64,000 bases of DNA from Candidatus Gastranaerophilales bacterium. GTDB lineage: Bacteria; Cyanobacteriota; Vampirovibrionia; Gastranaerophilales; Gastranaerophilaceae. The translations under genes were made by a program, and so were the position numbers. Positions 1 through 64,000 of this stretch are shown piece after piece. Under the pieces are notes generated by a model. The model ran no database searches, was not told the DNA's origin, and worked only from the letters and a program-made list of their open reading frames with translations. Location of the stretch: contig CALVBT010000002.1 in assembly GCA_944325885.1 (NCBI GenBank), forward strand, positions 124,001 to 188,000, written 5' to 3'. The number at the start of each line of letters is the position of its first letter. The stretch's first letter is position 1.

Positions 1-602
1 CACAGCAGGTCAAAAACAGCATGAGCAATTTTTATGTGTGCTTCTTTGTCGTAGTGCAGACCGTCAGTGTCTGAGGCTTCTGCTATTTTGTTGAAATCTA
101 TGAAGCTGCAGTTGTATTTTTCTGCTATTTTTTTGCATATTTGTGGAAGTTCAAATGATTTTTCTATGGAAGTTTCGTCAAACATAGCAGCAAAAAAGCT
201 GCCAAGTATGTTCTTTTTGATTACGGAAGGTGCTGCAATTATTGTATCTATGCCGGAATTTGTATCTTTTATTGATTTTACAAGGGATTCCATACCTTTT
301 TCTATGTCTTTAATGCTGTTGTTGTAACCGAATTGAAGGTCGTTAGTCCCTATAGCCAGTATTATGCAGTCGGGTTTGCTTTTTACAATCGGCTCCAGTG
401 CTTTGTACCCTGTTTGCATATACCCTGCAGGATTGTCAGAAAAAGCTGTCCTGTTGTTGCAGCCGGCTTCTGTTATTTTGAATTTGTCTTTTGCCAGACT
501 TTTCAGTATTCCGCTCCAGCGAGAATCCGCGTCATATCTTTCTCCTGTTTCCGGTATAAAACCAAAGGTGTTGCTATCTCCAAAGCATACGATTTTTTTC
601 AT
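1..602 (-). CDS. SGNH/GDSL-type hydrolase, 3' end cut by window edge
   Basis: The reverse strand reads as an open frame from an ATG at 602 to the window edge, about 200 residues without a stop. It starts MKKIVCFGDSNTFG, so the block I nucleophile serine sits in GDSN. An internal GTND matches block III, and DGLH near the C-terminal end matches the Asp-x-x-His of block V. These are the catalytic elements of SGNH esterases and arylesterases, which are usually about 200-215 residues, so only a few residues should be missing. A purine-rich GAGATGGA precedes the ATG. No signal peptide is visible, which suggests a cytoplasmic esterase. The substrate cannot be told from sequence. Confidence 0.88.
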   Translation of the reverse strand, partial: MKKIVCFGDSNTFGFIPETGERYDADSRWSGILKSLAKDKFKITEAGCNNRTAFSDNPAGYMQTGYKALEPIVKSKPDCIILAIGTNDLQFGYNNSIKDIEKGMESLVKSIKDTNSGIDTIIAAPSVIKKNILGSFFAAMFDETSIEKSFELPQICKKIAEKYNCSFIDFNKIAEASDTDGLHYDKEAHIKIAHAVFDLL

Positions 603-798
603 ATTCCATCTCTTTTTATAGTCTTTTGTATTTATTATAAGTTTTTTGAAAAACAAATACCAGAAAATTAAACTTTTTGTTTAACCTTTTAGGCCTATGA
701 ATTCCAATTGATTTCTATGTATCTTTTTAATATATTTGCATATAGTCTAAAATGAGGCTGTATAGGTTTTTATACGTATATTTTGAGAGGAACAAACA

Positions 799-1698
799 TT
801 GAAAAGAAAGGTGCTTGGTGTATTAAACGGTGCTGTGGCGGCTGCCAGCTATGGGACAAATCCATTGTTTGCTCTGCCATTGTACTCTGCAGGAGTGGGT
901 GTAAATTCTGTTTTGTTTTACAGATATGCTTTTGCTGTTCTAATTTATGGTATCTGGCTTAAATTTGTGAAAAAAACATCCCTGCATCTTTCAAAACAGG
1001 AGATTTTGCCGCTTTTGATGCTGGCATTGTTCTTTTCATTGTCGTCATTGACTCTGTTTGATGCTTTCAGGTACATAGAGGCAGGTATTGCCTGCACAAT
1101 ACTGTTTATTTATCCTGTGCTTGTTGCTATTATTATGGCTTTGTTTTTTAAAGAGAAATTGACCAAAACAGTAATATTTTCCATACTTTTGACCTCTGCT
1201 GGCATTGCTCTTTTATATAGAGGAAAACCCGGTGTCAGTTTGAATTTGTATGGTGTAATTATTGTTTTTGCTTCGGCTCTTTTATATGCTTTATACATTG
1301 TCGGAGTCAAAAATATTAAGGCTGTAAAACATATAAACAGAGCAAAACTAAGCTTTTATGTTATGTTGTTCGGGCTTTTTGTCTACATTGTCAATTTAAA
1401 ATTTTGTACCCAGCTCCAAATCATGGACAAACCGTGGCAGTGGCTGTGTGTTTTGGCTTTGTCGTTATTCCCGACAATTATTTCTTTAGAAACTATTAAT
1501 GTATCAATAAAACTAATCGGCTCAACAACTACCGCTATCCTCGGCGCATTAGAGCCTTTGACCGCTATATTCTTTGGCGTTTTGCTTTTTAATGAACATT
1601 TGACACTGCGTATTGTTTGCGGTGTAATATTGATTCTTTCAGGCGTATTTCTTGTTGTATTGAGAGATAAGATAAAAAAATTTGTAAATAAAAATTAA
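799..1698 (+). CDS. EamA/DMT-family transporter
   Basis: A 299-residue, very hydrophobic protein with about ten predicted membrane helices arranged as two EamA-type halves. The N-terminal half begins GVLNGAVAAASYGTNPLF and the C-terminal half contains STTTAILGALEPLTAIFFG, typical of drug/metabolite exporters of the inner membrane. It ends in a basic cytoplasmic tail (RDKIKKFVNKN). The start is a TTG with GAGAGG about 8 bases upstream. It stands alone, divergent from the SGNH hydrolase. The substrate is not predictable. Confidence 0.9.
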   Translation: MKRKVLGVLNGAVAAASYGTNPLFALPLYSAGVGVNSVLFYRYAFAVLIYGIWLKFVKKTSLHLSKQEILPLLMLALFFSLSSLTLFDAFRYIEAGIACTILFIYPVLVAIIMALFFKEKLTKTVIFSILLTSAGIALLYRGKPGVSLNLYGVIIVFASALLYALYIVGVKNIKAVKHINRAKLSFYVMLFGLFVYIVNLKFCTQLQIMDKPWQWLCVLALSLFPTIISLETINVSIKLIGSTTTAILGALEPLTAIFFGVLLFNEHLTLRIVCGVILILSGVFLVVLRDKIKKFVNKN

Positions 1699-1779
1699 TG
1701 ATATTTGATTTTTCTGGCAAAAATATTTTTTTTCATTTTTATTGCATTGTGAGTTGGATATAAAGAGAAAGGATAATAA

Positions 1780-2160
1780 ATGAACGTAAATGCTTCCAAC
1801 AATAATCATCAGTCAGTTTCTTTCGGCAGATTGACTAGAGACAATATTACAATGACAAAAGACATGTTTAAAATAGTTTCTGATATGCCTGTTGTCAAAA
1901 CTTTTGGTCAAAAATTTAATGCTCGTGTTACTATGGATTCTTTTTTAAGCAGCAGACCGGGCAATAGACCACAAATGGCTCTTACTTTTACAAATGTACG
2001 CCCAAAAACTTTATTCGGTAAGTTAAAAGCGTTGATTAATCATAATAAGACAGAATCTATTATGTTGAAAACTAGAGCAACTAATATAGATGATTTTTAT
2101 GCTTCACTTGCTAACAAACCAAAAGATGCGCTTGTAAAAATTTATAATAAAAAACGTTAA
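1780..2160 (+). CDS. Hypothetical protein with N-terminal SVSFG motif
   Basis: A 126-residue protein preceded by AGAAAGGA. It matches no family I recognise. The N-terminus is short and Asn-rich, followed by SVSFGR (residues 12-17), one example of the F-G/F-K-G motif seen in several unrelated proteins of this window. The rest is a basic soluble domain with no membrane segment. A strong bidirectional terminator separates it from the convergent gene at 2222, which encodes another protein with this motif. Confidence 0.75.
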   Translation: MNVNASNNNHQSVSFGRLTRDNITMTKDMFKIVSDMPVVKTFGQKFNARVTMDSFLSSRPGNRPQMALTFTNVRPKTLFGKLKALINHNKTESIMLKTRATNIDDFYASLANKPKDALVKIYNKKR

Positions 2161-2180
2161 TATTTTGGGATATTAAATAC

Positions 2181-2220
2181 TTAAAAAGCCTTATTCATAT
2201 TGCTGAATAAGGCTTTTTAA
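2181..2220. terminator. Bidirectional intrinsic terminator
   Basis: TTAAAAAGCCTTATTCA pairs with TGAATAAGGCTTTTTAA around a short loop. The A-run and T-run flanks let it work on both strands, ending the genes at 1780 (+) and 2222 (-). Confidence 0.9.
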
Positions 2221-2221
2221 A

Positions 2222-2512
2222 TTATTTTGTTCCATAGTTTTTAACGTTTACATAGTATGTTTCACTGGCCGAAGCTCTGGAGTAGGCTTGTAATACCTGC
2301 TCAAGAGGAACACTCATAGTTTTAGACGTTCTATCCGTAGAGAAAATTTTTGTCTTTGCCTGTTCGTCAAAACTCTTTTCTTCTGTCATAGCTGTTATAT
2401 GTTTTGTATTAACAGCTGCTTTGTCGTCCGGAGAATAAATAAATCCCTTAAAAGAGTTATGAGCTGCGAAATTTTGGGCGGGAATTTGGACGGAAATTGG
2501 GTTAATGCGCAT
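2222..2512 (-). CDS. Hypothetical small protein with N-terminal NSFKGF motif
   Basis: A 96-residue protein. The ATG at 2512 is chosen because GAAAGGA lies 6 bases upstream; an in-frame start ten codons earlier lacks such a site. It begins MRINPISVQ and carries NSFKGF near residue 20, like other small proteins here. The remainder is polar and has no recognised domain, signal peptide or membrane helix. Function unknown. Confidence 0.72.
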   Translation of the reverse strand: MRINPISVQIPAQNFAAHNSFKGFIYSPDDKAAVNTKHITAMTEEKSFDEQAKTKIFSTDRTSKTMSVPLEQVLQAYSRASASETYYVNVKNYGTK

Positions 2513-2604
2513 AAAAATCCTTTCAAATATTTGTAATGACAACGATACTCTCTATTGAAGCATAAATATGCGTAATATGTTATAATTTATGACTTTTGTT
2601 AAAC

Positions 2605-2632
2605 AAAAAAGACTCCGAAAAAGGAGTCTTTA
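2605..2632 (-). terminator. Terminator after tRNA-Leu
   Basis: Read on the minus strand, GACTCC-tttttc-GGAGTC is followed by a run of six T. It lies just past the 3' end of the tRNA-Leu gene. Confidence 0.85.
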
Positions 2633-2640
2633 ATAAAAAA

Positions 2641-2727
2641 TGGTGCCGTTGGCCGGAGTCGAACCGGCACGTGGTTGCCCACACAAGATTTTGAGTCTAG
2701 CACGTCTACCAATTTCATCACAACGGC
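2641..2727 (-). tRNA. tRNA-Leu(CAA)
   Basis: The reverse strand folds as a class II tRNA. The acceptor arms GCCGTTG and CAACGGC pair, the D-arm contains GAAATTGGTAGAC, the anticodon loop is CTCAAAA (anticodon CAA), there is a long variable arm, and the T-arm contains GGTTCGACTCC. The discriminator A is followed by an encoded CCA. Copies of its 5' end lie just upstream. Confidence 0.96.
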
Positions 2728-2826
2728 ATGTATTGTATTTAATTTTCAGATTGCTGTGATGAAATTGGTAGCCTTTAATTTGAAGTTATCTCCGCTTGCG
2801 CTACGGTCAGTTCATCACAACGGCAT
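2714..2826. repeat. Duplicated fragments of the tRNA-Leu 5' end
   Basis: The 16-mer TTCATCACAACGGCAT occurs at 2714-2729 (inside the tRNA end) and again at 2811-2826. Between them, 2753-2771 (GCTGTGATGAAATTGGTAG) is an inverted copy of the tRNA 5' part, 18 of 19 bases identical to it. The rest of the 312-base gap between the tRNA and the GH77 gene is AT-rich with no gene. Partial tRNA copies of this kind can be left by integrating elements; no integrase is visible. Confidence 0.8.
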
Positions 2827-3051
2827 TAGAATTATTATTTAATTTTAAACACTATAGCAATTCTACAAATTACATTTAGTGCGTACAATGATTATTTTCA
2901 TTTATCACTGTAAAATTATTCTACCAGAACAATTTTAAATTTCCAGTACTAATTTTTTTATTTTTTTCAATTTATGTAAATTTGTGTAAAAAACTGTACC
3001 AAATTAACATTTTGCGGTTTAATAAATTATAGTCTGGGGATGAGAGAGAAT

Positions 3052-5241
3052 ATGAAAATTTTTACTGTATCTAGTGCCTACACTTATAACGGCAAAAATC
3101 AAAACCGCCCTGTATTCAAGCGTGCGCCAAGGGAAGATGTCAAAGTCCCCTGGAGTGACCGCTCCGAGGTGGAAGAATATCCAAAAGCTATAGAGGATGC
3201 AAAAAAGTTTTTGGGAATAAAAAACCTTGCCCTTATTTTGCACCAGTCTTCTTTTCCTGTTAAGGACAGAGATGTGTTTATTGGCTCTCATATAAATGAC
3301 AAATCATTGGAACTCAATAAATTTTTGAAGTTTCACGGTTTTGATTCTATCCAGCTTGGCCCTCCGGGGTTGACCCAGTTGTCGCCTTACCAGTCATCTA
3401 TAAATTCAAAAAACTATCTTTATACTGATTTGGAAAAGTTTTCTACACCCGAGTATGCAAATTTGCTTACTATCAATGATATTACTGATGAAATAAAAAA
3501 TGTAGATAAAGATGCAAAATACGAAAATAATTCTGACCTGACTAATTTTAACAAGGCTTTTTATGTAGTTGACAAACTGTATCAAAAAGCCTATAAAAAC
3601 CTTGCACAAAAGGTAAAAACAGGTGATCCTGCTGCGTTAAAACTTAATGCTGAATTCCAGCAGTTTGTTAAAAAACAAGACGGATGGCTGGAAAAAGATT
3701 CTGTTTTTGTTTTGTTGAGGAACCTTCTCAGAATGGACGACAACTTCTTTGAATGGCCTGATATGTGCAGAAACCTTTTTGACTACAAAGAGGACAAAGA
3801 ATCTCCTTTCCATGATGAAGCAGTCGACTATTACAAACATTTGAACAGAAAATATAAAAAAGAATTGGATATTTATAAATTCAAACAGTTTGTTATAGAC
3901 AAGCAGGAGCATGAATTCCAAAAAGTCAATGGAAAACTCCCCTATAGCACTGATGCTATTATTGGTTTTCATATGATGGATTATTATGCTCACAAAGATG
4001 CATTTTTGCCCGGTTATAGAGTAGGCACCCCTTATGGCGGCGAGGGCAGGGCTGTCGGCAACGGCTCACCCTGGGGTAACAATCAGACTTGGGATATCCC
4101 TGTTGTTAATCCTAAAAAACTTTTTGTAAAAGACGATGCGGGTAATATCATCGGTCTCGGTCCTGCCGGCAAATTAATCAGACAGAAGTTTGAAAAACTG
4201 CTTGATACCTATGAAAATTTGAGAATAGACCATGTAATCGGCCTTATAGACCCTTGGATTTATGACAAAAATAAAGTAGAGGTTAAAATCGGCAGATATC
4301 CCAATGAAGATCCCAATGTACCGGAACACGTTATTTATAGAAACGCACATGGCGCAAACATCAGCATGATGCACAAAGACCACGTCTTTGGTTATGACAA
4401 GGGCTGGGATCATTATATTACCGACCAAATTAACGAAGATATAAAAAACATGCCGGACATTGACCCTGATGGTGATTATGCAAAAATTTTGGATGAAATT
4501 TTGCTGCCGTTGTTTCAAGAAAAGGGGGTAAATCCTGCTGATATGGCGTGGGAAACTCTCGGCTGTGACACCCCGAAATTTAGAGAAATTTTTGACAAAA
4601 ACAGAAACGGGCATGTGCTGCCTGAAATTACTTCTGCCTATGAGTGGCAAATCCAAAAACGAATGGCAGATCCCAGACACAAAGAAGATACAGTCATACT
4701 CGGCTGTCATGACCATCCTCCTTTTGCACAAGTATGTGATGACAATTTTTATGCACAAAAAAATTGTCCTAATGGGATTTTTCAAGACACCTATATTGTG
4801 GGCAGTCTTTATCCTGAAAAAACAAATGAACAACGTGCAAAACTTATGAGTGATCTCAAATGGGACAGACGTTCAAGAGTTAAAATAAAATTTCAGGAAA
4901 TGTTCAGGTTCGGCCAAAAAATCCAGCTGACTTTTATGGACTTTTTCGGGTTGGATAAAACTTATAATAACGCAGGAACGCAAAACCCTAACAACTGGAA
5001 ATTGCGTTTGAAAAAATCATATAAAGAAGACTATTACAAAGCTCTTGAATGGCGTCCCGGTGATGCAGGCGTAAACAAAGTCGCTTTGAATATGCCGGAA
5101 GAGCTTAAACGTCCTGTTATTTCAAAAATAGTTTGTGACGGCGATAAAATAGACAATCACAGAGATTTGATTGATAGATTGTCATATTTTGAAAATGTTT
5201 TAAAAACACCTGATGAAAATCAGCGTCCTGTTGGAAATTGA
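3052..5241 (+). CDS. malQ: Divergent GH77 4-alpha-glucanotransferase (amylomaltase)
   Basis: A protein of about 729 residues that transfers alpha-1,4-glucan segments in glycogen or maltodextrin metabolism. GH77 landmarks are present but drifted: RIDH near residue 393 supplies the nucleophile Asp, AWETLG near 501 corresponds to the acid/base Glu of the usual AEDLG, and CHDHPP near 554 supplies the third carboxylate. GSPWGNNQ resembles the GxxWGNP loop. It is longer than plastid-type enzymes (about 500-580). An N-terminal stretch ending RPVFKRAP is not part of the catalytic domain. An ATG four codons upstream (3040) has no properly spaced ribosome site. Its 3' end overlaps the convergent RTX-like gene by 22 bases. 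Confidence 0.82.
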   Translation: MKIFTVSSAYTYNGKNQNRPVFKRAPREDVKVPWSDRSEVEEYPKAIEDAKKFLGIKNLALILHQSSFPVKDRDVFIGSHINDKSLELNKFLKFHGFDSIQLGPPGLTQLSPYQSSINSKNYLYTDLEKFSTPEYANLLTINDITDEIKNVDKDAKYENNSDLTNFNKAFYVVDKLYQKAYKNLAQKVKTGDPAALKLNAEFQQFVKKQDGWLEKDSVFVLLRNLLRMDDNFFEWPDMCRNLFDYKEDKESPFHDEAVDYYKHLNRKYKKELDIYKFKQFVIDKQEHEFQKVNGKLPYSTDAIIGFHMMDYYAHKDAFLPGYRVGTPYGGEGRAVGNGSPWGNNQTWDIPVVNPKKLFVKDDAGNIIGLGPAGKLIRQKFEKLLDTYENLRIDHVIGLIDPWIYDKNKVEVKIGRYPNEDPNVPEHVIYRNAHGANISMMHKDHVFGYDKGWDHYITDQINEDIKNMPDIDPDGDYAKILDEILLPLFQEKGVNPADMAWETLGCDTPKFREIFDKNRNGHVLPEITSAYEWQIQKRMADPRHKEDTVILGCHDHPPFAQVCDDNFYAQKNCPNGIFQDTYIVGSLYPEKTNEQRAKLMSDLKWDRRSRVKIKFQEMFRFGQKIQLTFMDFFGLDKTYNNAGTQNPNNWKLRLKKSYKEDYYKALEWRPGDAGVNKVALNMPEELKRPVISKIVCDGDKIDNHRDLIDRLSYFENVLKTPDENQRPVGN

Positions 5242-5747
5242 TTTACATAACGTTCTTTTTTTGCTTCAACATTGAAGCCGTGAGAGCTATTTTTGAAAAG
5301 AACGTTATCTGCTAATACGCCGCCGTGAGCTGTTGAATTGTTTATATAGGTAACATTTTCTACATTTACTTTGCCAATAGTCCTTGTGTTGTTAAATGTT
5401 GCGGTATCATTGCCGTCACCGCCTATTACATCTCTTGTAAAGACATCATCTGTAGTTATTTTATCATTTCCGCCTTTTAAATCTATGTGACCCATAAAGC
5501 GGGAATTGTTTATTTCTATATTGTCGTTTCCATTCGTGCCAATAATATCACCGGAAAGTATATTTCCGATTTGAGTTTTATTGTCTTTGTCGATTTTTAT
5601 ATAGCCCTCACCCTTGTATGAGTCCCAAATATCGATTTTTACACCGTTTTTTAACTCTACAAAATTTCTGCCATTTTCTTTGTAGCTTCTTTTAAAATCA
5701 TCTTTGTTGATTTTTACACCATTTACTACGACAAATTCATTGCCCAT
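5220..5747 (-). CDS. Small RTX-like calcium-binding repeat protein
   Basis: A 175-residue protein starting MGNEFVVVNGVKI; GAGGTG lies 4 bases before the ATG at 5747, so a TTG four codons earlier is rejected. The middle has nonapeptide-like elements (GTNGNDNIEI, LKGGNDKI, GGDGNDTATF) of the GGxGxD type that binds calcium in beta-roll exoproteins. The ends are acidic and Asn-rich. There is no Sec signal, and no type I secretion genes are nearby, so export is unproven. Function unknown. Confidence 0.7.
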   Translation of the reverse strand: MGNEFVVVNGVKINKDDFKRSYKENGRNFVELKNGVKIDIWDSYKGEGYIKIDKDNKTQIGNILSGDIIGTNGNDNIEINNSRFMGHIDLKGGNDKITTDDVFTRDVIGGDGNDTATFNNTRTIGKVNVENVTYINNSTAHGGVLADNVLFKNSSHGFNVEAKKERYVNQFPTGR

Positions 5748-5854
5748 ACGACACCTCAAAACTTAATACTCGTATATAAAATAAGTATTTTTTGTATGCC
5801 AAATTTCAGCAATGAGTTTTTTTGTTACATTCTTAACAAAAAATGTTTATCATA

Positions 5855-6952
5855 TTACACGGCAAATCTAAAATGAACAATATCGCCGTCTTGCATTACA
5901 TAATCTTTGCCCTCAAGGCGTGTAAGCCCTTTTTCTTTTGCAGCGGCATAAGAACCGCATTTTACAAAATCATCATAGCTTGTTACTTCTGCACGGATAA
6001 ATCCTTTTTCAAAATCAGTATGGATTACACCTGCAGCCTGAGGAGCTTTTGCTCCGGCAGGAATAGTCCAGGCTCTTACTTCTATTTCGCCTGCGGTAAT
6101 AAATGTTCTCAAATCCAAAAGGTGATAAACCGATTTTATCATTCTTTCAATACCGGAATTCTCAACACCGAGTTCTGCGAGATAGTCTTTTTTCTCTTCT
6201 TCCCCGAGTTCTGATAGTTCTGCTTCAATTTTTGCGGATATTACAACAACGTCAGCATTGTGGGTTTTTGCGTATTCTCTTACTTTTTCCACATAGTCAT
6301 TGCCTGTAGCCAGATCTGTTTCTGATACATTGGCAGCGTAGATTACAGGCTTTGTTGTCATAAGATGCATCATTTTAATGAAAGGTAACTCATCCTCATT
6401 AAAATGGTCTTTTACGTTTATAAATTTGCCGTCTTCCAGCAGCTTCAATAATTTTTCAACAACAGCAAGTTCTGCAACAGCATCTTTGTCGCCTGTTTTT
6501 GCTACTTTTGAGAGTCTTTGCTGGCGTTTTTCAAGGCTTGCCATATCAGCTAAAGCAAGTTCAGTGTTGATTGTTTCTATATCATCAATAGGGTCTACTT
6601 TTCCTGTTACGTGGATTGTGTTCGGGTCGTCAAAACATCTTACTACTTCAATAATGGCATCTGTTTCTCTTATGTTTGCCAGAAACTGGTTGCCAAGCCC
6701 TTCACCTTTGCTTGCGCCTTTTACCAGCCCTGCAATGTCAACAAACTCAATGGCAGTCGGAACAACTTTGTCTGTTTTTACCATTTTTTGAAGTACAAAT
6801 AGTCTTTCATCAGGTACTGTAACAACACCTATATTCGGCTCAATTGTGCAAAACGGATAGTTTGCACTCTGTGCATTTGCTGTTGATGTTAATGCGTTAA
6901 ATAAAGTTGATTTGCCTACATTAGGCAGCCCTACAATCCCTGCTCGTAACAA
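5855..6952 (-). CDS. ychF: Ribosome-binding ATPase YchF (OLA1 family)
   Basis: A 365-residue protein of the Obg-like subfamily, which prefers ATP over GTP and associates with ribosomes. It has GLPNVGKST (P-loop), DIAGLVKGASKGEGLGN (G3), the shifted G4-like NVSE segment, and the C-terminal TGS-type domain ending DGDIVHFRF. The usual length is about 363. The start is placed at TTG 6952 (MLRAGIVGLPNVG) because GAGGG lies 7 bases before it; an upstream ATG at 6997 would add 15 atypical residues. Confidence 0.95.
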   Translation of the reverse strand: MLRAGIVGLPNVGKSTLFNALTSTANAQSANYPFCTIEPNIGVVTVPDERLFVLQKMVKTDKVVPTAIEFVDIAGLVKGASKGEGLGNQFLANIRETDAIIEVVRCFDDPNTIHVTGKVDPIDDIETINTELALADMASLEKRQQRLSKVAKTGDKDAVAELAVVEKLLKLLEDGKFINVKDHFNEDELPFIKMMHLMTTKPVIYAANVSETDLATGNDYVEKVREYAKTHNADVVVISAKIEAELSELGEEEKKDYLAELGVENSGIERMIKSVYHLLDLRTFITAGEIEVRAWTIPAGAKAPQAAGVIHTDFEKGFIRAEVTSYDDFVKCGSYAAAKEKGLTRLEGKDYVMQDGDIVHFRFAV

Positions 6953-7068
6953 TTTTTGTCCCTCACTTTTTATGTATTTCTTAATCATAATGTACAAAAA
7001 ACAAACAGGTTTTACAATTCCTATGTTAAAATAAATGCAAGGATATTATTAAAACAGGGGACAATCTG

Positions 7069-8256
7069 ATGAAACGTGCAATTATAATGGTGATAGATTC
7101 TATGGGCTGCGGAGCAATGCCGGACTGCAGGGATTATAACGATATTCCTGAGTGCAATACGCTTTGTAATGTTGCAAAAGCCAATGGCGGTCTCAAACTC
7201 CCGACTATGCAAAAAATGGGCATAGGCAATCTCGGTGATGTCGCAGGTGTTGCAAAAGAGCAGAATCCTATTGCACAATACGGGATAATGAGAGAAGTTT
7301 CTAAAGGTAAAGATACAACAACAGGTCACTGGGAGATTGCCGGTCTTGTTCTTGATGAACCTTTTAAAGTTTATCCTCAGGGCTTTCCTTCTGACGTAAT
7401 AGATAAATTTATTGAAAAAACAGGCTGCGGCGGTATCCTTGGCAACTATCCGGCTTCAGGTACAAAAATTATAGAAGACTTGAACGAAGAACATCACAAA
7501 ACAAAGTTTCCTATTATTTATACTAGTGCTGACAGTGTTTTTCAAATTGCTGTGGATGTTGATGTGATTCCTCTTGAGGAACTTTACAGAATGTGCCATA
7601 TTGCCAGAGAAATTCTTGTTGGAGAACATAATGTGTCACGTGTTATTGCCCGTCCTTATCATATTGTTGACGGCAAACCTGCACGTATCTCAAAAGACAG
7701 AAGAGATTTTTCCGTAGAGCCGACAAAGCCTACTATGCTGAATGAAATCCTAAATGCCGGCGGCAGAGTTGTCGGTATCGGCAAGATTGAAGATATTTTT
7801 GTAAAATCAGGTATCTCTCACGCTATTCATACAGGCTCCAACAAAGAAGGGCTGGAGCTTACGCTAAAAGCCGTAGATAACAGTCTGCCTCTTGAAAATA
7901 TCAAAATAGCTGAGTCTAAGGAGCCGCCGGCATGTGAATTGATTTTTACAAATCTTGTTGATACAGATATGCTGTATGGACACCGGAATAACTGGCAGGG
8001 CTATGGTGCCGCTATTGAAGAAATCGATGCTTATCTTCCTCAGATTATGGATAAAATGACAGAAGATGATATCTTGTTTATAACTGCAGACCACGGCTGT
8101 GACCCGACTGTTCCCGGCACTGACCATACACGTGAGCAGGTGCCTCTTCTTGTGTATTCCAAAAATCAAGATTTTAACAAAAAGCCTAAGAACCTTGGTC
8201 TAATACCGACTTTTGCTTATATTGCCGGTGAGGTAAAAAATTGGCTTGGGATGTAA
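7069..8256 (+). CDS. deoB: Phosphopentomutase
   Basis: A 395-residue enzyme interconverting ribose/deoxyribose 1-phosphate and 5-phosphate for nucleoside salvage. It starts MKRAIIMVIDSMGCGAMPD (metal-binding Asp). GKDTTTGHWE includes the phosphorylated Thr region, and TADHGCDPT and DHTREQVPLL complete the alkaline-phosphatase-type metal site. CAGGGGA precedes the ATG. No other deo genes are adjacent. Confidence 0.96.
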   Translation: MKRAIIMVIDSMGCGAMPDCRDYNDIPECNTLCNVAKANGGLKLPTMQKMGIGNLGDVAGVAKEQNPIAQYGIMREVSKGKDTTTGHWEIAGLVLDEPFKVYPQGFPSDVIDKFIEKTGCGGILGNYPASGTKIIEDLNEEHHKTKFPIIYTSADSVFQIAVDVDVIPLEELYRMCHIAREILVGEHNVSRVIARPYHIVDGKPARISKDRRDFSVEPTKPTMLNEILNAGGRVVGIGKIEDIFVKSGISHAIHTGSNKEGLELTLKAVDNSLPLENIKIAESKEPPACELIFTNLVDTDMLYGHRNNWQGYGAAIEEIDAYLPQIMDKMTEDDILFITADHGCDPTVPGTDHTREQVPLLVYSKNQDFNKKPKNLGLIPTFAYIAGEVKNWLGM

Positions 8257-8297
8257 TTCTTTACGCTAAATAAAAAATATGATATTTTATTTTTGTT

Positions 8298-8639
8298 ATG
8301 GCTAATTATGTTCGCTGGTATGATAAAGATCCTGATTTGAGTCATTTGATGACATTTTTGGAAGGACTGTCCGAAGATGTCAGAGGTGAAATAGCACAGG
8401 ATTTGATACAAATTATATTGAGCGAACTAAAAACAAATAAAGACGGGGAGATTTTTCAACTCGGTGAGAGCAAAATAACAGAATACAAACGCTGGTATGA
8501 TAAAAATATTTCTTTGCATTCTGCTATAGAAATAATAAAAAATCTTGATACAGAGCAGCGCAAGGAGATTATCTCTCTTTTAATGGAATCAATAGTCCAA
8601 ATATTAGCGGAACACATGTATGACATCGACAAAGAATAA
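8298..8639 (+). CDS. Hypothetical protein with internal duplication
   Basis: A 113-residue protein made of two similar halves: residues 5-42 (VRWYDKDPDLSH...) and 63-103 (YKRWYDKNISLHS...). Each has an RWYDK motif, a short acidic turn and an amphipathic helix ending in a hydrophobic run. No family is recognised. There is no clear Shine-Dalgarno sequence. It overlaps the following SDR gene by 20 bases, so the two are probably translated from one message. Confidence 0.75.
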   Translation: MANYVRWYDKDPDLSHLMTFLEGLSEDVRGEIAQDLIQIILSELKTNKDGEIFQLGESKITEYKRWYDKNISLHSAIEIIKNLDTEQRKEIISLLMESIVQILAEHMYDIDKE

Positions 8640-9345
8640 AAAAGCTCTTGTTACTGGAGCATCAAAAGGTATTGGCAAGGCTATTGCCTCGACACTTGTA
8701 AATTGCGGGTATGAGGTTTATATCTGTTCAAGAACAGAGTCTGTACTCTCTCAAACAGCACAAGAAATTGGCGCAAGCGGGTATTTTGTCTGTGATTTGA
8801 CGGATACAGGCACTATAAAACAGGTCATTCCTTCTGAATTTGATATTCTTGTTAATAATGCGGGTGATTATGTATATTCACCGGTGGAAAATACAAAAGA
8901 AGACGATATAAAAAGACTACTCTCTTTAAATATAGAGGCACCTTATGTTTTAACTTCTCTTATAGTTCCATATATGAAGGAACAGAAATGGGGCAGGATA
9001 GTCAATATCGGTTCAATAAGCGGTGTTGTCGGAGAGGCGAATGCTTCTTTGTATTCTATGACAAAATCTTCTTTTACGGGATTCTCAAAAGCACTGGCAC
9101 TTGAGCTTGCGCAGGATAACATTACAGTGAATACAATAAATCCGGGCTGGGTGGAAACAGAACTTGCGAATAACGCTGTTAATGACAGTGATTTTACCTA
9201 TGAAGAAGAAATCGAAATGATTCCTCAAAGAAGATTCATTCAACCGGTTGAGATAGCAAATCTTGTAAAATATATTGTGTCAGAAGATGCAAAAGGCATG
9301 ACAGGACAGAGTATAAGCCTTTGTGCAGGATTGAGTGCGGGGTAG
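8620..9345 (+). CDS. Short-chain dehydrogenase/reductase, FabG-like
   Basis: A 241-residue classical SDR: TGASKGIG (12-19) binds the dinucleotide, NNAG is at 79-82, catalytic Ser is near 132, and the YSMTK motif gives Tyr145 and Lys149. PGWVET follows in the usual place. Substrate could be a 3-oxoacyl-ACP or another ketone; no fatty acid synthesis gene is adjacent, so fabG is not assigned. It overlaps the upstream gene by 20 bases. Confidence 0.9.
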   Translation: MTSTKNKKALVTGASKGIGKAIASTLVNCGYEVYICSRTESVLSQTAQEIGASGYFVCDLTDTGTIKQVIPSEFDILVNNAGDYVYSPVENTKEDDIKRLLSLNIEAPYVLTSLIVPYMKEQKWGRIVNIGSISGVVGEANASLYSMTKSSFTGFSKALALELAQDNITVNTINPGWVETELANNAVNDSDFTYEEEIEMIPQRRFIQPVEIANLVKYIVSEDAKGMTGQSISLCAGLSAG

Positions 9346-9487
9346 ATTTTATACTAAAGTTGTAGTTTAAACTTGAATAAATCCTCTAAAAAGATGATTA
9401 TGTCTTCTTCTTATAATGTTAATTTAGATAGGTACCCAGAACTCTAAAAAGTAATGTGAGTATCATATAACAAATAAGGAAGGCGAA

Positions 9488-9988
9488 ATGGACAAGATGA
9501 AAATCTCTCAATCTAATTTTTCAATTTTTAAGCCTATGTCCAAAACAGAAAGACAAGAGGCTCATTCAAACCCGTTCGGTATTAATTTTAAAGGTAATAT
9601 TTTAGCTTCAGATGTTTTTGAACCTACAAAAACTCAAGAAGCTTCAAATAGCACAAATCCTTTTGCTACATTTTCAAAATTGACTAACAAGTCTAAAATG
9701 GCAGCAAGTGCTATTGTCGGTTCAATGAATTCTTTCAATGAAGCCTTCCGCTCAAGACTTAATTCCGTTATTTCTTTTGGAAGACAAATTAAAGATAATA
9801 TTGTAAGTTCATGGGAAAAAGCCAAAAATACAGAAATCTCACTTGATTTCAGAAGTCTGGCTAATTCTATTTCTTCAAAATTCAATAATCAATACAGTGT
9901 AAACAATCTGTTGAAACGACCTGTAGATGATTTGCATGCAATGTTTGCAATTGAACATGCAGCGTACAAAGAAAGTCTGAAAGCGTAG
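9488..9988 (+). CDS. Hypothetical protein with GINFKGN and NPFATF motifs
   Basis: A 166-residue Ser/Asn/Lys-rich protein preceded by AAGGAAGGCG. The N-terminal region carries NPFGINFKGN (about residues 28-37), an example of the window-wide F-K-G motif, and NPFATFSKL (about 57-65), related to a motif in the proteins at 45537 and 46427. No signal peptide or known domain. It lies 8 bases before the HEAT-like gene and is probably cotranscribed. Upstream, CTCTAAAAAG occurs twice (9384 and 9442). Confidence 0.75.
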   Translation: MDKMKISQSNFSIFKPMSKTERQEAHSNPFGINFKGNILASDVFEPTKTQEASNSTNPFATFSKLTNKSKMAASAIVGSMNSFNEAFRSRLNSVISFGRQIKDNIVSSWEKAKNTEISLDFRSLANSISSKFNNQYSVNNLLKRPVDDLHAMFAIEHAAYKESLKA

Positions 9989-9996
9989 GTGTCACG

Positions 9997-10359
9997 ATGA
10001 AAACAAATAGAATTGACAATATCATTGAAGCTCTTGGCAGACACGAAGATCCAAAATCAATAGAAGTTCTTGAAGAAATAGGAACAAACTCTGAAATCGA
10101 TGAAATCAGAGAAAAAACAGCTCACGCTCTTATCAGAAAAAATACACCTGAATCTTTGAGAGTTGTTATTGCATCTGCAGGCAAAGGTATTAATGACTTG
10201 AGCGCAAGAGTTGCAATGAGTGCTATCAATGAAATTCTTGGCTTGAACGATAAAACAGAAGTTTTAAAAGTTCTTGAAGAAACAATGAACAGCTCTGAAA
10301 AATCAGAAGTAAAAGATACTGCTCGTTCAGTAAAAGCTTTAATTACTTACTCTATGTAA
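9997..10359 (+). CDS. HEAT-repeat-like helical protein
   Basis: A 120-residue all-helical protein with repeated units such as DPKSIEVLEEIGTNSEIDEIREKTAHAL and a second similar unit, resembling HEAT or PBS-lyase type repeats that act as protein-binding scaffolds. AGGTG lies upstream of the ATG. It sits 8 bases after the gene at 9488 and a strong terminator follows, so the two form a small operon. The binding partner is unknown. Confidence 0.72.
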   Translation: MKTNRIDNIIEALGRHEDPKSIEVLEEIGTNSEIDEIREKTAHALIRKNTPESLRVVIASAGKGINDLSARVAMSAINEILGLNDKTEVLKVLEETMNSSEKSEVKDTARSVKALITYSM

Positions 10360-10373
10360 GATTGACTTATCGT

Positions 10374-10416
10374 AAAAAATCCCCTCTTCAATTCCAATTA
10401 AAGAGGGGATTTTTTT
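10374..10416. terminator. Bidirectional terminator
   Basis: AAAAAATCCCCTCTT pairs with AAGAGGGGATTTTTT across a loop. It serves the operon at 9488-10359 and the convergent gene at 10415. Confidence 0.92.
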
Positions 10417-10726
10417 ATGCTGTAAACATCGGACTAGCGTTGGGATTTTCTTTGTTATTTTGTTTTAGAGGATTGTCACCGAACAAATCAGGGATTTTGC
10501 CGGAAAAGACGCTAATTACTTCGTCTTCAAAACTCTTTAGCAGATTGCCTATCTGGTCTTCTGTAATGTTTAATTCTTCTACATCAAGGTTGGCAAAATT
10601 GATGTCTTCAACCTTTTCTGCGCCGAATTTGCCTGAGTCAAAAAGTGTTGCGCTTCTGGCTGTGTTAAAATTTGATGCTTCTTTTAATTGTTCTTGCAAT
10701 CCCAAACTCAGTCTGTTTACTTTCAT
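10415..10726 (-). CDS. Hypothetical acidic protein
   Basis: A 103-residue acidic protein with a perfect CAAAGGAG site before its ATG. It begins MKVNRLSLGLQEQLKEASNF; the middle contains LDVEELNITEDQIGNLLKSF, a likely amphipathic helix, and the C-terminal tail is Asn/Pro-rich. No recognised family, signal or membrane helix. It may be transcribed separately from ispE upstream (about 95-base gap). Confidence 0.68.
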   Translation of the reverse strand: MKVNRLSLGLQEQLKEASNFNTARSATLFDSGKFGAEKVEDINFANLDVEELNITEDQIGNLLKSFEDEVISVFSGKIPDLFGDNPLKQNNKENPNASPMFTA

Positions 10727-10822
10727 TGAAATCTCCTTTGTCAGTTACCCTGTTTTGACTTCCTGTTATTTATATCGGAGTTTTCGTTGCCAAACTTTAT
10801 GGTTTTGCTTTGTTATTTTACA

Positions 10823-11662
10823 TTAGTTTACAATTTTTATACCGTCTGTTATAAAGTGCAGATCCTCTATTGTCAAAAATCTGGCACTGTCAAATTGAAC
10901 CGGGCAAAACCTTTCCAACACAAAAAATGTAGGCCCTGAGCCTGACATAAGAGCTTGCGGGATTGCTTTTTTTATTTCCAATAATTCTTGATAATCATTT
11001 ATTACGGCCAGCTCCAGACTGTTATACAAAAAATCAGGGCTGAATGCTGATATCATTTTTTCCGTGTAGTTATTATTTTGTTGTTTTGTGAGTTTTGCAA
11101 ATTTTGTATAGGCTTCTTTTGCCGAAATACCAAATCCCAGCGGCTTTATCAGTGTTACAAATTCATTTTGAGTAGGTATTCTTTGAATATTTTCGCCCCT
11201 GCCCGTGCATAGTGCTGTTCCGCCGTGCAGGCAAAAATTTAAATCTGAGCCTAAAGATGCACATATTTGTTCAATATCATTTTGCTGCAAACGATTGTTA
11301 AACAACTCATTCATAGCTACCAGTGCGCCTGCTGCATCTGTACTGCCGCCGGCAAGACCTGCTTCTACAGGGATATTTTTTTCTATATAGACTTTGATTC
11401 TTTTGTTTTTTATATTTGTTTTTTCAATAAATTTTGTAATAGCTTTGTGGACAAGGTTTTTGCCGTCATAGGGTATTTTGTCGCTGTTTCCGCTCAGGAG
11501 TATTTCTGTTTGTGTTGAGTCTTCAATCTCAAATGTCAGATAGTCATACAGGCTGATTGCCTGCATAATGCTTTTTATATTGTGGAAGCCGTCTTCTCTT
11601 TTGTTTAAAACTTCCAGTGTGAGGTTTATTTTTGCCGGTGCTGCGATTTTTATACTATGCAT
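10823..11662 (-). CDS. ispE: 4-diphosphocytidyl-2-C-methyl-D-erythritol kinase
   Basis: A 279-residue GHMP kinase acting in the MEP isoprenoid pathway, phosphorylating CDP-ME. APAKINLTLEV at the N-terminus, the ATP-binding PVEAGLAGGSTDAAGAL, and the C-terminal LMSGSGPTFFVL are the three GHMP motifs. It overlaps the end of rsmA by 8 bases, an rsmA-ispE arrangement seen in several bacterial groups. Confidence 0.95.
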   Translation of the reverse strand: MHSIKIAAPAKINLTLEVLNKREDGFHNIKSIMQAISLYDYLTFEIEDSTQTEILLSGNSDKIPYDGKNLVHKAITKFIEKTNIKNKRIKVYIEKNIPVEAGLAGGSTDAAGALVAMNELFNNRLQQNDIEQICASLGSDLNFCLHGGTALCTGRGENIQRIPTQNEFVTLIKPLGFGISAKEAYTKFAKLTKQQNNNYTEKMISAFSPDFLYNSLELAVINDYQELLEIKKAIPQALMSGSGPTFFVLERFCPVQFDSARFLTIEDLHFITDGIKIVN

Positions 11663-12494
11663 TGTTCTTTTTTAACTCCTCTGAAAGCTCTGCCAGCTTT
11701 TCTATGGAGAGGGTTTCTCCTCTGGTGTTTTCGGGAATATTTAAATCATTTAGCGTTTTTGTTACAGCATCTTTTTTAAATCCGGCATTCAATAAAGAGT
11801 TTTTGAGATTTTTTCTCCTTGTTGCAAAGCAAGCTTTTGTTACTCTTTTTAAGAAGGTGTAGTCTTCTACTTTTACTTTTGGTTCTTTGTTTATAGTGAT
11901 TTTGACAAGAGCGGAGTCCACTTTTGGTGCGGGATAAAAAGACCTTCTTCCAACTTTTTGTATCAATTCAACATCCGCATTAAATTGAGTCAGTATTGAC
12001 AAAAGTCCGTATTGTTTTGAGGGGGAGTTTTCGTTTGCAATGAGTCTTTGCGCTACTTCCCACTGTACCATTAACACAATTTCATTGATTCTTTTTCTGT
12101 TGTCGTTATCAAGGTCGTCTATCTCACCCAGCAAATGCGCAAGAATAGGGCTTGTTATGTAGTAGGGAATGTTCGCAATTACTTTAAAAGTCGTGTCTTC
12201 AAGGTCTTTTAGCTGTGTTTTCAGGATATCGTTGTGTATAAGAGTGAACTTTTGTGTCCTAATGTGCTGCAGAGCCTCTATTGCATCTTCGTCAATTTCT
12301 ACTGCATAGACTTTTTTTGCTTTATTCACTATATTTTCTGTTACAAAACCTGCACCGGGGCCTATTTCAAGGACTGTATCGTCCTGATTGACTTCTTCAA
12401 CTATTCTGTCTATTACAGCCTCGTCTATGAGAAAGTTCTGACCCAGACGTTTTTTTGTTTTAAATAATTTTGCTCTTAAAAAATAATCACTCAT
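11655..12494 (-). CDS. rsmA: 16S rRNA (A1518/A1519) dimethyltransferase RsmA/KsgA
   Basis: A 279-residue SAM-dependent enzyme that dimethylates two adjacent adenines in the 16S 3' hairpin. The start is set at ATG 12494 (MSDYFLRAKLF) because KKRLGQNFLID normally lies near the N-terminus; the open frame runs 61 codons further upstream with no family similarity. EIGPGAGFVT binds SAM and NIPYYITSPI is the catalytic NxPY loop. It couples to ispE by an 8-base overlap. Confidence 0.95.
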   Translation of the reverse strand: MSDYFLRAKLFKTKKRLGQNFLIDEAVIDRIVEEVNQDDTVLEIGPGAGFVTENIVNKAKKVYAVEIDEDAIEALQHIRTQKFTLIHNDILKTQLKDLEDTTFKVIANIPYYITSPILAHLLGEIDDLDNDNRKRINEIVLMVQWEVAQRLIANENSPSKQYGLLSILTQFNADVELIQKVGRRSFYPAPKVDSALVKITINKEPKVKVEDYTFLKRVTKACFATRRKNLKNSLLNAGFKKDAVTKTLNDLNIPENTRGETLSIEKLAELSEELKKNNA

Positions 12495-12518
12495 AAGTTG
12501 TATGATACAATAAAAATT

Positions 12519-13412
12519 ATGATAATAATACCTGAATATCTGGCAATCCATGAACCTGATGAGGATTTGCTCGAAATAATTAACAATAAAGAGTTTAACG
12601 ACAAAGTTCTTTATCAAAAACAGTCTGATTTTCACAATATAAAGGTTGTGGAAAACGAGATTGGGCGTTTTTTGCATTATAAAGACACTTATCAGGCAGG
12701 GTTTATAAAAACAGCTTCTTATGAAGGAAATTTGCCCTATATCAATTATTTTTTGATTCCTTATTTGATGAATCCTGATGTAAAAAATATTCTGTTGATA
12801 GGTTTTGGCACCGGTAAAATCGTAAACGACTGGGAGAAGCTGTTTGATTCGTTAGACAGTATTGATGTTGTTGATATTGAAGAAAATATTTTTGATATAG
12901 CAAAAGACTACTTTGGATTTTCTAAATCAGACAAAGTTCACTTCTTTTTGCAAGATGGAATAGTTTATCTTAGAGAAAACAAGAAAAAATATGACCTGAT
13001 TGTAGTGGATGTGGCCTCTGATGACGGTATTGATGACAGATTTTTGAGCAATGATTATTTTGATTTAATCAAAAAATCTCTGTCGCCTGAGGGTATTTTT
13101 GTTTCAAATCTATGCTCCAGTGCTGATTTGGACTGCAGCGAGAATACCTTTTTCCATTCTCTTATACAGACTTACCGTCAGTTTTTCAAAAATATATCTG
13201 TGTTTAAGGGCAATGAATCTGATAGAGTTTATTACAAATCCTTTTTTGATATTGATGAACGTGTAATTGATATAACAAATCTTATTTTTATTTGTTCTGA
13301 CAAGATTTTTACTGTCAGCCGTGATTATAAAAAAATAAAAGACAATATAAGGCTCGATATTGTTCCTTACGTCAATGATCTGCAGGATTTAAAATCTTTC
13401 CGATATCTTTAG
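12519..13412 (+). CDS. Spermidine-synthase-like protein
   Basis: A 297-residue Rossmann protein. LLIGFGTGKIVNDW is the cosubstrate glycine loop, VVDIEENIFDIAKDYFG follows with the acidic ribose-binding position, and DGIVYLRENKKKYDLIVVDVASDDG matches the polyamine synthase core. It could be an aminopropyltransferase or only share the fold; no SAM decarboxylase is nearby. Start ATG 12519 lies just after a TATGAT sequence and has no Shine-Dalgarno, which hints at a very short leader. It is divergent from rsmA (24-base gap) and its end overlaps the convergent PAP2 gene by 24 bases. Confidence 0.75.
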   Translation: MIIIPEYLAIHEPDEDLLEIINNKEFNDKVLYQKQSDFHNIKVVENEIGRFLHYKDTYQAGFIKTASYEGNLPYINYFLIPYLMNPDVKNILLIGFGTGKIVNDWEKLFDSLDSIDVVDIEENIFDIAKDYFGFSKSDKVHFFLQDGIVYLRENKKKYDLIVVDVASDDGIDDRFLSNDYFDLIKKSLSPEGIFVSNLCSSADLDCSENTFFHSLIQTYRQFFKNISVFKGNESDRVYYKSFFDIDERVIDITNLIFICSDKIFTVSRDYKKIKDNIRLDIVPYVNDLQDLKSFRYL

Positions 13413-14339
13413 TATTGCAGGATAAATGCAGGTTATGTAAAACGCTGTTAAAAATGCAATTATTGCTGCTGCAAGGTGTTTTGCTATGAATAGAATAAAA
13501 ATTTTGTTTAGAAACATCATCAAAACATATAAAATAACAATGCCTGCAGCTATCAGGCAGACTCTTTTTTGTGTTGTTTTTTGTGGAATTTGAAAATTAA
13601 TAAATCTTTTTTCTAAAATCCAGCCTGTAAAAACTCCAAGCATAAATCCTATTTTGCTATACACTCCGTGTTTCATCTCAAGAGGGTTTACAAGGTCTTT
13701 TAAACTGTCATAAGTTTCCATCTGTACGCAGCATTTTAAATGCAAATAAATGTATAAAATAGTAGTCAAAGCCAGTAGTGCAAAGTAAAAAATAATATCT
13801 CTGTTGGGCTTTTTATCTATCCAGTTTAGTAACTTGTCAACGAAAAACATCAAAACTATTCCGACTGCTATAGAAACAATAACATCCTGCGGGGTATGAA
13901 CACCTATGTAGTTTCTTGAAAAAGCAACAAGCAAAACAATCGCAATCATTGTGTAGCGGATTGCTTTGTTTTTCCACCACCAGTATGCAGCGGCTCCCCA
14001 GCTGCTCATTGCACCGGCTGTGTGTCCGCTCGGGAATGAATAACCGTCAGCCGCAGGCAGTGCTTTTTCTATTGGGCAGACCCTGCTGTCAATGAGCCAT
14101 GGCCTTTTTATACAGGCGGTCATTTTTAAAAATACATTTACATAAAGCGTGAGTCCGAAGTTGAAGAAGATAAATCTTCCCGCCTTTTTGTTTATTCCCC
14201 AGTAAACAATAGACAAAAATGTAAGGGGGATAATGATTTCTCCAAACCACGTTGCAGCCATAAAAAATCCGTCAAATATTCCGTGAGTGATTTCTCTAAA
14301 ATGCTGCAGCAGCAATAAATATTGTATTTGTAATTCCAT
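13389..14339 (-). CDS. PAP2-family membrane phosphatase
   Basis: A membrane protein of about 316 residues with the three PAP2 phosphatase motifs: KMTACIKRP (KxxxxxxRP), PSGHTAGA (PSGH) and SRNYIGVHTPQDV (SRxxxxxHxxxD). Hydrophobic helices flank them, so the active site faces the periplasm. Likely substrates are lipid phosphates such as undecaprenyl pyrophosphate or phosphatidic acid. The start is uncertain: ATG 14339 (MELQIQYLL) fits the family; an in-frame ATG lies at 14387. Several helices follow the catalytic part. Confidence 0.88.
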   Translation of the reverse strand: MELQIQYLLLLQHFREITHGIFDGFFMAATWFGEIIIPLTFLSIVYWGINKKAGRFIFFNFGLTLYVNVFLKMTACIKRPWLIDSRVCPIEKALPAADGYSFPSGHTAGAMSSWGAAAYWWWKNKAIRYTMIAIVLLVAFSRNYIGVHTPQDVIVSIAVGIVLMFFVDKLLNWIDKKPNRDIIFYFALLALTTILYIYLHLKCCVQMETYDSLKDLVNPLEMKHGVYSKIGFMLGVFTGWILEKRFINFQIPQKTTQKRVCLIAAGIVILYVLMMFLNKIFILFIAKHLAAAIIAFLTAFYITCIYPAILKISERF

Positions 14340-14452
14340 TGTCCCAAACATATTTAAAATTGTAACGTGATTTAATTCTGCAGGCAATTATTTTGTACAA
14401 AATGTTTTTATATATACATAGGTAAGTAATTTTGAAATTTTAGTGTGTGAAA

Positions 14453-14692
14453 ATGGAAAATAGGAATTCTATCTCGCAGGGACGAGTTTCGCAAATGCGA
14501 ATGCGAAACGGCCGAACCTCAGAAAATGTATCAAATCCAATATCAATGCAGCCTCTGCCGCCGCCAAAGTTTGAACCCGTAAGCAAAGAATGTGCGGATG
14601 CAATGCGTTCTCTTGTAATGACGCAGATAAATCTGGGCAATAAAGCCGAGTATTATTCTCCTGATGCTATATATGACAGATTCCGGCATTGA
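14453..14692 (+). CDS. Hypothetical small protein
   Basis: A 79-residue protein with a polar Arg/Asn/Ser N-terminus, a Pro-rich linker (MQPLPPPKF) and a C-terminal segment ending [12 protein letters not shown]. No recognised family. A GTG two codons earlier is an alternative start; neither has a good ribosome site. Its end overlaps the convergent prfB by 26 bases, which is unusual and lowers certainty. Confidence 0.55.
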
Positions 14693-15789
14693 TATTTTGT
14701 TTTAAATAAGATTCAACAAATCCGTCTATGTCGCCGTCCATGACCGCATCGACGTTACCTACTTCGTACCCTGTTCTGTGGTCTTTAACCATTTTATACG
14801 GATGGAATACGTATGAGCGAATCTGCGAGCCAAAATTTATGTCAAAGTTTTCACCTTTTAACTCAGCCAGCTTTTTGTCATGTTCAGCCTGTTTTATTGC
14901 CAGAAGTTTTGCTGCAAGCATTTGCATTGCAGTTTCTTTGTTTTGAAGCTGTGAACGCTGCTGCTGGCATTTTACAACAATGCCTGTCGGCTTGTGCAGT
15001 ATTCTGACCGCTGTTTCCACTTTGTTTACGTTTTGTCCGCCGGCACCGCCCGAGCGCATTGTGTCCACTTCTATATCTTCAGGCGGGATTGTTATTACTT
15101 TTTCAAAGTCTTCTATAACAGGGCTTACCTCTAAGGAAGCAAAGCTCGTCTGTCTTTTTCCGTTAGCGTTGAAAGGAGAAATCCTGACGAGTCTGTGTAC
15201 GCCTCTTTCGGCCTTTGCCAGTCCAAAGGCATATTTGCCGGTGACTTTTATTGTTGCAGATTTTATTCCTGCTTCGTCCCCGTCAGATTTGTCCAGCAGC
15301 TCTACTTTCCAGCCTTTTTTTTCTGCCCAGCGTGTGTACATTCTAAGCAGCATCTGCGCCCAGTCCTGCGCATCTGTTCCGCCGGCTCCTGCGTTGACAG
15401 TTAAAATTGCATCATACGAATCATACTCGCCGGACAATGTCATCTGAACTTCCCACTCATTCATTTCTTTGTCCAGAGAGTCCAGTGTGTTTTGCAGTTC
15501 TTCCCAGAGGGATTCGTCTTCTGTTTCATTGTACAGCTCAATCAATATATTGCAGTCATCAATCTGTTTGTCCCAGTTTTTTGCCTGCTCAATAGTATTT
15601 TTATATTCTGTCAGTTCTTGGGAAAGTTTTGCTGCAGCTTGAGGATTAGACCAGATATCTTCGCTTTGCAGTTTTAAATCAATATCTTTTGCACTTGCTT
15701 CAATTTTTGCAAGGTCAAAGACACTCCTTCGCTTTGTTTACTTTCAAAGCCAATTCTTCTAACTTTTGTTTTTGTTCAATGTCTATCAT
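14667..15789 (-). CDS. prfB: Peptide chain release factor 2, made by programmed +1 frameshift
   Basis: Terminates translation at UGA and UAA. The main frame has RISPFNAN (the SPF tripeptide that reads UGA) and [13 protein letters not shown] (the GGQ peptidyl-hydrolysis motif). The N-terminal part is in another frame: ATG 15789 begins [18 protein letters not shown] and reaches an in-frame TGA at 15717-15715 within CTT TGA C. After +1 slippage the sequence continues as GAC CTT GCA and joins the main frame. The full product is about 373 residues, normal for RF2. Low RF2 favours slippage, giving autoregulation. Confidence 0.95.
15714..15729 (-). promoter_or_regulatory. prfB programmed frameshift site
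   Basis: The minus strand reads AAG GAG TGT CTT TGA C. GGAG is the internal Shine-Dalgarno element three bases before the CTT slip codon, followed by the weak UGA-C stop context. This matches the conserved RF2 frameshift signal. Confidence 0.95.
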
Positions 15790-15903
15790 AGTAAGATAAT
15801 TCTAGCATAAACTTCTTTAATTTTTATTAATTTGTAGTGCCGATAATAGCAAAAAATATTTTTTAGCTGTATTCTATGAACATAATTAACACAGGGGGTA
15901 TTT

Positions 15904-16584
15904 ATGATTACTGCGGTGAATGCGTTGCCAATACATTCAAATAATTCAAAAAATGTTTCCAAAAATATTGCATTTGGAAATAATGAACAGCAAAAAACTA
16001 ATGCAAATAATCAGAACACGGATTTTTATAAAACAAATACAGGTCTGAAAACAGGTATAGGTTATGCTATTGTTGGTCAGTTATTTACCGGTGTCACAAA
16101 TAAAATAATTGATATAGTAAATAAAAACAATCAGCAAATTTCTAAAAAAATTGAATTGATGCCCAAAATATCATTGCCGGTAGCAGCATGGTCAGTAATT
16201 ACATCTCTTGGCTGCGGTGCAATAGCTGACAAATTGATTAATAAAAAGAGAGAAAAACTTGCTGCTGATATGAAGACAAAAGATGCGCAGACTCTTATGA
16301 AGGAAGATAAGAACATACAAAAGACAGAAAAAGGCAATTTGTATTACAAATCAAATATTTCGGATAAAATCGGTCCGATGCTCGGCGTTGGTGTATTTGC
16401 ACTAAATACAGTTATTAATGTTGCATCAAGAGCTATCAAAAAACAGCCGGTTAGATTCAGCCTCTGGAATGCTGTAGATATGTTATTAACAGCTTCTGCA
16501 GGAGGCTGGATTCTCGGTTCAATTGCTGATAAGTATTCAAACAAAGCAGCTGTTGCACACGCTGACAGCAAGACAAATTCTTAA
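15904..16584 (+). CDS. Hypothetical membrane protein with N-terminal NIAFGN motif
   Basis: A 226-residue protein preceded by AGGGGG. The N-terminal 45 residues are polar (Asn/Ser/Lys) and contain NIAFGN (about 21-26), the F-G motif found on other proteins here. Then come two pairs of hydrophobic helices (GIGYAIVGQLFTGV, LPVAAWSVITSLGCGAIA, IGPMLGVGVFALNTVINVA, VDMLLTASAGGWILG) separated by a basic soluble loop. The two halves look alike, suggesting an internal repeat. No family recognised. Confidence 0.75.
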   Translation: MITAVNALPIHSNNSKNVSKNIAFGNNEQQKTNANNQNTDFYKTNTGLKTGIGYAIVGQLFTGVTNKIIDIVNKNNQQISKKIELMPKISLPVAAWSVITSLGCGAIADKLINKKREKLAADMKTKDAQTLMKEDKNIQKTEKGNLYYKSNISDKIGPMLGVGVFALNTVINVASRAIKKQPVRFSLWNAVDMLLTASAGGWILGSIADKYSNKAAVAHADSKTNS

Positions 16585-16601
16585 TTAATATAGAAAAGTA
16601 T

Positions 16602-16639
16602 AAAAAAAGATAGGCTTTAATTTTAAGCCTATCTTTTTT
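16602..16639. terminator. Bidirectional terminator
   Basis: AAAAAAAGATAGGCTT pairs with AAGCCTATCTTTTTT. It separates the gene at 15904 from the convergent metG. Confidence 0.9.
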
Positions 16640-16669
16640 ATTTGTATTTGTTTTTATGCCTATTTATTT

Positions 16670-18244
16670 TTATGCTTTTTTAGCTGCGCCTGCGATTTCT
16701 GAATCTACTCTCAGAAATACCGGTTTGATTTTTTCTTTTTCCGTTATTTTACCGGCAGGTATGTCACCCCACTTGAGGCTGTCGAGTTTTGTTTGAGCAG
16801 CAGTTTCTGTTCTGTTTAATTGCTGATACACGTCCTGTGCAATATTAGGACAATACGGCGCAAGCATAGTCGCAATAAATCTCATTGACTCAAGCACGTT
16901 ATACAACACTTTTGCGCATTCGTCCATTTTGCCTTCTTTTGCCAGACCCCATGGGGCTGTGTCGTTTACATATTTGTTTACCGTATTTGCAAAGTTTACA
17001 ATCTCTGCAGCTGCTTCTGCAACTTCAAATTTATCAAAGCGTGCTTTGACGGCTTCAACTGTCTTCACTGCTTCTTTAGCTATTTCATCATCAGAAGAAG
17101 TTATAAATTCAGGTTTTATTTCTCCGTCAAAGTATTTTACCAGCATATTCAAAGTTCTGTTTAAGAGGTTGCCTATGTTGTTAGCAAGGTCAGCGTTTAC
17201 TTTTTCTTTAAAATCCTGATCAGAGTAGTTTCCATCTCTGCCGGCAGGTGCTGCTGTCATCATAAAATATCTGAACGCATCGGGTTGAGTAAGTTCAAAA
17301 TGCTCCAGCACATCTTTTGGAGCAATAACATTGCCCAGTGATTTGCTCATTTTTGTTTCATCAATAGTAATCCAGCCATGAGCAAAAATTGTTTTTGGCA
17401 GAGGCAAATCAAGTGCCATTAAAAATGCCGGCCAGTAAATAGCGTGGAATTTAAGGATATCCTTGCCTATAACCTGAACATCAGCAGGCCAGTAAGTTTT
17501 GAATTTTTCAGAAGGATTTATCGGGTCGTAACCAAGAGCCGTAATATAGTTGGACAGCGCATCTATCCATACATAAATAGTCTGGCTGTCATCGCCAAGA
17601 ACCGGTACGCCCCAGCTTACTGAATCTTTTGAACGGGAAACAGAGATGTCTTCTATGTGTTCCAGCTGGTTCAAAACTTCGTTTGCTCTAAATTCAGGCT
17701 GAATAAATTCAGGATGTGTTTTTATATGTTCAATGATTCTGTCTTTGTATTTTGAAAGTTTGAAGAAGTAATTTTCTTCTTTGATTTCTTCTGGTTTTTT
17801 CAAATGGTCAGGGCAGAGTCCGTCTTCTGTCAAATCTCTCGGATTTAAGAAGGATTCACATCCTGCACAGTAAAGACCTGTGTATGAGTGTTTGTAAATA
17901 TCTCCGTTTTCCTGAAGCTTTTGAAAGATTTTTTGAACAATTTTTTCGTGCTGTTCGTCAGTTGTTCTAATAAACTGGTTGTAAGAAATATCAAGCCCCT
18001 GCCAGCATTCTTTGAATTTATTTGCGTTAGCGTCGCAGAGTTCTTTCGGGGTAATGCCCATAGAAGCAGAGGTCTTTTGGATTTTGATTCCGTGTTCATC
18101 AGTTCCGGTTAAGAAATATACATCGTCATATCTCTGTCTGAAATGACGTGCCAGAACATCAGTTTGTATTTTTTCATAGGCGTGACCGATGTGAGGTGCG
18201 CCGTTTACATAATCAATTGCCGTAGTTAAGTAAAATTTTGTCAT
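16670..18244 (-). CDS. metG: Methionyl-tRNA synthetase
   Basis: A 524-residue class I synthetase. APHIGHAY is the HIGH motif and KMSKSLGN the KMSKS loop. The zinc-knuckle insert reads CAGC then CPDH, so the second knuckle is Cys-x2-His instead of Cys-x2-Cys. It ends shortly after the anticodon-binding helices and lacks the C-terminal EMAPII/Trbp111-like tRNA-binding domain carried by many longer MetRS. A terminator lies downstream. Confidence 0.96.
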   Translation of the reverse strand: MTKFYLTTAIDYVNGAPHIGHAYEKIQTDVLARHFRQRYDDVYFLTGTDEHGIKIQKTSASMGITPKELCDANANKFKECWQGLDISYNQFIRTTDEQHEKIVQKIFQKLQENGDIYKHSYTGLYCAGCESFLNPRDLTEDGLCPDHLKKPEEIKEENYFFKLSKYKDRIIEHIKTHPEFIQPEFRANEVLNQLEHIEDISVSRSKDSVSWGVPVLGDDSQTIYVWIDALSNYITALGYDPINPSEKFKTYWPADVQVIGKDILKFHAIYWPAFLMALDLPLPKTIFAHGWITIDETKMSKSLGNVIAPKDVLEHFELTQPDAFRYFMMTAAPAGRDGNYSDQDFKEKVNADLANNIGNLLNRTLNMLVKYFDGEIKPEFITSSDDEIAKEAVKTVEAVKARFDKFEVAEAAAEIVNFANTVNKYVNDTAPWGLAKEGKMDECAKVLYNVLESMRFIATMLAPYCPNIAQDVYQQLNRTETAAQTKLDSLKWGDIPAGKITEKEKIKPVFLRVDSEIAGAAKKA

Positions 18245-18368
18245 AATCTATCCCACTTTAAAGTTATTTGCTAAGATTAAGTTACCACAAAAATAACTTT
18301 TGTGTCATTCTGAACAAGGTTTTAGAATTTTTTGCAGTACATAAAAATATCGAAAAAAGGAGATAAAA

Positions 18369-19070
18369 ATGTCTGAAAGATTAAGCGGGCGCAGCAACGA
18401 CGAACTAAGAACAATAAAGTTTACTAGAGATTATACAAAACACGCACTAAGCTCTATTTTAGTGGAATTTGGTGATACTAAGGTAATTGTGACCGCTTCT
18501 GTTGATGAAAAATCTCCAAAATGGATGGAAAAAGATGACCCCAGAGGCTGGGTTACTGCAGAATATTCTCTTTTGCCGACATCTACTCATACAAGATGCC
18601 AGAGAGAAAGAACAAAAATCTCGGGCAGAACTCAGGAAATTCAAAGACTGATTGGCCGCAGTCTGCGTTCTTGCGTGGATTTGGAAAAGATGACAGGTTT
18701 GACAATAACAATAGATGCAGATGTTATTCAGGCTGACGGCGGCACAAGATGTGCAAGTATATGCGGCGGGTATCTTGCTTTGGAAACTGCAGTACAAAAA
18801 CTTATTGCAGAAGGTAAACTCTCTGAAAATCCTATATTGGAGCCTATTGCCGCTGTATCTGTAGGGCTGATTGACGGTGAGGTGAAATTGGATTTGGATT
18901 ATTCGGAAGATTCTCACGCACAAGTGGATTCTAATGTTGTTATGACAAAAAGCGGAAAGATAATCGAATTCCAAACAACAGCAGAAGGAAACCCTTTTAC
19001 AAAACAGGAATTGTACAAAATCCTTGATACAGCGGAAAAAGCTATACAGGATATAATTGCCAAATATTAG
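18369..19070 (+). CDS. rph: Ribonuclease PH
   Basis: A 233-residue phosphorolytic 3' exonuclease that trims tRNA 3' ends. It shows RTIKFTRDYTKHALSSILVEFGDTKVIV, the RTQEIQRLIGRSLR phosphate/RNA-binding region, and DADVIQADGGTR near the active site. AAAAGGAG precedes the ATG. It is convergent with bioA with only 2 bases between stop codons. Confidence 0.96.
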   Translation: MSERLSGRSNDELRTIKFTRDYTKHALSSILVEFGDTKVIVTASVDEKSPKWMEKDDPRGWVTAEYSLLPTSTHTRCQRERTKISGRTQEIQRLIGRSLRSCVDLEKMTGLTITIDADVIQADGGTRCASICGGYLALETAVQKLIAEGKLSENPILEPIAAVSVGLIDGEVKLDLDYSEDSHAQVDSNVVMTKSGKIIEFQTTAEGNPFTKQELYKILDTAEKAIQDIIAKY

Positions 19071-19072
19071 GC

Positions 19073-20437
19073 TTAAGTATTAGGCTCGGTAACTGTCTGT
19101 ATTGCATAATATGCAATTTGCGTAAGCATTTCGATTTGTGCCTCTGTTATTATTAACGGAGGCATAAAATATATTACGTTGCCGATTGGTCTTAGGATTG
19201 CACCCATTTTTAGTGCTTCAAGAAACACTTTATGCCCGATTCTTTCTTCAAAAGGATAAGGCTCTTTTGTTTCTCTGTCTTTGACAAGTTCTATTGCGCC
19301 AATCATACCTATATGTCTTATATCTCCGACATGTTTCAGGTTCTTAAATTTTTGCAGATTCTTTTTGAAAATTTCTGCTTTAAGCGGCAGGTTTTCTACT
19401 ATTTTTGCTTCTTGCATTATTTTTAAAGTTTCTACAGCAACGGCACAGGCTATGGGATTCCCTGTAAAGCTGTGGCCGTGGTAGAAGGTTTTTACTTTGT
19501 CAAAGTCGTCATAAAAAGCATTGTAGATTTTGTCAGTTGTAATCGTTGCTGCCAGCGGTACATATCCGGCTGTTATTCCTTTTGCTACGCAGAAAATATC
19601 AGGTTTTATGCCGGCATGTTCAAATGCAAAATATTTGCCTGTTCTGCCAAAGGCCATTGCCACCTCGTCATCTATCAGCAGTATGTCGTATTCGTCACAC
19701 AGGATTCTTAGTCTGTTGAGGTATTCCGCAGGATATATTCTCATGCCTGCCGCACCCTGTACAAGCGGCTCTACTATCATTGCAGCTATTTCGTTGTGGT
19801 GTTCTTTAAAGAGTTTTACAACTTCTTTTAAGCACTCAATGTTGCATTTTCCCTGCTGACATCCTGCCGGACATCTGTAACAATACGGAGCAGAAACTTT
19901 GAGCGTGTTGAATACGAGCGGTTGAAATATTTTTTTGTATATATCTATGCCGCCGACGGATACAGACCCGAGTGTGTCGCCGTGGTAAGAATCAGTCATT
20001 GATACAAAGTATCTTTTTTGCGGCTGCCCTTTCTGGTACCAGTACTGGTATGCCATTTTTATGGCAACTTCTACTGCTGTAGAACCGTCATCAGAATAAA
20101 ATACCTTTGCGAATGGTTCTCCTGCCAGTTTTACAAGTCTTTCTGCAAGTTCTATTGCCGGTCTGTGCGTAAAATCAGCAAGCAGAATATGTTCGATTTT
20201 GTTTGCCTGTTCATATAAAATTTTGTTTAATCTCGGCACACTGTGACCGAGCGTGTTTACCCACCACGAAGAAACTCCGTCTATGTACTGGTTCCCTTCA
20301 GCATCATAGACGTAAATCCCGTCGCCACGCTCAATGAGTATCGGTTTGAAATTTTCACCCTCGTACTGTTTGTGTTGTGTATCAGGGTGCCAAACATATT
20401 TCAGGTCTTTTGCAATCCATTCGTCTTTTGTCGTCAT
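19073..20437 (-). CDS. bioA: Adenosylmethionine-8-amino-7-oxononanoate aminotransferase
   Basis: A 454-residue class III PLP aminotransferase of biotin synthesis that converts KAPA to DAPA using SAM. DGVSSWWVNTLGH, DSYHGDTLGS, the PLP-pocket LLIDDEVAMAFGRTGKYFAFEH and the lysine in FCVAKGITAGYVPL match BioA specifically. No bioB, bioD or bioF is in the window, so the pathway genes are scattered or biotin intermediates are scavenged. Confidence 0.93.
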   Translation of the reverse strand: MTTKDEWIAKDLKYVWHPDTQHKQYEGENFKPILIERGDGIYVYDAEGNQYIDGVSSWWVNTLGHSVPRLNKILYEQANKIEHILLADFTHRPAIELAERLVKLAGEPFAKVFYSDDGSTAVEVAIKMAYQYWYQKGQPQKRYFVSMTDSYHGDTLGSVSVGGIDIYKKIFQPLVFNTLKVSAPYCYRCPAGCQQGKCNIECLKEVVKLFKEHHNEIAAMIVEPLVQGAAGMRIYPAEYLNRLRILCDEYDILLIDDEVAMAFGRTGKYFAFEHAGIKPDIFCVAKGITAGYVPLAATITTDKIYNAFYDDFDKVKTFYHGHSFTGNPIACAVAVETLKIMQEAKIVENLPLKAEIFKKNLQKFKNLKHVGDIRHIGMIGAIELVKDRETKEPYPFEERIGHKVFLEALKMGAILRPIGNVIYFMPPLIITEAQIEMLTQIAYYAIQTVTEPNT

Positions 20438-20527
20438 AATTTTTTCTTTTGTTTAATGTTTTTGAGTCTGTTGATATATAAAATATTATTACAAAAGACT
20501 TTTGGTTTGTAGTATCGGATTGGTTAT

Positions 20528-21631
20528 CTATATTACAAATTTTCCGTCTTTGTAAATTAGCTTGTCATCAGCATAGATTTCAGAACCGTTTTTCATGTTT
20601 TTAATCAAATCCCAGTGCAGTCCGGAAACATTTTTGCCGCCGGCTTCCGGATAAGATGCGCCGAGTGCCATGTGGATTGCGCCGCCGATTTTTTCATCAA
20701 AGAGAATATTTCCTGTGATTTCTTGAATCATACTGTTGGTTCCGATAGCAATTTCTCCGACAAATCTTGATCCTTCGTCCATATTAATCATGTTGAGGAA
20801 ATATTCTTCACCTTTTTCGGCAGTTGCTTCGACAACTTTACCGTTTTCCAGACGCAGGCGTACTTTGTGTGCTTCGTTGCCTCTGTAGATTTGAGGAAAA
20901 TCAAAATAAATTGTGCCGTTTGCGCTGTCTTCTACGGGTGATGTGTATATTTCTCCGTCAGGGAAGTTGCATTCTCCAGAGCAGTTCAGCCATTTTCTGC
21001 CTGTTGTGTCAAAAGTTATGTCAGTTTCTTCGCCTATAATATGGAGCTTTGTTGTCTGGTTTAAATAGTCAGCGAGTCTTTGCTGTTCTTTGTTTATTTC
21101 TTCCCATTTTGCAATAGGGCTGTCCAGATGCAAGTAGCAGGCTTTTATCAAAAATTCTGTATAATCTTCAAGCGACATTTTTGCTTCCTGCGCAAGGGCA
21201 TTTGTCGGGAAATCTGCTATAACCCATCTTAGTGAGCCTTCTGCAGAGCGTTTTAGCATTTTGTTAGACAGCTCTCTGGTCGCTGCAGAGCGTTGAGCCA
21301 TTTTTTTAGAGTCTGCTTTTGCCATTGATTTTGTGTTTGTCGGTGCGCCGATAGAAATCATAACATCTGCTTTTTCGTATTCCATTTCTGTCATCGGGTC
21401 GATATAAGCAAGCTGTTCATCATTGGCATATTTTATAAATGTTTCTGCAAGCCCTTCCATTGATGTTTTTACTATCGGGTTTGCACCTTTTTGCAGCACC
21501 TGTTTATAAATTTCTTTTACCAGCGGTTGTGCCTCATGGCTTGTCGCTCTAATAATTACAAGTTCTCCTTTTTTTACTTTTGTTGAATAATCAACAAGAA
21601 CCTGTGCATATTTTGACCAGAGTGTATTCAT
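20528..21631 (-). CDS. M29-family metal-dependent aminopeptidase
   Basis: A 367-residue aminopeptidase of the thermophilic (AmpS/PepS) family. Metal ligands typical of the family appear in GECNFPDGEIYTSP, VGEIAIGTN, FDEKIGGAIHMALG and SGLHWDLI (two Glu, two His, Asp). It is cytoplasmic and probably recycles peptides. Another minus-strand gene, bioA, lies downstream after a 90-base gap. Confidence 0.92.
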   Translation of the reverse strand: MNTLWSKYAQVLVDYSTKVKKGELVIIRATSHEAQPLVKEIYKQVLQKGANPIVKTSMEGLAETFIKYANDEQLAYIDPMTEMEYEKADVMISIGAPTNTKSMAKADSKKMAQRSAATRELSNKMLKRSAEGSLRWVIADFPTNALAQEAKMSLEDYTEFLIKACYLHLDSPIAKWEEINKEQQRLADYLNQTTKLHIIGEETDITFDTTGRKWLNCSGECNFPDGEIYTSPVEDSANGTIYFDFPQIYRGNEAHKVRLRLENGKVVEATAEKGEEYFLNMINMDEGSRFVGEIAIGTNSMIQEITGNILFDEKIGGAIHMALGASYPEAGGKNVSGLHWDLIKNMKNGSEIYADDKLIYKDGKFVI

Positions 21632-21698
21632 ATTCTATCCTTTATTTTGTCTGTCTTGCAGTTAATTATAATACTTTTTGTAATGCCCGTAAATAGCT

Positions 21699-21727
21699 AA
21701 AAAAGCCGGTTTTTATACCGGCTTTTT
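21699..21727 (-). terminator. Terminator of the lipid A operon
   Basis: AAAAAAGCCGG pairs with CCGGCTTTTT. It lies just past lpxA on the minus strand. Confidence 0.88.
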
Positions 21728-21751
21728 ATATTCTTTTGTATAACAATGTGA

Positions 21752-22540
21752 TTAGCACATTGTGTTTTCTGCTTTTCTAAGCGTGATTCCTCTTTTTGAT
21801 TCACGGATAAACTGAACAAATTTTTTGACGTATTCGTCTTGAGGAACTTCCTGTTCTATTACATCACAGGCTTTTGAGATAAGATATTTTTCTGATTTTA
21901 ATATCTTTAATGCCTCTTTCAAATGGTCACGAACTTCTGAAGGAATTCCTCTTCTTTTTAGCCCGATAGCGTTGATTCCGTGAGGAATCGGAGGACGGCC
22001 TTCACCTTTTACATAAGGCAGACAATCCATTCTTGCTGCGGAAAATCCGCTTATTATACACATTTCACCGATTCTGAGGTTCTGGTGGAAAACACTCATA
22101 CCGCCTAAAAATGCACCCTTGCCGACGTGGCAGTGTCCGCCGATTGTGGCCAGATTTGCCATAATAACTTCATCTTCGAGTACACAGTTGTGTGCTACGT
22201 GAGATGATGTCATCAAAAGGCATTTGTCCCCGACGATAGTTGCTTTGCCTTCGCCTGAGGCACGGTTTACTGTTGCATATTCTTTTATGATACAGTTTTT
22301 ACCGATAATGGATTTTGTGGGTTCGTTTTTGTAGCCCAAATCCTGCGGTGCTGTGCCTATACTTGCAAATGGAGAAATAATTGTTCCGTCGCCTATTTCA
22401 CAGTATTCAAGATATGCATTCGGCATTATTGTTACATTGTCGCCTATTTTTACACCGCTGCCTATTACTGCATTGGCTCCGATAGTTACATTTTGTCCGA
22501 TTTGTGCATCATCAGCTATTATTGCTCTTTTGTCTATCAT
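21752..22540 (-). CDS. lpxA: UDP-N-acetylglucosamine acyltransferase
   Basis: A 262-residue left-handed beta-helix acyltransferase catalysing the first step of lipid A synthesis. Hexapeptide repeats run from IGQNVTIGANAVIG onward. HVAHNCVLED includes the catalytic His. The C-terminal helical part (GLKRRGIPSEVRDHLKEALKIL) is characteristic of LpxA. Last gene of lpxD-lpxC-fabZ-lpxA, 2 bases after fabZ. Confidence 0.96.
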   Translation of the reverse strand: MIDKRAIIADDAQIGQNVTIGANAVIGSGVKIGDNVTIMPNAYLEYCEIGDGTIISPFASIGTAPQDLGYKNEPTKSIIGKNCIIKEYATVNRASGEGKATIVGDKCLLMTSSHVAHNCVLEDEVIMANLATIGGHCHVGKGAFLGGMSVFHQNLRIGEMCIISGFSAARMDCLPYVKGEGRPPIPHGINAIGLKRRGIPSEVRDHLKEALKILKSEKYLISKACDVIEQEVPQDEYVKKFVQFIRESKRGITLRKAENTMC

Positions 22541-22542
22541 TC

Positions 22543-23004
22543 TTATACCTCTACTACTGAAAAAATCATATCAGCGGACATTGCAAGTTTGCCTTCTACC
22601 ATAGCTTTGCCCTGTGCTTTGATGATAGGGCCTTTTATTTTGATAAGTTCAACTTCCATATCCAGTCTGTCACCGGGGCGGACTATTCTTTTGAATCTGC
22701 AGTTGTCAATGCCTGCATAAACAACGAGTTTGCCTTTGTATTCCGGCATTGTCATCAGTATACCTGCTCCGAGTTGAGCAAGTGCTTCTGCCTGCAATAC
22801 CCCTGGCATAATCGGGTTGCCCGGAAAATGACCCTGAAAGAAGGGTTCATTGAAGGTAAGGTTCTTGTAACCTTTTGAATATTTGCCCGGAACGCATTCT
22901 GTAATGCGGTCAACTAATAAAAACGGATATCTGTGAGGAATCATATCCATAATTTGCATTATGTCAAACTGGAGAGTTCCTTCAGCTGTGTTTTGTTCTG
23001 TCAT
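22543..23004 (-). CDS. fabZ: 3-hydroxyacyl-[acyl-carrier-protein] dehydratase
   Basis: A 153-residue hot-dog-fold dehydratase. IPHRYPFLLVDR and the catalytic HFPGNPIMPGVLQAEALAQ helix with His and Glu are intact. It dehydrates hydroxyacyl-ACP and competes with LpxA for the same substrate, which explains its place between lpxC and lpxA. It is a separate protein, not fused to LpxC as in Bacteroidetes. Confidence 0.96.
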   Translation of the reverse strand: MTEQNTAEGTLQFDIMQIMDMIPHRYPFLLVDRITECVPGKYSKGYKNLTFNEPFFQGHFPGNPIMPGVLQAEALAQLGAGILMTMPEYKGKLVVYAGIDNCRFKRIVRPGDRLDMEVELIKIKGPIIKAQGKAMVEGKLAMSADMIFSVVEV

Positions 23005-23022
23005 CTATAACTCCTTATTGAA

Positions 23023-23841
23023 TTAAACGTCTTTTTTTATTTTGTCTTTCAGCATTTTTGCTACTTTGACATGAACAGCGTGTCCTGCTTCTTTAACAAT
23101 AACTTCTGCTTTCAAATCAAGCGGATTGAAACCTGTTAAGTAAAAATCACCGATTAAATCAAGAATTTTGTGTTTTACCGGTTCAAATTCACTTTTCAAC
23201 TCTGATGTGTAGCCGTCATCTGTCATGCCTACTGTATTTTCGAGGCTGACCCCTCTTGCATATCCTGCAGCCTGCAGCATTTCGAGTTCTTTTAAGTAGC
23301 CGAAAGTTCTTGCTTCAATAATTTCGTTCATTTTGTCTTTGTCTAAAGACACCCATCTGTGATTGAGTTCAGGATGGTTGAAGTTTACTGCATAAGTTAC
23401 TTTAAATTCATCAGAAGGTACAACAATCAAATGAGTTTTGCCGTTGAAATAAGAAACCGGCTCAGAAAGTGTATAGCTTTCTTTTGCTGTGTTTCCCGCT
23501 TCTTTAAAAATTTCTACCCATTCAGCAGAACCGCCGCCTAAAATAGGCATTTCAAAATGCGAAAGATATACATCAATTGCTTCAATATGACAAATTGCAC
23601 ATGCTGCCATAAAATGCTCAATGAGCATAACCTTCATATTTTGATTTCCGATTACGGTGCAGTGTTCTGTAGAAACAACATTGTCAACTGATGCCTCAAC
23701 AACATTGTCCCCGAGGTGGAATCTTATACCTTTTTTGTCGGAAGGTACCAGTTTTGCTGTTGAATCCAGCCCTGTCATCAGACCTTTTGAAGTAACTGTT
23801 GCTTCTTTTGCTATTGTGTTAACTGTTGTTGTCATATTCAT
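23023..23841 (-). CDS. lpxC: UDP-3-O-acyl-N-acetylglucosamine deacetylase
   Basis: A 272-residue zinc deacetylase, the committed step of lipid A synthesis. Zinc ligands are in IEHFMAA (His) and KHKILDLIGDFYL (His, Asp), and GHAVHVKVA carries the catalytic His. It is shorter than the E. coli enzyme (305) and the usual DGSA loop reads GGGSAEW. The start overlaps the lpxD stop as TAATG. Confidence 0.93.
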   Translation of the reverse strand: MNMTTTVNTIAKEATVTSKGLMTGLDSTAKLVPSDKKGIRFHLGDNVVEASVDNVVSTEHCTVIGNQNMKVMLIEHFMAACAICHIEAIDVYLSHFEMPILGGGSAEWVEIFKEAGNTAKESYTLSEPVSYFNGKTHLIVVPSDEFKVTYAVNFNHPELNHRWVSLDKDKMNEIIEARTFGYLKELEMLQAAGYARGVSLENTVGMTDDGYTSELKSEFEPVKHKILDLIGDFYLTGFNPLDLKAEVIVKEAGHAVHVKVAKMLKDKIKKDV

Positions 23842-24929
23842 TACTGTTCTCCTTGTTCAAATGATTCAAGAAGGTGTTCGTATTTTTTGAATTTAGCAAC
23901 AGCTTCTTCTGCAGATTTGAGCATTTTTAACTGTTTTATAAAATCTTTTCTTGGTACAGCAGGTGCGCCTATGATGATTGATTTGTCAGGGAAGGATTTT
24001 GTAACACCGGCTTGGGCCATAATAATGGAGTCTGAACCGATGCTCAAGTGGTCAGCAAGCCCTGCCTGACCTGCAATAACAACTCTGTCGCCGATTTTGC
24101 AGCTGCCTGCCAAACCTACTTGTGAAACAATCATGCAGGCACCGCCGATTTTGCAGTTGTGGCCGATTTGTACAAGGTTGTCAATTTTTGTTTGCGGGCC
24201 GATAAATGTATTTTCAATTGTTCCTCTGTCAATACAAGTGTTTGCGCCGATTTCTACATCGTCAGAAATTACAACACCGCCGATTGAAGGGATTTTGTAG
24301 ACTTTTTGTTTTGTGTTTGCTTCTTTTACGGCACCTTCTTTTCTTGCCTGTTCAATTACATCAGGATTTTCTGTTACAAAGCTGAAACCGTCAGCTCCTA
24401 TGCTCACACCGTGCTGCAGTATTACTCTGTTGCCGATGTGTGAGTTGTCCCCGATATTTACTCCTGGGTGGAACAAGCAGTTTTCGCCGACTGTGCAGTT
24501 TTTGCCGATATAAATATTTGCAAGTAATTTTGTATTATTTCCGATTACTACATTTCTTGATATAACTACATTCGGACCGATAGAAACGTTTTCGCCAATT
24601 TTTGCTTCAGGATGGATTACTGCGCTGGGGTGAATGCCTATAGGTGCATCAGGTGCATCATAAAACAGGTGCAGCAGTTTCATCATTGCGAGTCTTGGTC
24701 TTTCTACTTCGATTGTAGAAATGTGTTCAAAATTGACGCCCAACGGAACAAGAGCTACTTTAGCCTGTGTTTTTGCCAGATTTTCAATTTCTTCTTCAGA
24801 CAAAGCAAGAGCCAGTGAATTTTCGTCTGACAAAAGCGGTGGTCTGAGTTTGTCTATTGATGCGTCGGAAACTTTTGTAAGAATGCCGCCGACAATTTCT
24901 GAAATTTCTTCTATTCTGTAAGTTCTCAT
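23841..24929 (-). CDS. lpxD: UDP-3-O-(3-hydroxyacyl)glucosamine N-acyltransferase
   Basis: A 362-residue acyltransferase that adds the N-linked chain in lipid A synthesis. It has an N-terminal uridine-binding domain (about 1-100), then many hexapeptide repeats ([19 protein letters not shown]), the catalytic region [10 protein letters not shown], and a C-terminal helix. First gene of the operon, with AAGGAG upstream of its ATG. Confidence 0.96.
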
Positions 24930-25044
24930 CTCTTGTTCTCACTCCTTAAATCTATTCTTTATATTTTAATACTATCATTTAAAAATTACAAAAAAATTTA
25001 TATATATTTAATACGGGGTTTTTGTAAACTTTTTGTAACAATTG

Positions 25045-25078
25045 AAAAGTATATACGCAATTTTTTAAAAGTATATAC
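25045..25078 (+). promoter_or_regulatory. Tandem AAAAGTATATAC boxes 22 bp apart
   Basis: AAAAGTATATAC is repeated exactly at 25045-25056 and 25067-25078, a 22-bp period placing both on the same DNA face. A TATATATA run (a possible -10) follows a few bases later, then AAAGGAG and the start of the gene at 25116. A very similar arrangement precedes the gene ending at 46704. It looks like an activator site. Confidence 0.7.
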
Positions 25079-25115
25079 CTTTATATATATAGAAGATATA
25101 AAAGGAGTAAATTAA

Positions 25116-25391
25116 ATGTCAATTAATCCAGCAGGAGATGCAAGAAATAACAGAGGCGGCAACGGACAGTTCAGACCATTGTTGAGAAAAGCTCAACAGG
25201 AAAACAGACTGCAGGCAAATCTCGCTATCCTTGATAAAAAAGATATCAGAATGAGATTTAAAAATTCTCGTGATCCGCTTTACATTGCTTTTGATTACAT
25301 CGACAAAAGACCTGTTCAGGAATTGGCAGTTGAATTTGTAAAAGATTCTTTATTCGATATCGTAAACTTCATCTCCGGCGGCAACAGATAA
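25116..25391 (+). CDS. Hypothetical protein controlled by tandem GTATATAC boxes
   Basis: A 91-residue protein with an excellent AAAGGAG site. The N-terminal 25 residues are Gly/Asn/Arg-rich (INPAGDARNNRGGNG); the C-terminal half is helical (YIAFDYIDKRPVQELAVEF). No known family or signal peptide. Monocistronic: its own promoter region carries two 22-bp-spaced boxes and a terminator follows. Confidence 0.78.
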   Translation: MSINPAGDARNNRGGNGQFRPLLRKAQQENRLQANLAILDKKDIRMRFKNSRDPLYIAFDYIDKRPVQELAVEFVKDSLFDIVNFISGGNR

Positions 25392-25409
25392 TAAATTAAT
25401 AATATAAAT

Positions 25410-25442
25410 AAAAAAGCTCCAAAATTATTTGGAGCTTTTTTT
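25410..25442. terminator. Terminator overlapping the nth 3' end
   Basis: AAAAAGCTCC pairs with GGAGCTTTTTTT. The stem overlaps the last codons of the convergent nth gene. Confidence 0.9.
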
Positions 25443-26078
25443 ATTAAAACTGTCGCAATACTGTGACACAGGGCAAATTTCGCACATTGGTCTTTGCGGT
25501 TTGCACAGATTTTGACCGAAGGTGACAAGGATTGTATTTATATCGAGCCAGTATTTTTTAGGCAGCAGTTTCCTTAGTGCCATTTCTGTTTCTTCCGGAG
25601 TTTTTGTTTTTACCCAGCCGAGCCTGTTAGATATTCTGTGTACGTGTACATCAACACAAATTGCAGGTTCATCAAACCCCTTTGCCATTACAAGGTTTGC
25701 TGTTTTTCTGCCCACACCTTTGAATTTTACTAATTCATCAATAGATTTTGGCACTTTACCGTTGTATTTTTCAACGAGTTCTTTTGATATATCAAGAATC
25801 TGTCTTGCTTTGTTTTTGTAAAAGCCAACAGGATAGATTGCTTTTGCCAGTGTATCTTCATCAATATTTAAAAAATCTTCCGGCTTTGTTCCCAGCTCCA
25901 GCATTTTCAATGAACATGGATATGTTGTAAGGTCATTTGTCCTAAGACTCAATATGCAGCAAATCAGCACTTTAAAAGGGTCATGGAAGGTTTCCATCAT
26001 TTTTACAAAATCTCTTTGCGGCAGGTTTGCGTCTTTTATACCCTTAATGGTTTTATCAATTTTTTCTAATTTGTTCAT
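25425..26078 (-). CDS. nth: Endonuclease III
   Basis: A 217-residue base-excision repair glycosylase/AP lyase. The helix-hairpin-helix LVKFKGVGRKTANLV holds the catalytic Lys, CVDVHVHRISNRLGWV the catalytic Asp, and the [4Fe-4S] loop C-x6-C-x2-C-x5-C lies near the C-terminus (CKPQRPMCEICPVSQYC). The usual SAQTTD segment reads SLRTND. Confidence 0.95.
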   Translation of the reverse strand: MNKLEKIDKTIKGIKDANLPQRDFVKMMETFHDPFKVLICCILSLRTNDLTTYPCSLKMLELGTKPEDFLNIDEDTLAKAIYPVGFYKNKARQILDISKELVEKYNGKVPKSIDELVKFKGVGRKTANLVMAKGFDEPAICVDVHVHRISNRLGWVKTKTPEETEMALRKLLPKKYWLDINTILVTFGQNLCKPQRPMCEICPVSQYCDSFNKKSSK

Positions 26079-26093
26079 AATTTTATTTATACA

Positions 26094-26133
26094 AAAAAAC
26101 AGCCCTGTTTCAAATAAAACAGAGCTGTTTTTT
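26094..26133 (-). terminator. Terminator after the ferredoxin gene
   Basis: AAAAAACAGCCCTGTTT and AAACAGAGCTGTTTTTT form a long stem with one mismatch and flanking A/T runs, downstream of the ferredoxin gene on the minus strand. Confidence 0.85.
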
Positions 26134-26163
26134 ATATTTATTTATCAATAAGTAAAGAAAAGC

Positions 26164-26343
26164 TTATTCTTCAACTTCGATAACGCCTACAGGACAAGAT
26201 TCAGCAGCTTCTTTAACGCAATCTTCGTTACCTGCAACAGCAGCTTCGTTAACTACAGCTGTGTCTTCGATAGAAAATACTGCATCGCAAACTGATTCGC
26301 AAGCACCGCAAGCTATGCATCCATCATTAATTTTTACTTTCAT
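26164..26343 (-). CDS. Single-cluster [4Fe-4S] ferredoxin
   Basis: A 59-residue gene with a strong AAAAGGAG site. The protein starts MKVKINDGCIACGACESVC. Cys9, Cys12, Cys15 and Cys50 (followed by Pro) should bind one [4Fe-4S] cluster. Cys19 and Cys42 sit where single-cluster ferredoxins such as those of Desulfovibrio gigas and Thermotoga carry a disulfide. The protein is very acidic. It is a likely low-potential electron carrier for anaerobic redox enzymes. Confidence 0.93.
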   Translation of the reverse strand: MKVKINDGCIACGACESVCDAVFSIEDTAVVNEAAVAGNEDCVKEAAESCPVGVIEVEE

Positions 26344-26530
26344 TTCTTTCTCCTTTTAATTTATTTATAAAATGCAGGAAACCACCCTGCATTTTTATTA
26401 TACAAAAAAATATAAAAAATACATACCCTCTAAAATTAAGAAGTGTAAACAAAAATATTTTTCTTATATAAAAATAAATTGTAACATATTAAAATCTATA
26501 TAATATAAACTATTTAGGCGAAGGGGAGAT

Positions 26531-26821
26531 ATGATAAGACCAATAAACACTGCCGTTCAAAGGAATCTTTCTTTTAAAGGCTATATTTCACCTGAATACA
26601 TTGGATTAATAAGCAAAAAAATTTCAAATGTACAGATGGAAACCAAAGCCATAAATGAAAAAATCGACGAAACAAAACAAAAAGAAGATATAATTATTCA
26701 GCAGAATAAAGATATTTTAACCGCACTATATTTAATGGCTCGACATACCGATATTACAGCAGATAATAAGCCTTGGGTAAATCAAATAAAAGAATTTGCA
26801 ATTAAATATGACAGGGATTAG
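26531..26821 (+). CDS. Hypothetical coiled-coil protein with N-terminal LSFKGY motif
   Basis: A 96-residue protein with AGGGGAGAT before its ATG. It starts MIRPINTAVQRNLSFKGYIS, with the F-K-G motif at residues 13-18. The middle (ISNVQMETKAINEKIDETKQKEDIIIQQNKD, shown here as its central helix) has heptad character. No known domain. It ends 5 bases from the convergent cysE stop. Confidence 0.75.
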   Translation: MIRPINTAVQRNLSFKGYISPEYIGLISKKISNVQMETKAINEKIDETKQKEDIIIQQNKDILTALYLMARHTDITADNKPWVNQIKEFAIKYDRD

Positions 26822-26826
26822 AAAGA

Positions 26827-27480
26827 TTAATTGTCAGTAGTATTCATATTCAGTTGTTCTTTTATTTCCTGAACTTCATAAGTCAGTCTGTTCAACTGGC
26901 ATTTTATCGGGTCGGGCAGCCTGTTGTGCAGAAGCTGGCCGTCAACCATTATCCTCTGATGCACTACTCTGCCGGGGATACCGACTACAGTGGAATTTTC
27001 CGGAACATCATCAACTACTACCGAGCCTGCTCCGATTCTGGAGTTTTTGCCTATTCTAAGGTTGCCTAAGACCTTTGCTCCAGCTCCTACAATGACGTTA
27101 TCTTCAAGGGTCGGGTGTCTTTTTCCGTGTTCTTTGCCTGTACCGCCAAGGGTTACACCCTGATAAATCAGTACATCGTCACCTATATATGTAGTTTCAC
27201 CTATAACAACTCCCATCCCGTGGTCAATAAAAAATCGTCTTCCGATTCTTGCTCCGGGGTGTATTTCAATACCGGTAAATATTCTGCTCCAGTATGAAAT
27301 CAATCTCGGAATGACAGGGATACCCCAGTATCTTAGCTTGTGTGCTATTCTGTGGGCAATTAGTGCGTGCAGCCCCGGATAGCACAAAAAGACTTCTACT
27401 ATATTGTTTGCTGCGGGGTCTTTGTCATAGATTGTTTTTATATCTTCTTTTATCTGGCTCAAGGCACGTTTGAAAAGCAT
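26827..27480 (-). CDS. cysE: Serine O-acetyltransferase
   Basis: A 217-residue short-form CysE that makes O-acetylserine. DIKTIYDKDPAANN starts the N-terminal helical domain. The beta-helix carries IHPGARIGRRFFIDHGMGVVIGE with catalytic Asp-His, and GVTLGGTGKEHGKRHPT is the active-site loop. Third gene of tyrS-cysK-cysE, 12 bases after cysK, so both steps of cysteine synthesis are coupled. Confidence 0.95.
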   Translation of the reverse strand: MLFKRALSQIKEDIKTIYDKDPAANNIVEVFLCYPGLHALIAHRIAHKLRYWGIPVIPRLISYWSRIFTGIEIHPGARIGRRFFIDHGMGVVIGETTYIGDDVLIYQGVTLGGTGKEHGKRHPTLEDNVIVGAGAKVLGNLRIGKNSRIGAGSVVVDDVPENSTVVGIPGRVVHQRIMVDGQLLHNRLPDPIKCQLNRLTYEVQEIKEQLNMNTTDN

Positions 27481-27492
27481 TTTTTCCTTCTT

Positions 27493-28428
27493 TTACATTA
27501 CTGCTGTTGTATCAAATAACGGGGTAGAGAGATATCTTTCGCCATAGTCGCAGGTCATTGCCACTATCAATTTGCCTTTGTTTTCTTCTTTTCTTGATAG
27601 TTCCAGTGCTGCATATACATTTGCTCCTGAGGAGATACCGCAGCAGATGGCTTCTTTTTTAGACATATTTATTGCTGTTTCTATTGCGTGTTTTGTTGAT
27701 ACCGTAACAACTTCATCAATAACATCCATATTGAGGTTTTGGGGGATAAAGTTTGCCCCTATGCCCTGTATGCCGTGTGGTCTGGCTATTCCCTGTGTTA
27801 CAAGGGGGCTTTCCTCCGGTTCTATTGCAACAATTTTTATATCTTTATTGAATTTTTTTAGGGCTTTTCCTACGCCGGAAACTGTTCCGCCCGTGCCAAA
27901 AGATGCAACAAATATATCAACTTTTCCGTCCGTATCTTTAATAATTTCCTGAGCGGTTGTTAATTCATGGATTTGCGGATTAGCAGGATTTGAAAATTGA
28001 GAAGGAATAAAGCTTTTCGGAAAATGCTCTGCGATTCTCATTGCTTCATTCACAGCACCTTTCATTCCTGCTTCTGCAGAGGTAAGAACAATGTCTGCAC
28101 CGTAAGCAGATAGCATTTTTCTTCTTTCTGCACTCATACTTTCCGGCATGGTAAGTATGAGTTTGTATCCTCTGACAGCGCAGACAAGAGCCAGCCCGAT
28201 ACCTGTGTTGCCGCTAGTCGGTTCGATTATAACAGTGTCTTTGTCCAACAAACCGTCTTTTTCAGCTTGTTCTATCATATTCAAAGCTGCTCTGTCTTTT
28301 ACAGAATTTGCAGGGTTAAAATATTCCAGTTTGACAACAACATCGGCATAGCCGTCGTTAATTTTATTCAATTTGACGAGCGGTGTATTGCCAATCAGTT
28401 CTAAAATATTTTCATGGATTTTAGCCAT
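27493..28428 (-). CDS. cysK: Cysteine synthase
   Basis: A 311-residue PLP enzyme making cysteine from O-acetylserine and sulfide. NSVKDRAA contains the PLP lysine, PTSGNTGIGLA the substrate loop, and FGTGGTVSG the phosphate-binding loop. CysK normally forms a complex with CysE, encoded next. Its start overlaps the tyrS stop by 8 bases. Confidence 0.95.
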   Translation of the reverse strand: MAKIHENILELIGNTPLVKLNKINDGYADVVVKLEYFNPANSVKDRAALNMIEQAEKDGLLDKDTVIIEPTSGNTGIGLALVCAVRGYKLILTMPESMSAERRKMLSAYGADIVLTSAEAGMKGAVNEAMRIAEHFPKSFIPSQFSNPANPQIHELTTAQEIIKDTDGKVDIFVASFGTGGTVSGVGKALKKFNKDIKIVAIEPEESPLVTQGIARPHGIQGIGANFIPQNLNMDVIDEVVTVSTKHAIETAINMSKKEAICCGISSGANVYAALELSRKEENKGKLIVAMTCDYGERYLSTPLFDTTAVM

Positions 28429-29668
28429 TAGTTAACCTCATAAACTTCCTTTTTCCTGATTGTAACACTACAGGTGATTCCGGTACAGAAACCATGAGGG
28501 CTATATCTGAAACTTTTTCGTTATTCAATTTTACCCCGCCGCCTGCAATAAGTCTTTTTGCCTCGCCTTTGCTGGCAACAAAGCCGAGTTCCATAAGCAG
28601 GTCAAGAATGTTTGTTTCTTGTTTCATTACGTGTGTTTCAATATCTTCTGGGATTCCTTTGTTTTGAACAACGTTAACAAATTCGTCCTGTGCTTTTTTT
28701 GTTTCTTCATCGCTGTGATATTCATTTGTGATAGTGTATGCAAGCTGCATTTTTATATCACGTGGGTTTTCTGTTTTTAATCTTTCTTCAATATTTTTTA
28801 ATTCTTCGTCGGAAATATCAGTCAAAAGACTAAAGTATTTAATAATCAATGTATCAGGAATAGACATAAGTTTTCCGTACATATCTTTTGCACTGTCTGT
28901 TAAAGATATGCAGTGTTCCGGATAAGTTTTTGACATTTTAACAAGTCCGTCCGTTCCTTCAATCAGAGGCAGGAGCATAACCATCTGAGGAGTTGGTTTT
29001 CCGTAAGCGGATTGGATTTCTCTGCCGAGAAGAACATTAAATCTCTGGTCTGTTCCTCCGAGTTCTATATCTGCATCAATGGCTACAGAGTCATAAGCCT
29101 GCATAAGCGGGTAGAAAAATTCGTGTATTGCTATTGGTTTTCCTTCCGCATATCTTTTTGCAAAGTCGTCACGTGTCATCATCTGTGCTACTGTGACGTT
29201 TGAGGCTAGTTTTAACAAATCAATGAGATTCATTTTGTGCAGCCAGTCAGCATTGTTTACAACTTCTGCTTTTGATGTATCGAGTACTTTTGACATTTGT
29301 TCAAAGTATGTTTTTGCGTTTTCTTCTACCTGTTCTTTTGTCAGTGCAGGGCGTGTTTCTGATTTTCCGGAAGGGTCGCCTACCATTGCAGTTGCACCGC
29401 CGACAAGCAGCACAATCTGGTGTCCGAGTTCCTGAAATTTTTTCAGTTTTTTCATAACAACAGTGTGTCCGAGGTGAAGGTCAGGACGTGTAGGATCCAT
29501 TCCGAGTTTTACACGGATGGGTTTTCCGGATTCTTTTGATTTTTGCAATTTAATAGCAAGCTCCTTTACACCGCCCGGTAAGAGTTCTGCACCTCTGGAA
29601 ATTTCCTGTGCCTGTTTTATAAATTCTTCTTTTAAGTGAAATTCTTTTTTTTCAATTTTTTCTTCCAT
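28421..29668 (-). CDS. tyrS: Tyrosyl-tRNA synthetase
   Basis: A 415-residue class I synthetase of the TyrRS type with a C-terminal S4 domain (SKGEAKRLIAGGGVKLNNEKV). LHLGHTVV is the HIGH motif. The signature loop reads KMSKTYPE rather than KMSKS, a conservative change. First gene of the operon with cysK and cysE. Confidence 0.93.
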   Translation of the reverse strand: MEEKIEKKEFHLKEEFIKQAQEISRGAELLPGGVKELAIKLQKSKESGKPIRVKLGMDPTRPDLHLGHTVVMKKLKKFQELGHQIVLLVGGATAMVGDPSGKSETRPALTKEQVEENAKTYFEQMSKVLDTSKAEVVNNADWLHKMNLIDLLKLASNVTVAQMMTRDDFAKRYAEGKPIAIHEFFYPLMQAYDSVAIDADIELGGTDQRFNVLLGREIQSAYGKPTPQMVMLLPLIEGTDGLVKMSKTYPEHCISLTDSAKDMYGKLMSIPDTLIIKYFSLLTDISDEELKNIEERLKTENPRDIKMQLAYTITNEYHSDEETKKAQDEFVNVVQNKGIPEDIETHVMKQETNILDLLMELGFVASKGEAKRLIAGGGVKLNNEKVSDIALMVSVPESPVVLQSGKRKFMRLTNG

Positions 29669-29729
29669 TATTTTTGTTCCTTTTGTGTAATTTTCTTATT
29701 TTTTATTTTATCAAAAAATTAAACACAAA

Positions 29730-29763
29730 CAAAAAGAGCGAAAAATTTTTCCGCTCTTTTTTT
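29730..29763 (-). terminator. Terminator downstream of the first winged-helix gene
   Basis: AAAAAGAGCGgaaaaatttttcCGCTCTTTTTTT-type stem lies between the gene at 29791 and tyrS. Confidence 0.88.
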
Positions 29764-29790
29764 GTTTTTTATGAAAATTTTTGTGTAAAA

Positions 29791-30000
29791 TTACATATTT
29801 GTTAATTTTACTTTTGTTCTGGCACCTTTGCCGGAAAGGTCTGCTTTGCCTTCGTGAGCGAGCCAGCCGATACCCATTGATACGAAATTTTCATCAAGGT
29901 CTAAATCTTTTTGCATTTTAGAAATAGTAGCTTCGTTGTTTTTTTGATCTGCTAAAAATTCGTAAACTTTGCCGGCTGCTTCTCCGATGAAATAGTTCAT
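29791..30000 (-). CDS. DUF2582-like winged-helix protein, copy 1
   Basis: A 69-residue protein, start at ATG 30000 ([16 protein letters not shown]) with AAGGAG upstream. The pattern of helix, EATISKMQKDLDLDENF recognition-type helix and GWLAHEGKAD wing fits the small winged helix-turn-helix family DUF2582. It is about 85% identical to the gene at 30173. Each copy has its own terminator. The DNA or protein target is unknown. Confidence 0.82.
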   Translation of the reverse strand: MNYFIGEAAGKVYEFLADQKNNEATISKMQKDLDLDENFVSMGIGWLAHEGKADLSGKGARTKVKLTNM

Positions 30001-30122
30001 TTTGTTCTCCTTTTTTATGTAATACTTTAACAAAAGAAATTTGTAATAACTCCAAAATTATTGTATCAAATTTTTTGAGATTTTCCATAAGATTTTTGAT
30101 GAATATTTGTAAAAATAAATAC

Positions 30123-30155
30123 AAAAAAAGAGCAGATTTTTCGTCTGCTCTTTTT
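30123..30155 (-). terminator. Terminator downstream of the second winged-helix gene
   Basis: AAAAAAAGAGCAGA pairs with TCTGCTCTTTTT, separating the two winged-helix copies. Confidence 0.9.
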
Positions 30156-30172
30156 CTATTTAAAAACTAAAA

Positions 30173-30391
30173 CTAGTTGATAGAATCTTCTGTAAGTCTA
30201 ACTTTTGTTCTAGCACCTTTACCAGAAAGGTCTGCTTTACCTTCGTGTGACAACCAGCCGATACCCATGTTTACGAAGTTTTCGCTGAGGTCTAATTCTT
30301 TTTGGATTTTAGAAATAGTAGCTTCGTTGTTTTTTTGATCTGCTAAAAATTCGTAAACTTTACCAGCTGCTTCGCCAATGTAATAATTCAT
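30173..30391 (-). CDS. DUF2582-like winged-helix protein, copy 2
   Basis: A 72-residue near-copy of the gene at 29791 ([55 protein letters not shown]). Differences are mostly conservative, and the C-terminus extends as EDSIN. GGAG lies upstream. A recent tandem duplication with divergence in the helix facing DNA is the simplest reading. Confidence 0.82.
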
Positions 30392-30484
30392 CTTTCAAAT
30401 CTCCTTCTTCTTGTATCACAAACAGATAAATTTTATATTATTATTTATATTATAATTTTGCATATTTGTAAATGGAGATTGACC

Positions 30485-30985
30485 ATGAATACACCACTTG
30501 TAGGAAATTGTTGGAAATATGATGACAATATTGATACTGATGTTATAATACCGGCACGTTATTTAAATACATCTGACGAAAAAGAACTCGCTTCACATTG
30601 TCTTGAGGATATTGACAAAACTTTTGCACAAAATGTAAAAGAGGGTGATATCATAGTTGCCGGTGAAAATTTTGGCTGCGGAAGTTCTCGTGAACACGCA
30701 CCTATTGCTATAAAATCGAGCGGAGTTTCTGTTGTTATTGCAAAATCTTTCGCAAGGATATTTTTTAGAAATTCCATAAACATAGGTCTGCCTATTCTGG
30801 AACATCCTACGCTTTGCGACGAATGCGATAAGGGTGATAAAATTTGTGTTGATTTAAAAAACGGTATTGTAAAAAATTTAACAAAAAACAAAGAATATAT
30901 CTGCGAAAAATTTCCGCAAGAAATTCAAGATTTGATTGCACAGGGCGGATTAATAAATTACACTAAAAAGAAACTCGGTGCGTAG
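30485..30985 (+). CDS. leuD: 3-isopropylmalate dehydratase small subunit
   Basis: A 166-residue LeuD/HacB-type swivelling subunit for leucine synthesis. [15 protein letters not shown] at the N-terminus and [17 protein letters not shown] (substrate-binding loop) are diagnostic. Start at ATG 30485 follows TGGAGATTG; an in-frame ATG nine codons upstream is unlikely. The large subunit leuC is not adjacent; leuB follows after 34 bases. Confidence 0.93.
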
Positions 30986-31019
30986 TAATTTTGTTTAGTA
31001 ATTTAATCAGGAGTGAATT

Positions 31020-32096
31020 GTGAGATACAAAATAGCATTGTTAGGCGGTGACGGTATAGGCCCTGCAGTTGTGGATGAGGGTGTAAAAGTTTTAAATGCC
31101 GTAGAGAAAAAATACGGTTATCAATTTGAGTACGAAAGAGCGTTAATAGGCGGGTGCGCCTATGACGACTGCGGAAAACCTCTGCCTGAATCTACAATAC
31201 AAATAGCCAAAGATGCTGATGCAGTTTTTCTCGGTGCTGTCGGTGATTGGAAATATGATACGCTTCCGCCCGAGGTTCGTCCGGAAAAAGCATTGCTCGG
31301 GATAAGAAAGGCTCTTAACCTTTTTGCCAATTTGCGTCCTGCAATAGTTTTTGATGAACTTCTTGAAGCTTCTACTTTAAAACCTGAAATTGTACAAGGT
31401 GTTGATATCTTAATGATAAGAGAATTGACAGGCGATGTTTATTTTGGCCAGCCAAGAGGGATAGAAATTGTTAACGGACAGCGTGCCGGTTTTAACAATA
31501 TGATTTATTATGAAAAAGAAGTGGAAAGAATTGCACATGTCGCATTCCAATCAGCAATGAGAAGAGGGAAAAAGGTCTGTTCTGTTGACAAGGCCAATGT
31601 CCTTGATGCTTCGAGATTGTGGAGAGAGGTTGTTACTTCTGTTTCCAACAATTATCCCGAGGTTGAACTTACTCACATGTATGTGGACAATGCAGCAATG
31701 CAGCTGATTAGAAATCCGAAACAGTTTGATGTTGTTGTGACAGGCAATATTTTCGGAGATATCCTTTCTGACGAAGCATCAATGCTCACAGGCTCTTTGG
31801 GTATGCTGCCGAGTGCAAGTCTGTCTGATAACAATCGAGGTATGTTTGAACCGATTCACGGTTCTGCACCTGATTTGAAAGGGAAAGATATAGTAAATCC
31901 GATTGCAACAATTTTGTCTGCGGCGATGATGCTTCGTTATGCTTTTGGCAAAGATGCTGCAGCTGATGATATAGAAACAGCTGTAAAATCTGTTTTGAAA
32001 AAAGGATATCGTACTCAGGATATTTATTCTGAAGGGACAACACTGGTCGGTACCACAAGAATAGGCGATTTAATTGCTCAGGAAATTTTAATGTAA
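31020..32096 (+). CDS. leuB: 3-isopropylmalate dehydrogenase
   Basis: A 358-residue beta-decarboxylating dehydrogenase of leucine synthesis. [27 protein letters not shown] (LeuB-type substrate loop), ELTGDVYFG, and [13 protein letters not shown] with the NAD pocket are present. The start is GTG with AGGAGTG upstream. Pairs with leuD in one operon. Confidence 0.96.
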
Positions 32097-32190
32097 ATAA
32101 TTGTTAAGAGCATGTTTAAAATTACTACAAATGTGGAACTATATACATGTGGGTCAGTTGACATCCAGGCACTTTTTTCGGGGTTGCGAT

Positions 32191-32240
32191 AAAAAAAGTT
32201 TGCGGGCTTGGTCTAAAAGTTTTCTGGCCCCGCTTTTTTG
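32191..32240. terminator. Imperfect bidirectional terminator
   Basis: AAAAAAAGTTTGCGGGC is opposed to GGCCCCGCTTTTTT with an AT-rich loop. It serves leuB and the convergent gene at 32242. Confidence 0.7.
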
Positions 32241-32241
32241 T

Positions 32242-33108
32242 TTAGGCCCAATTGTTGCTGTAGATTTTTCGGCCGAAGTTTTTGCATTTCTGGCATTCTT
32301 TTGTTTCGAGATAGCATTTTTTGCTGTAGTCAGACAGCGTTGCTCCGCAGCGTCCTCTGTAGTCGTTTATTAAAAGCGGGCAGGTGTAAATTCCTGATTT
32401 TGCCAGAACTCTAGAACTCATGCAGTCCAGTTCAAAATTTGAATCGGACGGATTTATATTAATATCATTTTTTTGACTGTCTGTGTCATTTTGTTCTTTT
32501 ATATAAGGGATAAAAGATAAGTTAATATCTTCTGTTTCAAATTTAAATTTCTTCCCCAGTTCACAAAAACCTTCTTTTAAATCAGCAATATCATTTTTGT
32601 TTGTTTTTATCACGAGTATGGGGTTAAAGCCGTATTTGTTCAATGCTGTAATTGCGTGCAATGCCATACGAAATGAACCGCGGCCTGTGATTTCGTCATT
32701 TGTTTTTTCATTGTAGTGGTTTATTTGGATTTTAAATATTATTTCGTTATTTCCTTCTTCTTCTACACGTTTTAAGAATCTTGCTTTTTTGTCATTAATA
32801 CAGCTGCCGTCAGAAAAAATTGTTACGGAACAGTATGAGAGGCACAGCCTTAGTATGTGATTGAATTCCGGATGGGACATTGCATTTTTGCCTGTCAAAT
32901 AAATATATTTTAAGGAGTTTTTGTCCACCTGCTTCAGTGCTTCTTTAATCTCTTCCATCTGCAAATATTTTTTGTTTTTTTGATTAAAGCTTCTGCTTCT
33001 GTATACATTAAAATTTTTGTTTTGGTTTTTTGTATATTCCAAATCTATGAAAAGATGGTTCAGTTCGTTCAGGTAAACACACTGTGCTTGAATAATAGAG
33101 TTATTCAT
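32242..33108 (-). CDS. Radical-SAM/SPASM-like protein lacking the CxxxCxxC motif
   Basis: A 288-residue protein with a perfect AAGGAGG site. After LFIDLEY the expected cysteine loop is replaced by NVYRSRSF. The following LQMEEIKEALKQV and YIYLTGKNAMSHPEFNHIL match the second helix and GGEP-strand of radical SAM enzymes, with GGEP itself changed to GKNA. The C-terminal part is Cys-rich: CMSSRVLAKSGIYTCP, RGRC, KKCYLETKECQKC, resembling a SPASM/twitch auxiliary cluster domain. It should not bind the SAM-cleaving cluster. It could be a substrate-binding or regulatory pseudoenzyme. No partner gene is adjacent. Confidence 0.68.
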   Translation of the reverse strand: MNNSIIQAQCVYLNELNHLFIDLEYTKNQNKNFNVYRSRSFNQKNKKYLQMEEIKEALKQVDKNSLKYIYLTGKNAMSHPEFNHILRLCLSYCSVTIFSDGSCINDKKARFLKRVEEEGNNEIIFKIQINHYNEKTNDEITGRGSFRMALHAITALNKYGFNPILVIKTNKNDIADLKEGFCELGKKFKFETEDINLSFIPYIKEQNDTDSQKNDININPSDSNFELDCMSSRVLAKSGIYTCPLLINDYRGRCGATLSDYSKKCYLETKECQKCKNFGRKIYSNNWA

Positions 33109-33326
33109 GTTTTTTATTCCTCCTTAAATTTTTGAACTTTGTTTAGATTCTAATTGCAATCCGAAGGTTAATAAATTACTCATGTGTTTATAAATTTTTT
33201 AAACTGTATTCTATATACAAATAATTTTTAAAATATGAAAAAGCTTTTCTAAACAATATTAATGATATTTTTAAAGTAATTTTTACAGCTGCCGATTGTC
33301 TTTATATAAAAAGGAGATTGTGTAAT

Positions 33327-33497
33327 ATGGCAGTGATTGTGGAAAATTTGCACGGGCGCAGGCTGGTAAGATTGTCGACAGATGATGTTATTTCTATTGT
33401 AAAAACTTATCAAACTATTGCGTGTGAGTCTTCTTCTTATGAAGAAACACGCAGAAAATTGGATAGCTCTGAGCTGTATGTTCCTGAGGATTTTTGA
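33327..33497 (+). CDS. Small hypothetical protein
   Basis: A 56-residue protein with AAAAGGAG ten bases before the ATG. It starts MAVIVENLHGRRLVRLSTDD and ends with an acidic SELYVPEDF tail. No family recognised. The 218-base gap before it is AT-rich and holds only the ribosome site of the divergent gene at 32242. The gene at 33555 follows after 57 bases. Confidence 0.62.
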   Translation: MAVIVENLHGRRLVRLSTDDVISIVKTYQTIACESSSYEETRRKLDSSELYVPEDF

Positions 33498-33554
33498 ACT
33501 TGATAACTTTTTTAAATGTTGCTATAATCTTAACCTGAGAAATGGAGGGTTATT

Positions 33555-33902
33555 ATGAAAAAACTTACAACACTTTTGTTGGCTGCAGCATTTATATTCA
33601 GCACAGGTGCTTCTTTCGCTGCATCAAACTTCTTGCAGGATTATCAAAACAAAAGAGATGCTGCAATTAAAAAACAGGATGCAAAAATAAACGAATATCA
33701 GAAAAAACAAGAAGAAGCACAAAAGAAAAGAGAAGCTGACAAAGCAGCCTGGCAGAAAAAACAAGAAGAATATAAAAAACAACAACAAGCAAAAAAAGAT
33801 GCTTATAAGAAAAAACAAGAAGCACAAAAGAAAGCTGCTCAACAAAGACAACAACAAAGAAAAGATGCTATTAACAGCTTGAAAGATTCTTTTAAATATT
33901 AA
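33555..33902 (+). CDS. Secreted Lys/Gln-rich coiled-coil protein
   Basis: A 115-residue protein with a clear Sec signal peptide (MKKLTTLLLAAAFIFSTGASFA, cleaved after residue 22). The mature part is one long charged helix built of KKQEEAQKKREADK-like units, strongly basic and Gln-rich. It should be periplasmic. It resembles periplasmic coiled-coil proteins in general, with no specific family. GGAGGG precedes the ATG. A Skp-like gene lies downstream. Confidence 0.75.
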   Translation: MKKLTTLLLAAAFIFSTGASFAASNFLQDYQNKRDAAIKKQDAKINEYQKKQEEAQKKREADKAAWQKKQEEYKKQQQAKKDAYKKKQEAQKKAAQQRQQQRKDAINSLKDSFKY

Positions 33903-33911
33903 TTTTCTAAC

Positions 33912-33945
33912 AAAGGCGGATAATAAAATTATCTGCTTTTTGTTT
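33912..33945 (+). terminator. Terminator
   Basis: GCGGATAAT-AAA-ATTATCTGC with one G-T pair is followed by TTTTTG, after the coiled-coil gene. Confidence 0.75.
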
Positions 33946-34023
33946 TAGTATTGTTTACTAATTCATTTAAATATGGTAGTGTTATATAAATAAATTGGTA
34001 AATAGAAAAAAGAGAGAACACAG

Positions 34024-34464
34024 ATGAAAAAATTATTTACTTTAATTGCACTTCTTGCTATGGCTACACCTGTTTTTGCCGCAGACAAATACGCTTCTGT
34101 CGATATTGACAAGGTTTTGAAAGGCTACAAAAAAACAGCTACTATCAACAAAACATTCCAGCAGAGAGAAGCTGATATCAGAGTATTTATTGTTGATGCA
34201 CAAAAAAGTGTAGTTGCAGCAACAACTGATGCAGAAAGAAAAAAACTTGAAGATAAATATGCTAAAGAGTTAAAAGCAAAAATGGATAAGCTCCAGAAAG
34301 ATAAAATTGCTGCACTGCAGGGTATAGAAAAAGATGTAAAAAAAGCAATCGATGCTGAAGGCAAAAAAGGAGTTTATGCTCTTATTTTGACCAGCAATAC
34401 AACCTTGTACGGTACAGTTGATATTTCTGACAGCATCATAAAAACTTTAAACGCTGCTCCTTAA
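34024..34464 (+). CDS. Skp/OmpH-family periplasmic chaperone
   Basis: A 146-residue protein with signal peptide MKKLFTLIALLAMATPVFA. The mature part begins with the strand KYASVDIDKVL, then two long antiparallel helices (residues about 40-115), and returns to the strand VYALILTSNTTLYG followed by DISDSIIKTLN. This is the OmpH/Skp jellyfish fold that carries outer-membrane proteins through the periplasm. It fits the lipid A genes in indicating an outer membrane. Confidence 0.85.
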   Translation: MKKLFTLIALLAMATPVFAADKYASVDIDKVLKGYKKTATINKTFQQREADIRVFIVDAQKSVVAATTDAERKKLEDKYAKELKAKMDKLQKDKIAALQGIEKDVKKAIDAEGKKGVYALILTSNTTLYGTVDISDSIIKTLNAAP

Positions 34465-34479
34465 TGTGTTGATATAAAA

Positions 34480-34517
34480 TAAAAAGAGCCTCAAATATTT
34501 AAATGAGGCTCTTTTTT
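34480..34517. terminator. Bidirectional terminator
   Basis: AAAAAGAGCCTCA pairs with TGAGGCTCTTTTTTC between the Skp-like gene and the convergent gene at 34549. Confidence 0.92.
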
Positions 34518-34548
34518 CTTGTGCTTTTTATTTTTATATTTTTATATT

Positions 34549-35769
34549 TTAAAGCCCGAGTTCTTTTAACACACCATCCAGTGCAATTTTTACGTGAGCA
34601 TAATTTAAACCGCCCTGCATATAAGCAGCATAAGGCGCTCTCATCGGCCCGTCAGCAGAAAGTTCTATTGTTGAGCCTTCTATAAAGCTTCCGCCTGCCA
34701 TAATTAGTTTGTCTTCATATCCGGGGACTTCGTCCGGTATTGGTGTAAGATATGATTCTATCGGCGAATTGTGCTGCAATGCCTTGCAAAAAGCTAACAA
34801 CGGCTCCGGTTTTCCAAATTCGATTGTCTGAATCAGGTCTGTTCTTTTTTCGTGAGGTTTTGGTGTAGAAATAAAACCTATGTCCTCAAAAACCTGTGAT
34901 GCCAAAATAGCACCCTTGATTGCCTCTGCAACAATGGATGGTGCCATAAATAATCCCTGAAATATCAAACGGGTCTGGTTCAGCATTGCACCGCCGTCAG
35001 GGCCTATGCCCGGGGCTGTCAATCTGTATGCAGCCTGCTCAACATATTCCTGTTTTCCTGCAATGTATCCGCCTGTTTCTACTATTCCGCCGCCCGGATT
35101 TTTTATAAGAGAACCTGCTACAATGTCTGCTCCGATTTCCAGAGGTTCTTGTTCTTCAACAAACTCGCAGTAGCAATTGTCAACAAAACAAATGCAGTCC
35201 GGATTTTTTGATTTTACAATGTCTATTACCTTTTTTGTTGCAGCTATGTCGAGAGATTTTCTTGTTGAATATCCTCTTGAACGCTGGATTGTTACCATAT
35301 TTACGGATTTGTCTATTGTTTTTTCAAGTTTTTCATAATCGACATCCATATTGTTTACGAGCGGTATTTCTTCGTACAATACGCCGTGACCCATTAGCGA
35401 TGCTCTGTAATTTCCTCGTGTGCCTATGACTTCTTCCATTGTGTCATAGGGTGTGCCAACTACAGAAACAAGTTTTTCTCCGTGTCGCAAGTTGCCAAAA
35501 AGCGCACAGGCTATAGCATGTGTTCCTGAGACAAAGTGGTTTCTTACAATTGCTGCTTCTGTTTTAAATACATCTGCAAAAGTCTTATCCAGCGTTTCTC
35601 TGCCCATATCATCGTGGCCGTAACCGCTCACTGTGGCAAAGTGTTCAAGCCCTATTTTGTTTTTTCTAAAGGCTGATAAAACTTTTTCCTGATTATATTC
35701 TTTAATTTTATCTACCTGTTTAAACTGCTCTTGTACTTTTTCTTGAGCTTCTTCTATTATTTTGTGCAT
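34549..35769 (-). CDS. Aluminium-resistance / methionine gamma-lyase-like PLP protein
   Basis: A 406-residue fold-type I PLP protein of the family annotated as aluminium resistance or methionine gamma-lyase family (YnbB-like). SGYGHDDMGR, RNHFVSGTHAIACALFG, CFVDNCYCEF and the lysine in GSLIKNPGGG match it. The true reaction in this family is not established. It is flanked by terminators on both sides and is probably monocistronic. Confidence 0.9.
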   Translation of the reverse strand: MHKIIEEAQEKVQEQFKQVDKIKEYNQEKVLSAFRKNKIGLEHFATVSGYGHDDMGRETLDKTFADVFKTEAAIVRNHFVSGTHAIACALFGNLRHGEKLVSVVGTPYDTMEEVIGTRGNYRASLMGHGVLYEEIPLVNNMDVDYEKLEKTIDKSVNMVTIQRSRGYSTRKSLDIAATKKVIDIVKSKNPDCICFVDNCYCEFVEEQEPLEIGADIVAGSLIKNPGGGIVETGGYIAGKQEYVEQAAYRLTAPGIGPDGGAMLNQTRLIFQGLFMAPSIVAEAIKGAILASQVFEDIGFISTPKPHEKRTDLIQTIEFGKPEPLLAFCKALQHNSPIESYLTPIPDEVPGYEDKLIMAGGSFIEGSTIELSADGPMRAPYAAYMQGGLNYAHVKIALDGVLKELGL

Positions 35770-35865
35770 AATAAATCTATTCCCTAATCATTTGATAAGA
35801 CACAAGTCTATATAAAATAATAGAAAAAAGATAAAAGCCTTACAAGTATAAAGATTTTGCATAGC

Positions 35866-35900
35866 AAAAAAGCAGCCTTTTTATTAAAAGACTGCTTTTT
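35866..35900 (-). terminator. Terminator after pgk
   Basis: AAAAAAGCAGcctttttattaaaagaCTGCTTTTT forms a stem downstream of pgk on the minus strand. Confidence 0.85.
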
Positions 35901-35928
35901 ATCAAATATTTAATTTAATAAATATCGA

Positions 35929-37134
35929 TTACTTGTCATCGAGTGCTGCAACACCGGGAAGAACTTTACCTTCGATAAATTCTAAGGAAGCACCGCCGCC
36001 TGTAGAAACGTGAGTGAAGTCTTCTGCATTGCAGAATTGTTTTGCAGCAGAAACTGAGTCGCCGCCGCCGATAACAGAAACAGCACCGTTTTTAGTTGCT
36101 TCTACGATTGCTTTCAATACAGCTTTTGTACCTTCAGCAAAAGCAGGGTTTTCAAAAGCACCAACAGGGCCGTTCATCAATATTGTTTTAGAGTTTTTGA
36201 TTACTTCTGCAAAAGCTTTTTGTGTATCAGGGCCTGCATCAACACCTTCATATCCGTCAGGAATCTGGTCAACAGGAGTGATTTTGTTAGTGCCTTTGCC
36301 GGAGAAATCGTCAGTAGCAAGAACATCTGTAGCCATAACGATTTTTACGCCTTTGTCAGCAGCTTTCTTTTCGATAGCTTTTGCAACATCCATCTGGTCA
36401 TCTTCGCAGATAGAGTTTCCGATTTTGCCGCCGTTAGCTTTTACAAATGTGTAAGCCATACCGCCGCCGATGATGAGGTTGTCTACTTTGTCGATTAAGT
36501 TTTCTAAAACACCGATTTTAGAAGAAACTTTTGCACCGCCGACAACAGCTGTAAACGGTCTTACAGGATTGTCGAGTGCTTGAGACAAGCATCTGATTTC
36601 TTTTTCCATCAACAAGCCGGAAACAGCAGGTTTCAAAACTTTAGCGAGTTTAGCAGTTGATGTGTGGTTTCTGTGTGCTGCGCCAAAAGCGTCATTTACG
36701 TAGAAATCACCGAGTTTTGCAAGTTCGTTGGCAAAAGTCATATCATCATCTTTTGCTTCTTCAGCTTTGTAGAATCTGATGTTTTCAAGCAAAGCAACCT
36801 GACCGTCTTTCAGAGCTTCGAGTTCTTTGTCTGCGCCTTCACCTACAGGTGATTTTACAAACAATACATCTTCGCCCAATACTTTAGACAAATATTTTGC
36901 GACAGGTTCTAAAGAAAACTCTTCAACTTTCCATTCTCCTTTTGGTCTGCCAAGGTGAGCCATAAGGATAATTTTTGCACCTTTATCTTTTAAAAATTGT
37001 ACTGTAGGAAGGATTGCTCTGATTCTTGTGTCGTCAGTAACGTTTTTGTTTTCGTCCATAGGAACGTTTACGTCAACACGAACTAAAGCTCTTTTTCCTT
37101 TGATGTCGCCCAAATCATGAACTGATTTTTTCAT
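35929..37134 (-). CDS. pgk: Phosphoglycerate kinase
   Basis: A 401-residue glycolytic kinase. RVDVNVPMDE, HLGRPKG, LLENIRFYKAEE and the C-terminal GGGDSVSAAKQF with STGGGASLEFIEG (nucleotide binding) are intact. Monocistronic; gap is not next to it. Its codon use looks more GC-balanced than neighbours, as expected for a highly expressed gene. Confidence 0.97.
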   Translation of the reverse strand: MKKSVHDLGDIKGKRALVRVDVNVPMDENKNVTDDTRIRAILPTVQFLKDKGAKIILMAHLGRPKGEWKVEEFSLEPVAKYLSKVLGEDVLFVKSPVGEGADKELEALKDGQVALLENIRFYKAEEAKDDDMTFANELAKLGDFYVNDAFGAAHRNHTSTAKLAKVLKPAVSGLLMEKEIRCLSQALDNPVRPFTAVVGGAKVSSKIGVLENLIDKVDNLIIGGGMAYTFVKANGGKIGNSICEDDQMDVAKAIEKKAADKGVKIVMATDVLATDDFSGKGTNKITPVDQIPDGYEGVDAGPDTQKAFAEVIKNSKTILMNGPVGAFENPAFAEGTKAVLKAIVEATKNGAVSVIGGGDSVSAAKQFCNAEDFTHVSTGGGASLEFIEGKVLPGVAALDDK

Positions 37135-37228
37135 AATACACCTCTTTTTGTTTGTATCCGTATATTTTACATCTATATTTTCGTAAAAACATGGTAATTA
37201 GTAAAGATGTTAAAATCCTGTTGTATTA

Positions 37229-37257
37229 TTGACATGCCATATTGCTCGATTTATAAT
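37229..37257 (+). promoter_or_regulatory. Perfect consensus sigma-70 promoter
   Basis: TTGACA at 37229-37234 and TATAAT at 37252-37257 are separated by exactly 17 bases. Transcription should start near 37264, leaving a leader of about 178 bases before the gene at 37442. The 307-base gap holds no gene of its own. The leader contains GATATTTATCTGT twice (37319 and 37334). Confidence 0.8.
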
Positions 37258-37441
37258 AAAATGCGATTTAAGGTTATTCTTAAATCTATGTTTATTATTT
37301 TACTGCATTTTACAACCGGATATTTATCTGTCTGATATTTATCTGTTCATATTTGTGTGGGGAAATTTAGTAAATAATAAATCCTTACGTTTTACGTACT
37401 TTATTTTTTGCAATTTTATGTAGAAAAAAGAGGATATATTT

Positions 37442-40366
37442 ATGTGTGCAATTAAAAAAATTTCTTTCGGGTCTGAAAAACTAGCCGGACTTCTCTCTTC
37501 CGTAAACAACGGTTATCAACAAAACAATAATCCAAAGACGCCTCCTTTAATGCAGCCTCAGCCGGATAAAAATTCAAAAAGATTTGTTTATGTCAGTTCT
37601 GCCGTGGCTTTAGCTTCTCTTGGAGTTGCAGGTGTTGCATTGCATAAAAATTTAAAATCTACAAAAAATCTGAAAAAAACTTTCTCTGATATTGCAAAAA
37701 AATTAGACAATTCAATTACAAAAATTGATAATGCAACAAATACAGTAAACACTGTTAAAACAGATGTAAATAAAGTAAAAAACGATGTCAATAATATAAA
37801 AAATGATGTTAATAAAACAATAGACGGCGTTAAAGATGAGTTGAACAAAGTTTCTAATAACACGAGCAATTCTGTTAACTCTATAAACTACAGAATAGAT
37901 AATATCCCAAAACCTAACTTTGAGGTTCCTGGAATCTACCAGACAAGAAAAGTAAATGTCTACGGGGTAGAAATGAATCTCGGCACTATTGTGAGCGAAA
38001 TAACAGGAAAAGTTGAAGAAAAAATGCGAAATATCCTTCGCAGTGAATCTACAAAACGTATTTTCGGACTGGTAAAACGAGAAAACAAACCGCCAAAATA
38101 TGCTATTGTCAGAATGCCGACCTCTGAACTTGTCCCTTATACAAAAGCCGGCGGTATGGCTGTTGTTCCAAAAGACATTGCCTCTAACCTTGCAGCAGTG
38201 ATGAACGGACATCAACAGGGTGCGCTGATTCTTGATACACCTTTGTATCTGGGGCAGGTTGCACCAAATCAGTTCTATTCAAAGGTTTCTAAAATTTCAG
38301 AAAAAACTGGTAAATTTGAGGGCCAATACCAGTATGTAAGAAAATTTATGGAAAATAATACCGTAAAAAAACAGGAGGTTATGGCAACATTAAATCCGGT
38401 ACAGGAGATGCTGGTTCCTCTGCATACGGAAAAAGGAATAATAAATGAAAAGGTAAATGTTTACATCACTGATTTAATAGAGGCTCCTGTGGACTGGAAA
38501 TCTTTAAGACCACGTCTGTCTAAAGATGTAAGAAAACAAATTGCCGATGCGCTAAAAGCCGGAAAACCTTACGAAACTGATTTTGTAAAAATAGTAAAAA
38601 ATGACAGAACAAAAGAAATAGAAGCCTACGGAAGATACAGAACAACTTTTTATGATTCCAAAAAGTTTGACCTGTCTGCCAGACTGCTCAATGAGGGTGA
38701 AAAATTTAACCTTTACAGAAACGATACACTTTCTTCCGGTGAAACAGAAAGAATGACATATTTTTCTAAATTCTTTACGGAACAGTTGTATAGACGCGAC
38801 GAAAGCAATTTTGTCCTGAAGGCTCTGGATAAAGTTGATGATGCCGGTAATGTCATTATCAATGAAAAAACAAAAACACCGGAAAAAGAGTTCGTAAAAC
38901 TCGGTGCTGATGCAATAATCGGCAATGACTGGCATACGGGCCCGATATCAGCTATTTTAAGACAGCTTACTACTGTTAAAAAATTCTATGGTATGGATCC
39001 GCAAAAAGCTGATAAGTTGCAAAACCTTCCGATAATTACAATTCTGCACAATGTAGAGTATAAAGGCAGTGTCGGTTTCAGTCAGGAGCGTATGTTCAAT
39101 ATTATGTTCGGCGAACATGCGGCAAAAATTGTTGAAAATGCATATATGCCGGATATTGCCGTTGTAAAAGATAAACCTGGGTTGCCTCAGTATCTTTTGA
39201 ACTCTATGATGACCGGCTCTGATATAAATCCGCAAATGATGGCTGCAAGCTACTCTGATTTGCTGGTGCCTGTGTCAGAACAGTATGCTGTAGACATTGC
39301 ATCTCACGGCGGTTTTGGCGGTTCTGTTCACGATATATTCAAAATGAGAGCCAGAATGTTTGAATACGCTGATGACAACTATTTAAACAGCATACTTTTA
39401 AGAAATAATATTGATTCTAAAAATGTGAAATATAGGAAAACATTGCTGGGCATAAACAACGGATGCGACACATCTAATAATATACTTTCAGAAAAAGTTG
39501 CCAGAAAAATGGAAAAGGATTTGAATCTGCCGCAAAATTCAATTACTCCGTATTCTAAGAATGTTGACATTCTTAGCTGGCACAATAAAAATAAAGGCGT
39601 CTATATAGATAAAATAGTGAAAGAAGTAGAACAGGCAAAGGCTTCGTCAGGAGCAGAAAATCCAATGAAACTGTACATGCCGGAAGCTACTGATTTGTCC
39701 GGTGTAAATGCGGATACTCCGATATTTACACTCGCCGGAAGAATAGAAGACCAGAAAGGTGTAGATATTTATTCAAAAGGTATTTTGGAATTTTATAAAA
39801 ACTATAAAGGCGACAATTATCCTGTATTCTATATTCAGGGTATAGGTGCAACTCCGCAGTATATGAACTATTTCTTGAATGCAAAAAGAGAACTGGCAAA
39901 AACAAATCCTGCTGCTGCCAAAAGAATGGTTGCAACGAGCCTGTTCGGCGAACCCGGCAGATATGACGCCTGCAAGATGATGGCTGATTATACACCGATG
40001 CCCAGCTGGTTTGAGCCATTTGGTCTTGTTCACAAAGAAAATGCTAAATTTAACGGCTCAATACCTATAACAAATGAAGTCGGCGGACTGACAGCCAACC
40101 TGACAGACAAGGTGAACGCATTGTTTGTTAAGTATCAGCACAGATTTGACCCGAATATTAATGCAGTCCAGATTAACGGTGAAAATCTTGGAAAAATCTT
40201 TGAAGAGGCTGTTAATATTTATAATGACAAAGAACGTTTTGCAAAAATGTTAAAAGCCTCTATCGAAGCAGACCATGGCTGGCTGGTAAAAGACGGCCCG
40301 ATTGACAAATATGTTGAACAGCTTGTTGATTTGAAGGTCTTTGAACCGTCTATTCTCTCAAAATAA
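37442..40366 (+). CDS. Membrane-anchored glycogen-synthase-like GT5 protein
   Basis: A 974-residue protein. Residues 1-12 contain ISFGSE. Residues 48-68 form one membrane helix. Residues 75-155 are a coiled coil of DVNKVKNDVNNIK-type heptads. The rest is a GT5 glycosyltransferase: YTKAGGMAVVPK corresponds to KTGGLADVV, ITILHNVEYKGSVGF to the HN loop, TLAGRIEDQKGVD to the RLTxQKG motif, and MPSWFEPFGL to the acceptor-donor Glu motif. Ordinary GlgA is about 480 residues and soluble; this one has an anchor and insertions. It probably elongates an alpha-glucan from ADP- or UDP-glucose at a membrane. Confidence 0.85.
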   Translation: MCAIKKISFGSEKLAGLLSSVNNGYQQNNNPKTPPLMQPQPDKNSKRFVYVSSAVALASLGVAGVALHKNLKSTKNLKKTFSDIAKKLDNSITKIDNATNTVNTVKTDVNKVKNDVNNIKNDVNKTIDGVKDELNKVSNNTSNSVNSINYRIDNIPKPNFEVPGIYQTRKVNVYGVEMNLGTIVSEITGKVEEKMRNILRSESTKRIFGLVKRENKPPKYAIVRMPTSELVPYTKAGGMAVVPKDIASNLAAVMNGHQQGALILDTPLYLGQVAPNQFYSKVSKISEKTGKFEGQYQYVRKFMENNTVKKQEVMATLNPVQEMLVPLHTEKGIINEKVNVYITDLIEAPVDWKSLRPRLSKDVRKQIADALKAGKPYETDFVKIVKNDRTKEIEAYGRYRTTFYDSKKFDLSARLLNEGEKFNLYRNDTLSSGETERMTYFSKFFTEQLYRRDESNFVLKALDKVDDAGNVIINEKTKTPEKEFVKLGADAIIGNDWHTGPISAILRQLTTVKKFYGMDPQKADKLQNLPIITILHNVEYKGSVGFSQERMFNIMFGEHAAKIVENAYMPDIAVVKDKPGLPQYLLNSMMTGSDINPQMMAASYSDLLVPVSEQYAVDIASHGGFGGSVHDIFKMRARMFEYADDNYLNSILLRNNIDSKNVKYRKTLLGINNGCDTSNNILSEKVARKMEKDLNLPQNSITPYSKNVDILSWHNKNKGVYIDKIVKEVEQAKASSGAENPMKLYMPEATDLSGVNADTPIFTLAGRIEDQKGVDIYSKGILEFYKNYKGDNYPVFYIQGIGATPQYMNYFLNAKRELAKTNPAAAKRMVATSLFGEPGRYDACKMMADYTPMPSWFEPFGLVHKENAKFNGSIPITNEVGGLTANLTDKVNALFVKYQHRFDPNINAVQINGENLGKIFEEAVNIYNDKERFAKMLKASIEADHGWLVKDGPIDKYVEQLVDLKVFEPSILSK

Positions 40367-40384
40367 TACATATTTGATGCCAAT

Positions 40385-40420
40385 AAAAAAGAGTCCTTGA
40401 TTTAAAAGGACTCTTTTTTT
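40385..40420. terminator. Bidirectional terminator
   Basis: AAAAAAGAGTCCTT pairs with AAGGACTCTTTTTTT between the GT5 gene and the convergent gene at 40445. Confidence 0.92.
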
Positions 40421-40444
40421 ACGAGATTTTATTTATCTGTTTGT

Positions 40445-41209
40445 TTATACAGCAGCTTCTTCTCTTTTTGCTGCTTTTGTACCTTTTACTGCTTCTACAA
40501 TAGCTGTAGCAGCTGCAATCATTTCGATTTGTGATTTGAGTTTGTTTACGCAAGAACCTACACCAACTGCGCTTGCACCGGCTGCGATAGCCATCGGAAC
40601 AGTTGTTGTTGTCAATCCTGATGCTGTCATTACAGGGATTTCTACGTTTCTTGCAAGTTCGATAGTGTTTGCAATAGAAACTTGAGCAGTTTCTAACAAA
40701 CCTCTTGCGCCGTTAGATTGAGCTTTTACTGTTGCTGCACCTTCAGTTTGGATTAAGTCGATGTTTAAAGCTTCCAATTCTTTTGCAAGAGCGATTTGTG
40801 AAGCAATATCAATGTGGCCGGGAACTGTAACACAAACAAAAATGCTTGAATTGCCAATTAAAGCGAGAGTTTCTTTAACAATATCAAGGATTTCTTCTGC
40901 TGACATTCTCATACCTTTTTTGTAAAGAGCGTCAAAGTTACCGATTTCAATAGCATCAGCACCTGCTTTTACTGCCATTGCAAGATCCTGAGGAACGATT
41001 GAAGAAACAAATACAGGCAATGATGTTGTTTCTTTTGCCATTTTAATAATTTCTTCGTTAGCGCAAATGTCAACAGCAGAAGCACCTGCCTGATCAGCTG
41101 CGATAACAACGTTTCTTACTCTTTCCATATCAAAATTATCAATACCTGCAATAATTTTGACTGCTTTTTTTGCTTCCAAATCTTTTCTGAATGATGTTAT
41201 TCTTTTCAT
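40445..41209 (-). CDS. Ycf23/DUF561-like TIM-barrel protein
   Basis: A 254-residue barrel protein. AVKIIAGIDNFDMERVRNVV followed by AGASAVDICANEEI resembles the N-terminal signature of Ycf23/DUF561, a family of cyanobacteria and algal plastids. GADAIEIGNFDAL and the C-terminal phosphate-type loop IAAGASAVGVGSCV support a TIM barrel. The biochemical function of the family is unknown. It lies downstream of gyrA with 20 bases between. The C-terminal AAKREEAAV tail is disordered. Confidence 0.7.
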   Translation of the reverse strand: MKRITSFRKDLEAKKAVKIIAGIDNFDMERVRNVVIAADQAGASAVDICANEEIIKMAKETTSLPVFVSSIVPQDLAMAVKAGADAIEIGNFDALYKKGMRMSAEEILDIVKETLALIGNSSIFVCVTVPGHIDIASQIALAKELEALNIDLIQTEGAATVKAQSNGARGLLETAQVSIANTIELARNVEIPVMTASGLTTTTVPMAIAAGASAVGVGSCVNKLKSQIEMIAAATAIVEAVKGTKAAKREEAAV

Positions 41210-41229
41210 CTTAAAAACCTTTCTTTTAT

Positions 41230-43806
41230 TTATTCTTCGCTATTGTCTTCCTGTTGTGTAATATTATCCAGCATGCTCTGTTGAACAGATTCGTCAGCGG
41301 CTGTTTCTGCTGCAGCTGCAGGCATGCTGTCTTTTAACTCTTCATCAGTGTCCGGGTCAACGATTTTGTTTATTGTACAAACCATATCGCCTTCGGAGAG
41401 ATTCTGAATTTTGACACCTGTTGCAGGTCTGCCCTGTCTGGAGATGCAGTCTGCTTTGATTCTTGATACAACACCGTTTTGTGTCACAACCATAATTTCG
41501 TCTTTTTCTTCAACTATTGTCAATGCAACTAGTCTTGAGGATGATGTTTTAAATTTGGTTGCAATAAGCCCGATGCCGCCTCTGTTTTGCGGTCTGAATT
41601 CAGAAAGTTTTGAACGTTTGCCAAAGCCGTCTGATGTCACTACCAGCAAATCTGCATCATAGTCTTTTGGTACTATATCACATCCTATGATTTTATCTCC
41701 GCTTCTGAGCTTCATAGAGTTTACACCCCTTGCACTTCTGCCCAGAGGACGAAGATCGCTAATCGGGAATCTGATAGCCATACCGCATGAGGTTCCGATT
41801 ATTACCTCATCATTGTCTTGAGCCTGTTTTACCCAGCATAATGTATCGCCTTCTTCCAGACCGATTGCGATTATGCCGCTTTTTCTAATATTTTCAAAGT
41901 TGTCGAGTGAAATTCTCTTGATATAGCCTTTTTGCGTAAGCATGATGAGGTTCGATGCGGATTTGAAATCACTAACCGGAACAACAGCAGTGATTTGTTC
42001 ATCCTGCTCGATAGGCAATACATTGATGATAGGCAGACCTTTTGCCTGTCTTCCGCCTTCTGGAAATTCGTATACATTAAGACTGTATACAGTACCTTTT
42101 GAGCTGAAGAAAAGGACTTTGTCGTGCATCATTGCAGTAAAGAAGTGTTCTACGTCATCGTCTTCTTTTGTTTTTATGCCGCCTTTGCCTCTTGTAGCAC
42201 GGTTCTGACGTTCGAATGTATCAAGAGAGATTCTCTTTAAGTATCCCTGACGTGTAATAAATACAGCCATAGGTACGTTAGGTGTCAAATCTTCTATGGT
42301 CATTTCATCAGCTTCCGGAACTATTTGTGTGCGTCTGTCATCACCATATTTTTCTTTGTCTTCTCTCAATTCGTCCTTGATAATATTTAATACTTTTTGT
42401 CTGTCAGCAAGGATAGCTTCGTATTCAGCAATTTTCTTTTTGAGTTCTTCGTATTCGGATTTGATTTTATCCTGTTCCAATCCGGTCAAACGTCTTAATT
42501 GCATTTCCAAAATAGCGTTTGCCTGATCGGCATCGAGTCCGAATCTGCTCATCAAGCCGACTCTTGCTTCATCAGTTGTTTTTGATTTTTTAATCAGTTC
42601 AATAACTTCATCAAGGCTGCCCAGTGCAATCATCAAACCGGCCAAGATGTGCGCTCTGATTTTTGCTTTTTTGAGGAAGAAGATTGTTCTTCTAGTAACA
42701 ACTTCTACTCTGTGTTCAACAAATTCGTTTAATACTTCATAAAGGTTCAGCAGTCTGGGCTGTTTGCCTACCAGCGCAACCATATTTACACCGAAGGTGG
42801 TTGAAAGTTGTGTGTATTTAAACAGATTGTTTTTAACAACTTCCGGTTTTGCATCACGTTTGAGTTCGATAACGATTCTCATGCCTTCACGGTCTGACTC
42901 ATCACGCAGGTCAGAAATTCCGTCGATTTTCTTATCTCTTACCAGTTCAGCAATTTTTTCTATAAGAAGAGCTTTGTTAACCTGATACGGGATTTCTGTA
43001 ACAATGATAGCTGTTCTTGCCTGACGTCCGCCGCCGCCCGGAATTTCTTCAAACTGTGCAACAGCTCTCATTTTTATGGAGCCTCTTCCTGTAGTATAGG
43101 CCTGTTTTATGTCATGAAGACCTACAATTGTTGCCGCAGTCGGGAAGTCAGGGCCTTTTATGTGTTCCATTAAACCGTCTACAGTGATATCTGGATTGTC
43201 AATCAGGGCGATTGTTCCGTCCACGATTTCGTTAAGGTTGTGCGGCGGGATATTTGTCGCCATACCTACAGCAATACCGGATACACCGTTTAATAAAAGC
43301 ATAGGTAGTCTTACCGGAAGTACGGAAGGCTCCTGCAGTGAACCGTCAAAGTTCGGGTTGAAATCTACTGTTTCGCAGTCTATATCAGCGAGCATAGATT
43401 GTGTGATTTTGTGCATTCTTGCTTCTGTATAACGCATTGCAGCTGCTGAGTCGCCGTCGACAGAACCAAAGTTGCCATGCCCGTCAATAGTCTGATATCG
43501 GGTAGAAAAGTCCTGAGCCATACGTACTAAAGATTCGTAAACGGCTATATCACCGTGCGGGTGATATTTACCGAGAACTTCACCGACGATTCTCGCACTT
43601 TTCTTGAACGGTTTGTCCGGTGTCATACCCAACTCGTTCATCGCAAACAAAATACGTCTGTGAACAGGTTTTAGACCATCTCTTACATCCGGAAGCGCAC
43701 GACCTACAATAACAGACATTGCGTAGTCAATGTATGAACGCTTCATCTCATCACGTATATTAACAGGAACTATTTTTCCGTCTTCGAATAAATTTTGCTG
43801 GCTCAA
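41230..43806 (-). CDS. gyrA: DNA gyrase subunit A
   Basis: An 858-residue type IIA topoisomerase subunit. The N-terminal part has [17 protein letters not shown] and the catalytic Tyr in [10 protein letters not shown]. The C-terminal domain contains six repeats for DNA wrapping, with a GyrA-box-like [10 protein letters not shown], so it is GyrA rather than ParC. Start is TTG with GGGGTGGAG upstream. In the quinolone-resistance region [10 protein letters not shown] has Ile87 where E. coli has Ser83, and Glu91 where E. coli has Asp87. Confidence 0.95.
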
Positions 43807-43871
43807 TTCTCCACCCCTAATTCATTATGTCCATACTAAATTTTAGCATAAACACACAGTGGTGCAAATAT

Positions 43872-45491
43872 TTAAACATTTCGTTTCTTTTTTGCTGTTA
43901 TTTGAGGTTCTTGTTTTTCTTTGTATTTTTCATATCTTTTTGAGAGATATTTAAATTTGTTAAATAATACAATTGCAAGTATAGCTATACCTGTGGATTT
44001 TAAGGTTGTACGTTTTATAAACGATTTTTTATGCTGTTTTATTATTTTATCTATAAATTTGTATAGTTCTTCATTCTCTTTTGGGCAGCTTTGTTTGTCA
44101 TACATTTTGTTTTCATAAGTGCTGTAAAATTCATATAAAATGCCTTCTAACTCTTGTCTGAATTTTATAAGAAGTTCTTTTGCCGTTAGTGTTTCAATCC
44201 CTCTTGTCATTTTGATTACGTCCATTGCTGGATTTGTTAAAAGAGAAGTGAATGTTGCGTTCTTAAAAACAGGTATATTTGAAAGATAAGTCTTGTGTAA
44301 ATCTTTTAGTGCTTGCGGCAATTTTTCAGGTTTTTTGTAAGCTTGGTCGCATATTTTATTCAGCAGGTCTTCTGAAAATCTTCCGTTTCTAGAAATGCTG
44401 TTTTTTGCCATAGGTATACTGGCAATTGAGGAAACAATAGGTGCTGCTATTGCTATTTTTAGTGTGTTTATCCCGTCTTTTTCCTGTTGTTCTCTTTTTA
44501 TTTTTAAATGTTGTGTTTTTGTTAATTTTTTATTCAGATGGTTAACAAAAACTATGCTCACAGGAATAAAGAAATATGTGGAAAAACAGGTTAAATAGCT
44601 TTTTAATATATTATTAAACACTTTTTTGGGTAAATTGCCTGATTTAACTTCTTTTTTCAAAAATTTTAATCCATAGGTTGATGCGCCTATTTCTGTTATT
44701 AATTCTGGAGAAAAAGCAATTAACGGTATGATTGAAGGATATTTCTGTAAGAATTTTTGTATTCCATTTTTTTGTGTATGTTGTTTTTCTTTTTTATTTT
44801 TGTTTTTATCTGCTTTTACAGTGTTACCCATCATAATTGTGTTTAGCAGCAGAGCTATATTGTTGTATTGTCCTCTTCCGTTTTGCAAGATGCTGAGCAA
44901 TCTTGTGTTGTTTTCTATAACAGCGTGACCCAGTTCATGGAACAATGCGCTTTTAAGTTCTTCTCCTACTACGATTTTATTTCCATCTGTTGTGTAATAT
45001 GCATCATCACCTTTTGTTATAAAAATTTTTACATTTTTTTTATCAAGATTGTGTTCTTTTTTCATTTTTTCTGCAAGATTTTCAAATTGTTTGAAATCTT
45101 GTAATTTGTTGTTAAATCTTTTGTTTAAGAAGTTTGTCAAAAATTTACTGTTTACATATTTTTGCAAAACTTTAATACCGCAAGTTAAAGCGATTATGGT
45201 AAAGATTGCATCAGTTGTTGTATTCAGTATTGACCCCAAAAAGGCAGCCAGTGTATAAGAAAGAGTTTTTATCAAGGTATTGAATTTTTTTTTATCTTCT
45301 TTTTGCAGCTCTTTATATCTTTTTATAAAACTTTTGCTGGCTGACTTTTTCTCAGGTACTTTTTGTGTTTGCTTTTCCTTTGGCTTTGATATCTGTGGCT
45401 CAGAATAATTTGCTGCAGGGACACTAAACTGTGAAAAAACAGAACTTTTATTAACATTTGTAGTTGGAACTTGTATTTGCATATTATTCAT
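43872..45491 (-). CDS. Membrane zincin-like protein with HELGH motif
   Basis: A protein of about 539 residues with four to six hydrophobic segments. SALFHELGHAV (near residue 185) is a complete HExxH zinc site, and SPELITEIGAS downstream could supply the third ligand as in gluzincins (M48-like). The N-terminal 60 residues are Ser/Pro/Lys-rich and disordered. No further family match is recognised. The start is uncertain (ATG 45491 or 45482); no strong ribosome site is seen. Likely an inner-membrane protease. Confidence 0.7.
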   Translation of the reverse strand: MNNMQIQVPTTNVNKSSVFSQFSVPAANYSEPQISKPKEKQTQKVPEKKSASKSFIKRYKELQKEDKKKFNTLIKTLSYTLAAFLGSILNTTTDAIFTIIALTCGIKVLQKYVNSKFLTNFLNKRFNNKLQDFKQFENLAEKMKKEHNLDKKNVKIFITKGDDAYYTTDGNKIVVGEELKSALFHELGHAVIENNTRLLSILQNGRGQYNNIALLLNTIMMGNTVKADKNKNKKEKQHTQKNGIQKFLQKYPSIIPLIAFSPELITEIGASTYGLKFLKKEVKSGNLPKKVFNNILKSYLTCFSTYFFIPVSIVFVNHLNKKLTKTQHLKIKREQQEKDGINTLKIAIAAPIVSSIASIPMAKNSISRNGRFSEDLLNKICDQAYKKPEKLPQALKDLHKTYLSNIPVFKNATFTSLLTNPAMDVIKMTRGIETLTAKELLIKFRQELEGILYEFYSTYENKMYDKQSCPKENEELYKFIDKIIKQHKKSFIKRTTLKSTGIAILAIVLFNKFKYLSKRYEKYKEKQEPQITAKKKRNV

Positions 45492-45536
45492 AAAGGTTGG
45501 GCCTGTATATATAATATGCAAACATAAAAATTTTTG

Positions 45537-45815
45537 TTAGCTGTGTTTTGTATCTATAAATTTGTTAATAAACCCCAGCAGTTTTGAACTCAAATCATTC
45601 TCATTTGTGGAGTTTGATAAGCTCTGAAGGACATCAGTTTCTGCATCATAGTTGGAGCTGTAGATGCTAGATGACTTTTCAAGACCGTAGTCAGAAATAT
45701 TCAAAAGAGGTTCTGTGTCCTTTGGCATATACACGCCTCTGGTCTTGCTCACATAATTGTATTTAGCAAACGGATTGTAATAGTTTGCAGGATTTATCAT
45801 ATTAGAATTGCTCAT
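45537..45815 (-). CDS. Hypothetical protein with NPFAKY motif
   Basis: A 92-residue polar protein. Its N-terminus has NPANYYNPFAKYNYV, sharing NPFA plus aromatic with the proteins at 46427 and 9488. The middle is Ser-rich, and the end (KLLGFINKFIDTKHS) is an amphipathic helix. No known domain. It lies 15-45 bases upstream of the zincin gene on the same strand and is probably cotranscribed. Confidence 0.68.
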   Translation of the reverse strand: MSNSNMINPANYYNPFAKYNYVSKTRGVYMPKDTEPLLNISDYGLEKSSSIYSSNYDAETDVLQSLSNSTNENDLSSKLLGFINKFIDTKHS

Positions 45816-45900
45816 ATTTTTTATATAATTACAATTTTTTCTTAATCAACTTTTTTATATTAATGTTTACAAAACTTAAACTTACATTTATAATTAAATT

Positions 45901-46287
45901 ATGGAAGAGTTGAGTTTAAAATGTTACGCACATCTCGGTGATGCTGTATATGAGCTTTTTATAAGAGAAAAAGTTATTTTTCTTACTTCTAATCTCGCTC
46001 GTATGCACAAAATTAATACCGCTCTAGTCAGAGCATCTTTTCAGTGTGAATTGTTGAATATGCTCGGCCCTCATTTGACTGAAAAAGAGCAGGATTTGAT
46101 TCGCAGAGGGCGTAATATCCCGACAACTTCTTCAAGAAAGCATAATCAGGCATTGCATCGTATAGCTACTGGTTTTGAGGTTTTAATCGGCTATTTGCAT
46201 TTGCATGACCGTGACAGACTGCTAAAGATTTTTAAACTAATTTCTGATTATATAGATGCAAAAGACCATATTGTAGGCGAGGCCTAA
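45901..46287 (+). CDS. mrnC: Mini-ribonuclease III
   Basis: A 128-residue RNase III-like domain without a dsRNA-binding domain. YAHLGDAVYELFIRE is the catalytic motif with the acidic residues, LVRASFQ and RRGRN follow, and ATGFEVLIGYLHL completes the site. In other bacteria and chloroplasts Mini-III processes 23S rRNA ends. It stands alone here, divergent from the gene at 45537. Confidence 0.9.
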   Translation: MEELSLKCYAHLGDAVYELFIREKVIFLTSNLARMHKINTALVRASFQCELLNMLGPHLTEKEQDLIRRGRNIPTTSSRKHNQALHRIATGFEVLIGYLHLHDRDRLLKIFKLISDYIDAKDHIVGEA

Positions 46288-46307
46288 ATTTTTCTGAGGA
46301 TGCAAAA

Positions 46308-46338
46308 AAAAACTGAAGTCCGCATTTGCGCTTCAGTT
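46308..46338 (+). terminator. Probable terminator after mrnC
   Basis: AACTGAAG pairs with CTTCAGTT around a GC-containing loop, followed by a weak T-rich stretch. A second small hairpin, TTTCAAG/CTTGAAA, lies at 46381-46400 without a T-run. Confidence 0.55.
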
Positions 46339-46426
46339 ATTTAATACCTAATTATTTCCCCTTGCCTAGATTAAGTTCATTTTCAAGTGAGTGCTTGAAA
46401 TGACCAAAAACTTTGTTTATATCAAG

Positions 46427-46615
46427 TTATGCAATATAATTTGTACCGAATCTTGTTGCACCTAAGAAAACGCATTCTTCGAGCATTGCATCCATGCTTC
46501 TGTAGATTTTTCTTGCAGGTTTCTTTTGTGTTTCTTCGATAGCTTGTTTTGTACCTTGATATTGTGCTGTGATTGATAATGTGTAATTTGCAAAGGGGTT
46601 TGTTGATACGCTCAT
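46427..46615 (-). CDS. Small protein with NPFANY motif
   Basis: A 62-residue protein with GAGAGAG before the ATG. It starts MSVSTNPFANYTLSITAQY. The C-terminal half (RSMDAMLEECVFLGATRFG) may form one helix. No known family. Its upstream region carries two 22-bp-spaced direct repeats, as do two other small genes of this window, though with a different motif. Confidence 0.7.
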   Translation of the reverse strand: MSVSTNPFANYTLSITAQYQGTKQAIEETQKKPARKIYRSMDAMLEECVFLGATRFGTNYIA

Positions 46616-46626
46616 TTTGTTCTCTC

Positions 46627-46659
46627 TCTATTAGTCTTTTTTTAGTGTTCTATTAGTCT
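46627..46659 (-). promoter_or_regulatory. AGACTAATAGA direct repeat, 22-bp period
   Basis: On the minus strand AGACTAATAGA occurs at 46659-46649 and 46637-46627, exactly 22 bases apart, ending about 12 bases before the ATG at 46615. It could be an activator or repressor site. It may also be a leader element, since it is close to the start codon. Confidence 0.6.
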
Positions 46660-46703
46660 AGTTTTGCTTTTAATGTTTTTGTTTAATTAGGTATTAGGAT
46701 TTA

Positions 46704-47099
46704 TTAGTTGCCGTATTTGAATGTTTTTTCGATGTTGGACTGTGTGTTCTTTTCCCAGCCTTCAACTTGAGTTGAAGCCATTTTTTGTGCAGTTTCTATT
46801 TGTTGTTTCTGGATATCGAGCTGTTGTTCTTTTGCTTGGATTTCTTTCAATTTAGCTGTGAACTGTGCATTGAATGCCTGGCTGTTTACCCATTCGATAG
46901 CGGCTTCATCAGGAACACCTTCTTCGTCAGTGTTAGCTGCGATGTATGCCTGACCAACTGCCATTTGTTTCATTGTGATGTCAGCTTCTTCGTTAGCCAA
47001 TCTTTGAAGTGTATTTGTAATCAATGTTAATTGATATTCATAATCAGATTGTCTGTTTTGTAATTGTTGTGCAGTTAATTGTGAAATTGCGAAGCCCAT
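46704..47099 (-). CDS. Hypothetical coiled-coil protein controlled by tandem boxes
   Basis: A 131-residue protein with AGAGGATAAAGAG before the ATG. It is almost all helix: LTAQQLQNRQSDYEYQL near the N-terminus and KLKEIQAKEQQLDIQKQQIE near the C-terminus have heptad patterns. There is no signal peptide. It ends IEKTFKYGN. No family is recognised; the shape recalls small secreted helical proteins, but no such assignment is made. The upstream region has the tandem GTATATAC-type boxes also found before the gene at 25116. Confidence 0.75.
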   Translation of the reverse strand: MGFAISQLTAQQLQNRQSDYEYQLTLITNTLQRLANEEADITMKQMAVGQAYIAANTDEEGVPDEAAIEWVNSQAFNAQFTAKLKEIQAKEQQLDIQKQQIETAQKMASTQVEGWEKNTQSNIEKTFKYGN

Positions 47100-47150
47100 C
47101 TCTTTATCCTCTTTTTTTATTTTTCTCTTGTATATATATAAAGTAAAATA

Positions 47151-47183
47151 GTATATAAAAATTGCCTTTTTGGTATATACTTT
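47151..47183 (-). promoter_or_regulatory. Tandem GTATATAC-type boxes, 22 bp apart
   Basis: On the minus strand AAAGTATATAC ends at 47173 and TTTTATATAC ends at 47151, 22 bases apart. A CTTTATATATATA stretch follows, as at the 25116 promoter. The two promoters share box sequence, spacing and downstream element. Confidence 0.68.
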
Positions 47184-47256
47184 GCTTAATATTTCGTTAC
47201 ATAAAATATGATAATAGGGCTGTATTTGAATAATATCTTGATTTTTTGCTTTTTGA

Positions 47257-47272
47257 AAAAGTATATACTTTT
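47257..47272. promoter_or_regulatory. Palindromic AAAAGTATATACTTTT site
   Basis: A perfect 16-base palindrome whose half-site equals the boxes at 25045 and 47151. It lies between the divergent genes at 46704 and purA, 88 bases (four 22-base periods) from the nearest box. Confidence 0.5.
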
Positions 47273-47332
47273 CATAAATTTTTAGTTTGTTCTATAATTT
47301 ATAAGTGCTTATTTGTTTATATAAAGGGATGA

Positions 47333-48619
<1,287 letters not shown>

Positions 48620-48663
48620 TTTTAAGGGTTTTTCGGCAAGTTATACAAAATTAAAAAAAGTTG

Positions 48664-48692
48664 TTGACGATAAATTTTGTTCTTGTTACATT
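48664..48692 (+). promoter_or_regulatory. Promoter of tRNA-Lys
   Basis: TTGACG (48664-48669) and TACATT (48687-48692) are separated by 17 bases, giving a start near 48699 and a 5' leader of about 63 bases before the tRNA. Confidence 0.65.
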
Positions 48693-48761
48693 AAATAAGC
48701 GGTCGAAATTAAGAACAATTTACCGCCACAAAACCGAAATATTTAAAATTTAATAAAAAAT

Positions 48762-48834
48762 GCGTCTGTAGCTCAGCAGGTAGAGCACTCCCCTTTTAAG
48801 GGATAGGTCATGCGTTCGAATCGCATCAGACGCA
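48762..48834 (+). tRNA. tRNA-Lys(TTT)
   Basis: A 73-base cloverleaf: acceptor GCGTCTG/CAGACGC, D-arm GCTC-AGCAGGTA-GAGC, anticodon loop CTTTTAA (anticodon TTT) on a CTCCC/GGGAT stem, and T-arm ATGCG-TTCGAAT-CGCAT. Discriminator A; CCA is not encoded, unlike the tRNA-Leu. Confidence 0.97.
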
Positions 48835-48915
48835 TTTTTTTTGTCTTTAATTTTTTAAATGCTCACAAAATGCTCACAGTAATACGTTTTTTTTTATTGT
48901 TATAATCTTTTATTT

Positions 48916-48945
48916 AAAAACAGGCAATTTTTTGCCTGTTTTTTG
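48916..48945 (+). terminator. Terminator after tRNA-Lys
   Basis: AAAAACAGGCAA pairs with TTGCCTGTTTTTT, just before the ribosome site of the lipoprotein gene. Confidence 0.85.
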
Positions 48946-48973
48946 TTTTAATATATATAGGAAGGTCAATTTT

Positions 48974-49936
48974 ATGCGTCTTAATGCTTTTAACAGGTCT
49001 ACTAATTATATTAAAGCAGGTACACTGGCATTGCTTGTGTCTTTGGCCGGCTGTACAAAGCAGAAGGCTCCTGTTGTTTTGAAAGATGTTGTTGAGTTTT
49101 CTCATCCGACAACTGCAAAACTGCTGGAAAGCTTGGAAAACGGTCATAGACATTCCGCCACAGTATTTTTGGATTCTCCGGCAAAAAGGGTTGTAACAAA
49201 AGAAGCGATGGATACCTTTAAAATTGTGCCGGATACTTTGCTGGAAAAATTAAAGACCCTTCCTGATACAATGGAAGTTTATTTTCAGGTTTATAAGGGC
49301 AAAGCTGATGATGCAATACAAAAAGCCCGTGGAAATAAGCAGAATTTGGTCACAGTCGGGCATGGTATGACCGGTCGTGACTCTATTACTCTTGCAGGCA
49401 ATCAAAAGGCCGGCCTTGGTGATTATGTTTCACAATATGTTGCGGACAGTCTTTTTAATAGAGCAATAAACCAGAAAGATTCCATATTAAGAGCAAATAT
49501 TGCAGAAGATACTTACAAAAGGCTGGAAACCTATGAAAAGGATGCAATACTCTCTTATTTGTACAATGTTAATGAAAATCTTTTAAAAAAATATAATGCA
49601 AAACGTCCGATAAAAGAATCGTTCTTCCAGTGTCTGGATAGTGCAGAAAAGGGAAAAGTACAAGCAAAATTTAACGTTACTCCGTCAGCAAAACAAGCCG
49701 TTTGCGGGCTAGCAAAACGTAATTTGATTCAAATGCTGGTGTTTGGCAACGGTAAAGTCTATAGTGACAAATTTGCTCAGGAAAACTTCTACAAAAATCT
49801 TTCGGTTATAAAAAAGCGTAAAGATGCAAAATTGTTGATGAAAGAGGTTTTTGATATCTTAAGAAAATACGGTGTGGATGAGGCGAATCTTGCAGAAACG
49901 CAGAATAAGGTCAATAAGTATATGCACTTTAGTTAG
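48974..49936 (+). CDS. Lipoprotein with GH24 (phage-lysozyme-like) domain
   Basis: A 320-residue protein, start at ATG 48974 after AGGAAGG. LLVSLAGC is a lipobox, so it should be a lipid-anchored envelope protein. The body resembles P1/phage-21-type lysozymes: VTVGHGMTGRDSI matches the TVCHGHTGKD segment, DAILSYLYNVNENL the family SFVYNVG helix, and GLAKRNLIQMLVF the GLMTRREIE segment. In the usual Glu-x8-Asp-x5-Thr triad the Thr is present but the Glu and Asp positions read Asp and Asn by my hand alignment, so activity is uncertain. Unusual for a cell-encoded lipoprotein. Confidence 0.65.
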   Translation: MRLNAFNRSTNYIKAGTLALLVSLAGCTKQKAPVVLKDVVEFSHPTTAKLLESLENGHRHSATVFLDSPAKRVVTKEAMDTFKIVPDTLLEKLKTLPDTMEVYFQVYKGKADDAIQKARGNKQNLVTVGHGMTGRDSITLAGNQKAGLGDYVSQYVADSLFNRAINQKDSILRANIAEDTYKRLETYEKDAILSYLYNVNENLLKKYNAKRPIKESFFQCLDSAEKGKVQAKFNVTPSAKQAVCGLAKRNLIQMLVFGNGKVYSDKFAQENFYKNLSVIKKRKDAKLLMKEVFDILRKYGVDEANLAETQNKVNKYMHFS

Positions 49937-50250
49937 TTTATATAAAAATCAATATATTTGTAAATAAAATCTAATTTTTCATCAGGTAAAAGAGATATAG
50001 CCTTTTTAATTTCTTCGATTTTTGTTTCTCTGCTTTTTACCGGAGCAAAGTCAAAAAAGGTTTTTAATTCGATATTTAGTGCTTTTGCTATATTTTCAAG
50101 AGTCGGCAAGGATGGAAAATGACGACCTATTTCGATTGCACTCAGAGAGCAAGGTTCGATATTGATAATTTCGGCCAGCTGCTCTTGTGTGTAGTGACGA
50201 TATTTTCTTAGTTCTTTTATACGTCTGCCCAAAAGTTTTTTATTAGTCAT
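49933..50250 (-). CDS. XRE-family transcriptional regulator
   Basis: A 105-residue protein. Residues 7-62 are an XRE/Cro helix-turn-helix (RRIKELRKYRHYTQEQLAEI, then EPCSLSAIEIGRHFPSLPTL). The C-terminal 40 residues are a helical dimer region. AAGGATG lies upstream. It overlaps the convergent lipoprotein stop by 4 bases. Two inverted repeats upstream may be its operators and would place it in control of itself and perhaps of the glycosyltransferase operon. Confidence 0.88.
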   Translation of the reverse strand: MTNKKLLGRRIKELRKYRHYTQEQLAEIINIEPCSLSAIEIGRHFPSLPTLENIAKALNIELKTFFDFAPVKSRETKIEEIKKAISLLPDEKLDFIYKYIDFYIN

Positions 50251-50308
50251 TTAACATCCTTCTTTTGTTAATATGCTAGCCGATTTATTGTATGATTTTA
50301 ATTGGATT

Positions 50309-50327
50309 AAACACTTAGTTTTGTGTG
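50309..50327. promoter_or_regulatory. Putative operator 1 upstream of the XRE gene
   Basis: AAACACTTAGTTTTGTGTG has ACAC/GTGT half-sites and resembles the site at 50393. It lies near the promoter region of the XRE gene. Confidence 0.45.
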
Positions 50328-50392
50328 AAATTATGTAAATAAAATATAGTTTTATTTGTGTAGCTCATAATTTTTTATTAAAATATGATTTA

Positions 50393-50410
50393 GACACATA
50401 GTTGTGTGTT
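50393..50410. promoter_or_regulatory. Putative operator 2 before the polysaccharide operon
   Basis: GACACATAGTTGTGTGTT has ACACA/TGTGT arms separated by four bases. A TATGAT sequence (50384-50389) just upstream could be a -10, so a bound regulator would cover the start of transcription. Confidence 0.45.
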
Positions 50411-50483
50411 AAAAAGAAAAGCCGGCCAAATCCATTTTGCTTTTCTTTTTATCGTTTCTACTCAAGGATTTGGTCATTTTTTT
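50411..50483 (+). promoter_or_regulatory. Leader with two mutually exclusive hairpins
   Basis: Hairpin A pairs 50411-50422 (AAAAAGAAAAGC) with 50439-50450 (GCTTTTCTTTTT), 12 perfect pairs. Hairpin B pairs 50424-50433 (GGCCAAATCC) with 50466-50475 (GGATTTGGTC), ten pairs with one G-U, followed by seven T at 50477-50483. One arm of each lies in the loop of the other, so both cannot easily form together. Hairpin B looks like a terminator directly before the first gene's AGAGGA. Confidence 0.55.
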
Positions 50484-50493
50484 AAGAGGAAAG

Positions 50494-51360
50494 ATGGAAA
50501 ATATTGCAGTATTTGCACATTTTGATAAGGATAATTTAATAGATGATTATGTCATTTATTATTTAAATCACATTAGAGATATTGCAGATAAAATTATTTT
50601 TGTATCTGATTCATCTTTGTCAAGCGAAGAATTATCTAAAATCTCCACTATAGCAGATGATATTGTTTGTGAAAAACATGGTGAGTATGATTTTGGCTCA
50701 TATAAAAGAGGTTTTAATTTAGCTTTAGAAAAGGGATATTTAATAAATGCTGACAATTTAATTTTTCTAAATGACAGTTGTTATGGCCCTTTTTATTCTT
50801 TGTCCTCTTATTTTGAAAAAATGCAAAATGCTTCCGTTGATTTTTGGGGCTTAACTTGTAACAAAAACGTGCTGCAGGGAGTAGAGTTTCCTTGTCCTGA
50901 AACTAAAAATACTCATTTGCAAACATATTTTATTGTATTCAGAAATAATGTGTTTAATTCTGAAATTTTTAAAAATTTTATCAATTCAATAGAAGAAAAG
51001 GACAACAAATTTTTTGTAATAGCAGATTATGAAATAGGGTTGACTGCTTTACTTGCAAAGGCTGGTTATAAATTCTTTTCTTTTGAAAAAACTCAGATAG
51101 GTGTAAAAAATAAAAATGATATTTTTAAATCGTATAACAACAAGCCTTTTGTGTTTTTAAAAACAAGTGTTTTAAGAAGACGGCCGTATGCATTTGTCTA
51201 TCGCAGCTGGCTTAATAATATTAAAAAGTACAGCAGCTATCCGACAAGTGTTATCTTAAATAATTTGGTAAGAACAAAAGAATCAGTGACAGAGCCTGTA
51301 GTCAAATTGTTTCTAAAAAAATTGAGCGGCTTTTTTATGCGGGAAAGAGAGGCTGTCTAG
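50494..51360 (+). CDS. RgpF-family (rhamnan synthesis F) glycosyltransferase-like protein
   Basis: A 288-residue protein beginning at ATG 50494 after AAGAGGAAAG. IAVFAHFDKDNLIDDYVIYYLN, IIFVSDSSLS, EYDFGSYKRG and FLNDSCYGPFY are the hallmark segments of the rhamnan synthesis F family (Pfam 05045), which acts in cell-surface polysaccharide assembly. First gene of the operon; the next gene starts by a TAGTG overlap. Confidence 0.9.
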   Translation: MENIAVFAHFDKDNLIDDYVIYYLNHIRDIADKIIFVSDSSLSSEELSKISTIADDIVCEKHGEYDFGSYKRGFNLALEKGYLINADNLIFLNDSCYGPFYSLSSYFEKMQNASVDFWGLTCNKNVLQGVEFPCPETKNTHLQTYFIVFRNNVFNSEIFKNFINSIEEKDNKFFVIADYEIGLTALLAKAGYKFFSFEKTQIGVKNKNDIFKSYNNKPFVFLKTSVLRRRPYAFVYRSWLNNIKKYSSYPTSVILNNLVRTKESVTEPVVKLFLKKLSGFFMREREAV

Positions 51361-52199
51361 TGCCGAAAGTTTCTGTTCTTATGCCTGTTTATAATGTGAA
51401 AGAAGAATACTTGAGAGAATCTATAGAAAGTATTCTACATCAAACTTTTAAGGATTTTGAATTTATTATTCTTGATGATTGTTCAAAAAATGACGTTGAG
51501 TCAATTGTTAATTCCTATAAAGATACAAGAATAAGGTTTTATAGAAATGATAAAAATCTTAAAGTTTCTGCGTGTAGAAATAAGCTTCTTGATTTGAGTA
51601 ATTCTGAATATGTAGCTTTTCAAGATGCAGATGATATATCTTATGCAGAAAGATTAAAGGTCCAAGTTGAATATTTGGAAAGACACAGAGATGTGTCTAT
51701 TCTAAGTGCTGCATATGAAACTTATCCTAATGGTAAAGTTGTTAGTCATTGCCGTAATGTAAAATATTTTGATTTATTAAAAGAATGTTGTGTTGCACAG
51801 CCTGTTGTAATTATGCGCCTTTCATCAATCAGATATTGTAATCTTAAATATAGTGAAGAATTTGACACATCAGAAGATTATGAATTTTGGTCTAGGGCTA
51901 TAAAATATTTAAAGATAGAAAATTTAACGAATGTGCTTTTAAAATATAGGATTCGTGAAAATAGCCTTTCTCATAGTGATACAGAATTGATAATAAAAAA
52001 TGATATGCGGATAAGAGAGGCTATGTTTGATTTTTTAACTTCCGACGAATTATTGAAAAATTATTTAAAATATACCTTTTTAAAATCATATTTTAAAAGG
52101 AAAAATTCGTTTTTAGAAAATATTTTTTCTATCAGAAATGTTGATAAAGCAAAAGTGCTAACAATTATGGGAAGAAAAGTGAGGATTAAAAGTTTATGA
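51360..52199 (+). CDS. GT2-family glycosyltransferase
   Basis: A 279-residue GT-A enzyme. VSVLMPVYNVKEEYLRESIESIL and ILDDCS bind the nucleotide, and AFQDADD is the DxD metal motif. GTG start overlapping the previous stop. The C-terminal tail (FSIRNVDKAKVLTIMGRKVRI) matches the tails of two other proteins in the operon. Confidence 0.93.
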   Translation: MPKVSVLMPVYNVKEEYLRESIESILHQTFKDFEFIILDDCSKNDVESIVNSYKDTRIRFYRNDKNLKVSACRNKLLDLSNSEYVAFQDADDISYAERLKVQVEYLERHRDVSILSAAYETYPNGKVVSHCRNVKYFDLLKECCVAQPVVIMRLSSIRYCNLKYSEEFDTSEDYEFWSRAIKYLKIENLTNVLLKYRIRENSLSHSDTELIIKNDMRIREAMFDFLTSDELLKNYLKYTFLKSYFKRKNSFLENIFSIRNVDKAKVLTIMGRKVRIKSL

Positions 52200-53509
52200 A
52201 AAGCCCTAAAGATATGAAAATTCTACAGATAGATATTACAAATGCCTGTGTAAACAGATGTTCAAATTGTACAAGGTTTTGCGGGCATCATAGAAAACCG
52301 TATTTTATGGATTTTGAAACATTTAAAAAAGCTGTAGATTCTTATGACGGCTGGGATGGAATGGTCGGAATTATCGGCGGTGAACCAACATTACATCCGG
52401 AGTTTGAAAAATTCTGCGACTACTTGAGAGAAAAAAGAGAGTGTTGTCCTCCTGCTCTGGCCAGAGAACCGATAGATGATATGCAGGATTTTATTATGCA
52501 AAATGATATGACAAATCCTGATACAAAAATAGGGCTGTGGTGTTCATTAAATAACGGTTATTATCGTTATTTTGAAACAATAAATGATACTTTTTATCGT
52601 CAGTATTTAAATGACCATAACAATGAGTGCCTTCATCAAGCTATTTTAATGACAAGAAAAGAACTTGGTATAAGCGATGAAGAATTTATAAAAAGAAGAG
52701 ATAATTGCTTTGCACAAAATACTTGGTCAGCAACTATAACACCAAAAGGAGCATTTTTCTGTGAAATTGCTGCTCATTTGGATATGTTGTTTAATGGCCC
52801 CGGCGGATGGCCTATTGAAAAAGGCTGGTATAATAGGACGCCTGAGGAATTTGGCGAGCAGCTCCAATGGTGCGAGATGTGCGGTTTGTGTCTTGATGTT
52901 CCAAAGAGAGTTTCCTGCGATGAAAGAGATGATGTTACCCCTTTAATGCTGGAAAAATTAAAGGAAATAAATTCTCCTAAAGTAGCAAAAGGTATGTATG
53001 TTGTCCTTGAGCCTTCAAAATATGATAAAAATAATTATAAATCTTTTGAGGGGCCTGCAGACTATATTATTGCAGGTGGAAATATTAGAACAACAAAAGA
53101 AAACAGAAATTATTATCCGAGAAAATTTGAAATTACATCTGCAGATAATTTAATAAATTGCATAAAAACACACAATCCTACTGACTGGATAGTGATTACA
53201 AAGAATAAAAAACAGGGAGAAAAAATTGCACAAAAAATGAAAGATTTTGTGCTTAATCCTGGCTGTTTGTACAAAATAAATGATTCTTTATTAATCAATG
53301 TTCTGGCAAGATCAATTAGAGATTATATAAAAAATCCTGATTGTCTTAATGCCGACAACATTGTCGGGTATTACCCGTGTGACAAAGTAATAGAAGTAAA
53401 TCTTCCAAAAGCAGTAAACAAATTCTTTTCTGTTAAGAAGGATAAGAATCGTATTCGTATAAATGTTTTGGGGTTAAAAATATCTGTCAAAAGGAGAAAT
53501 CATGGATAA
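52196..53509 (+). CDS. Radical SAM protein of the polysaccharide operon
   Basis: A 437-residue protein with ITNACVNRCSNCTRFC, giving the CxxxCxxC site for the SAM-cleaving cluster, then GIIGGEPTLHPEFEKF. Additional cysteines (CEMCGLCLDV, others) suggest an auxiliary cluster. The second half is not radical SAM-like: PADYIIAGGNIRTTKENRNYY and later parts resemble a small GT-associated domain, ending in FSVKKDKNRIRINVLGLKIS, the tail shared with the GT2 proteins. ATGA overlap with the previous gene and 8-base overlap with the next. Likely modifies a sugar or lipid-linked intermediate; substrate unknown. Confidence 0.85.
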   Translation: MKSPKDMKILQIDITNACVNRCSNCTRFCGHHRKPYFMDFETFKKAVDSYDGWDGMVGIIGGEPTLHPEFEKFCDYLREKRECCPPALAREPIDDMQDFIMQNDMTNPDTKIGLWCSLNNGYYRYFETINDTFYRQYLNDHNNECLHQAILMTRKELGISDEEFIKRRDNCFAQNTWSATITPKGAFFCEIAAHLDMLFNGPGGWPIEKGWYNRTPEEFGEQLQWCEMCGLCLDVPKRVSCDERDDVTPLMLEKLKEINSPKVAKGMYVVLEPSKYDKNNYKSFEGPADYIIAGGNIRTTKENRNYYPRKFEITSADNLINCIKTHNPTDWIVITKNKKQGEKIAQKMKDFVLNPGCLYKINDSLLINVLARSIRDYIKNPDCLNADNIVGYYPCDKVIEVNLPKAVNKFFSVKKDKNRIRINVLGLKISVKRRNHG

Positions 53510-54545
53510 ACAGCCAAAAATTTCAATAATTATTCCTGTATATAATGCACAAAATTATATAGCCAAGTGTCTTGATTCTTTAATAAATCAGACATATAAA
53601 AATTTGGAGATAATATGTGTCGATGATTGTTCAAAAGATGATTCATTAAAAATTTTGCGACAATACGAGCAGTCGGATAACAGAATTATTGTGTTGCATA
53701 ATGAATCAAATAAAGGCCCGGCTACTGCCAGAAATATGGCTCTTGAACGTATGACAGGTGAGTATTTGATGTTCTGTGATAATGATGATACCTATACTCC
53801 GCAAATGTGTGAAAAAATGCTTGATGCATTGTTGGTAAATAATGTGGATTTAGCTTTTTGTAAATCCAATTTTGTTTATGAATCGGATTATAGACCTTTT
53901 GATCGTATTGAAGAATATATTAATGCAATGCCAACAGGGTTTATCGATTTTTCAAAAATGGATAAAGGCATAGTTAATGTTGTTTTGTGGAATAAAATTT
54001 TTAAGGCCGAAATTTTAAAAAAATATAACATAAAATTTCCTGATGGGATTACACATGAGGATGATGCTTTTGTTTTTATGTATGTTTCTGTAATCAATTC
54101 AGCATTTTGTATTGAAACTAAACTCTATAATTATTTATTAAGAGATACCTCTTATAGAGCAACAAGCTTTTTTTATAAAGCTAAGCAAAAAATACGTTTT
54201 GATGCATTAAGGTCATTGCAATATGTTTATATTTTTATGAAAAAAAATGGGATTTGGTCTTTTTCGAAATCTTATTTTTTACATTGTGAAAATAATGAAT
54301 TGGGTGCATTTGTTAATTATTTAAAACCAAGAGATGTGGGTATGGCAAAGAGAATGGTTAATGAGCTTGTCGCACAGGATAAATTGCCACAAAGTTCTTT
54401 AAATCTTTTTTTGCACCTTTTAGAAAAACGCCAATTTTTAAAACCTCATCAATACATATTTTCTGTCAGAAATATAGAAAATCATAAACAACTTGTCATA
54501 TGTGGTCTTAAGTTTAAATTTAGAAGGAGAAATAAATGCAAATAG
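53502..54545 (+). CDS. GT2-family glycosyltransferase
   Basis: A 347-residue GT-A enzyme. ISIIIPVYNAQNYIAKCLDSL, CVDDCSKD, the NKGPATARN loop and MFCDNDD (DxD) are clear. The C-terminal extension ends FSVRNIENHKQLVICGLKFKF, the shared tail. It starts inside the radical SAM gene's last codons and overlaps the epimerase by 10 bases. Confidence 0.94.
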   Translation: MDKQPKISIIIPVYNAQNYIAKCLDSLINQTYKNLEIICVDDCSKDDSLKILRQYEQSDNRIIVLHNESNKGPATARNMALERMTGEYLMFCDNDDTYTPQMCEKMLDALLVNNVDLAFCKSNFVYESDYRPFDRIEEYINAMPTGFIDFSKMDKGIVNVVLWNKIFKAEILKKYNIKFPDGITHEDDAFVFMYVSVINSAFCIETKLYNYLLRDTSYRATSFFYKAKQKIRFDALRSLQYVYIFMKKNGIWSFSKSYFLHCENNELGAFVNYLKPRDVGMAKRMVNELVAQDKLPQSSLNLFLHLLEKRQFLKPHQYIFSVRNIENHKQLVICGLKFKFRRRNKCK

Positions 54546-55381
54546 TCATTACCGGTGCAAATGGTTATATAGGTAGTCACGTAGTTAAAGAGCTTTTGAA
54601 TGCAGGGCATATGGTTGTTGCTGTGGATTTAAAACATGACAGAGTGGATAAAAGAGCCGTTATATATGACGAAAACATATATGATGAATCAAAAGATTTA
54701 TTTAATGAGTGGGGCTGTCCTGATGTAGTGATTCATCTGGCATGCAAAGATGTACCTGTCCACAATTCTTTGTGGCATGTGGATTCAATACCTGCAAACT
54801 TTAGGCTGCTGAAAAAACTTATCGATTCCGGCTTAAAACAGGTTGTTACTGTGGGATCAATGCATGATATAGGGTATTTTGAAGGTGCTATAGACGAAAA
54901 TACTGTACCAAAACCTCAGACTTTCTATGGTGTTTCAAAAGACTCTTTGAGAAGACTTATGGAAATTTACACAAAAGATAAAGATGTAACATATCAGCAT
55001 CTTAGATTCTTTTATACTTATGGCGATGATGAACAAAGTTCCGGTTCTGTATTCTCAAAAATATTACAAATGGAAAAAGAAGGTAATGAAACATTTCCGT
55101 TTACGGATGGAAAAAATAAGTTTGATTATATCAACATAAATGAACTGGCTCATCAAATTAGAGCTGTAATCGAGCAAAAAGAAGTTACTGGTATTATTAA
55201 TTGTTGTTCCGGAAAACCTGTTGCTATTAAAGATATGGTTGAAAAATACCTTAAAGACAACAATTTAAAAATCAGGCCGGATTTCGGAAAATTTCCATCC
55301 AGACCTTATGATTCGCCTTGTGTCTATGGAGATGCAGGAAAAATCAACAACGTATTGAGTAAAGAAAAATCACTTATTTAA
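54536..55381 (+). CDS. NAD-dependent epimerase/dehydratase
   Basis: A 281-residue extended SDR. ITGANGYIGSHV binds NAD(P), HLACKD and VTVGSMHD supply the Ser site, and FYGVSK the Tyr-x3-Lys. It probably makes an unusual nucleotide sugar for the operon. The DFGKFPSRPYD loop near the C-terminus is typical of sugar-nucleotide enzymes. Substrate not predictable. Confidence 0.9.
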   Translation: MQIVITGANGYIGSHVVKELLNAGHMVVAVDLKHDRVDKRAVIYDENIYDESKDLFNEWGCPDVVIHLACKDVPVHNSLWHVDSIPANFRLLKKLIDSGLKQVVTVGSMHDIGYFEGAIDENTVPKPQTFYGVSKDSLRRLMEIYTKDKDVTYQHLRFFYTYGDDEQSSGSVFSKILQMEKEGNETFPFTDGKNKFDYININELAHQIRAVIEQKEVTGIINCCSGKPVAIKDMVEKYLKDNNLKIRPDFGKFPSRPYDSPCVYGDAGKINNVLSKEKSLI

Positions 55382-56211
55382 TGAAACTAGGAATATCTTA
55401 CAATCTTTTTGACGGTAAAGAATTGTTGGAAGCTTCTCTAAAATCTGTTAGAGAAGAAGCTTTTCATATTAATGTTGTTTATCAAACAACATCATATTAC
55501 GGCAATAATTCTTCACCTTATATAAAAGATTTTCTTTTAAACTTGAAGAATAAAGGACTTATTGACGAAATTTTTCATTATGAGAGAGATTTTTCTAAAA
55601 ATGACAAACATTATTTTGAAAGAGAAAAAAGAAATATTGGTCTTTCTATTGCGAGAAAAAGGGGCTGTACTCATTTTTTGAGTATGGATGTTGATGAGTT
55701 TTACGACAGAGAACAGTTGAAAAAAGCTAAAAAATATATTGAGCGAAAACGAATAAAAACCTCTGCTGTTTCTATAATTGAATATTTAAAGCAGCCTTTT
55801 TATAAAATAGTTGACGGCTATACTTTTATGCCTTCAAATCCATACAACTTTTATGTCCCGTTTATAATGAAAATTCATAGATTTTGGCCGCAAAAACATA
55901 ACAGAAAATGGTATCCCTGTATAGTTGATCCTTCACGTGCATTGAATAATAGGGAAAAATTTTACTTGTTCAGCAAGCAGGATATTGTAATGCATCATAT
56001 GTGTACGGTTAGAAAAAATCTCTATAATAAATATGCAAATTCTAATTTAAATCAGGGCAATGATTGTGTCAAAAGTTCAATACGCAAGCTTCAACAAGAT
56101 ATATTAAATTGGCAATTTGAAGATTATAGAATTGGAAATACTAATTATTCATTGTTTAATGGCAGAATTATCGAAAAAGTAGAGAATCAGTTTAATATAC
56201 CTGTTTTTTAA
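55381..56211 (+). CDS. Glycosyltransferase-like protein (GT-A type)
   Basis: A 276-residue protein starting by TAATG overlap with the epimerase. KLGISYNLFDGKELLEASLKS and FLSMDVDEFYD (DxD metal site) fit a GT-A fold outside the canonical GT2 sequence set. Many aromatic and basic residues follow (YVPFIMKIHRFWPQKHNRKWY). Last gene of the operon; its stop overlaps the convergent uvrA stop by 4 bases. Confidence 0.82.
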   Translation: MKLGISYNLFDGKELLEASLKSVREEAFHINVVYQTTSYYGNNSSPYIKDFLLNLKNKGLIDEIFHYERDFSKNDKHYFEREKRNIGLSIARKRGCTHFLSMDVDEFYDREQLKKAKKYIERKRIKTSAVSIIEYLKQPFYKIVDGYTFMPSNPYNFYVPFIMKIHRFWPQKHNRKWYPCIVDPSRALNNREKFYLFSKQDIVMHHMCTVRKNLYNKYANSNLNQGNDCVKSSIRKLQQDILNWQFEDYRIGNTNYSLFNGRIIEKVENQFNIPVF

Positions 56212-59039
56212 AGATAGCTTTTTAAATACTGTCCGGTGTAAGATTCTTTGCATTTGACAATTTCTTCCGGAGTACCTTCAAAGACTACCTGTCCGCCTGC
56301 ATTGCCGCCTTCCGGCCCGAGGTCGATTATGTGGTCTGCTACTTTTATCAAATCCATATTGTGTTCAATAATAAGTATTGTGTTGCCTGCATCAGCGAGC
56401 TTGTTAATGATTTTAATGAGCTTGTCCAAATCATACCAGTGCAGGCCGACTGACGGCTCATCCAGAAGATAGAGCGTTTTGCCGGTTGCTTTTTTGTTCA
56501 ATTCTGATGCCAGCTTGATTCTTTGAGCTTCGCCGCCGGAGAGAGTCGTTGCACTCTGTCCCAGTTTTATGTAGCCCAGCCCTACATCGTATAAGGTTTT
56601 TAATCGGCTTTTTATCTTTGGAATGTTTTCAAAAAATACATAGGCCTCGGCAACAGTCATATTTAATACATCAGAGATTGTTGCACCTTTGTATTTTACT
56701 TCCAGTGTTTCTCTGTTGTAGCGTTGACCTTTGCACACATCACATTTTACATATACATCTGAGAGAAAGTTCATCTCTATCTTGAGCAGCCCGTCGCCTT
56801 TGCAGGCTTCGCACCTGCCGCCTTTTACGTTGAAGCTGAATCTGCCGGGTTTGTAGCCACGGACTTTTGCTTCGTTTGTCATTGCATAGAGTTCTCTGAT
56901 ATATGTAAATACATCCGTGTAGGTAGCAGGGTTGGAGCGTGGTGTCCTGCCTATCGGCGACTGGTCAATGTCAATAATTTTGTCTATGTTTTCAAATCCG
57001 AGAATCTCATCCACGCCTATTGGCTTTGGTTTGTTTCCTCTGAGTTTGTGCAGAGCATATTCGTGTATCAGGTCTTGCATAAGCGTAGATTTTCCCGAGC
57101 CTGATACGCCCGTGAGCGCAACAATTTTTCCTAAAGGTATATCAACATTAATGTTTTTAAGGTTGTTAAGATGGGCATTTCTTACTTTTAAAAAGTGTCC
57201 GTTGCCTTCTCTTCTTTTTGTTGGTACGGGGATTTTTTTTGCACCGCTTAGATATTGGCCTGTAATGGATTCTTTTACCTGTTTAATCTCTTCCAGCGTT
57301 CCTTTGGCTACTACTTTTCCGCCGTGAACACCTGCTCTTGGCCCGATGTCTACAATGTAGTCGGCATTTTTCATTGTGTCTTCATCGTGTTCAACTACAA
57401 TAAGAGTGTTGCCGAGATTTCTCAAGCGCAAAAGCGTTTTTATCAACATATCATTGTCACGCTGGTGCAGCCCGATAGATGGTTCATCAAGAACATACAA
57501 TACCCCTGAAAGTCCGCTGCCGATTTGTGTTGCGAGTCTGATTCTCTGAGCCTCGCCGCCGGAGAGAGTCAATGACATTCTGCTGAGATTGAGATATCCA
57601 AGCCCTACATCCAATAAGAATTTTAGTCTTGCCCTGACTTCTTCAAGAACCTGTTTTGCAATTTTCATTTGAAAATCGTTTAACTCAAGGAACAGGTCAG
57701 AGAAAAACTTGAAACTTTCCGTAATCGGCATATTGCAGACTTCAAAAATATTTTTCCCGCCTACTGTGACAGCTAGTGCAAACTGGTTTAGTCTGGCTCC
57801 GTGACAATCTTTGCACGGGGTCATTTTCATATATTTTTGAATTTCTTCCCGCCAGTATTCGCCGCCTGCCTCGTTGTACCTTTTTTCAAGAAAGGGTATT
57901 ACGCCCCAGAATTTTGTTTTGTGAGAGGTGTAGCGGTGCGTGCCGAATTGTTTTACCCTCAAATCAATTATATCTTTTCCGCCGTATAGAATTAAGTCCT
58001 GTTCAGCTTTTGTCAGGTCTTCAAACGGCTTGTCCAAATCTATGCCGTAGTGGTCTGATACTGATTTTAGTACATCGTCATAGTATGATGTAGAAGTCTT
58101 GCTCCATGGATATATTGCACCTTGTTTTATGGATTTTTTTCTGTCCGGAACAACAAGGTCAGGGTCGATTACAAAGTCATAACCAAGTCCGGAACACGTC
58201 TGGCATGCGCCGTAAGGGTTGTTGAAACTGAATGTTCTCGGAGCGAGTTCTTCAAAGCTTAAACCGCATTTCGGACAGGCAAGCTTTTCTGAAAAAATCA
58301 GTTCTTTGTCCCCTATGACATCGACTGTCATCAATCCGTTTGCTTTTTTGAGCGCAATTTGTGCGCTGTCTGCCAGCCTTGATTTTGCTGATTCTTTGAC
58401 GACAATCCTATCTACCACAACATCAATGTCGTGTTTTTTGTTTTTTTCAAGTTTTATGTCATCAATATCCGTTTCATCTAAGTTGTAAAGCTCCCCGTCA
58501 ATTTTTACACGGATAAAGCCTTCCTGTTTCAAATCGTTTATTACAGAGGCAAATTCTCCCTTTTTCCCTCTGGCTACAGGTGCAATTATTTGGATTTTTG
58601 TGCCTTCCGGCAGTTTTAAAATTTTGTCGACTATTTCATCAATGGACTGCGGTTTTATCTCATCACCGCACTTTGGACAGTGAGGAATACCTATACGGGC
58701 GTATAAGAGCCTTAAGTAGTCGTAAATCTCTGTGACAGTACCGACTGTTGAACGGGGATTGTTAGAGGTGGATTTTTGGTCAATAGAAATTGCCGGCGAA
58801 AGCCCGTCTATGCTTTCTACATCCGGCTTGTCCATTTGACCTAAAAATTGTCTTGCGTATGTAGAAAGGCTCTCTACATAGCGTCTTTGACCTTCTGCAA
58901 ATATCGTGTCAAATGCCAGAGAGCTTTTCCCTGAACCGGATACACCGGTAAAAACTATTAATTCATTTTTCGGCAGTTCCAAATCAACATTTCGCAAATT
59001 GTGTTGATTTGCCCCTTTTATAACAATTTTATCGTTCAT
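56208..59039 (-). CDS. uvrA: Excinuclease ABC subunit A
   Basis: A 943-residue DNA damage sensor of nucleotide excision repair. Two ABC modules are present ([15 protein letters not shown] and [14 protein letters not shown]; two LSGGEAQRI signatures). Zinc sites appear as CPKCG pairs, CQTCSGLG, and the C-terminal [15 protein letters not shown]. Normal UvrA length. Convergent with the polysaccharide operon. Confidence 0.97.
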
Positions 59040-59187
59040 AGCATTATCCCTGCTTATATTATTTCACAAGGATTTTTGTTATTCAAATTTTTTGAGTATT
59101 CGGGTTCTGTTTAATATTTTTAACATCTTTATAAAATTTTTATACCCTATAAAATTTGTTTTTGCTAAAATAACGTTTGAGGTTAAT

Positions 59188-59544
59188 ATGCAAATAGAGT
59201 TTTTATATTCAAAAATACACAGAGCTACCGTAACAGATGCAAATTTAGAGTATGTAGGTTCTATCACAATTGATGAAGAACTTATGGAAGCTGCCAAACT
59301 CCTAGAAGGGATGAAAGTTGATATATTGGATGTCAACAATGGTGAAAGATTCCAGACTTATGTAATAAAAGGTAAACGTGGCAATTGTGATATTTGCCTC
59401 AACGGTGCGGCCGCCAGAAAGGTTGCTGTAGGCGACAAGGTTATTATTGTGTCTTATGCAATGATGACGCTGGAAGAAAAAGAAAAGTTTGTTCCGACTG
59501 TTGTTATGGTCGATGACAAAAACAATATTGTAAAGAAACTATAA
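59188..59544 (+). CDS. panD: Aspartate 1-decarboxylase (pyruvoyl enzyme precursor)
   Basis: A 118-residue proenzyme making beta-alanine for pantothenate. Start is at ATG 59188 after GAGG, since [18 protein letters not shown] is the conserved N-terminus; the frame runs 32 codons further upstream without similarity. YVGSITID holds the Gly24-Ser25 bond where self-cleavage makes the pyruvoyl group. NGAAARKV is the second conserved site. Confidence 0.95.
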
Positions 59545-59577
59545 AAAACCGGCAAAAAATATTTTGTTCGGTTTTTA
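59543..59577 (+). terminator. Terminator after panD
   Basis: AAAAAACCG pairs with CGGTTTTTATTT across an AT-rich loop. Confidence 0.65.
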
Positions 59578-59633
59578 TTTTGACTAAAATAAGTTAAAAT
59601 AATCACAAGGAATTCATAAAAGGAATTCACAAG

Positions 59634-60542
59634 GTGCAAAATACAATTACAAAAGAATTTACATCTGCAAACACTAAGGCTAATGTTACTATTCCCCAGT
59701 TATCGGCAAAGCCTCAGAATAAAGTCCTTCTTCAATATGTTGAAAAAAGACTTAATAAAATCTTTTTTGATGAAGTAAATTCATCTGATTCTATTTTTAA
59801 AAAAGTGAGTAATAATGCCGTCTTTAAGATGGCTTTGTTTTTATCAGGACATATTACAAGAGCCTGCTCTATAGGCATTGCAGGAGAAACCGCAAGCGGA
59901 AAATCCACTATTGCAATGGATATTATAGACACAATACAGGCTTTTGCCGATGAATATGAATTGAAAAACGTTATCACAAGATTGAATACGGATGATTATT
60001 ATTATGACCGTTCGGAAATGGTAAAACAGGCCGGAAGTTTTGCGGAATTTGCAAAACATTATGACCTTGATGTGCCTGAGGCTCTTGAATTGGAGCTTAT
60101 GAAAAAGCATATAAAACAATTGCTTTTTGGCGATACTGTTTATCTGCCAAAATACGATATGTCCGGTACAGCAATCAGACGTGACAATGTTACAAAAGCC
60201 GTACCTTCAAAAATAATTATCTCAGAGGGACTTTTTACTCTGACAGAAAAGGTCGTTGATGCTTTTGATTTTAAAATTTATGTAGATGTTTCTCACGAAG
60301 TGCAAAAGGAAAGATTCTACAAAAGAGCGCAGGAACGTGATTTGGGAGATTCTGCCGATGAAGTTTACGAAAATGCTTCTTCTAAGGCAAAGATTTATAT
60401 CCATCCTACAGCGATGAAAGCTGATATCGTGTTGTCAGGTGAGGCTGACAGAGCAGCTTACAAGAAATTTATCAACAAAATTCTCTCACTGGTAGAAGAA
60501 ATTCAAAATATTACGCCGAATAATCTTCTTTTGCATAGATAG
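59634..60542 (+). CDS. Uridine kinase / phosphoribulokinase-family protein
   Basis: A 302-residue P-loop kinase. IGIAGETASGKSTIAMD is the Walker A, LNTDDYYYDRSEM the substrate Asp region, and YVDVSHEVQKERFYKRAQERD the lid. About 75 residues precede the P-loop, which ordinary uridine kinases (about 210 residues) lack; this part may be regulatory. Start is GTG with AAAGGAA upstream. Could phosphorylate uridine/cytidine or another sugar. nadD follows after 8 bases. Confidence 0.82.
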   Translation: MQNTITKEFTSANTKANVTIPQLSAKPQNKVLLQYVEKRLNKIFFDEVNSSDSIFKKVSNNAVFKMALFLSGHITRACSIGIAGETASGKSTIAMDIIDTIQAFADEYELKNVITRLNTDDYYYDRSEMVKQAGSFAEFAKHYDLDVPEALELELMKKHIKQLLFGDTVYLPKYDMSGTAIRRDNVTKAVPSKIIISEGLFTLTEKVVDAFDFKIYVDVSHEVQKERFYKRAQERDLGDSADEVYENASSKAKIYIHPTAMKADIVLSGEADRAAYKKFINKILSLVEEIQNITPNNLLLHR

Positions 60543-60550
60543 GATATTTT

Positions 60551-61153
60551 ATGAAATTGTGTCTGTTTCAAGGGACATTCAATCCCATACATAATGCACA
60601 TTTGAAAATTTGTGAATATGCCAAAAATCATTATGATTTTGACAAAATTCTTTTGATACCAGCTGCAAGACCTCCGCATAAGGATTTTGACGAATCTTTT
60701 TCTCAACACAGGTTGAAAATGGCGGAGTTGGCCGTAAAAGATATCGATTATATAGAAGTGTCTGATATTGAATATCAAAGAGATGATTTGTCTTATACAG
60801 TGCCTACTGTAGAAGAAATTTATGAAAAATATCCTGTGGAAGGAATGATTAATTTTATAATAGGTACAGATGCTTTTAAAAATATTGAAAACTGGTACGA
60901 ATCCGAAAAATTGAAAAAAATGGTAGATTTTGTTCTTTTTGTCAGAGAAGATGAGCAACAGTTGAAAGAAGACGAAACATATTTGCAAAAACTTAAAGAA
61001 AAAGGCTATAATTACAGAATGATGAAGATGCCGTTTGTTGATATATCTTCTTCTAAAATCAGAACAAATATTCACAACAGTGTGCCGATAAAAGCACTTG
61101 TACCCAAAGCGGTGGAAAATTACATTGATAAATATGGTTTATACAGATATTAA
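60551..61153 (+). CDS. nadD: Nicotinate-nucleotide adenylyltransferase
   Basis: A 200-residue enzyme of NAD synthesis. GTFNPIHNAHL is the nucleotidyltransferase motif (T/HxGH type), PPHKDF the substrate loop and DISSSKIR the second ATP motif. It overlaps yqeK by 20 bases, the common nadD-yqeK pair. Confidence 0.95.
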   Translation: MKLCLFQGTFNPIHNAHLKICEYAKNHYDFDKILLIPAARPPHKDFDESFSQHRLKMAELAVKDIDYIEVSDIEYQRDDLSYTVPTVEEIYEKYPVEGMINFIIGTDAFKNIENWYESEKLKKMVDFVLFVREDEQQLKEDETYLQKLKEKGYNYRMMKMPFVDISSSKIRTNIHNSVPIKALVPKAVENYIDKYGLYRY

Positions 61154-61724
61154 TATAGAAGAAATAAAAGACTGGCTTAAAGAAAATCTGTGTGAAGAAA
61201 GGTATATTCACACTCTCGGTGTTATGGATGCAGCTGTGGAACTGGCTCAGATGTTCAATCTGAATGTTGAAAAAGCCAGACTGGCAGGGGTTCTGCACGA
61301 TGCTGCAAAATGTTTTTCTAACGAAAAGCTGCTGGAAATTATTCACGAACATATTCCCGAGGTTCATGATTGTGAATTGTTGAATTACAAGACACTGCAC
61401 GCTCCTGTTAGTGCATATCTTGCAAAAGAAAAGTTTCATATAAAAGATAAAGATATTCTTGATGCTATCAGGTGGCATACTCTCGGCCGCTGCGGCATGA
61501 CTGAGTTTGAAAAAATTATTTTTCTTGCTGACAAAATCGAAGCAAGAACAAGAGAGGCAGAATTTCGACATCAATGCCTGGAATTATTAAAAGAAGAACA
61601 TGGCCTTGATAAAGCTTTGTTCAAATGTTTTGAAGCTACTATAAAAAGCCTTGTGGACAGAAGACTGGCGATATGCCATATTACAATCGATGTTTACAAT
61701 GAGCTTTTGGAAAAAATTATTTAG
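61134..61724 (+). CDS. yqeK: YqeK-type HD hydrolase (diadenosine tetraphosphatase)
   Basis: A 196-residue HD-domain protein. RYIHTLGVMDAAVELA, AGVLHDAAK (HD metal site) and the later IRWHTLGRCGMT and FLADKIE match YqeK, shown in other bacteria to split Ap4A symmetrically. Start at ATG 61134 lies within nadD. The ribosome-silencing gene rsfS, which often follows, is absent here. Confidence 0.92.
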   Translation: MVYTDINIEEIKDWLKENLCEERYIHTLGVMDAAVELAQMFNLNVEKARLAGVLHDAAKCFSNEKLLEIIHEHIPEVHDCELLNYKTLHAPVSAYLAKEKFHIKDKDILDAIRWHTLGRCGMTEFEKIIFLADKIEARTREAEFRHQCLELLKEEHGLDKALFKCFEATIKSLVDRRLAICHITIDVYNELLEKII

Positions 61725-61745
61725 TTAAGTAAAAAGGGTATATGT

Positions 61746-62972
61746 ATGATAATTCCAAGTATAGATTTGATGGACGGCAAGGCTGTTCAGCTCCGTCAAG
61801 GTACGGAAAAAGTTCTGGAAAGAACTGATGTTGTTGAGCTTGCAAAATATTACGGCAGGTTCGGCGAAATTGCTGTTATAGATTTGGATGCAGCAAAAGG
61901 CACCGGCAACAATGAACAATTGATTTCTCAAATTTGCAAGGTTGCTTCCTGCCGTGTGGGCGGCGGCATCAGAGATGTTGAAAAAGCTAAAAGGATGCTG
62001 GCTTTGGGTGCAAAAAAAATTATTATAGGCACAGCAGCAAATGAAGAATTTTTATCAAAACTTCCAAAAGACAGAGTCCTTGTTGCTATTGATGCAAAAA
62101 ACGGACATATAGCAACAAACGGCTGGGCAAAAACAATCGATGCTACGCCGATGGACTTTGTGAAACGCTTTAACAACTATTGTTCCGGATTTTTATACAC
62201 AATTGTGGAAAAAGAAGGAATGATGGGCGGCACTGACATGGCTGCTATCAAAGAAATCAGAAATTCCACATCAAAAGAACTTGTCGCTGCCGGCGGGATT
62301 TCTGATGTAGATGAAATTGTTGAACTCCAGAAAAATAATATTTCAACACAGCTCGGAATGTGTATTTATACAGGCAAAGTAGAACTGGAAGAAGCTTTTG
62401 TTAAATGTTTGGATTTTGAAAAGAGGTTTGGCTACATACCTACAATTGTTCAGGATGTTGATACAAAACAGGTTCTGACACTTGCTTATTCTACGGCCGA
62501 GTCTGTCAGACTAGCTTTAAAAACAGGGAAAGGCACATACTTTAGCCGCTCAAGAAAATCCATCTGGGTAAAAGGCGAAACCTCGGGCAATACACAGGAG
62601 CTTGTTACTGCTCGTTTCGATTGTGATATGGATGCGCTTTTATTTATGGTAAGACAAAAAGGCAATGCCTGTCACCTTGGCCGTTATTCCTGTTTCGGGG
62701 ATAAGGATTTTACTGTTAATGAGCTTTATAACCTGCTTTTGGACAGAAAAAGACTGCTACCTGACAAATCTTTCACAACTAAACTGTTCAAAGATGAATT
62801 CTATTTGAAAAGAAAGATAATGGAAGAGGCGTTTGAGTCTGTAAATTATGAACAGGGTGACGGTCTGGAGTGGGAAGCTGCTGATTTGACATATTTTATG
62901 CTTACTTTTATGGCAATGCATAATGTTACCCCGCAGGATATTTTGAATAATCTTGCCAGCAGAACAAAATAG
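61746..62972 (+). CDS. Trifunctional histidine biosynthesis fusion HisA-HisI-HisE
   Basis: A 408-residue fusion. Residues 1-228 are HisA: PSIDLMDGKAVQLRQG with Asp7, VGGGIRD, AIDAKNG with Asp116, AAGGISDVDEI. Residues 229-318 are HisI: PTIVQDVDTKQVLTLAY, SRSRKSIWVKGETSGN, DCDMDALL, ACHLGRYSCF with its zinc/magnesium Cys and Asp. Residues 325-408 are HisE: LYNLLLDRKRLLPDKSFT, KIMEEAFE, EAADLTYFML. Together they hydrolyse PR-ATP, open PR-AMP and isomerise ProFAR, three consecutive steps. The expected separate genes are usually hisA and hisIE. RBS is weak. Confidence 0.93.
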   Translation: MIIPSIDLMDGKAVQLRQGTEKVLERTDVVELAKYYGRFGEIAVIDLDAAKGTGNNEQLISQICKVASCRVGGGIRDVEKAKRMLALGAKKIIIGTAANEEFLSKLPKDRVLVAIDAKNGHIATNGWAKTIDATPMDFVKRFNNYCSGFLYTIVEKEGMMGGTDMAAIKEIRNSTSKELVAAGGISDVDEIVELQKNNISTQLGMCIYTGKVELEEAFVKCLDFEKRFGYIPTIVQDVDTKQVLTLAYSTAESVRLALKTGKGTYFSRSRKSIWVKGETSGNTQELVTARFDCDMDALLFMVRQKGNACHLGRYSCFGDKDFTVNELYNLLLDRKRLLPDKSFTTKLFKDEFYLKRKIMEEAFESVNYEQGDGLEWEAADLTYFMLTFMAMHNVTPQDILNNLASRTK

Positions 62973-63008
62973 AATCCGTGTAACTGCAACAAATTTGAAT
63001 AAAGAAAA

Positions 63009-63080
63009 AGACCCTAATCGGGTCTAAAATTTAAATAAGAAGAGAGAGCTTTCATATAATATAAAGGCTTTCTCTTCTTA
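63009..63080. other. Two successive hairpins between hisAIE and murI
   Basis: AGACCC-TAATC-GGGTCT (about 63010-63025) is followed by AAGAAGAGAGAGC (63037-63049) pairing with GCTTTCTCTTCTT (63067-63079), 12 of 13 positions. Neither is followed by a good T-run. They separate two convergent genes and may end transcripts in a factor-dependent way. Confidence 0.55.
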
Positions 63081-63126
63081 AAAATTGCTATATTTTTTAA
63101 TTTTATTTCTAAAATATTTGTTTTTG

Positions 63127-63924
63127 TTACAATTCGACAAGCTCAGGATGACTTTTCAGTTTTAAGAAAATTTCTGCTGTTTTCTCAAATTCTTGCGGAT
63201 TGTGGCTGGCAAAATATTTTACATAGCCATTGTTCTGCTCTGACAAAAGATTTTTATGTCTTAAATCCTCAATAATGTATTGTGCAAAGATTTTTGCCGG
63301 ATTGATAAAAAGATTTTCGTCAGCATATTGGGAAAGTTTGTCTAAAAGATAAGGATAGTGCGTGCAGCCAAGGATTATCTTTTGCGGGTTAAATTCCAGC
63401 ACTTTGTCCAGATATTGAGTTATTGCAGTGTTTTTGTCATAGTCAGTGAGTTTTTTTTCTATAATAGGCACCCACATAGGACATGCCTGCTCAAATACCT
63501 CTATATCAGGATTTCCTTTTTTCAATTCCTGCGTGTATTTTTTAGAATCCACTGTTGCCTGTGTGGCCATGATTCCTATTCTTTTTAGGTTTTTATCAAG
63601 GGTTACACATTTTGAAACAACCTGAATCAGCGGATAAATTTTAAAGCTGTAGTTGTCTTTGAGTTCTTCATAAGCTGTTGCTGATGACGTATTGCAGGCA
63701 AGTACGACAGCTTTTACGTTTTGTGTTTCAAAAAAGTCAAAAATCTCTTTGACTATTTTTATCAATTCTTCTTTTGATTTTTCGCCGTAGGGAAGATTTT
63801 TTGTATCGCCAAAATAAAGATATTTTTCTTGCGGCCGTATGTTTAAAAGCTGCTTTAATACTGTCAGGCCGCCAATTCCCGAGTCCATTACTCCAATATA
63901 TTTTTCTTTATCTTCCATATACAT
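63127..63924 (-). CDS. murI: Glutamate racemase
   Basis: A 265-residue racemase providing D-glutamate for peptidoglycan. GVMDSGIGGLTVL, VVLACNTSSATA (first catalytic Cys) and ILGCTHYPYLLD (second Cys) are complete. Start at ATG 63924 is one base after the stop of the upstream gene; ATG 63918 is possible. The upstream gene appears to be a peptidoglycan amidase, as in cyanobacteria. Confidence 0.95.
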   Translation of the reverse strand: MYMEDKEKYIGVMDSGIGGLTVLKQLLNIRPQEKYLYFGDTKNLPYGEKSKEELIKIVKEIFDFFETQNVKAVVLACNTSSATAYEELKDNYSFKIYPLIQVVSKCVTLDKNLKRIGIMATQATVDSKKYTQELKKGNPDIEVFEQACPMWVPIIEKKLTDYDKNTAITQYLDKVLEFNPQKIILGCTHYPYLLDKLSQYADENLFINPAKIFAQYIIEDLRHKNLLSEQNNGYVKYFASHNPQEFEKTAEIFLKLKSHPELVEL

Positions 63925-63925
63925 A

Positions 63926-64000
63926 TTAATCTTTACCCAAGTATTTTAAGATACCTTTTGCAATCGCTTCGGCTGTTTTTTGTTTTCTTTGTGTTGTTAA
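63926..64000 (-). CDS. C-terminal end of probable N-acetylmuramoyl-L-alanine amidase, cut by window edge
   Basis: Only the last 24 codons are in the window, ending KTAEAIAKGILKYLGKD. This fits the C-terminal helix of amidase_3 (AmiC-like) enzymes, often ending AEAIAxGIxxYL. The stop lies one base before murI, so the two are translationally coupled. Assignment rests on a short segment and on the known amidase-murI neighbourhood. Confidence 0.5.
   Translation of the reverse strand, partial: LTTQRKQKTAEAIAKGILKYLGKD

Follow-up and report, generated by a model that had tools for sequence, protein, structure and literature searches.

The locus examined here raises the question of why two identical copies of AAAAGTATATAC precede a small gene, and what kind of regulator would read them. 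The window, i.e., the whole 64,000-nucleotide stretch of DNA that was analysed, belongs to a genome of 2.17 Mb in 19 contigs from Candidatus Gastranaerophilales, gut bacteria that are non-photosynthetic members of the cyanobacterial phylum. Both copies lie on the forward strand, at 25045-25056 (box 1) and 25067-25078 (box 2), 22 bp apart from start to start, just as the original prediction had described. It further noted that such repeats usually take the form of sites for LytTR-type or PhoB-type regulators, that the same arrangement recurs before a gene at 46704, and that a small regulon is likely. The gene behind the boxes, hereafter gene A (25116..25391, + strand), encodes a 91-residue orphan protein with the conserved core RMRFKNSRDPxYxAFD. 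It matches nothing in Pfam or NCBIfam, and its predicted structure is all-helical, with low confidence (pLDDT 58). Its homologues belong to Candidatus Gastranaerophilales; a search for a phage homologue found none.

Within the window the core of the boxes, GTATATAC, occurs four times, versus 0.5 expected, and none of 100 shuffles attains four. As a lone word it is not enriched across the whole genome (38 sites, versus 42 for the word read backward). Twelve of these 38 sites form six close pairs, whereas about 0.03 would be expected from an estimate based on site density. The spacing within these pairs varies (22, 30, 31, 31, 42 and 88 bp), and the exact pattern of two AAAAGTATATAC boxes occurs once in the genome. 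A fixed 22-bp spacing is also rejected as a general rule, since across genes, with mismatches allowed, spacings of 30 and 34 bp are equally common. In front of gene A itself the 22-bp pair is conserved, being retained upstream of 20 of the 26 orthologues checked. Distant orthologues (L107-L110) have box 2, the -35 element and the repeats upstream of it, described below, and lack box 1.

Two direct repeats on the same face of the helix, with starts separated by 22 bp, are what a LytTR-type response regulator might be expected to bind. However, a search for the LytTR domain (PF04397, E<=0.001) found none in this genome; of 14 control genomes, 5 were positive. Because the controls respond and this genome does not, LytTR is excluded: a canonical LytTR protein is refuted in this 97% complete genome, and we give this explanation virtually no credence.

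A comparison of the flanks of every GTATATAC site revealed a larger common structure, namely GGCAATTTTT-N13-YTTTATATATA followed by TAnRRG, usually located 25-45 bp before an SD and ATG. The counts that follow rest on consensus and pattern searches. With up to three mismatches, GGCAATTTTT-N13-CTTTATATATA has 43 matches in this genome and the reversed pattern has none. A profile over 42 sites shows a strong GGCAATTTTT, a spacer with TATAC or TGTT at its end, TTTATATATA, and the TAnRRG tail, which is conserved though it lies outside the search pattern; the median distance from promoter to start codon is 33 bp. The consensus elements, GGCAATTTTT and TTTATATATA, are not the TTGACA and TATAAT of a canonical RpoD promoter. 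In front of gene A, the -35 element is CGCAATTTTT (25056..25065, +) and the -10 region is CTTTATATATA (25079..25089, +). The boxes thus sit in one copy of this promoter class, with box 1 abutting and overlapping the -35 element and box 2 inside the spacer between -35 and -10. The TATAC that box 2 contributes directly before the -10 is a common feature of the class.

The class is abundant and conserved throughout the order. In a slightly degenerate form, with up to one mismatch, it was found in all 286 sampled Gastranaerophilales genomes, at 2-56 copies each, versus 0-2 in controls; in a class-wide draw, 7 of 79 genomes from outside the order had matches, with 1-3 apiece. From this uniform presence inside and near-absence outside, we conclude that the promoter class is specific to the order. 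Copy number differs strongly between genera, from about 2-14 in one (g17) to as many as 56 in another (g14). Among the open-access papers searched, none dealt with promoters or sigma factors in Gastranaerophilales.

The window contains three copies of the class, beginning at 14383 (+) and 25056 (+) and spanning 47133-47166 (-). The first, GGCAATTATT...GTTTTTATATATA (14383..14416, +), lies upstream of a 65-residue open reading frame (14495..14692, +). The last, GGCAATTTTTATATACTATTTTACTTTATATATA (47133..47166, -), is an exact match to the class and precedes the gene at 46704, hereafter gene B (46704..47099, -), which encodes a 131-residue coiled-coil-like protein whose sole hit in Pfam and NCBIfam is a sub-threshold Tup_N. 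Gene B was found in all 17 genomes searched in the genus, and the promoter is kept in each of the 16 cases where the DNA before the gene was inspected. It is preceded by the box CAAAGTATATAC (47173..47184, -) and a degraded second box, TTATATAC, 22 bp apart, an arrangement that is kept before most orthologues in the genus. The register of these boxes relative to -35 and -10 is about 7 bp off that of gene A. Coiled-coil-like paralogues of gene B share the promoter class elsewhere in the genome; four small ones (L034, L039, L070 and L074), at different loci, all have it. Between gene B and an adenylosuccinate synthetase-like gene (47336) there is also a perfect 16-bp palindrome, AAAAGTATATACTTTT (47257-47272), which lies outside any copy of the promoter.

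Most genes behind the promoter encode orphan proteins, and the domains recognised among the others are LysM, CHAP, glucosaminidase, EF-hand/dockerin and RHH. A gene A homologue with 37% identity, from a distant family, has the same promoter class in front; so do an RHH gene and further genes in other families and genera. The RHH gene encodes a 62-residue CopG-type protein (L071, L156, L122, L132) and conservedly follows the promoter in a number of genera and families. The boxes thus do mark a regulon, as originally proposed, but not a small one: it numbers some 40 promoters in the present genome and extends across the order.

Behind several promoter copies there is no open reading frame but, within about 60-190 bp, an intrinsic terminator-like end; these copies include L046, L064, the site at L021:1622, and L049 and L051, which are near-identical duplicates. 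The class is thus placed either just upstream of start codons or upstream of terminator-ended non-coding transcripts. One non-coding transcript, containing CTAACCTTCCCT, recurs behind a TTTATATATA promoter in three families (f1, f3 and f7). Its copies (L020 and L026 in this genome; L133, L244 and L245 in f7; L253-L255 in f3) end in an intrinsic terminator and have the same or a similar promoter, with two copies in some genomes. Those of this genome have no match in Rfam, and the CTAACCTTCCCT transcripts probably represent a new family of small RNAs. Where read, occurrences of the CTAACCTTCCCT word in six other genomes (G001, G021, G029, G038, G046 and G051) lie in unrelated, repeat-like DNA. 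The leaders of the GTT promoters of the class (e.g., L048, L059, L066 and L068) often start with TAAGGTTAG. The word AAGGTTA was found in 12 of 67 leaders, versus 0.7 expected, and CTAACCT in non-coding transcripts. Pairing between the two was nevertheless rejected: duplex energies were unsupportive, with a mean z of -0.1 versus -0.3 for control leaders, and we therefore make no claim of targeting by the small RNAs. Our best reading of the regulon is that it would comprise orphan, cell-wall and coiled-coil proteins together with small RNAs.

Direct repeats lie about 5-45 bp upstream of the -35 element, e.g., TTAAGAAATATTAAG or TTGTAAAC-TTTTTGTAACA. Read on the other strand, they resemble HLR1, the site of RpaB, whose consensus is KTTACAWWNNKTTACAWW (PMC11633204; PMC13421787). 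With up to three mismatches, HLR1 was found at 28 of 42 promoters in this genome, versus 9.0 expected from shuffling (maximum 14), while ordinary upstream regions of the same genome match at a rate of 25%. The idea of HLR1 arose from these same promoters; a second test, on an independent set of promoters taken from other genomes, gave matches at 23 of 39, versus 8.6 expected. Among spacings of 0-5, the published HLR1 spacing of 2 scores best, and the repeat period is 10 bp. At this threshold, roughly one promoter in three lacks an HLR1 match.

The position of these sites is also constrained. In the main orientation, the best sites are found only at gaps of 5-7, 15-19 and 27-28 bp from the -35 element, and none lies downstream of the -35 at up to two mismatches. 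They are phased in 11-bp steps (Rayleigh p about 4e-10 at period 11); this periodicity is partly inherent in a tandem-repeat motif, but a shared register to the -35 is not. Given these gaps, the HLR1-like sites of the main orientation lie on one face of the helix. If transcription is assumed to start 5-10 bp after the -10, they would also lie within or close to the position at which HLR1 is published as activating, -66 to -45 from the start site (PMC13421787). Before gene A, the site is TTACAAAAAGTTTACAAA (25021..25038, -), with three mismatches to KTTACAWWNNKTTACAWW and 17 bp upstream of the -35; the TTGTAAAC/TTGTAACA repeats are kept upstream of gene A orthologues. Before gene B, it is TTAATATTTCGTTACATA (47186..47203, +), on the strand opposite to its promoter, with two mismatches and 19 bp away from the -35. 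Separate from this promoter class, the window also contains an exact match to the HLR1 consensus, TTTACATTAGTTTACAAT (10817-10834).

A candidate for the protein that reads these repeats is encoded in the genome, namely an RpaB equivalog (L114), which scores 372 bits against NF045944, where the cut-off is 330. We infer that an OmpR-family regulator, most likely RpaB, would bind the HLR1-like direct repeats, which precede the -35 by one, two or three turns of the helix, and that once bound it would recruit RNA polymerase to the promoters of the class. The genome also encodes an RpaA relative (L116), which scores 262 bits to the RpaA structure 9dvt; this protein or L115 might occupy these repeats instead. 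The prediction of a regulator of the OmpR/PhoB family was right in kind, but it was attached to the wrong element, the likely sites being the upstream HLR1-like repeats rather than AAAAGTATATAC. Like PhoB/OmpR operators, these are helix-phased repeats of 10-11 bp near the -35. They differ from the 11-bp pho box (CTGTCAT) in being of the TTGTAAC/TTAAG type with a best period of 10, and the 22-bp AAAAGTATATAC repeats are not the PhoB-like element.

A further question is which sigma factor reads the core promoter. In a first alternative, the housekeeping RpoD would do so, tolerating the poor -35 because an RpaB-type activator takes over the -35 contacts, and no dedicated sigma factor would be involved. 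RpoD was found in every genome examined, phased putative activator sites do adjoin the -35, and an upstream HLR1 lets RpaB activate ordinary cyanobacterial core promoters (PMC13421787). However, the -35 GGCAATTTTT is strongly conserved, which would not be expected if it were dispensable, and the promoter is missing in other orders whose RpoD has identical recognition helices. We thus regard RpoD as a rather unlikely reader, albeit one to be taken seriously. The polymerase might instead carry an alternative sigma factor. Eight genes of the sigma-70 type are present in this genome, and we compared sigma profiles over seven genomes of the order and six from outside. The best candidate is a divergent group-2 factor, L080 (C4:203742), whose clade (support 100/100, with a long stem) is present in all seven genomes of the order and in one of the six outside. 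It has conserved changes in regions 2.4 and 4.2, i.e., in the helices that read the -10 and the -35. The changed positions are those that we take to correspond to T440 (V/I in the order) and R584 (K) of E. coli. L080 is therefore put forward as a candidate for the sigma factor of the class, with less certainty than RpaB as its activator.

Two other factors are also specific to the order, L081 and the ECF factor L085, each present in six of seven genomes inside and none of six outside, and each missing from a genome that bears the promoter. These two factors, and the outside genome with a relative of L080 (G307), which has no promoter matches, keep L080 at the rank of a candidate. L081 (C1:256096) is divergent and conserved in the order, with KECIRQTE in its region 4.2; GTATATAC and an HLR1-like site with two mismatches lie upstream of it. 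None of the sigma genes carries a promoter of the class upstream. An ECF factor, either L085 or L083, would be a further alternative, with GGCAATTTTT as a variant of the GGAACTTTT-type -35. GGcAaTTTT does resemble ECF -35 elements, as the GG-AA-TTTT of the class recalls the GGAAC of ECF promoters at similar spacing, and orthologues of L085 are confined to the order. Nonetheless, G002 has 27 promoter matches and no L085, L083 is often present outside the order although the promoter is missing there, and the -10 TTTATATATA, which is AT-only, differs from the usual ECF -10 elements. Across the genomes tested, the presence of no ECF gene tracks that of the promoter, and we consider an ECF factor quite improbable.

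What, then, are the AAAAGTATATAC boxes? Exact GTATATAC was found in 8 of 42 promoters in this genome, located immediately before the -35 or within the spacer, and in none of 39 promoters from other genomes. Paired boxes flank the -35 on both sides, at a spacing of 22, 30 or 31 bp; the 22-bp pair is found around the -35 of gene A, gene B, L003 and the RHH gene of G013 and G007. Because only a minority of promoters have the boxes, and the distant gene A orthologues lack box 1, we conclude that GTATATAC/AAAAGTATATAC is probably an accessory part of the promoter with a regulatory role. Its small share of the promoters, like its lack of genome-wide enrichment, also leads us to reject the view that a small regulon has GTATATAC as its only operator. 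In the subset of promoters that includes those of genes A and B, the 8-bp palindrome GTATATAC on either side of the -35 is probably bound by a second regulator, presumably dimeric, which would tune or block the promoter. To name the conserved RHH protein, or one like it, as this regulator is no more than a guess, prompted solely by the similar pair around the -35 of the RHH gene in f7.

In a stronger version of this guess, the AAAAGTATATAC pair would itself be the principal operator, and a dimeric regulator, for instance the CopG-type RHH protein L071, would bind it. RHH dimers fit 8-bp palindromes about two turns apart, the RHH gene is kept behind the promoter, its own promoter in f7 has GTATATAA-N14-TTATATAC around the -35, and the recurrence of the 22-bp pair at several genes points the same way. 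Against this stand the scarcity of exact GTATATAC among the promoters, the alternative spacings of 30-31 bp and the distant orthologues without box 1; the RHH protein could also be antitoxin-like instead. We therefore judge a main-operator role for the boxes unlikely. Our preferred model, which we hold to be fairly probable from the sequence evidence, is that of an order-specific promoter class activated most likely by RpaB and, less surely, read by an alternative sigma factor, with a second regulator acting at GTATATAC in a subset.

The nearest known parallel is provided by the RpaB/HLR1 promoters of photosynthetic cyanobacteria (psa, cpc), which share with the present class an RpaB equivalog and HLR1 repeats upstream of the core. 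The present class differs in its hosts, which are non-photosynthetic and live in the gut; in its degenerate repeats (TTAAG/TTAAC variants); in its unique GGCAATTTTT -35; in that binding by RpaB is predicted here from sequence; and in its targets, which are orphan, cell-wall and coiled-coil proteins and putative small RNAs. Homologues of RpaA, RpaB and NblS have been reported in Melainabacteria, possibly with another function (PMC3787301, PMC4040986). The lineage and the regulators are the same as here, and the available portions of those reports (Di Rienzi 2013; Soo 2014) describe the regulator genes without target sites or a promoter class.

The retention of RpaA, RpaB and NblS without a known function has been noted since 2013 (PMC3787301, PMC4040986). 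Helix-phased HLR1-like sites before a single promoter class now offer a concrete list of candidate RpaB targets and a direct test. RpaB is a regulator of light responses in photosynthetic cyanobacteria, and its role in the non-photosynthetic Gastranaerophilales thus becomes testable. In addition, dozens of uncharacterised genes per genome, in hundreds of gut species, are marked as one putative co-regulated set, and the class supplies a promoter that is easy to recognise, for use in expression work on an uncultured order. More tentatively, and as a possibility that we hold with considerable doubt, a dedicated system comprising a sigma factor of the L080 clade and RpaB at HLR1-like sites may control orphan surface or secreted proteins and small RNAs. 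If so, this would be an RpaB regulon without photosynthesis, and it may mirror the role that RpaB had before photosynthesis arose in the lineage.
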